A stretch of 24,164 nt of DNA, taken from positions 1 through 24,164 of IMG/VR virus record IMGVR_UViG_3300023174_000618; one strand, given 5' to 3'. Below, in pieces: positions 1 through 24,164 of the stretch (within the stretch, counting starts at the first letter, position 1; each line of letters begins with the position of its first letter). Made by a program: the position numbers and the translations under genes. Source of the DNA: a virus. The notes under the pieces are model-generated. The model was not told the origin of the DNA, searched no databases, and saw only the letters and a list, made by a program, of their open reading frames with translations.

Positions 1-1
1 C

Positions 2-226
2 TTTGCGCCAAGGAAAGGTGCTGGCGATCCATATCACACCATTGCCGCACTGAATTTCTTTGTCAGTTTGGCTGCCAATGACTATGTGCAGATCATGTGG
101 CGGCCAACAGATGTCGGTGTCAGTATTGAACACTATGCAGCCAGCAGCTCGCCGACTAGGCCAGTCGTGCCATCAGTCATTGCCACACTTTCTTTCGTGT
201 CCAATTTGTCAGTAGAAACCGCATAA
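2..226 (+). CDS. Phage structural protein, C-terminal part (cut by left edge)
   Basis: An open frame enters from the left edge and stops at TAA (224-226), leaving 74 residues of a C-terminus. The visible part is rich in short hydrophobic beta-strand-like segments (NFFVSLAANDYVQIMW, then VPSVIATLSFVSN) with an intervening HYAASSSPTRP loop. This pattern, a strand with YVQIMW followed by PTRP(V/A)VPS, recurs in C-terminal jelly-roll-like domains of phage head-decoration or tail-associated proteins. I infer a virion surface or structural protein. It sits 7 nt upstream of the next tail gene on the same strand, which supports a late structural role. The exact function cannot be read because the N-terminal part is missing. 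Confidence 0.6.
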   Translation, partial: FAPRKGAGDPYHTIAALNFFVSLAANDYVQIMWRPTDVGVSIEHYAASSSPTRPVVPSVIATLSFVSNLSVETA

Positions 227-233
227 TTCAGAT

Positions 234-1715
234 ATGGCACTCATTCCTCTCAAGATTCCACCAGGCGTGTACCGCAACGGCACTGAATACCAGTCTGCTG
301 GGCGGTGGTTTGACGCCAACTTGGTACGCTGGTTTGAAAACACTCTCAGACCGATTGGCGGTTGGCGCAAGCGTTCCAGCAGTCAGATGACAGGATCATG
401 CAGAGCTTTATTGACTTGGCGCGACAACAGCGGAGATCGATGGATCGCTGCTGGTACGAATTCCAAGCTCTATGCCATGAACGAGGCTGGCACGCTTAAA
501 GACATCACGCCAACAGGATTCACTGTAGGCATAGCTGATGCCGCGACAAAGACTGGCTATGGTTATGGTCCATATGGTTCATACGCCTATGGAATTGCGC
601 GTCCTGATAACGGCACAGTGACGCCAGCAACTACTTGGAGCTTAGACACTTGGGGAGAGTATCTGCTTGGCTGCTCTGACTCTGATGGCAAACTCTATGA
701 ATGGCAGTTGGGATTCTCAACGCCAACGCTGGCAGCGGCTATAACCAACGCGCCAACAGGATGTCAGGCTGTGATGTCAACAGCAGAGCGTTTTGTCTTT
801 GCCTTGGGCGCATCCAGCAACCCTAGACTGGTGAAATGGTGCGATCAAGAAAACAATACTGTATGGACGGCGGCGGCTACCAATCAGGCGGGTGACTTTG
901 AATTGCAGACAGTTGGCGCTTTGAAGGCAGGCAAAAAAGTGCGCGGAATTAATTTGCTGTTTACCGATGTCGATGTCCACACTGCCACATTTGTGGGTTT
1001 GCCCTATGTCTACTCATTTGAAAAGGCTGGATCAGGCTGTGGATTGATCTCCTCTCAGGCAGTAGCGGCCATAGACACTGCCGCCATGTGGATGAGCAAA
1101 TCAGGCTTTTGGATGTTTGACGGCTATGTCAAGCCTTTACCATGTGATGTGTCGGATTATGTGTATCAGAATCTGAACTACAACCAAGCAAGCAAGGTGT
1201 ACGCCGTACATAACAGCAAGTATGGCGAGATATGGTGGTTCTACCCATCAAGCGCCAGCAATGAAGTTGACTCCTATGTCATCTACAACTACCGCGAAAG
1301 CCATTGGAATATTGGCTCACTGTCTCGCACAGCAGGAACTGACAGGGGCGTGTATTTGAATCCTTTGATGGTGTCTTCTGACGGCTACATCTATGAGCAT
1401 GAGGTTGGCTATGCCTACGATGGCGGCTCTGTCTATGCCGAGTCAGGACCTTATGAGATTGGCGTTGGTGAGAACATCATGTCTGTGCGTCAGGTGATAC
1501 CTGATGAGCAGACTTTGGGAGAGGTACAGATCAGCTTCAAATCTAGGATGTACCCAACATCAACTGAATCGACTTATGGACCATATCCAGCGGCACAGCC
1601 AACAGATGTGCGTTTCTCTGGCCGTCAGGTAAAGATCAGGTACACAGGCGCGGTGCTGGAAGATTGGCGCGTTGGCGTCAACCGAGTTGACACTGTTGCG
1701 ATGGGTAAGCGTTGA
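234..1715 (+). CDS. Putative tail nozzle / DNA-stabilisation protein (P22 gp10- or T7 gp12-like)
   Basis: 493 residues. Repeated beta-strand blocks with aromatic and Gly turns run through the whole length, including SGFWMFDGYVKPLPCDVSDYV, YGEIWWFYP and ESHWNIGSL. The C-terminal segment (about 440-493) resembles the end of beta-propeller tail proteins, a Gly-Arg-X-(V/I)-Lys-X-(R/K) strand. Length and architecture fit the portal-proximal plug/nozzle family (P22 gp10, T7 gp12), which closes the tail below the connector. The family assignment is inference from overall look and position, as no single diagnostic motif is visible. It lies directly behind a structural gene and before the ejection-protein run, the usual podovirus order. 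The start at 234 has no strong Shine-Dalgarno sequence. Its stop overlaps the TTG start of the next gene. Confidence 0.6.
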   Translation: MALIPLKIPPGVYRNGTEYQSAGRWFDANLVRWFENTLRPIGGWRKRSSSQMTGSCRALLTWRDNSGDRWIAAGTNSKLYAMNEAGTLKDITPTGFTVGIADAATKTGYGYGPYGSYAYGIARPDNGTVTPATTWSLDTWGEYLLGCSDSDGKLYEWQLGFSTPTLAAAITNAPTGCQAVMSTAERFVFALGASSNPRLVKWCDQENNTVWTAAATNQAGDFELQTVGALKAGKKVRGINLLFTDVDVHTATFVGLPYVYSFEKAGSGCGLISSQAVAAIDTAAMWMSKSGFWMFDGYVKPLPCDVSDYVYQNLNYNQASKVYAVHNSKYGEIWWFYPSSASNEVDSYVIYNYRESHWNIGSLSRTAGTDRGVYLNPLMVSSDGYIYEHEVGYAYDGGSVYAESGPYEIGVGENIMSVRQVIPDEQTLGEVQISFKSRMYPTSTESTYGPYPAAQPTDVRFSGRQVKIRYTGAVLEDWRVGVNRVDTVAMGKR

Positions 1716-2080
1716 CAGACGAAGAGGATTTGGAGAGGCTGCGCCATCATGTGGAGGCGGCACTAGAATACTCTGGAGGAACTCATGGAATTGAGGACAT
1801 TGCAGAGGGACTCAAAAAAGGCAGATTTCAATTGTGGCCTGCTGATGACTCTGTGGTGGTGACTGAGATCATTGTCTACCCGCGACTCAAGAATTTGCAC
1901 TTCTTTCTTGCTGGCGGCGACCTAGATGAACTCCGACTGATGCGACCTTTGATCGAATCGTGGGGTAAGAGCATGGGTTGCACGCGAGTGTCTTTAGCTG
2001 GCCGTGAGGGTTGGGCAAAGACATTCTTACGAGATGAGGGTTACAAGCCAAAGTGGTTTGTATTAAGCAAGGACTTGTAA
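1712..2080 (+). CDS. GNAT-like small virion-region protein
   Basis: 122 residues. The frame is closed upstream at 1706-1708 (TAA), so TTG at 1712 is the first possible start. It overlaps the upstream stop as TTGA, implying translational coupling. The protein has an acidic helical N-terminus, a strand-rich middle (VVTEIIVYPRLKNLHFFLAGG) and a C-terminus (GCTRVSLAGREGWAKTFLRDEGY) that looks like the last helix and strands of a Gcn5-related acetyltransferase fold. GNAT-like proteins at this place, next to tail and ejection genes, are known from T7-like phages (gp13 type), where they are structural or assembly proteins and not proven enzymes. I see no clear acetyl-CoA loop (Q/R-x-x-G-x-G/A), so catalysis is doubtful. 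The next gene's ATG follows its stop with no gap. Confidence 0.55.
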   Translation: MTDEEDLERLRHHVEAALEYSGGTHGIEDIAEGLKKGRFQLWPADDSVVVTEIIVYPRLKNLHFFLAGGDLDELRLMRPLIESWGKSMGCTRVSLAGREGWAKTFLRDEGYKPKWFVLSKDL

Positions 2081-3121
2081 ATGACATACGAAGAACTGAT
2101 CGCGGGTAAAGGATGGACGAATCTGCCGCCACTTCAATTTGGTGGTGGTCTTCTTGACGCGCCTGAAATCAATCGCTATCAGCAGATCATGTCGCAGATG
2201 CAGCAGACTGAGCAAGTGCCATCAGGATTGCTTGATGCAACTGGTGGATATCGTCCTGAGATTTATAACATCACTCCAGATCAGAATCAGGCCATCATAA
2301 AATTTAATTCTGCTGTACAGCAAATACTTGGTGGTGGTAGTTCTAGTGCTGCTGCACAGCAATCAGCCGCACAAGCCGCATTTGCTCAGATGACGCCAGG
2401 CGAGCAAGCCGCAGTACAGGCCATGACAGTTCCAAATCTTGTGAATTTGATGATGCCTTTGCCACTTCAATTGCTTATGAATGTGATGGGCGTTGATGCG
2501 CCTGGCACTACTTCAAGCGGCGGTGTCAGTTCCACTAGCGGCAGTCCTATGGGTGGCATTGCCAGCAAAGGTAATGTTGGTCAGGTTGCTAATGCAAATA
2601 CTACGGCTGGTCTTGCAATTGGTAATGCTATTGGCGGTAATGTTGGCACATCAGTTGGAACTACTGGAGGCGTAAGCTCTTCAAGTGGTAGTGGATTAGG
2701 AGGCATGGGTAGTGGCGCAGCGGGAGTCGCCGCCACAGCAGCCGCTACTGGTGGCGTAGGTGGAGGCGGTGGAGGAAGCGGTGGTGGTGGTTGCTGCTTC
2801 ATCATGCTTGAAGCTCGCTATGGCGATGGCACTATGGATGCTGTTGTTCGCAGATACCGCGATGAGAAGATCACCGACCACAACAAGCGTGGCTATTACA
2901 AGTTGGCTGAAGTCTTTGTGCCACTGATGCGCCAATCCAAACTATTCAAATTCATGGTTGCTAAGACCTTTTCCGATCCTCTTGTCTCTTACGGCAAGTG
3001 GCACTATGGGCAAAATAAGCATGGTTGGATATTCAAGCCAGTTGAGAAATTTTGGATGCAAGTTTTCAATGTGTTGGGAAGCGACACAAAGTTCATTCGT
3101 GAAAACGGCGAAACGATTTAA
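2081..3121 (+). CDS. Gly-rich inner-virion protein with CFI-box-like C-terminal domain
   Basis: 346 residues in three parts. Residues 1-135 are Gln/Ala-rich and helical. Residues 140-237 are a low-complexity Gly/Ser/Thr/Ala linker that ends in a run of glycines. Residues 238-346 are a compact domain that opens with CCFI and continues with YGDG, VVRRYRDE, RGYYKLAEVFVPLM and KTFSDPLVSYGKW. The Cys-Phe-Ile opening after a flexible linker, followed by Tyr-Gly and an Arg-x-(F/Y)-Arg-Asp helix, matches the layout of the bacterial CFI-box-CTERM domain (CFIATAAYG...LRxFRD). That family name is from recollection. Position among ejection genes suggests an injected or internal virion protein. The start is the ATG abutting the upstream TAA. 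The linker may have shadow reading frames, including a Leu-rich one, which I do not regard as genes. Confidence 0.65.
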   Translation: MTYEELIAGKGWTNLPPLQFGGGLLDAPEINRYQQIMSQMQQTEQVPSGLLDATGGYRPEIYNITPDQNQAIIKFNSAVQQILGGGSSSAAAQQSAAQAAFAQMTPGEQAAVQAMTVPNLVNLMMPLPLQLLMNVMGVDAPGTTSSGGVSSTSGSPMGGIASKGNVGQVANANTTAGLAIGNAIGGNVGTSVGTTGGVSSSSGSGLGGMGSGAAGVAATAAATGGVGGGGGGSGGGGCCFIMLEARYGDGTMDAVVRRYRDEKITDHNKRGYYKLAEVFVPLMRQSKLFKFMVAKTFSDPLVSYGKWHYGQNKHGWIFKPVEKFWMQVFNVLGSDTKFIRENGETI

Positions 3122-3131
3122 GGGGTAAATC

Positions 3132-3884
3132 ATGAGCAAAGACAGCGGCGGCAGCCAAACAGCAACCACCAGCATTGATCCACAGATCAAGGCTGCGTAT
3201 CTACAAAACTTGGAGCAGGCAAAAAGCGTTGCTGGCGCATTGCCAGTTCAGCAGTTTGCAGGCTTCAATCCTCTGTATCAGCAGGGTGAAGAGCAACTTG
3301 TCAATCTTGGACTCAAGCCATTCACTGGTGCTGACATTCAGCAGTTCATGAATCCTTATGAGCAGCAAGTCATCCAAGGCACATTGGGCGACATTGAGCA
3401 GGCACGCCAAATGGCTGCACTGCAAACTGCAAATCAGGCGACAGCGGCCAAAGCGTTTGGCGGTTCTCGCTACGGCGTCCAGCAATCACTGACAGATCAG
3501 GCGGCATTGCAGCAGGCAGCGAAGACAGCGGCGCAGATGCGTCAGGCTGGCTATGGTGCAGCCACACAGACTGCTTTGAATGCTCGCAACTTAGGATTGA
3601 CTGGAGCGCAGGCCGTCATGGGTGCTGGCGGTGCTCGCCAACAGTTGGAGCAAGCAAGGCTTGATGCAGCTCGCAATATCGGTTTGCAAAGACTTGGCGT
3701 TGTCCAAAGTGCATTGAGTGGTCAGCCTGCCAATGTTGGCGGTACAACAAGCCAGCCAACATATCGCAATCAAGCTGTTGGCGCTTTAGGTGGCGCTTTG
3801 GCTGGAGCACAATTAGGTTCAATTGTTCCTGGTATTGGTACAGGCATAGGCGCAGGCATTGGTGGTCTGATTGGATTACTCTGA
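3132..3884 (+). CDS. Probable ejected inner-virion protein with C-terminal glycine-zipper
   Basis: 250 residues, preceded by AAGGGG at good spacing. Residues 1-100 include FNPLYQQGEEQLV and MNPYEQQVIQGTLGDIEQAR. Residues 100-190 are Ala/Gln-rich helix with the AFGGSRYGVQQSL block that recurs in phage DNA-transfer proteins. The last 40 residues are a Gly-rich hydrophobic segment (ALGGALAGAQLGSIVPG, then GTGIGAGIGGLIGLL). A glycine-zipper end of this kind suits insertion into, or oligomerisation within, a membrane during DNA delivery. I infer an ejection protein. No enzymatic motif is visible. It belongs to a co-oriented set of four genes of similar composition between the tail protein and 7416. 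Its stop is part of the TGAGGTAAAAAATG junction to the next gene. Confidence 0.6.
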   Translation: MSKDSGGSQTATTSIDPQIKAAYLQNLEQAKSVAGALPVQQFAGFNPLYQQGEEQLVNLGLKPFTGADIQQFMNPYEQQVIQGTLGDIEQARQMAALQTANQATAAKAFGGSRYGVQQSLTDQAALQQAAKTAAQMRQAGYGAATQTALNARNLGLTGAQAVMGAGGARQQLEQARLDAARNIGLQRLGVVQSALSGQPANVGGTTSQPTYRNQAVGALGGALAGAQLGSIVPGIGTGIGAGIGGLIGLL

Positions 3885-3892
3885 GGTAAAAA

Positions 3893-5569
3893 ATGGCTAC
3901 ATTCTTAGATCAATTTAACGCAATTGGCGGTGCTGACTATGGCTCAAACTTGCAGCCATCACCAGCAGGCTCACCAATGGACTTTAGCGGTTTACTCTTT
4001 GGCGGCATGGATGGTGGCCTGAATGACTATCTGACAGATGCACAGCGCCAAGCAATGCAACGCCAAGCGATGCTTTCAGCGGCGGCTGCATTGCTTAAAT
4101 CAAGCGGCAGAAGCACCACACCAGTTTCCATTGGTCAAGCACTTGGACAAGGCTTAGAGGCTGGCGCAGCAGGATATCAGCAGGCGCAGCAGGGTGCTAT
4201 TGCTCAGTTGCTGACAAAGCAGAAGTTGGATGAGTACAAGCGCCAAATGGCTGTACAGGATCAGTTAAGCAAACTATTTATGGGTCAAGAGCCAACTGCT
4301 GGCGCTCAAATGACACCAGAGCAAGCTATTTCAGCGCCAGTAACAGATCAATTGCCTGCTGGACCTACTATTTCACGTGCTGCCATGATTGGTCAGCCTA
4401 CAGAAGCTCCAGCTCTTTCTCAAGAAGATCTGCAATACAACAAATATATGCAAGCTGCAAGATTATTTGCAGCGGTAGACCCTGCAAAGTCAAAAGCCTA
4501 TATGGATCAGGCTTTATTGATTAAGCCAAAAACAGAAGTGGTTGGAGAACCATACCGCACTGCCGATGGCAAGACTTATCAACGTACAAAGACTGGAGGC
4601 AGAATTGAAGTTCCTGCTGCTGAAGCTCCAGCAATTGAGCCAATTGGAGAAATGAAAGAAGTCACAGACGCATCAGGTAAGCCTGTATTAGTTCAGCGAT
4701 ATAAGGATGGATCAATCAAGACTGTTGAGGGTTTTGGCGTACCGCGTGAGTTGGTGCAAGTCAATCTTGGCGGAAAAATTCAATTTGTTGACAAAAATAA
4801 TATTCCAGCCAATGCTACCTATTTGACAGGGATGTCTCCAGGCGAAGAAGCAAGACTCAAAATTGAGAAAGCCAATCTTGGTATTGCATTGAAGCGTTTG
4901 AATCTCAGCCAAGCAGAATTTGAGCGTGGTAAGTATGACAGAGTTGAAACTGCTGATGGTTTTGCTTATGTGCCTAAAGTGCCTGGTATGCCCATCATTC
5001 CTATCACTGGTGCTACTGGTGAACAATTGACAGGAAAAGGTAATGTCACTGAAGATCAAGCAAAAGCTGCTGGATTTGCTCTGCGTATGAATCAAGCTAC
5101 TCAGTTATTCAATAACCCTGTCATTGATCCAAATACTCAACAGCCATTAGTTATGAATGGGAAACAAGTAACTCTTGAGCAGGCATTTGGAACACCAAGC
5201 AGAACACAATCAATTTTGCGTAATATCCCATCTGCTGGTGTTACTACTGGCATCGCCAATGTATTTGAGGGTGCTGGCCGTCAGCAATATCGCCAAGCTC
5301 AAGAAAATTGGGTTACAGCTAATTTGCGTGCTGAATCAGGTGCTGCAATTGGTGTTGATGAGATGGAAAAAGAAATTCAAAAGTATTTTCCACAAACCAA
5401 CGACAAGCCACAAACCATTTCACAAAAAGCGCAAGCGCGTAAAGCTGCTGAGTTGGCAATGGAAGTGCGTGGAGGTCCTGCACTCAAAGCTATTAAAAAG
5501 TCTCAGCAACAAGTACAACCAAGTGGCGGTGGATTAACATGGAATCCAGCAACACAACAATTTCAATGA
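3893..5569 (+). CDS. Probable internal virion / ejection protein
   Basis: 558 residues. The N-terminal 100 residues are Ala/Gln-rich helix (LTDAQRQAMQRQAMLSAAAA). A Pro/Thr-rich stretch follows, then a beta-rich middle with a repeated Asp-Gly pattern (YRTADGKTYQRTKTGG and DASGKPVLVQRYKDGS). The C-terminal 170 residues are helical and hold QYRQAQENWVTANLRAESGA and GVDEMEKEIQKYFPQ. That last region recurs in internal virion proteins of many podoviruses. No lytic transglycosylase Glu-Ser motif or peptidase motif is convincing: RAESGAAI contains an ES pair but lacks the surrounding fold signature. The AT content rises after about 4320, noticeably above the neighbours, which may indicate modular origin. 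Translation is coupled at both ends by identical TGAGGTAAAAAATG junctions (3882-3895 and 5567-5580). Confidence 0.6.
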   Translation: MATFLDQFNAIGGADYGSNLQPSPAGSPMDFSGLLFGGMDGGLNDYLTDAQRQAMQRQAMLSAAAALLKSSGRSTTPVSIGQALGQGLEAGAAGYQQAQQGAIAQLLTKQKLDEYKRQMAVQDQLSKLFMGQEPTAGAQMTPEQAISAPVTDQLPAGPTISRAAMIGQPTEAPALSQEDLQYNKYMQAARLFAAVDPAKSKAYMDQALLIKPKTEVVGEPYRTADGKTYQRTKTGGRIEVPAAEAPAIEPIGEMKEVTDASGKPVLVQRYKDGSIKTVEGFGVPRELVQVNLGGKIQFVDKNNIPANATYLTGMSPGEEARLKIEKANLGIALKRLNLSQAEFERGKYDRVETADGFAYVPKVPGMPIIPITGATGEQLTGKGNVTEDQAKAAGFALRMNQATQLFNNPVIDPNTQQPLVMNGKQVTLEQAFGTPSRTQSILRNIPSAGVTTGIANVFEGAGRQQYRQAQENWVTANLRAESGAAIGVDEMEKEIQKYFPQTNDKPQTISQKAQARKAAELAMEVRGGPALKAIKKSQQQVQPSGGGLTWNPATQQFQ

Positions 5570-5577
5570 GGTAAAAA

Positions 5578-7416
5578 ATGCCGCAAGTAGTCAACGTATT
5601 AGGTTATGGACCAATCACATTTCCTGATGGAATGTCAAAGGATGAGATTGCGGCTGCTCTGAGGAAGTTACCACCTCCAACGCAAGCAGCTCCTATTGCA
5701 CCAGTTGCACCAAAAACAGTTGGTGAACAGATCATGTCATCACCAGTTGGTGGTGCTTTGCGTGGTCTACGCGATGTTGCAGAGGGTACTGTGCAATTAG
5801 CAGGAAGAGGTTTGGAGCAGTTGCCAGGCGTTGGACCACTCTTTGCGCCTGCACGCCGTCAGTTTGAGCAAAGCATGACCGCTGGAGAGCAGGCATATCG
5901 TCAGTCTCGCGCTGGTCAATTTATGCCAGAAGAGCTTGATGTTGGCCGTATGACAGGCAATGTTGCAGGCACATTGTTGCCAAGCACTGCCGCCGTCAGA
6001 GCATTGAAATTAGCACAAGCACCAATTAAGGCTGGCGCTGTTGGTGGGGCTGTTAGTGGTGCTATGCAACCTGTACAGACTGGCGCAACACCACAAACGC
6101 TGTCAGGATTGGTAACTGGTCAGCAACCTGTAGAAATGGGTGCTGGTGACTATTTCACCCAAAAAGCTGAACAGATAGGACTTGGTGGCGTACTTGGTGC
6201 TGGTGGTGGATACCTATCTGACAAGATTTTAAATATCTTGCTTGGTAGAGGACCGACTATCACGCAACCCGCAGGCACAACAACAGCACAAGCTCAAACC
6301 GCAGCGACAGTGACGCCAACAGCTACTGTGACTGGTGGACAAATTACTCCTGGTGCTGTTGGTGCAGATGTATCAGCAGGATTAACTGAGGCACAAAAAG
6401 CCATCTTAGATCGCGGTAAAGCAATGGGCTTCAAGACAACTCCAGGGCAAGAGACTGGCAGCCGTTCACTCCAACAGATGGAAGCTAGATTGGAATCAAA
6501 TCCAATGACATCAGGCGCATTCAATACTATCAAGGCTACCAATCAAAGCGTACTTAACAGAGCCGCAGCTCAAGCCATTGGCGTTGACGCAGCCGAACTA
6601 AGCAACCCTGTATTGGCGCAGGCACAGCGTCAGATCAGTGGTGTGTATAACAAGGTTGCAAGCCCCAATGTGCAAAAGTTGGATCAGATGTATGTGATGA
6701 ATGGCATTGATCTGATTGATTCAGCAGCAGAGGGTCTAACGACTCAGCCACTGAAGACTAATATTTTTGTGAAGCAGTTACAAGAATTTGCTAATAAAGG
6801 TGAAGCTACTGGCAACCAATTGACAACTCTGTCATCAAAGATTGGCAAGCGTGCCAAAAATGAAATGACAACAGCTAATGGTGATCGTGAGCTTGGTCAG
6901 GCTTTGTTCCAAATCAAGGAGATCGTTGACGATCAATTGGCGGCTGGATTGTCAGCAGCGGATCAGGCTGCATTCCAAGCAGCGCGTGCCAATTATCGCA
7001 ATCTGATGACGCTGAGATCGAATCCTGGCGTTGTCAATCCATCATCTGGAAATGTTTCAGGTTTGAACTTGGCATCAGCCTTGACTCGCAAAGACCCTCG
7101 CGGATTCATGGAGGGAAGCAACACCACGCCAATGTATGAGGCTGCACGCTTTGCACAGGCATTCAGACCAATTGTTGGTGACTCAGGAACAGCGACACGC
7201 ACAATGGAGTACACGCCATTGAATATGTTGTTGTCGATGCCTACCAATATTGCCGCCAGTGCATATACATCCGCACCAGCTACAGCCGTTGCTCGCCGTA
7301 TGCAATCAGGATTGTTGCCTGCTGGTACTGTTGATGTAGCTACAGAAGAACTATTGCGGCGCACTCTTCCATTGACAGCAGGCGCAGGAATGACTGCAGG
7401 ATTGTTAGGACAATAA
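5578..7416 (+). CDS. Probable injected virion protein
   Basis: 612 residues. It begins with a short beta-type module, GYGPITFPDGMSKDEIAAAL, a widespread N-terminal phage motif (G-x-(V/I)-x-FPDGMS-x-(D/E)-(E/Q)-I) usually found on large inner-virion proteins. Residues 45-230 alternate Ala/Gly-rich hydrophobic helices (GGALRGLRDVAEGTVQLAG; KAGAVGGAVSGAM; IGLGGVLGAGGGYLSDKI), compatible with membrane association. Residues 265-500 are a long helical domain. The tail (about 560-612) is again hydrophobic and Gly/Ala-rich. It is the last gene of the left structural block and ends 2 nt before the convergent winged-helix gene, with no visible terminator in between. Function in DNA delivery is inferred from neighbours and composition. 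Confidence 0.6.
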   Translation: MPQVVNVLGYGPITFPDGMSKDEIAAALRKLPPPTQAAPIAPVAPKTVGEQIMSSPVGGALRGLRDVAEGTVQLAGRGLEQLPGVGPLFAPARRQFEQSMTAGEQAYRQSRAGQFMPEELDVGRMTGNVAGTLLPSTAAVRALKLAQAPIKAGAVGGAVSGAMQPVQTGATPQTLSGLVTGQQPVEMGAGDYFTQKAEQIGLGGVLGAGGGYLSDKILNILLGRGPTITQPAGTTTAQAQTAATVTPTATVTGGQITPGAVGADVSAGLTEAQKAILDRGKAMGFKTTPGQETGSRSLQQMEARLESNPMTSGAFNTIKATNQSVLNRAAAQAIGVDAAELSNPVLAQAQRQISGVYNKVASPNVQKLDQMYVMNGIDLIDSAAEGLTTQPLKTNIFVKQLQEFANKGEATGNQLTTLSSKIGKRAKNEMTTANGDRELGQALFQIKEIVDDQLAAGLSAADQAAFQAARANYRNLMTLRSNPGVVNPSSGNVSGLNLASALTRKDPRGFMEGSNTTPMYEAARFAQAFRPIVGDSGTATRTMEYTPLNMLLSMPTNIAASAYTSAPATAVARRMQSGLLPAGTVDVATEELLRRTLPLTAGAGMTAGLLGQ

Positions 7417-7418
7417 AG

Positions 7419-7799
7419 TCAATTCGCTGGTGTGTTACTTCCATAAAAAGCAGCCACCAGCGGGTCACGCTTAATCTTCCACTTCTTTGCTCTTTCCTTT
7501 GCCATGCGAAAAGCATGATCGTCCAAGGACTCCTTGGCTCGCCAGCGTTTGAGCCTCTCTTGCGCCGTCATAGGTTTAGGCTTGACGGCATCAGAGCCTA
7601 TCCCATGCCGGTACACGGCCACCAGCACATTGCCTGATCTGCGCCACTCTTGGATGTGGACAACGCCTTGCACTCGCAGCTTGTTGATCAGTATCTGAGC
7701 TGATCTTTCAGTGCAAAAAACCTTGGCGGCAACCTCTGGCGCGGTGCATCCAACGCGCTGGAGCAGATTGATGATGCGTGGCAGCCGAACAGATTTCAT
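7419..7799 (-). CDS. Winged-helix DNA-binding regulator
   Basis: 126 residues. Residues 5-65 form a winged-helix: LPRIINLLQRVG, then TAPEVAAKVFCTERSAQILI as the helix-turn-helix, then a beta wing (VVHIQEWRRSGNVLVAVYRHG). Residues 75-126 are basic and Arg/Lys-rich (QERLKRWRAKE, RMAKERAKKWKIKRD), a likely second nucleic-acid contact. The product should be a phage transcription factor. No SD precedes the ATG. A sigma70-like promoter (TTGACG, 18 nt, TACAAT) ends 6 nt before the ATG, so the transcript is predicted to be leaderless, as for some phage repressors. The palindrome TGACTATGTAGTCA lies inside that promoter spacer, suggesting autoregulation. It is divergent from the peptidase-like gene and convergent with the ejection gene. 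Confidence 0.7.
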   Translation of the reverse strand: MKSVRLPRIINLLQRVGCTAPEVAAKVFCTERSAQILINKLRVQGVVHIQEWRRSGNVLVAVYRHGIGSDAVKPKPMTAQERLKRWRAKESLDDHAFRMAKERAKKWKIKRDPLVAAFYGSNTPAN

Positions 7800-7802
7800 T
7801 CA

Positions 7803-7839
7803 AATATTGTAAATGACTATGTAGTCAAGCGTCAATATT
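7803..7839. promoter_or_regulatory. Nested inverted repeats, candidate operator
   Basis: An inner palindrome TGACTA-TG-TAGTCA (7814-7827) sits almost concentrically inside an outer inverted repeat AATATTG (7803-7809) and CAATATT (7833-7839). The two dyads share a centre to within one base. They lie in the 77-nt gap between the divergent winged-helix and peptidase-like genes and overlap the leftward promoter. This is the most likely binding site for the adjacent winged-helix protein. The dyads are seen directly; the binding role is inference. Confidence 0.6.
7806..7835 (-). promoter_or_regulatory. Leftward promoter of winged-helix gene, leaderless transcript predicted
   Basis: Reading leftward, -35 TTGACG (7835-7830), an 18-nt spacer and -10 TACAAT (7811-7806), with five of six consensus matches each. 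Seven bases beyond the -10 box lies 7799, the A of the start codon. With no SD upstream, a leaderless mRNA is the natural prediction. A weaker rightward candidate (ATGACT, 17 nt, TATTCT, 7813-7841) overlaps it and could serve the divergent operon. Confidence 0.5.
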
Positions 7840-7876
7840 CTTCTTTTTGTCATCTTTTTATGTGTTAATCCACTAC

Positions 7877-8248
7877 ATGAAGAATGTGCCAGATGTTAAT
7901 CAGGCGAAAGAGTTTCACAGCTACCTAATGAAGTGGCAGGAAATATTATCTTTGGGCGATTGGCGCATAGAGAGAGTCAACAAGATCGCCAAGGATGCAA
8001 TGGCGTCAGTTGAGTTTGATCCACCAGCAAGGCTTGCGAGCTACAGGCTTGGGTCATTTGGAGGTGAAGAGATAAACAGCGCCAGTCTTGAGATGACGGC
8101 GCTGCATGAGTGTTTGCATATCCTTTTACACGACCTTGTTGAGACAACGGCAGACAGGAATTCGACAGAAGAACAGCGAGAAATGGCCGAACACAGGGTT
8201 ATCAATTTGCTTGAAAAACTTCTACTGAAAGAAAATCATGGGCGGTAA
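7877..8248 (+). CDS. Small HExxH metallopeptidase-like protein
   Basis: 123 residues from ATG 7877. In-frame GTG (7862) and TTG (7847) lie upstream but none has an SD, so the start is uncertain. The core is TALHECLHILLHD with a zinc-binding HECLH at residues 77-81. A C-terminal helix EEQREMAEHRVINLLEKLL offers Glu105 or His106 as a third ligand. The upstream strand region (VEFDPPARLASYRLGSF, then INSASLEMTALHE) fits the edge strand that precedes the active-site helix in minimal zincins. Similar short zincin-like proteins occur in phages of unknown function. The substrate is unknown. It overlaps the phosphoesterase gene by 11 nt and so is probably co-translated with it. A non-catalytic structural zinc role remains possible. 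Confidence 0.6.
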   Translation: MKNVPDVNQAKEFHSYLMKWQEILSLGDWRIERVNKIAKDAMASVEFDPPARLASYRLGSFGGEEINSASLEMTALHECLHILLHDLVETTADRNSTEEQREMAEHRVINLLEKLLLKENHGR

Positions 8249-9197
8249 AGCAGTTTATAGCGATCAAGAATTCATCGAACTTTGGAATACTTACGAGTCA
8301 GGCAAGGCAATGGCAAAAGCCATAGGCATGGACTTGCGTAATATTCTGAGGCGCAAAAGCAATTTAGAAGCTAAGTATGGGCAGCAACTCAAATCAAAAA
8401 ACAATAAAGCTCAGACAATTACAAACAATTCAGCAAGAAAAGAATTGGGGATTGAGAATGGCGTTGTTCTTGTTTTTAGCGATGCTCACTTTTGGCCTGG
8501 CATCCACACGACAGCGTACAAAGGACTTCTTTGGGCAATTAAAGAGTTTCAGCCAAAGGCCGTTATTGCCAATGGAGATATTTTCGACGGGGCAAGCGTG
8601 TCACGATTCGACAGGCACGGCTACGATTCGACGCCATCCGTAGTTCAAGAACTAAAAGCCTGTGAAATAGCGATGGGTGAGATCGAGGATACTGCCAAGA
8701 AAGCACGACACAATGTCAAGCTGGTATGGACATTGGGAAACCATGACGCACGCTTTGAGAACAGACTCGCTGCTAACGCGCCTCAATATGAATTTGTCAA
8801 AGGGTTTTCGTTGAAAGACCATTTTCCAACATGGGAGCCATGCTGGAGCTGCTGGCCGACAGATGATGTGGTGGTAAAGCATAGATGGAAGGGGGGAGTC
8901 CATGCCACCCACGCGAATGCCTCGGCGAGCGGGAAAACGATGGTCACGGGTCATTTGCACAGCCTCAAGGTAACTCCCTACGCCGACTACAACGGCAACC
9001 GATTTGGCGTTGATACAGGCACTCTGGCAGAGACTAATGGACCTCAATTCATGAACTATCTAGAAGACTCGCCAACCAACTGGCGGTCAGGCTTTGCGGT
9101 ACTTACGTTTCATGAGGGCAAGTTGCTATGGCCTGAGTTGGTACACAAGTGGGATGATGGCAAGGTTGAGTTTCGCGGGAAAGTTTACGATGTCTAG
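8238..9197 (+). CDS. Calcineurin-like metallophosphoesterase with N-terminal HTH-like segment
   Basis: 319 residues. All metallophosphoesterase motifs appear in order: SDAHFW (Asp82, His84), NGDIFDG (Asp114), LGNHDARFENR (167-170), a histidine pair in VHATHAN (222, 225), and TGHLHS (238-241). This gives a two-metal active site hydrolysing a phosphoester. Substrate is not deducible (nucleotide, nucleic-acid end or phosphoprotein). Residues 8-48 (FIELWNTYESGKAMAKAIGM, then RNILRRKSNLEAKYG) look like a helix-turn-helix, suggesting nucleic-acid targeting. Related phage proteins carry the same HTH plus phosphoesterase layout. It overlaps the peptidase-like gene upstream and the small membrane protein downstream, forming a three-gene operon with moron-like placement beside the structural block. 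Confidence 0.8.
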   Translation: MGGKAVYSDQEFIELWNTYESGKAMAKAIGMDLRNILRRKSNLEAKYGQQLKSKNNKAQTITNNSARKELGIENGVVLVFSDAHFWPGIHTTAYKGLLWAIKEFQPKAVIANGDIFDGASVSRFDRHGYDSTPSVVQELKACEIAMGEIEDTAKKARHNVKLVWTLGNHDARFENRLAANAPQYEFVKGFSLKDHFPTWEPCWSCWPTDDVVVKHRWKGGVHATHANASASGKTMVTGHLHSLKVTPYADYNGNRFGVDTGTLAETNGPQFMNYLEDSPTNWRSGFAVLTFHEGKLLWPELVHKWDDGKVEFRGKVYDV

Positions 9198-9333
9198 CTG
9201 GCTAATTGCGCTTGTTGGACTTATATATCTAGGAATTGGCATAGATCAGATAAATAAAGGCCAATTTTGGATGGGCTTTACATTCATAGGATATTCGTTT
9301 AGCAATGTCGGCCTGTACATGATGGCTAAATAA
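9190..9333 (+). CDS. Small membrane protein, 47 residues
   Basis: Starts at ATG 9190, overlapping the phosphoesterase stop by 8 nt, with GGGA upstream. Residues 4-15 (WLIALVGLIYLG) and 24-41 (FWMGFTFIGYSFSNVGLY) are hydrophobic, so one or two membrane segments are expected with a short polar turn (DQINKGQ). An in-frame upstream start (9094) would lie wholly inside the phosphoesterase gene and is less likely. It resembles no family I can name. Overlap suggests coupled expression with the phosphoesterase. A terminator hairpin follows directly. Confidence 0.55.
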   Translation: MSSWLIALVGLIYLGIGIDQINKGQFWMGFTFIGYSFSNVGLYMMAK

Positions 9334-9357
9334 AAAAGGGGGTTATTAGCCCCCTTA
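9334..9357 (-). terminator. Intrinsic terminator, best on the leftward transcript
   Basis: Stem AAGGGGG (9336-9342) with CCCCCTT (9350-9356) and a 7-nt loop. Read leftward, the stem is followed by CCCTTTTTTATTTA, a good U-tract, so it should end the transcript of the acidic protein gene. Read rightward, the tract after the stem is only TTACC. It may still act as a weak terminator there for the phosphoesterase operon, being placed between convergent genes. Confidence 0.75.
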
Positions 9358-9361
9358 CCTA

Positions 9362-9649
9362 TCACTCAATGCGTTCCCACACTGTCCCGTCTTCAGCGTA
9401 GTACCAGTCACCGATTTCGTACTCTTCATCTTCTTCAACTTCTTCAATTTCGTAGTCTTCAACTTCTTCATCGCACTGGTTGAATTCGTATTCCTCTGTT
9501 ACGTCATAGTCAACGCACCATCCATGGTCTTTTTGGAATTCGATAAATTCTTGGATGATTGCGATCTTGTCAAAGTCATTTGTTTCAATGGTCACTTTTT
9601 CAGTTGATGACCAGTCATACTCGCCAAATTCAATTTCAATTTTGTACAT
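9362..9649 (-). CDS. Highly acidic small protein (possible DNA mimic)
   Basis: 95 residues from ATG 9649, chosen because AAAGGAG lies 8 nt upstream; a longer frame to 9715 would include the promoter. Residues 1-55 look like a small alpha/beta unit (MYKIEIEFGEYDW, then VTIETNDFDKIAIIQEFIEF). Residues 57-83 are almost continuous Glu/Asp with tyrosines (CDEEVEDYEIEEVEEDEEYE), and the end is GDWYYAEDGTVWERIE. Overall charge is strongly negative. Phage early proteins of this kind can mimic DNA and block restriction enzymes or nucleoid proteins (T7 Ocr, PBS Ugi, Arn-type families), but no sequence match to these is claimed. It has its own promoter, a dyad near the predicted start, a near-perfect SD and a terminator, so strong independent expression is expected. 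Confidence 0.65.
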   Translation of the reverse strand: MYKIEIEFGEYDWSSTEKVTIETNDFDKIAIIQEFIEFQKDHGWCVDYDVTEEYEFNQCDEEVEDYEIEEVEEDEEYEIGDWYYAEDGTVWERIE

Positions 9650-9666
9650 ATTAAAAGCTCCTTTAA

Positions 9667-9680
9667 TGGCACGATTGCCA
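9667..9680. promoter_or_regulatory. Dyad TGGCA-CGAT-TGCCA, candidate operator
   Basis: A perfect 5-bp inverted repeat with a 4-nt centre lies directly downstream of the leftward -10 box and upstream of the SD of the acidic protein gene. That position suits an operator over the transcription start or a short 5'-UTR hairpin. No second copy was noticed in the window. Confidence 0.35.
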
Positions 9681-9709
9681 ATTAAAATCCTATCGCCAAA
9701 TTGTGACAA
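9681..9709 (-). promoter_or_regulatory. Sigma70-like leftward promoter for the acidic protein
   Basis: Reading leftward, -35 TTGTCA (9709-9704), a 17-nt spacer and -10 TTTAAT (9686-9681), each matching five of six consensus bases. It lies in the 66-nt gap between the eight-gene operon and the acidic gene, about 30 nt before the start codon. Confidence 0.55.
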
Positions 9710-9715
9710 GTGCAA

Positions 9716-9904
9716 TTACGAATTTTGCTTGCTAGGCTTGGCGTGAGAGCAAACAGTCACTTGCTGCTTAGACTCAAGCCCTATCTTGGCCTGCGCTGCC
9801 ATGCCCCATGCTCTGCCTTGCGCCAGCATCTTGAGTTCTTTATCTCTGGTCCAGATCGATGGTGTGCCGTCACGCCAGTCGAATGCGTTCTTCTTATCAT
9901 TCAT
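9716..9904 (-). CDS. Small hypothetical protein, 62 residues
   Basis: Starts at ATG 9904, overlapping the stop of the upstream ribbon-helix-helix-like gene as ATGA, with AAGGTG 9 nt upstream. The N-terminal half carries DWRDGTPSIWTRDKELKMLAQ and the middle GRAWGMAAQAKIGLESKQQ, compatible with a short helical pair. There is no signal peptide or membrane segment. I do not recognise a family. It is the last gene of the leftward small-gene operon, so expression early in infection is likely. Confidence 0.5.
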   Translation of the reverse strand: MNDKKNAFDWRDGTPSIWTRDKELKMLAQGRAWGMAAQAKIGLESKQQVTVCSHAKPSKQNS

Positions 9905-10059
9905 TTGTTATTCACCTTAATCTCTTTCTGAATGCCTGCGCTCAATTGCAGGAACATCCGCATCCATTTAACACCGCCAAGCCTTACATACTCGGCGTAC
10001 TCTGATTGGGTAAGGCGCAGCGTGATGGCGCGTCCCAGCTCTATCTTCTCTTTCATCAT
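9901..10059 (-). CDS. Ribbon-helix-helix-like small protein, 52 residues
   Basis: Encoded by a short frame with ATG ATG at 10059-10054 and GAGG 7 nt upstream. The order is a basic N-terminus, one beta strand (RAITLRLT), then two helices (QSEYAEYVRLG and GVKWMRMFLQLSAGIQKEI). A strand followed by two helices, with alternating residues on the strand, is the Arc/MetJ ribbon-helix-helix layout. The GG-V-K-W-(M/L)-R turn recurs in small phage and plasmid proteins of this kind. As a dimer it would bind DNA, so a repressor role in the early operon is inferred. It overlaps the membrane peptide gene upstream and the 62-residue gene downstream by 4 nt each. Confidence 0.6.
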   Translation of the reverse strand: MMKEKIELGRAITLRLTQSEYAEYVRLGGVKWMRMFLQLSAGIQKEIKVNNK

Positions 10060-10163
10060 TCAACCTCAAAATTTAAAAGTACCCACACAAAGCAAAACAG
10101 CGTGATGATCATCACTGCCATGCCGAACAATGCCATCAAGAAAAAGATTATTGCGGTTTGCAT
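10056..10163 (-). CDS. Small single-span membrane protein, 35 residues
   Basis: A 35-codon frame starting at ATG 10163 within the end of the upstream proline-rich gene. Almost the whole chain is hydrophobic (QTAIIFFLMALFGMAVMII, then TLFCFVWVLLNFEVE), giving one transmembrane helix with a short acidic C-terminus. Its stop overlaps the start of the ribbon-helix-helix-like gene as ATGA. The tight overlaps on both sides support a real gene despite its length. No family is recognised; early phage membrane peptides often act on the host envelope, but that is only analogy. Confidence 0.5.
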   Translation of the reverse strand: MQTAIIFFLMALFGMAVMIITLFCFVWVLLNFEVE

Positions 10164-10258
10164 GGCTTGGCCTCACTTGGTGGTGTCCAGCCAAAGCGCC
10201 TCCATGTGGCTTGCACATCAACAGGCTTGGGGGGTGGTGGTGTAGGTATTGGATTCAT
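10148..10258 (-). CDS. Proline-rich small protein, 36 residues
   Basis: Starts at ATG 10258, sharing ATGA with the stop of the upstream coiled-coil gene, and overlaps the membrane peptide by 16 nt. The sequence is MNPIPTPPPPKPVDV followed by QATWRRFGWTPPSEAKP. There is a short polyproline motif and a Trp-rich core. The RBS is poor (GGCGGTG), so translation may depend on coupling. No family is recognised, and it may be a translational linker and not a functional protein. Confidence 0.4.
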   Translation of the reverse strand: MNPIPTPPPPKPVDVQATWRRFGWTPPSEAKPCKPQ

Positions 10259-10524
10259 TTTTGCACCGCCAGTAGTTCCATCTCGGCGTCTTTGAGGCGG
10301 TCTTGGATGCACTTCATTTCGTAGTCAAGCTGATCGATTTGGCGCTGCATACGATCTCGGGTAAATCTCTCAGCGTGCGCCCATCCAATGACAGCGCCAC
10401 AGTGGACTGCCTTATTGATGAGCTGCAGGATCTCGGCGCGAGTCATCACGCCAATGGCAGTCTCTTTGGGGGGTGAGAGGCGCAGTACCTCGGCGTCTAT
10501 TTCGTCTTGCATCTTTTTAGACAT
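10255..10524 (-). CDS. Small helical / coiled-coil protein, 89 residues
   Basis: Start chosen at ATG 10524 because AAGGAG lies 8 nt upstream; a longer frame begins at 10569. Residues 20-60 include a helical unit (VMTRAEILQLINKAVHCGAVIGWAHAERF). Residues 58-88 form a probable coiled coil (RMQRQIDQLDYEMKCIQDRL). It overlaps the upstream gene by 8 nt and the downstream gene by 4 nt. No catalytic motif or family is recognised. A host-interaction or regulatory partner role is possible from operon context only. Confidence 0.55.
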   Translation of the reverse strand: MSKKMQDEIDAEVLRLSPPKETAIGVMTRAEILQLINKAVHCGAVIGWAHAERFTRDRMQRQIDQLDYEMKCIQDRLKDAEMELLAVQK

Positions 10525-10786
10525 GGATCTCTCCTTGGGGTTGATGAGGGGTTGACCAGGCTTGCACAAGCAGGGTTGCGTTGTAGGGAATAGGCGTCAC
10601 AGTTGACACAAACAGACCTTTGCCGCGCTGCTTGCGACCCCATGCGTCTACGGCATTGGCATTCTTGAGATCACCGCGTTTGACGGCAGCGTACACCTTG
10701 GCACGCTCAAAGCCGCCATCCTCCAGCTCGGCCATGCTGCGCGGTTCTTGGCAGAAGTCTTGGAGATCGGTCAAGATGACCACCAT
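10517..10786 (-). CDS. Winged-helix-like small protein, 89 residues
   Basis: Residues 1-45 hold a helix-turn-helix-like unit: LTDLQDFCQEPRSMAELED, then FERAKVYAAVKRGDL. This is followed by NANAVDAWGRKQRGKGLFVST, which may be the wing strands. The spacing of hydrophobic positions fits a short winged helix, so DNA binding is inferred with moderate support. It starts inside the end of the upstream membrane gene (16-nt overlap), lacks a strong SD, and is likely translated by coupling. Homologues of this layout are usually annotated hypothetical. Confidence 0.5.
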   Translation of the reverse strand: MVVILTDLQDFCQEPRSMAELEDGGFERAKVYAAVKRGDLKNANAVDAWGRKQRGKGLFVSTVTPIPYNATLLVQAWSTPHQPQGEIHV

Positions 10787-10908
10787 GCGGCCAGTAACAG
10801 GGCAAAGCCAACGCCAATAGCGATGGCGGCAAGGAAGTCAAGGGCAGAATCAGCGCGGCGATCTAAGCGCCTTGCTTGCTCAATGTAGGGGTGCTGGGTG
10901 TGGTTCAT
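10771..10908 (-). CDS. Small membrane protein, 45 residues
   Basis: ATG 10908 is chosen because AAAGGAG lies 8 nt upstream. A polar N-terminus with an Arg-rich helix (YIEQARRLDRRADSALD) precedes one transmembrane helix (FLAAIAIGVGFALLLAAWW) at residues 24-43 and a two-serine end. The positive N-side suggests an N-in orientation. It overlaps the next gene by 16 nt. No family is recognised. Confidence 0.55.
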   Translation of the reverse strand: MNHTQHPYIEQARRLDRRADSALDFLAAIAIGVGFALLLAAWWSS

Positions 10909-10954
10909 TTCAAAGTCTCCTTTAAGGTGGAGGCCGAAGCCCCCTGGTTGTTGA

Positions 10955-11335
10955 TTACCCTGCTGCTTTCTCTGCAAAAATACGCTTTAACTCTATACCT
11001 TGATCCACATAAGCGTCAGAGCCGTAAGCTGGATCGACTTCTTCCCAAAGATCGGCATCCAACTTAGCGCCAGCGGCTAATGCGGCGTTAACGCGAGCTG
11101 CCAAACGATCTGCTTTGGCTGATGCCTCTTCACGCAAATCAGGAAAACAAGCATCGCCAGTCTCTTCACAAACGACTTGCTTAGTGCCATTAAAAATGGC
11201 GTTATGACGAAAGCGGCGACCAGCTGCATCTTCCATCAAAACATAAAAGCACTCAGCGATGAATGGATGACCATCGCAAGCATAACCAGCGTTGAAAAGA
11301 TCGGATGCGGCGTAAGCGGTAAAAGTTGCGTTCAT
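10955..11335 (-). CDS. Hypothetical early protein, 126 residues
   Basis: First gene of the leftward operon, with AGGA 7-8 nt before ATG 11335. Residues 1-50 look beta-rich and contain aromatics (FTAYAASDLFNAGY, HPFIAECFYVLMEDAAGRRF). Cysteines lie at 20, 29, 56 and 63. Residues 67-125 are helical, Ala/Glu-rich (REEASAKADRLAARVNAALA). No known motif is seen. As the promoter-proximal gene it should be the most strongly expressed in the operon. Composition matches the neighbouring replication genes. Confidence 0.6.
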   Translation of the reverse strand: MNATFTAYAASDLFNAGYACDGHPFIAECFYVLMEDAAGRRFRHNAIFNGTKQVVCEETGDACFPDLREEASAKADRLAARVNAALAAGAKLDADLWEEVDPAYGSDAYVDQGIELKRIFAEKAAG

Positions 11336-11370
11336 TTGTTTTTCCTAAAAGTGAAGTAATTGAGGACTTA

Positions 11371-11398
11371 AATATATCACGCTTGACGAAATCATCAA
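11371..11398 (-). promoter_or_regulatory. Leftward promoter of the small-gene operon
   Basis: Reading leftward, -35 TTGATG (11398-11393), a 16-nt spacer and -10 TATATT (11376-11371), close to sigma70 consensus. It lies about 36 nt upstream of the first ATG of the operon, leaving a leader that carries the SD. The next upstream gene is divergent, so this region must hold the operon promoter. Confidence 0.55.
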
Positions 11399-11441
11399 CA
11401 ACTATTTATTAGACCTTACAAACTAGTCAACTATTACTGCT

Positions 11442-11466
11442 GTAAAATCAGCATCGGCGGTTTTAC
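11442..11466 (+). promoter_or_regulatory. Upstream hairpin of structured leader
   Basis: GTAAAA (11442-11447) pairs with TTTTAC (11461-11466) around a 13-nt GC-rich loop, 15 nt before a strong intrinsic terminator. The two could be successive stems of one small RNA or of an attenuator. The pairing is seen; the transcript is inferred. TAAAAT (11443-11448) could alternatively be a -10 box, but no matching -35 was found. Confidence 0.35.
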
Positions 11467-11481
11467 TGCCAGTTGCCTTTG

Positions 11482-11512
11482 GGGGGTCAGCGTGAGTTGA
11501 TCCCCTTTTTTT
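11482..11512 (+). terminator. Rightward intrinsic terminator with no gene in front of it
   Basis: An eight-base-pair stem GGGGGTCA (11482-11489) with TGATCCCC (11498-11505), one G-U pair, an 8-nt loop, followed directly by seven T (11506-11512). It is one of the two best rightward terminators in the window. The upstream genes point left, so it must end a short non-coding rightward transcript or transcripts arriving from beyond. Confidence 0.75.
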
Positions 11513-11521
11513 ATCTTAAAC

Positions 11522-11551
11522 TTGACCATCTCCACAAAACATGGTTAACAT
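11522..11551 (+). promoter_or_regulatory. Rightward promoter and dyad for the XRE operon
   Basis: TTGACC (11522-11527), an 18-nt spacer and TAACAT (11546-11551). A dyad ACCAT (11525-11529) and ATGGT (11541-11545) with half-sites 16 bp apart fills the promoter and could be the XRE protein's own operator. The predicted start is about 11558-11559, the A of ATG 11559, so a leaderless transcript is likely. The -10 match is only four of six. Confidence 0.4.
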
Positions 11552-11558
11552 TCTCCAC

Positions 11559-11798
11559 ATGAAAACGATTTCACAAGAAGCACTCCACGCCATACGGCAC
11601 AAAGTCGAATGCGCTGGCTACAAGATGTCTGATGTCTGCCGCGTTGCAGAGATCGATCAGGCGCAGGTATCCCGCTGGATATCGGGGACCACAGAGCCAC
11701 TATACGGCAGCGTGATGCGCTTGGATCAGGCTGCTGACGCTTTGGTATCAGCTCGCCTCACAGTCCTCAACAAAGCCATGGAGGACGCCGTCAAATGA
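11559..11798 (+). CDS. XRE-type helix-turn-helix regulator
   Basis: 79 residues from ATG 11559. An in-frame ATG at 11541 also exists but lies inside the promoter dyad. Neither has an SD. The helix-turn-helix occupies about residues 18-45: GYKMSDVCRVAEIDQAQVSRW followed by ISGTTEPLYGSVMRLDQAADAL. The QAQVSRWISG recognition-helix pattern is typical of Cro/C1-like proteins. It should act as a repressor or Cro-like switch for the divergent region upstream. It overlaps the RuvC-like gene as ATGA and so heads the rightward replication operon. The short length, with no C-terminal peptidase domain, argues against a LexA/CI-type cleavable repressor. Confidence 0.75.
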   Translation: MKTISQEALHAIRHKVECAGYKMSDVCRVAEIDQAQVSRWISGTTEPLYGSVMRLDQAADALVSARLTVLNKAMEDAVK

Positions 11799-12286
11799 TG
11801 ACCACCAACTTTAAACCGCGCCGCATCATTGGCATTGACGTAGGGCTGAATGGCGCAATTGCCATGATGCAGGGCGAGACTCTTACCGGCATTTTCGATA
11901 TGCCCACAGTCACTTTAAATCGCAATGGCGCAGCCAAGCGCCAAATCAGCATTCCTGAGTTAATTTACATACTCGACAACTTCAAACCCGATGAGGCGTA
12001 CATCGAAAAGGTGTTTGCAATGGCAGGCCAGGGCGTCACCAGCGTTTTTTCATTTGGGCGCAGCCTTGGTGCGATTGAGGGTGTGATCGCCGCGAGATCC
12101 ATCAAGTCCACTCTGATCACGCCACAGACATGGCAAAAGGCGATGGGCGTGACTGGTGGCAAGGATGGCGCAAGGGCGCGTGCAATGGAGCTGTTTCCTT
12201 GGAATGTAGATTACTTCAAACGCAAGAAAGATGATGGCCGAGCAGATGCGGCGCTGATTGCCTGTTGGGGACTTAGACATGGTTGA
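11795..12286 (+). CDS. RuvC-like Holliday junction resolvase
   Basis: 163 residues, RNase H fold. Motifs: RRIIGIDVGLNGAIAMM with Asp15 in the first strand, DEAYIEKVFAM with Glu71, and KKDDGRADAALIACWG with Asp146/147 and Asp151, the four-carboxylate metal site of RuvC-family nucleases. LITPQTWQKAMGV and GARARAMELFP match the connecting region of phage RuvC homologues. It resolves branched DNA in recombination-dependent replication or before packaging. The start overlaps the XRE stop as ATGA, and the end overlaps the next start by 8 nt, so the genes are translationally coupled. Length fits the family (about 160-175). Confidence 0.85.
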   Translation: MMTTNFKPRRIIGIDVGLNGAIAMMQGETLTGIFDMPTVTLNRNGAAKRQISIPELIYILDNFKPDEAYIEKVFAMAGQGVTSVFSFGRSLGAIEGVIAARSIKSTLITPQTWQKAMGVTGGKDGARARAMELFPWNVDYFKRKKDDGRADAALIACWGLRHG

Positions 12287-13117
12287 TCCATTCAAGATCA
12301 CCGAGCCAACCTGTATCAGCTTTAGCGGTGGGCGCACCAGCGCCTATATGCTTTGGCGTGTAATTCAAAGCGGGGGGGGCAACTTCCATGCCAAGCCGTT
12401 GTCTGTTTTGCCAATACTGGCAAGGAAGATGAGGCTACTTTGAGATTCGTACAAGCCTGCTCTGATAACTGGAATGTTGAGATTCATTGGATTGAATATC
12501 GAAATAACGATATAGGTTTTGCCAAAGTTGACTTTGAAACTGCTTCTCGAAATGGCGAACCCTTTGAGGAGCTTATAAATAAAGTGCAATTCTTGCCAAA
12601 CTCAGCCATGAGAATATGTACTACCCATTTAAAGATTAGACCTTTTCGCAAATATTTGGACAGCATTGGAGTGCATCGTCCAGTGCAATTTGTTGGCATC
12701 AGAGCAGATGAAATGCGTAGAGTTGTAAAAATTAGAGCAAATCCAGAAGCAGAAGGGATGGAAAGATATTTGCCTCTTGCCTCTGCTGGCGTTGATGTAC
12801 ACGCAATTAATGAGTTTTGGAATAAGCAAGATTTCAACTTAAACCTGACAACCTTTAATGGAAAAACTTTGGCGGGTAATTGTGATTTATGTTTTTTAAA
12901 GCCAGCATCGCAAATACTTAGCCTTATTAAAGAAAAGCCTGAACGTGCAACTTGGTGGGCAAAAATGGAAAGTTTAGATTTGGAGAAAAGTGTCAACGGC
13001 AACAAACAATTTTCAAAAGATCGTCCATCCTATGCACAGATGCTTAAATTTTCAAAGGAACAACTTGATATGTTTGACCCCAATGAAGAAGCAATCTCAT
13101 GCTTCTGCGGAGACTAA
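12279..13117 (+). CDS. PAPS reductase-like protein, frame broken at an 8-G tract
   Basis: The N-terminal part begins at ATG 12279 (MVDPFKITEPTCISFSGGRTS) and holds the PP-loop SGGRTSAYM. It stays in that frame until the G-run 12372-12379, after which it would end at 12443. From the G-run the other frame (to 13117) continues the same protein: AVVCFANTGKEDEATLRFVQ, MRICTTHLKIRPFRKYL, QFVGIRADEMRRVVKIRA, NCDLCFLK and a terminal CFCGD. One extra G or two fewer Gs would restore one intact ORF of about 280 residues, which matches phage homologues by recollection. The family includes adenylyl-sulfate/PAPS reductases and the DndC-type phosphorothioation enzymes. Conserved Cys pairs suggest an Fe-S cluster. 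Alternatives are an assembly error, a real null allele, -1 slippage, or phase variation. Confidence 0.75.
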
Positions 13118-13350
13118 TGATGGATGACCAAGAGCGCCAAACAATGCGTGAACACATCATCTACTTGGCAAATCAGTTGGAGATCTCGCGCAAAGCAAAT
13201 CAGCAGCAGATTGTCTTTATCAAGCGCCTGCTCGACCCCGAAGACCTTGGACACGCCGTCAACAACGAAACCCGACAGATCGCGTACACGCTACTAATCA
13301 ACAGCTCACACCTAGAAAGAGACTCATGGCAACATCAAGACAACCCCTAA
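13117..13350 (+). CDS. Small hypothetical protein, 77 residues
   Basis: ATG 13117 shares its A with the preceding TAA stop, with GGAG 5-6 nt upstream. A longer frame from 13099 lacks this signal. It is helical and polar (DQERQTMREHIIYLANQLE, then RKANQQQIVFIKRLLDPEDL). NETRQIAYTLLINSSHLERD completes it. The composition suggests a small helical bundle. No family is recognised. It overlaps the DUF2800 nuclease start by 25 nt and is probably co-translated with it. Confidence 0.5.
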   Translation: MMDDQERQTMREHIIYLANQLEISRKANQQQIVFIKRLLDPEDLGHAVNNETRQIAYTLLINSSHLERDSWQHQDNP

Positions 13351-14438
13351 AACTCAGGCCGTCATCCGCATCACGTTGGATCGCCTGCCCTGCCAGCGCA
13401 AGACTGTCAACGCTTGTGCCTTACCAAGAAAGTGGCGAAGCAGCCAAGATCGGTACTGCCATTCACGCGCTGGCCGAGACTTGCTTTCAGCTTGACACCG
13501 ACCCCATGAAGTTTGTCGGCCAAGTGGTAGAGGGCATCACCATGACTGAAGAGAATTGCTCCTTTGCCTTGGAGCATTTGCAGGCGATCTGGGCGATTCA
13601 AGATGAGCTTGGTCACGTTAAGGTGGAGCAGCTCTTCAAGCTCTACCAAACGCCACAGTTCTCGCTACAAGGCACTGCTGACGTTGTTGGCAGATCTGTG
13701 GAGAAGCTAATCATTGCTGACCTTAAAACAGGCCGTGGCTATGTGGATGCTGACTCCGAACAGATGAAGATCTACGCGCTTGGTGCGTTGATGGACAACA
13801 ACCACAAGCCAAGAGAAGTCGAACTACAAATAATCCAGCCGCATCATGGTGAGAAGCGCATTCACCGCATGAGCGTGGACGAGCTGGGCGTGTGGGAGAC
13901 AGAGGTGCTGCTGCCGGCCATCAATGACGCTGTGAGCGATGCACCGCGCTACAACCCATCAGAGTCAGCCTGCCAGTGGTGTCCAGCAAAGCACATTTGC
14001 TCTGCACAAAAAGAGCAGTTCGACATTGTGGCGGCGCAACCCGACATCACCATCATGTCCAAAGATGAGATCAAAGAGGTGATGCTGTCTCTTACGCCGG
14101 CACAGATAAGCGCCATCCTTGATCGCGCACCCATGGTGGAAAAGTTTATTGAGGCAGTCAAAGAATACGCCACCAAGCAGATGCAGGATGGCGCAGTGCT
14201 ACCAGGCTGGCAGCTACAACCCAAACGCGCCTCGCGCAAATGGATTGATTCGACAACAGCGCGTCAGGCTCTTACTGACGCAGGACTTACAGACTCTCAG
14301 ATATTTGAGACTGAACTAATTTCTCCTACGGCGGCAGAGAAACTGCTGCCAAAGGAACAAAGAGTTATCTTGGACGAATTAACGGCCAAGGTATCGAGTG
14401 GCTTAACGCTTGCGAGAGATCGTGGCTTAAGTCAATAA
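13326..14438 (+). CDS. DUF2800-type PD-(D/E)XK nuclease with Cas4/AddB-like cysteine pattern
   Basis: 370 residues. The N-terminus has SASRWIACPASARL, and GTAIHALAE (43-51) follows. The nuclease core is QGTADVVG (Asp119), LIIADLKTGRG (Asp132, Lys134) and EQMKIYALGAL (Gln146). The C-terminal part holds CQWCPAKHICSAQ (Cys216, 219, 225). With Cys21 this gives one N-terminal plus three C-terminal cysteines, the iron-sulfur 'staple' spacing of AddB and Cas4 nucleases. Phage DUF2800 proteins are presumed exonucleases for recombination. It lies between a resolvase and an SSB-like protein, which supports that role. The start overlaps the previous gene, and no strong SD is visible. Confidence 0.8.
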   Translation: MATSRQPLKLRPSSASRWIACPASARLSTLVPYQESGEAAKIGTAIHALAETCFQLDTDPMKFVGQVVEGITMTEENCSFALEHLQAIWAIQDELGHVKVEQLFKLYQTPQFSLQGTADVVGRSVEKLIIADLKTGRGYVDADSEQMKIYALGALMDNNHKPREVELQIIQPHHGEKRIHRMSVDELGVWETEVLLPAINDAVSDAPRYNPSESACQWCPAKHICSAQKEQFDIVAAQPDITIMSKDEIKEVMLSLTPAQISAILDRAPMVEKFIEAVKEYATKQMQDGAVLPGWQLQPKRASRKWIDSTTARQALTDAGLTDSQIFETELISPTAAEKLLPKEQRVILDELTAKVSSGLTLARDRGLSQ

Positions 14439-14472
14439 TGTCATCCCTTAACTCAAGAAAGCGAAACGCAAA

Positions 14473-15075
14473 ATGCTAAATCTATCCTCTGGTGGCGGTA
14501 ATGGGAACTACATCCGCTTTTCACCCCAAGCAAATGCTTGGACAAACAACCTTGGCGCTGAGATCCAGCTCAAGAAAATCGTGTTTGACATCGATGCGGT
14601 GCAAACAGGCTGGCTCCAACTTGGTGTCGGCATACGCGACTGGCAACCCGACTCAGAGTTGGGACGCAAAGGCGCACAGCCTACACCTGACCATAAGCGC
14701 GGCTTTATCGTCACGTTCTACAACAAGGAAATTGGGACTTGTGAGTGGTCATCAAGTGGCGTTGGTCCAAACATGGGACTGGAAAAGATGTACACCGACT
14801 GCGCCGCACAGCGTGCCGCCAATGCAGGCAAGTTGCCTGTGCTGGAGTACACCGGCAGCAAGTTGGAGAAGATCGGCAAAGGCACAACGCGCATCCCCAA
14901 CTTCACCATTGTGAGTTGGATTGACAAGCCTGCTGGCATGGGTCAGAGCGATGAGGAGTACACCGCGCAAGTGGCTGCGCCTCCGGCGCCAGCTCCAAAG
15001 CCTGTTGCTGCACTAAAGCCAGTGCCTACTAAGTCAGCGATGGCGCAGGCCGTAGAAGATGACGAAATGTTTTAA
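14473..15075 (+). CDS. Single-stranded DNA-binding-like protein with acidic C-terminal tip
   Basis: 200 residues. The N-terminal 150 residues are beta-rich with conserved aromatics (NYIRFSPQANAW, KKIVFDIDAVQTGWLQLG, HKRGFIVTFYNKEIG, TTRIPNFTIVSWIDKP), consistent with an OB-fold. A Pro/Ala linker (PPAPAPKPVAALKPVPTK) leads to the last residues VEDDEMF. A Pro-rich linker and an acidic tip ending in Phe is the T7 gp2.5 / bacterial SSB layout, where the tip contacts helicase, polymerase or nuclease. No sequence match to gp2.5 is claimed. It precedes a strong terminator and the primase-helicase gene. It probably coats ssDNA in replication. Confidence 0.65.
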   Translation: MLNLSSGGGNGNYIRFSPQANAWTNNLGAEIQLKKIVFDIDAVQTGWLQLGVGIRDWQPDSELGRKGAQPTPDHKRGFIVTFYNKEIGTCEWSSSGVGPNMGLEKMYTDCAAQRAANAGKLPVLEYTGSKLEKIGKGTTRIPNFTIVSWIDKPAGMGQSDEEYTAQVAAPPAPAPKPVAALKPVPTKSAMAQAVEDDEMF

Positions 15076-15091
15076 CTGATAGTGTGTACGC

Positions 15092-15121
15092 GCCGAGGTG
15101 TAACAGCCTCGGCTTTTTTTT
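15092..15121 (+). terminator. Strong intrinsic terminator after the SSB-like gene
   Basis: Perfect 7-bp stem GCCGAGG (15092-15098) with CCTCGGC (15107-15113), an 8-nt loop, and eight T (15114-15121). It separates the upstream recombination operon from the primase-helicase gene and would lower its expression unless there is antitermination or a separate promoter. No convincing promoter is visible in the 24 nt that follow. Confidence 0.85.
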
Positions 15122-15145
15122 CCTCTAAAAAATGGCAGCATATAA

Positions 15146-17191
15146 ATGCAAGCAGAACAAATAGCCAAGAGCTTGGGCAACGCGAAAAGAGCCAACGGCC
15201 AATGGGTAGCGTCATGCCCAGTACCAAGTCACGGCAAAGGCAACGGCGACAAGAATCCAAGTCTCAGCGTACACATTGATGATGAGGGCAAGCCACTATT
15301 TCACTGTCATGGTGGCTGCACACAAGAATCAGTATTCCAAACCATCAGGGATATGCAGCTCTTACCCGAATTAGAAGAGCGCCCAGATCCACTCGCCAAC
15401 ATCAAGCCTCTACCCAAAGTCGAGTTCCAGCAGGAGTGGCAGTACCAGGACGAGGACCGCGTCACTGTATTCGTCAAGCACCGGCTGCGCGTAGGCGAGA
15501 CAGGCAAAACCTATCGTCTATACAAAGTAGATACAGACGGAAAACGCTACCCGACATTGGGTGATGCACGCATAGTCCCATACAAGTTACCCGAATTGCT
15601 GGACGCAAAGACAGCGGGAAGAATAATCTATTTGGCCGAGGGCGAAAAGGCGGTGGACGCGCTGATGTCACTCGGCGTGGTGGCGACCACCGCGCACAGT
15701 GGCGCCGGCCATTGGCCCGAGGCCATCACCGAATATTTCGCTGGCGCGAATGTGGTGATCCTGCCAGACAACGATCTGAGTGGCTGGAGCTACGCACGCA
15801 AGGCAGCAGAGGCCATCCTGCCCATCGCCAAGGCACTCAAGGTAGTTGACCTCAGACTGCAGGAGCAAGGCGATGACGCATACGAGTTCATTGAGGCAGG
15901 CGGCGGACGCGCAGAGCTGGCGGCGTTGGTCAAGGCGGCGCCAAAGGTCAACAACGTGGATGATGTAACGATACCCGAAAGACTTCAGGCGATTCAGCCG
16001 AATGCGCCAATTGATGTGCCGCCACCACAAGCAGAGGACATCGCCAAAGAGTTCGCGCCTGATCCATTAAAAGAAGCACCAAAGCCAACCAAGACCATCA
16101 AGATTGAATCTTGGGACACCATACAAGATGAACCAGTCGAGTGGCTGATTGATGGTGTCATCCCCAAAGGGTCATTCACGGCGTTGTATGGACCGCCAGG
16201 CTCATTCAAGTCATTCATAGCCTTGGACATTGCCGAGGCCATAGCGACAGGGCGTACATGGATGGGTAGGCCAGTCAAGCAGACAGGCGCGGTGCTGTAC
16301 TTGGCCGGCGAGGGCTTTGGCGGTATTGGAGCCAGGATCAAAGCCTGCAAGTTGCATCACCAAACACAGGACGGCGCACCGATCTACATAGTCAGACACC
16401 AGCTCAACCTTAGATCCAGCGCCGAGGACTTCAACGCCTTAATGATGGCCGTGGTGACGCTGGTGGAGCAGACAGGCATGGAATTCAGCCTCGCCATTGT
16501 GGATACGCTCGCCAGAGCATTTGGCGGCGGTAACGAGAACAGCTCAGAAGACATGGGTGCATTCATCACGGCCATGGGTAAGGTGCAGGAATTCCTCAAC
16601 TGCGCCTTGATGGTGCTGCACCATAGCGGAAAGGATGCCGCTAAAGGACTGCGCGGCCATTCATCACTCCTTGGCGCCGTAGATACAGAGCTGGAGCTGC
16701 TGCGCTTTGACGAGCAGATGAAAGGCGTACTCACCATCAGCAAGCAAAAGGACGGCGCAGACAACGAGCGATTTGGCTTTGAGATGGTGGAGGTAGAAAT
16801 CAGGCCAGCGGGACTCGGACTGAGCGATCCAGTGGTCAGCCTGGCGGTAAAAGCCAGCGATTCAGCCGTCAATGAGATGTCAAAGAAGACCAAAAACAAC
16901 GCTGGAAAGGGTAGAAACCAGTCCATCGAGATGATGAGCCTTGAAACTGTTGTGAAATCAAAAGGAATACTAAGGTTCATTGAGGGGCAGCAGCGTATGG
17001 CCGTCAATTTGACTGATTGGAAAGCCGAATTCAGATCCAAAAAGGGCATCACCGATGACTCAACCGACAACCAAAAAAAGGCTTTTGACAAGGCATGGGA
17101 GCGTGCTCAGAAGAGGTTGCAAGAGTCTGGAGAGATCGGAATTAGGGACAAATCAGCATGGTTGATGCCTTTTTTAAACAGTCAAGATTAG
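15146..17191 (+). CDS. Primase-helicase fusion (Zn finger, TOPRIM, RecA-like helicase)
   Basis: 681 residues. A zinc-binding primase finger is visible: Cys24, His29 (CPVPSH), Cys54 and Cys58 (HCHGGC). Then come TOPRIM motifs YLAEGEKAVDAL (Glu165) and VVILPDNDLSGW (Asp208, Asp210). Finally there is a RecA/AAA_25-like helicase with Walker A GPPGSFKS (349-356), LAIVDTLARAF (Asp453), and VLHHSGKD (490-497). Residues 600-680 resemble a winged accessory end. It would prime and unwind at the fork, replacing separate DnaG and DnaB. This is the RepA/AAA_25 type of helicase, not a DnaB/T7 gp4 core. No SD precedes ATG 15146; a strong terminator lies just upstream. A repeat cluster follows the gene. Confidence 0.85.
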   Translation: MQAEQIAKSLGNAKRANGQWVASCPVPSHGKGNGDKNPSLSVHIDDEGKPLFHCHGGCTQESVFQTIRDMQLLPELEERPDPLANIKPLPKVEFQQEWQYQDEDRVTVFVKHRLRVGETGKTYRLYKVDTDGKRYPTLGDARIVPYKLPELLDAKTAGRIIYLAEGEKAVDALMSLGVVATTAHSGAGHWPEAITEYFAGANVVILPDNDLSGWSYARKAAEAILPIAKALKVVDLRLQEQGDDAYEFIEAGGGRAELAALVKAAPKVNNVDDVTIPERLQAIQPNAPIDVPPPQAEDIAKEFAPDPLKEAPKPTKTIKIESWDTIQDEPVEWLIDGVIPKGSFTALYGPPGSFKSFIALDIAEAIATGRTWMGRPVKQTGAVLYLAGEGFGGIGARIKACKLHHQTQDGAPIYIVRHQLNLRSSAEDFNALMMAVVTLVEQTGMEFSLAIVDTLARAFGGGNENSSEDMGAFITAMGKVQEFLNCALMVLHHSGKDAAKGLRGHSSLLGAVDTELELLRFDEQMKGVLTISKQKDGADNERFGFEMVEVEIRPAGLGLSDPVVSLAVKASDSAVNEMSKKTKNNAGKGRNQSIEMMSLETVVKSKGILRFIEGQQRMAVNLTDWKAEFRSKKGITDDSTDNQKKAFDKAWERAQKRLQESGEIGIRDKSAWLMPFLNSQD

Positions 17192-17221
17192 TTCTGATGC
17201 CGTGTTTATATACAGAAATAA

Positions 17222-17306
17222 TGCGACAAATGGCGACTTTGTCGCACTTTGTCTTTGTCGAATGCGACAAGACAAACCGAGAGTCTAGGACTCGGAGGTT
17301 TGTCGC
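17222..17306. repeat. Iteron-like cluster of TGCGACAAA / TTTGTCGCA
   Basis: Within 85 nt: TGCGACAAA (17222-17230) and its exact inverse TTTGTCGCA (17238-17246); TTTGTC plus TTTGTCG (17248-17260) facing CGACAA plus GACAAA (17265-17276) around a 4-nt loop; and GACAAACC (17271-17278) facing GGTTTGTC (17297-17304) around an inner GAGTC/GACTC dyad. No U-tract follows, so it is not a simple terminator. It lies between the primase-helicase gene and an unknown gene, the place where an origin or a replication-control operator is often found. Confidence 0.6.
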
Positions 17307-17350
17307 TTATCGATGTCGGCAATGTCGTGTCACTTAAAAGGAAATTAGAA

Positions 17351-18031
17351 ATGGCAACAAAGAGAAACCAAAACAAGCATCCAGTGGTGGAGCAGCCAAG
17401 TCCAAAGGCAGATCCTTGGACGATTCATGTGCAATCGAAACTGGTGGAGTTGGAGTCGGTAAAGGCTGCCAGCGATAGGAAATGGGGAGAAAACCGACTG
17501 AATACTTTGGTAAGCAGTGAGCTGAGAGAGAAATTTTGGATTCAAAACAGCAGATTGCATCAAGCGATGGAGGCCAAAGATCGAGCGAAGTTCGATTCCA
17601 GCGTGGCGGGAATGATCAGGGCGTATGGCGTACTGGATCAGTGGGCAACCGAAGAGGGAATAGATCCAGCGTCAACCATTCCTCGGATTGAATGGGAGAT
17701 GCAGAATGGTCAGACCATGGTGATTGTTAGAACAGTCAATGAGGCAGTGGCGATTCAGACTCAGCGTCAGGACTTATCAAATCACCACATTTGGTCAATG
17801 CAGGAGCTAGAAGCATTGCTGGCTGATCCTCGGATGCAAGAAGTCATCAAGATCAAAGCGCTTGTGCCAACAGCACAGCTCACCAGCTTCAAGCCAACAT
17901 CAAAGTTCAAGCCTGGCGGGGCAACAGGCTTTGATGACTTTGAAAACGATCTGACATTCAGCGACAATGACACCATGGAATACAAGTTCAATTCCGCACA
18001 GGCAGAAAGGTTCAAGAATGGCTCAATTTAA
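17351..18031 (+). CDS. Hypothetical protein before terS, 226 residues
   Basis: ATG 17351 is chosen because AAGGA lies 8-10 nt upstream. A longer frame from 17249 would run through the repeat cluster. Residues 1-25 are basic and polar (MATKRNQNKHPVVEQP). Residues 30-115 are helical (SKLVELESVKAASDRKWGEN and KFWIQNSRLHQAMEAKDRAK). A short beta unit (IEWEMQNGQTMVIVRTVNEA) follows, then an acidic C-terminus (FDDFENDLTFSDNDTMEY). I do not recognise a family. Its place just ahead of terS suggests a role in packaging or DNA recognition. A winged-helix fold is possible but no motif is decisive. Confidence 0.55.
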   Translation: MATKRNQNKHPVVEQPSPKADPWTIHVQSKLVELESVKAASDRKWGENRLNTLVSSELREKFWIQNSRLHQAMEAKDRAKFDSSVAGMIRAYGVLDQWATEEGIDPASTIPRIEWEMQNGQTMVIVRTVNEAVAIQTQRQDLSNHHIWSMQELEALLADPRMQEVIKIKALVPTAQLTSFKPTSKFKPGGATGFDDFENDLTFSDNDTMEYKFNSAQAERFKNGSI

Positions 18032-18107
18032 GCTCATGGCAGCATTCATCCGCGAAAAGGTACTGGACATCGTCCAGCGCGTTAAAAACGCTTTAAAGAG
18101 GGGTTGA
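18018..18107 (+). CDS. Possible small amphipathic peptide, 29 residues
   Basis: A short frame from ATG 18018 with AAAGG 8 nt upstream, overlapping the previous gene's end by 14 nt. The chain MAQFKLMAAFIREKVLDIVQ followed by RVKNALKRG would form one amphipathic, basic helix. Its last codons include AGAGGGG, which also serves as the SD for terS, so its translation could couple the two genes. No homologue is known to me, and it may not be a real gene. Confidence 0.35.
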   Translation: MAQFKLMAAFIREKVLDIVQRVKNALKRG

Positions 18108-18110
18108 GCG

Positions 18111-18542
18111 ATGCCAGGCAATCCAAAGCGTAGGAAAGACATTGCATTCCTCAACGATATGCCTGAAGAGATGATCTTCAGCATGGTTGAAAGCGGCAAA
18201 AGCATTGCCGACATATGCGTGAGCTTGGGCATCAGCAAGCGTGCGCTAGACGATTGGATTGAGGAAAACGATCACGGTGCTATGATTACGCGCGCGCGTG
18301 TGCGTGCCGCCGATCTGATGGCTTGTGACACGATCAAGATAGCGGATGACATGGATGTCGACCATCCGCAGCGCGATGTTCAGCGCATCCGCACTCGCCA
18401 ATGGCTGGCCGAGCGATGGGATCAGAAGACTTATGGCTTACAAAAGGCGCAGCAGATCAACATCAACGTGCAGGACCTACGCATGGCCGCGTTGCGCCAT
18501 GTCGAGGTGATCGATGACTTATCCACAGAAAAAGGCGCATGA
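18111..18542 (+). CDS. terS: Terminase small subunit-like protein
   Basis: 143 residues with AGAGGGG upstream. Residues 17-55 form a helix-turn-helix (MPEEMIFSMVESGKSIADIC and GISKRALDDWIEEND). A conserved-looking helical segment follows (RVRAADLMACDTIKIADD), then RIRTRQWLAERWDQKTYG, which is characteristic of the small terminase family (xxTRKWLAxKxxPKxYG). TerS recognises viral DNA and feeds it to TerL. Its C-terminus spans a DnaA-box sequence (18519-18527). terL follows after a 291-nt gap, unusually long for this pair. The assignment rests on the WLAxxWxxKxYG block and context. Confidence 0.8.
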   Translation: MPGNPKRRKDIAFLNDMPEEMIFSMVESGKSIADICVSLGISKRALDDWIEENDHGAMITRARVRAADLMACDTIKIADDMDVDHPQRDVQRIRTRQWLAERWDQKTYGLQKAQQININVQDLRMAALRHVEVIDDLSTEKGA

Positions 18543-18712
18543 TGCACACATTGCCCTGTGGACAACTGCAAACTGCCTGCGGATTAAGCAAAATCGCTGT
18601 AGTTATCCACAATAAAGTTAACATAATGAACATCGTGTTAAACCGATTATGTAAGGTTCATGTAAGAAAGTATATAGATCAATGACTTACCGATGCATCG
18701 ACCTGTGGATAA
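18519..18712. other. Candidate DnaA-dependent origin (DnaA-box cluster)
   Basis: Three perfect consensus boxes: TTATCCACA at 18519-18527 and 18603-18611, and its inverse TGTGGATAA at 18704-18712. There is also a one-mismatch box TGTGGACAA at 18557-18565. Between the third and fourth boxes lies an AT-rich stretch (18612-18690) with overlapping dyads ACATAA/TTATGT and ATGAAC/GTTCAT. A consensus 9-mer is expected less than once per 24 kb on both strands, so three within 200 nt is far from chance. The terS-terL gap is otherwise non-coding. The motif is seen; origin function is inferred. Confidence 0.6.
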
Positions 18713-18769
18713 CTTTGCAGCCGTTTACTGGCAGCAAGCGGGTGGCCGTGGCTGGCGCGGCGGCTGCGA

Positions 18770-18860
18770 CCCCCCCCTTGCTCGCGGCGGCGGGGGCGGC
18801 TGATGCAGCACCTAAACACATATCGCCACACGCATGACGACCCCCACCCCCCTACCCCCC
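18770..18860. repeat. C-homopolymer tracts at the terL start
   Basis: A run of eight C (18770-18777), a GC-rich trinucleotide-like stretch (GGCGGCGGGGGCGGC around 18786-18800), and then C5, C6 and C6 tracts (18841-18860). On the - strand these give long G-tracts able to form quadruplexes. They encode the Pro-rich N-terminus of terL, which homologues may lack. The tracts are prone to indels, so the terL start here is uncertain. Confidence 0.5.
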
Positions 18861-20309
18861 ACTGCGACAAAGCCTGTCCCGAAAAAAAATTCCAATGATT
18901 TGGTGGTGAATAACCCATTTGTCGAATTCGTCAAGCTCTACAAGAATAACCCTGTCCTGTTTGTCAAGGAGGTGCTGAACACTGAGCCTGATGCGTGGCA
19001 AGTGGAGTTCCTCAATCACATCGCCGCTGGAAATCGCCGCATAAGCGTACGTTCAGGCCACGGCGTAGGTAAGTCCACGGCGTCAGCCTGGGCGATGATT
19101 TGGTATCTATTCCTGCGCTTCCCTGTCAAGGTGGTGGTGACTGCACCGACATCCAGCCAGCTATACGATGCATTATTTGCGGAGGTTAAGCGTTGGGTTA
19201 AGGTGCTGCCCCCTATGCTGGCTGACCAGTTGGAGGTGAAGCAGGATCGCATCGAGGTGAAAGACGCCAACGAGGAGGCGTTCATCTCAGCGCGTACATC
19301 GAGAGCAGAGCAGCCAGAGGCGCTCCAAGGCGTCCACAGCGACAACGTGATGCTGGTGGCTGACGAGGCGTCAGGCGTGCCTGAAAAGGTGTTTGAGGCG
19401 GCATCAGGATCAATGTCGGGGCATAACGCCGTCACGCTACTGCTAGGAAACCCTGTGCGTTCCAGTGGTTTCTTCTACGACACCCATAATCGATTGGCGG
19501 GTGACTGGGTCACCATGCGCGTGTCCTGCGCCGACTCGCCCCGAGTGTCTGAGGCTTACATTGAAGAGATGAAAGCGCGGTACGGCGAGGAGTCAAACGC
19601 CTACCGCATCCGCGTATTGGGTGAGTTTCCGAGAAGTGATGAAGATACTGTGATCCCCATGGAGTTACTGGACTTGGCGATGAATCGGGATGTTGAGGCG
19701 AGTCCTTATGCGCCTTTGGTGTGGGGATTGGACGTTGCGCGGTTTGGCTCAGATCGGTCTGCGCTGTGCAAGAGGCGTGGTAACGCGGTGATTGAGCCTA
19801 TCAAGACTTGGAAAAACTTGGACCTGATGCAGTTGACTGGTGCGGTGGTGGCTGAGTTTGAGGCGTTGGCGCCGAGCGACAGGCCAGAGGAGATACTGGT
19901 TGACTCCATTGGATTGGGGGCTGGCGTGGTGGATCGGTTGAAAGAGCTAAATCTTCCAGCTCGCGGCATCAATGTCTCTGAGTCCCCTGCCATGGGCGGT
20001 ACTTACAGGAATCTAAAGGCCGAGCTTTGGTACAAGGCCAAGGCGTGGCTGGAGCAGCGCGACTGTAAATTGCCCAAAGATGAGCTGCTGGTGGCTGAAT
20101 TGGCGACTGTCAGGTATATGTTTACATCCAACGGCAAGATTCAGATCGAGAGCAAAGATGACATCAAAAAGCGTGGATTGGCGAGTCCTGACAAGGCTGA
20201 TGCGTTTTGCTTGACTTTTGCATCTGATGCGGTAATTGGCATGATGGGTTCAAAGTCAAGTGCCAAATGGAATCAGCCGTTGAAAAGAAACCTCTCAAGG
20301 GTTGCATAA
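18834..20309 (+). CDS. terL: Terminase large subunit
   Basis: 491 residues. N-terminal ATPase: SGHGVGKSTASAWAM as Walker A (74-81), then VVTAPTSSQLYD, and VMLVADEASGV with Asp177-Glu178 as Walker B. C-terminal RNase H-like nuclease: VWGLDVARFGSD (Asp300), ILVDSIGLGAG (Asp357), and SPDKADAFCL (Asp453/456). TLLLGNPVRSSGFFYDT is the coupling region. It packages DNA into procapsids through the portal encoded 3.3 kb downstream. The ATG at 18834 has no SD, and residues 1-25 come from C-tract sequence; conservation probably begins near NPFVEFVKLY, so the start may be later. Confidence 0.9.
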   Translation: MTTPTPLPPTATKPVPKKNSNDLVVNNPFVEFVKLYKNNPVLFVKEVLNTEPDAWQVEFLNHIAAGNRRISVRSGHGVGKSTASAWAMIWYLFLRFPVKVVVTAPTSSQLYDALFAEVKRWVKVLPPMLADQLEVKQDRIEVKDANEEAFISARTSRAEQPEALQGVHSDNVMLVADEASGVPEKVFEAASGSMSGHNAVTLLLGNPVRSSGFFYDTHNRLAGDWVTMRVSCADSPRVSEAYIEEMKARYGEESNAYRIRVLGEFPRSDEDTVIPMELLDLAMNRDVEASPYAPLVWGLDVARFGSDRSALCKRRGNAVIEPIKTWKNLDLMQLTGAVVAEFEALAPSDRPEEILVDSIGLGAGVVDRLKELNLPARGINVSESPAMGGTYRNLKAELWYKAKAWLEQRDCKLPKDELLVAELATVRYMFTSNGKIQIESKDDIKKRGLASPDKADAFCLTFASDAVIGMMGSKSSAKWNQPLKRNLSRVA

Positions 20310-20338
20310 TTCGATAATTCTTTAAAGGAGTAACTGCG

Positions 20339-20506
20339 ATGATGAAGAAAACCAAGATAGAGAAAAAGATTTCTAAGGTCTACAACGAGTTCAAAGCTGG
20401 CAAGCTGCACTCAGGCAAAGGTGGTCCTATCGTTAAGAGCAAGGCGCAGGGTTTGGCTATTGCTTTGAGTGCTGCTGGCGTCAAACCTAAAAAGGCGATG
20501 AAATAA
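20339..20506 (+). CDS. DUF6496-like small basic protein, 55 residues
   Basis: Starts at ATG 20339 with AAAGGAG 8 nt upstream. Its core, KVYNEFKAGKLHSG and GPIVKSKAQGLAIALSAAG, matches the DUF6496 pattern KxMxEFxxGxLHSG...GPxVKSRxQAIAIALSEA, recognised from memory. It is basic and Lys-rich. DUF6496 proteins are common in phages and bacteria and have no established function; DNA binding is a guess from charge. It overlaps the next gene by one base (TAATG). Confidence 0.7.
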   Translation: MMKKTKIEKKISKVYNEFKAGKLHSGKGGPIVKSKAQGLAIALSAAGVKPKKAMK

Positions 20507-21024
20507 TGGCTACTATGCAACGCACCATGGATCAAGCCATGGATCAAAAGCCTGGTTATCAGGATGGCGGCGCAAGCTGCCCTGCACCTACTCAGGACAT
20601 CACGCTCAATCTGAAGAATCGCGCCAAGGCGATCACTTCAGCGGCCTATGGTCCTGAGAATCCCGCATTGCCCAATACTCAATTTTGGTCAAAGAAAGCT
20701 GACCAGTGGGATGTGACAGTGGATGACGCCAAGCAAAGCCGATGCGGTAACTGTGCCGCATTCAATGTGTCCGACAAGTTGAAGCAGTGCATTGCTGATG
20801 GCATTGGCAATGATGCTGACCCATGGGGGACTATCAAGCTGGCCGACTTGGGTTACTGCGAGATATTCGATTTCAAGTGCGCCGCCAGCCGTACTTGCGA
20901 TGCATGGGTGGTTGGTGGACCTAACACTGGTGACGGCGAGAATGGAGGAATGGATGCGGAAACGTCAGATCATGAGCCTGAATCCTTACTCACAATCAAG
21001 ATTGGGGGACACAATGGCGACTAA
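20506..21024 (+). CDS. Cysteine-rich, possibly metal-binding phage protein
   Basis: 172 residues. The conserved-looking core is SRCGNCAAFNVSD (Cys80, Cys83), Cys95, LGYCEIFDFKCAASRTCDAW (Cys118, Cys125, Cys131). Six cysteines with this spacing suggest a metal or Fe-S site. Similar phage proteins near terL show the same Cx2CAAF and CxxxxFKCxAxRxCxxW pattern and are sometimes likened to high-potential iron-sulfur proteins. I do not assert that function. The tail is acidic and Gly-rich. It sits in the packaging-portal block, so a virion-associated role is plausible. Confidence 0.6.
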   Translation: MATMQRTMDQAMDQKPGYQDGGASCPAPTQDITLNLKNRAKAITSAAYGPENPALPNTQFWSKKADQWDVTVDDAKQSRCGNCAAFNVSDKLKQCIADGIGNDADPWGTIKLADLGYCEIFDFKCAASRTCDAWVVGGPNTGDGENGGMDAETSDHEPESLLTIKIGGHNGD

Positions 21025-21178
21025 ACCAGGGCTTTATGCCAACATCAATGCAAAACAGGCTCGGATAGCCAAAGGCAGCGGCGAGAAGATGAACAAGGTT
21101 GGCTCCAAGGCCGCGCCGTCTGCTGCTGACTTCAAGTTGGCTGCAAAGACTGCCAAGAAGCCAAAGCCAAAGAAGTGA
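21014..21178 (+). CDS. Small basic protein, 54 residues
   Basis: Starts at ATG 21014 overlapping the preceding gene by 11 nt, with GGGGGA upstream. The sequence GLYANINAKQARIAKGSGEK, then MNKVGSKAAPSAADFKLAA and a Lys-rich end matches a small phage family (G-L-(Y/W)-A-N-I-(N/H)-A-K...SGEKM(R/N)K(P/V)GSK), recognised from memory. It is highly basic and probably binds nucleic acid or virion components. Its stop overlaps the GTG start of the next gene as GTGA. A longer in-frame read from 20792 lies inside the Cys-rich gene. Confidence 0.6.
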   Translation: MATKPGLYANINAKQARIAKGSGEKMNKVGSKAAPSAADFKLAAKTAKKPKPKK

Positions 21179-21873
21179 TCTCACCGATTTGCATCAGCAC
21201 AGTACATGGCAAAGTTTTGCGGGTGATGCTCACAAGCATTGCCGAGTATTGTCCAGAAGTGCCTGTCTATTTGCGCGGTCCAGAGTCCATTATTGGCGGC
21301 TATGACGCTGATCTCAAAGTATTTGGTGTTTCTGATACGTTTGGTGAATCCTACAACGATGTCATGGATCGCGCCTTTGCTGATGGCTTTGACTCAGTGA
21401 TCTGCGCCAATGATGACATTGTGCTTACCCCTACCAGCTACAAGTATCTGATGGAGGATGTTGCGCAGCTCAAAGAGGAAACTGGCGAGCCAGTGGGCTG
21501 GGTGGCTGCACGATGCGATGCCGCAAGGCCAGTGCAGAACATTCGCAGTAATCCCTTTGATCAGAAGCTGCACTACTTCAAATACCCATATGAGGACGCC
21601 ATTGTGCCGATGGAGGTACTTAGTCCCATCTTTGGTTGGATTGGGCGCGATGCGTGGGAGGTGCAGAAGTTCCCACCGCTGAATTGGTACTCGGATGATG
21701 TGCATTGCGAAGACTTGCGTGCGGCGGGTTTCCACCATTATTTGTCGCGGTCCTATGTCCACCACATTGGCAGCCAGACTGTTGGCTTAGATGGCAACAA
21801 ACTGACTCAGCAGGCAGTGCCTTGGATACGCAAGAACAGGCCAAAATATGCATCTGATTGGTTTGATTCTTAA
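21175..21873 (+). CDS. GT-A fold glycosyltransferase-like protein
   Basis: 232 residues from GTG 21175, overlapping the previous stop as GTGA. The N-terminal strand ISPICISTVHGKVLRVMLTS, then a DXD-like NDD (80-82) in SVICANDDIVLTPTSYKYL, and a C-terminal acceptor region with WYSDDVHCEDLRAAGF and SYVHHIGSQTVG, where the last His could bind metal. This order is typical of GT-A family-2 transferases. It would move a sugar from a nucleotide donor to an unknown acceptor: virion protein, host glycan or DNA base. Its place between packaging and portal genes favours a virion or early function and is unusual. The length fits compact phage GT2 enzymes. Confidence 0.65.
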   Translation: MISPICISTVHGKVLRVMLTSIAEYCPEVPVYLRGPESIIGGYDADLKVFGVSDTFGESYNDVMDRAFADGFDSVICANDDIVLTPTSYKYLMEDVAQLKEETGEPVGWVAARCDAARPVQNIRSNPFDQKLHYFKYPYEDAIVPMEVLSPIFGWIGRDAWEVQKFPPLNWYSDDVHCEDLRAAGFHHYLSRSYVHHIGSQTVGLDGNKLTQQAVPWIRKNRPKYASDWFDS

Positions 21874-21884
21874 GGAATTTAGAT

Positions 21885-22181
21885 ATGAAAACACCCGCAT
21901 GGCAGCGTAAAGAGGGAAAAAGTCCAAGTGGCGGTCTAAATGCCAAGGGACGTGCCAGCGCCAAGGCCGAGGGCATGAATCTGAAAGCGCCTGTGAAGTC
22001 TGGTGACAATCCGCGCAGGGCATCATTCCTTGCGAGAATGGGCAATATGCCTGGTGCTGAGATGAAAGACGGCGAGCCAACGCGCTTGCTGCTCAGTTTG
22101 AAAGCATGGGGCGCATCTAGCAAAGAGGATGCGAGATCCAAGGCCAAAGCAATATCTGCAAGAAATAAGGCGAAAAAATGA
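21885..22181 (+). CDS. DUF6321-like small basic protein, 98 residues
   Basis: ATG 21885 with AAGGA upstream. It is Lys/Arg-rich throughout. GGLNAKGRASAKAEGMNLKA, PVKSGDNPRRASFLARMGNM and TRLLLSLKAWGASSKEDAR match a family common upstream of portal genes, DUF6321 by recollection. Function is unknown; high charge suggests DNA or capsid association. Its stop overlaps the portal start as ATGA, so the two are coupled. Confidence 0.7.
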   Translation: MKTPAWQRKEGKSPSGGLNAKGRASAKAEGMNLKAPVKSGDNPRRASFLARMGNMPGAEMKDGEPTRLLLSLKAWGASSKEDARSKAKAISARNKAKK

Positions 22182-24164
22182 GCGAATTACCTATCACCAC
22201 TGACATTGGATCAATTAATCCAATGGATGACACCGAGTTGCAGGGCATTGTCTCTGGCGAGCTGGAGGACGCTGTTAGCTACATCGACTCTGATGTGTCA
22301 CCCATTCGCGCCAAGGGTACTGAGTATTACCGAGGCGACCCCTTTGGAAATGAGGAAGATGGCCGTTCTCAGGTAGTGGCGATGGAGGTGCGCGACACTG
22401 TCAGCGCCATGATGCCAAGCCTGATGAAAGTCTTTTTCAGTTCTGAGAATGTGGTGGAGTATGTGCCGCGTGGACCAGAGGATGTAGCTGGCGCACAGCA
22501 GGCGACAGATTACGCCAACTACATATTCAGCGCCGACAACAATGGTTTTATGACCACCTATGCGTTGTTCAAGGACTCGCTGGTGCGTAAGTGCGGAATT
22601 GCCAAGTATTGGTGGGAAGAGAACGAAGAGGTCAAGATCGAAGAATATTCGGGGCTTGATGATCAGACTGTGCAAATCCTGATGCAAGAGGATGCCGAGG
22701 TCAAGATCGTGGTCAGTTACCCTGACGCATCGATGCCGATGCAACCACCACAGCCTGATCCAATGACTGGCCTGCCCATGCAGATGCCCCAGCCAATGTT
22801 GCATGACGTTCAAATCAAGCGAAACACCAAGGATGGTCGTATCCGCATCATGGCTGTACCTCCCGAGGAGTTGGTAATTGATCGCCGCGCAAGATCGTTT
22901 GATGACGCTGGCATCATTGCCCACCGCCAAATGGCGACAGTCTCTGACCTGATCGGCATGGGATATGACCAGGATGAAATCGAAGAGAACATTAGCAGCA
23001 CCGATTTGGATAGCAATGACGAGTATTTGGCGCGTCAGCCTTTGAGTACCACCATGGGCGCAGGCGACAGTCTGAATCCCATGCAGCGCAGGGTTTTGTA
23101 CATCGAAGCGTATATGCGCGTGGACTATGACGGCGATGGCATCCCCGAATTGCGGAAGATTTGTTGCATGGGTTCGGGTTACACCATGGTGCGGAATTTA
23201 CCCGCAAGCTACATCCCATTTGTGGACTTCCCTTGCGATCCCGAGCCACATACCTCGCCTTTGGAAGCGATGTCGATCTTTGACATCACGCATGACATTC
23301 AGGAGATCAAGTCAGAGATCATGCGTAATACGCTAGATTCTTTGGCGCAATCAATCCATCCGCGTACAGCAGTGGTTGAGGGTCAGGTCAATATCGATGA
23401 CGTTTTAAATAACGAGACTGGCGCAATTATCCGCATGAGAGCGCCAGGCATGGTGCAGCCATTCAGCTCGCCATTTGTTGGACAGGCCGCATTCCCTATG
23501 CTTGACTATATGGATCAGATGCGCGAAGACCGCACCGGCATGAGCAAGGCGGCAATGGGCTTAGACCCTGATGCGTTGCAGTCCACCACCAAGGCGGCGG
23601 TGGCCGCCACAGTCAGCGCCAGCAGTCAAAGGCTTGAGCTGCAAGCTCGAATCTTGGCCGAGGGCATGAAGAAGTTATTCAAGGGCATTTTGTACCTGAT
23701 GACCACACACCAAGACAAGCCTCGCATGGTGCGTTTGCGTAATGAGTGGGTGCAGATTGATCCTCGCGCATGGGACGCCAGCATGGATGTATCGGTCAAT
23801 ATTGGCTTGGGCAATGGCGACTTGGGTGAGCGTATGCAAGGCTTGACCATGATCGCAGGCAAGCAAGAGCAGATCATGCAGCAATTTGGTTTGGGTAACC
23901 CTGTGGTGACACCCGCCATGTACATCCGCACCATTCAAAAGATTGTGGAATTATCAGGATTCAAGGACGCATCGAGCTACTTCCAAGCCCTGCCTGCTGA
24001 CTTTCAGATGCCTCAATCTACGCCAAAGCCAACCCCAGAAGAAGTATTGGCGCAAGTGCAGGCGCAGTCGATCCAAGCTGACATTCAGAAAAAGGCTGCC
24101 GAGCTGGAATTGAAGCGCGAGCAGATGGTCAGAGATGACGATTATCGAAGAGATCAATTGGCGC
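22178..24164 (+). CDS. Portal protein (cut by right edge)
   Basis: Open from ATG 22178 to the right edge with no stop, 662 codons seen. The N-terminus (DTELQGIVSGELEDAVSYI, RAKGTEYYRGDPFG) and MEVRDTVSAMMPSLMKVFF belong to P22-type podovirus portal proteins, as do VVEYVPRGPEDV, QATDYANYIF and the VPPEELVIDRRAR block. VPPEELVIDR and TGMSKAAMGLDP are typical. The C-terminal visible part is helical with a coiled-coil-like run (ADIQKKAAELELKREQMVRD), matching a barrel domain or tail. Portal forms the dodecameric DNA gateway in the capsid vertex. TerL is upstream, as usual. The end lies outside the window. Confidence 0.85.
   Translation, partial: MSELPITTDIGSINPMDDTELQGIVSGELEDAVSYIDSDVSPIRAKGTEYYRGDPFGNEEDGRSQVVAMEVRDTVSAMMPSLMKVFFSSENVVEYVPRGPEDVAGAQQATDYANYIFSADNNGFMTTYALFKDSLVRKCGIAKYWWEENEEVKIEEYSGLDDQTVQILMQEDAEVKIVVSYPDASMPMQPPQPDPMTGLPMQMPQPMLHDVQIKRNTKDGRIRIMAVPPEELVIDRRARSFDDAGIIAHRQMATVSDLIGMGYDQDEIEENISSTDLDSNDEYLARQPLSTTMGAGDSLNPMQRRVLYIEAYMRVDYDGDGIPELRKICCMGSGYTMVRNLPASYIPFVDFPCDPEPHTSPLEAMSIFDITHDIQEIKSEIMRNTLDSLAQSIHPRTAVVEGQVNIDDVLNNETGAIIRMRAPGMVQPFSSPFVGQAAFPMLDYMDQMREDRTGMSKAAMGLDPDALQSTTKAAVAATVSASSQRLELQARILAEGMKKLFKGILYLMTTHQDKPRMVRLRNEWVQIDPRAWDASMDVSVNIGLGNGDLGERMQGLTMIAGKQEQIMQQFGLGNPVVTPAMYIRTIQKIVELSGFKDASSYFQALPADFQMPQSTPKPTPEEVLAQVQAQSIQADIQKKAAELELKREQMVRDDDYRRDQLA

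Follow-up and report, generated by a model that had tools for sequence, protein, structure and literature searches.

The psi site of plasmid pSC101 and the cer site of ColE1 combine arms that resemble the host dif site with a centre that is not the chromosomal one, have accessory sites around the core, and come without a recombinase of their own. Most of the Xer sites so far described in phages belong to filamentous or small icosahedral ones and are used for integration; the IMEX phages (CTXphi, VGJphi, TLCphi and the enterogokushoviruses) carry a dif-like site, use the XerCD of the host and lack an integrase, and those described integrate at dif. In the headful phage P1, loxP is a site-specific cyclisation and dimer-resolution site and DnaA boxes are also present in the genome, which encodes both Cre and RepA. 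Clustered, oriented DnaA boxes together with an IHF-like site are found in oriC-type and plasmid origins.

The locus described here lies in a 24,164-base (24-kb) fragment of an uncultured environmental phage from IMG/VR, the whole of which is referred to below as the window. It is situated between terS (18111-18542, plus strand), encoding an Sf6-like small terminase subunit of 143 aa (PHROG 1482, E=1.7e-14; Pfam Sf6_terminase PF20901, E=1.4e-13), and terL (18834-20309, plus strand), encoding a large terminase subunit of 491 aa (PHROG 2, E=1.6e-47). It resembles psi and cer in its arms, its centre and the lack of a recognisable recombinase of its own. As candidate accessory sites the phage core is flanked by DnaA boxes and an IHF-like motif, whereas the accessory proteins of psi and cer are ArgR or ArcA with PepA, and these sit on plasmids rather than between terS and terL of a tailed phage. 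By contrast with the IMEX phages, the present phages are tailed and of 34-38 kb, their centres are mostly unlike that of dif, and no prophage was found. Unlike in P1, the recombinase would be that of the host, and boxes and core form a single 194-bp cassette; unlike in oriC-type and plasmid origins, no strong unwinding element, skew inflection or iterons were recognised at the locus, which has an Xer core in its middle. The components are known, but the literature searched, which was mostly without subscription journals, seems not to describe them together at the terminase locus of a tailed phage; nor did it yield a report of tailed phages with an Xer site between terS and terL.

DnaA boxes and a putative Xer core

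Three exact DnaA boxes and one near-match had been predicted at 18519-18712, and all four were found where they had been placed. R1 (18519-18527, plus strand), R3 (18603-18611, plus strand) and R4 (18704-18712, minus strand) are exact copies of TTATCCACA, while R2 (18557-18565, minus strand) is the near-match TGTGGACAA, equivalent to TTGTCCACA on the minus strand, and is an exact TTATCCACA in many relatives. The assignment of the cluster to the terS-terL gap holds for R2 to R4, but R1 is within the 3' end of terS, as the codons TTA TCC ACA. No other exact box occurs in the 24,164 bases, for which shuffling gives a mean of 0.15, and three exact boxes anywhere in the window were obtained in only 1 of 100 shuffles. 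Of 91 unique terS genes, 87 retain the codons of R1. Elsewhere in terS these codons are in the minority (TTA is 10.5% of Leu, TCC 8.3% of Ser and ACA 14.1% of Thr codons), which implies that R1 is kept as a DNA word and not only as protein; protein constraint is ruled out by codon usage as the cause of its conservation.

The AT-rich stretch and dyads within the cluster, noted in the original prediction, are real (TTAACATAATG/CATCGTGTTAA at 18618-18641). Judged by sequence, the dyads are not an unwinding element but a putative XerC/XerD core site, which the prediction had missed, at 18616-18643 on the minus strand (GTTTAACACGA-TGTTCA-TTATGTTAACT). Read on that strand, the XerC arm is at 18633-18643, the central hexamer at 18627-18632 and the XerD arm at 18616-18626. 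An 11+6+11 layout is also that of published proteobacterial dif sites, in which the XerD arm, TTATGTTAAAT, is highly conserved (PMC2731167); the dif of Rhodoferax ferrireducens is ACTTGATACGA-TGTATA-TTATGTTAAGT. The sequence features of a dif-type core are present in the phage: an 11-bp XerC arm, a 6-bp centre and an 11-bp conserved XerD arm. Scored with a matrix of 30 Burkholderiaceae dif sites, the core reaches 20.4, whereas the highest score among 300 simulated windows is 7.9, and the next-best unrelated place in the window scores below zero. When the matrix is instead built on 31 published dif sites, the phage core again ranks top in the window, although when the arms alone are scored with it 9 of 300 simulations equal or exceed the core; the XerC arm of the window is a poorer match to known dif sites than are those of sister lineages. 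Shuffles, conservation, matrix simulations and the R1 codons rule out a chance origin for the box cluster and core.

An IHF-like motif, GATCAATGACTTA, is located at 18677-18689 on the plus strand, with one mismatch to the consensus WATCAANNNNTTR. Of 81 unique gaps, 78 have the form [AG]ATCAANNNNTTR beside the core, in 55 cases as a perfect WATCAANNNNTTR, and the motif recurs in a separate lineage (L301/L332); judged by this motif match, IHF is probably part of the DnaA cluster.

Variation among related phages

Searches with TerL and TerS retrieved about 150 IMG/VR loci, with both genes present in 121 entries, the window included. The expectation that boxes should be conserved at the same place in relatives was strongly upheld: across about 120 related loci, boxes recur at offsets of 409 (plus), 447 (minus), 493 (plus) and 594 (minus) from the terS start, even at TerS identities of 58-66%, and each of the 81 unique gap sequences has two to four relaxed boxes, with turnover. 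The R1-R2 spacing changes from 38 to 49 bp through an 11-bp insertion, about one helical turn, while the R2-R3 (46 bp) and R3-R4 (101 bp) spacings are constant in most relatives having those boxes. At the position of R4 some relatives have a plus-strand box and others none, and a more divergent clade has lost R3 and R4 or has other boxes nearby in their place. The most conserved word in the gap is TTAACATAATG, followed to a lesser degree by ATCGTGTTAA. A DNA similarity search with the cassette against phage and plasmid records gave no match.

Scanning for the pattern of a box and then TTAACATAATG brought in further lineages. In all lineages the XerD arm is TTATGTTAA or TTATGTCAA. The core is ACTTTATACGA-CGGGCA-TTATGTTAAGT in a sister group (TerS 45-49%, TerL about 78%), its arms being identical at 22 of 22 positions to a Burkholderiaceae chromosomal dif from which the centre differs (TGTATA in the chromosome). 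Another group (TerL 64%) has AGTTCGTATAA-TACCCA-TTATGTTAAAT, with arms like those of classical proteobacterial dif, and in both groups the core has the opposite orientation with respect to the two genes, though it keeps its place between the terS end and terL. Three further contigs (L286, L316 and L327), in which the terminase and primase queries detect no homologues, carry AAGTAAGATAA-ATAACA-TTATGTTAAGT with boxes. The centres found across lineages are TGTCCA, TGTTCA, TGACTA, TCACTA, CGGGCA, TACCCA, GAGTCA and ATAACA, and never the chromosomal TGTATA; for comparison, the dif core ACGATGTATATTATGTTAA is present in 95 of 401 Burkholderiaceae genomes, in exactly one copy in each. The arms thus track host dif types while the centres vary. 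In the most divergent relatives (L067-L078 and L146) it is chiefly the XerD half that is retained. A 31-kb viral contig (L335) has, at 7500-7900, two Xer cores (GATGCGCATAA-AAGTTA-TTATGTTAAAT and GGTGCGCATAA-TGCATA-TTATGTTAAAT) and three exact DnaA boxes, along with repeats of AACCTCTTGA resembling plasmid iterons.

Core and boxes are not always found together. A contig with 60% TerL identity (L154) and phage C72C1 (TerL 47%) have an Xer core in the terS-terL gap without exact boxes. Conversely, MW202879 (L343; TerL 68%) has no Xer core, but an annotated gamma-delta (serine) resolvase gene adjoins terS, and two exact DnaA boxes 120 bp apart are found upstream of terS (966-1634 and 3059-3187 for the gene and the boxes). 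Hence core and boxes are separable, and the occurrence of either a core without boxes or boxes with a resolvase gene implies that what stays constant in the gap is a recombination function. No tyrosine (PF00589) or serine (PF00239) recombinase domain was detected in the related phage records tested, which took in near-complete relatives of 34-38 kb and for which the controls were positive. As these records gave no recognisable gene, a phage-encoded integrase or resolvase was set aside as the enzyme for the site.

The cassette adjoins terS in every terS lineage examined. In one contig (L299) a 459-aa gene without a PHROG match (1826-3205, minus strand) is inserted between the cassette and terL, from which it follows that the cassette stays with terS, not terL. 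Just before terL, most of the lineages seen have a C7-C9 tract followed by a G-rich word like GGCGGGGGCGGC; in the window this element, kept across lineages, is a C8 tract and then GGCGGGGGCGGC at 18770-18802 (plus strand), and it is found at 313-347 and 19330-19372 in two relatives (L345 and L346, respectively). It may mark a packaging terminus by analogy with phiM5 (TerL 55%), whose annotated 357-bp terminal repeat stops shortly before terL and has a similar element at its terL-side end. The RNA hairpin that the element could form is no more stable than those of shuffled sequences. The ends of relatives' contigs cluster around window positions 18480-18960, 23 of 47 right-hand ends falling within 470 bp; as these ends, though enriched, are spread over about 470 bp, they were dropped as proof of a physical terminus, and the accumulation could also reflect assembly trouble at the C-tract.

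Possible roles of the locus

The locus is probably, if far from certainly, a host-Xer site that resolves multimers of phage DNA or circularises it, combined here with a DnaA cluster. This reading draws on the boxes, the core and their conservation, on host-matched arms with a different centre, and on the lack of a recognisable phage recombinase; the action of XerCD, the binding of DnaA and IHF and the biological outcome we infer as follows. Host XerC and XerD would act on a pair of phage sites, present either in replication concatemers or multimers or, should the redundancy reach across the end of terS, at both ends of a terminally redundant virion genome. Recombination between the two would yield single circles of phage DNA, much as psi and cer do from plasmid dimers and loxP does in P1. 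As the arms are kept and the centre is changed, recombination would be expected between copies of the site itself rather than with dif. Headful packaging and terminal redundancy are suggested by the Sf6-like TerS, and the cassette may lie within the terminal redundancy, a terminal-repeat model drawn from homology to phiM5 alone. The boxes and the IHF-like site could load the replisome, as a DnaA-assisted origin beside a resolution site of the kind seen in many plasmids, or alternatively act as accessory sites, bending and arranging the DNA so as to control recombination.

It is possible, with a likelihood well short of even, that host DnaA, aided by IHF, opens the AT-rich stretch and loads the replication machinery there, with the Xer site as a separate neighbour; this estimate does not exclude an Xer role. 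The idea of a DnaA-using origin, put forward in the original prediction, gains from the two to four strong boxes kept despite turnover in every unique gap, from the presence of the IHF-like motif and from the boxes of MW202879, which show that boxes can stand alone without an Xer core. AT content is also elevated relative to the flanks (40-bp windows at about 18600-18690 reach 70-75%, compared with 50% for the window as a whole), but the peak, at 65-75%, falls on the Xer arms themselves, AT-richness is modest in the lineage with 42-bp spacing, and no strong or 13-mer-like unwinding element was found at the locus. A minimum in GC skew near 18.6 kb, which such an origin had been expected to show, did not materialise: raw cumulative skew climbs along the whole window, and after detrending its minimum is 2-3.5 kb upstream, in the window as in full-length relatives, roughly at the primase-helicase region, such that GC skew is ruled out as evidence for an origin at this site. 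The boxes are absent from L154 and C72C1, and the phage has a replication protein of its own, a primase-helicase of 681 aa (15146-17191, plus strand; PHROGs 906 and 239, Pfam AAA_25). What stands of the original idea is the conserved box cluster, and dependence on host DnaA is plausible. A gene resembling PAPS reductase, of auxiliary type, is located inside the replication region at 12353-13117.

A more specific version of the host-Xer reading, which we regard as unlikely, casts DnaA and IHF as architectural partners of XerCD: a nucleoprotein complex assembled by the boxes on the core would allow only phage copies within the terminal redundancy or the concatemer to recombine, and circularisation would thereby be tied to host replication control.

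Slightly less likely again is that the site is an attP for XerC/XerD integration at chromosomal dif, in the manner of an IMEX, in a temperate phage without an integrase. The match of the arms to host dif and the lack of a recombinase gene would fit, and the centre of the window, TGTTCA, has TGT in common with TGTATA on the XerC side, on which account integration is possible for this lineage; in VGJphi, it is only near the XerD side that attP departs from dif (PMC5357621). However, other lineages keep the arms but have centres (CGGGCA, TACCCA, GAGTCA and TCACTA) with little in common with TGTATA, and no repressor is recognisable beyond a small weak HTH match. Nor do the 401 Burkholderiaceae genomes give support: the closest TerL in them is only 35% identical, chromosomal sites whose centre follows a phage-like pattern number only three, none of them near phage terS, terL or primase genes, and neither prophages integrated at dif nor any close prophages were found in this sample, outside which the host may fall.

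Finally, a packaging signal (pac or terminal repeat) or TerS-binding region, with the boxes read by TerS or regulating late genes, would account for the constant position beside terS and for the C-tract/G-tract element and contig ends located here, but is improbable, because the motifs are those of the host DnaA and Xer consensus, with arms that follow host dif types, which recognition by TerS would not predict, and because a match to a sigma-70 promoter is absent from the region, ruling out such a promoter at the dyad.

Implications for uncultured tailed phages

Many uncultured freshwater tailed phages appear to have an Xer site beside their packaging genes, with arms that are host-like and a centre that is not. 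That the arms follow host dif while the centre does not points to circularisation or multimer resolution by host enzymes. The boxes around the core raise the testable question of whether DnaA starts replication at this locus or controls recombination there. The arms also provide a handle on the hosts of uncultured phages, which here would be Burkholderiaceae of a Comamonadaceae-like type.
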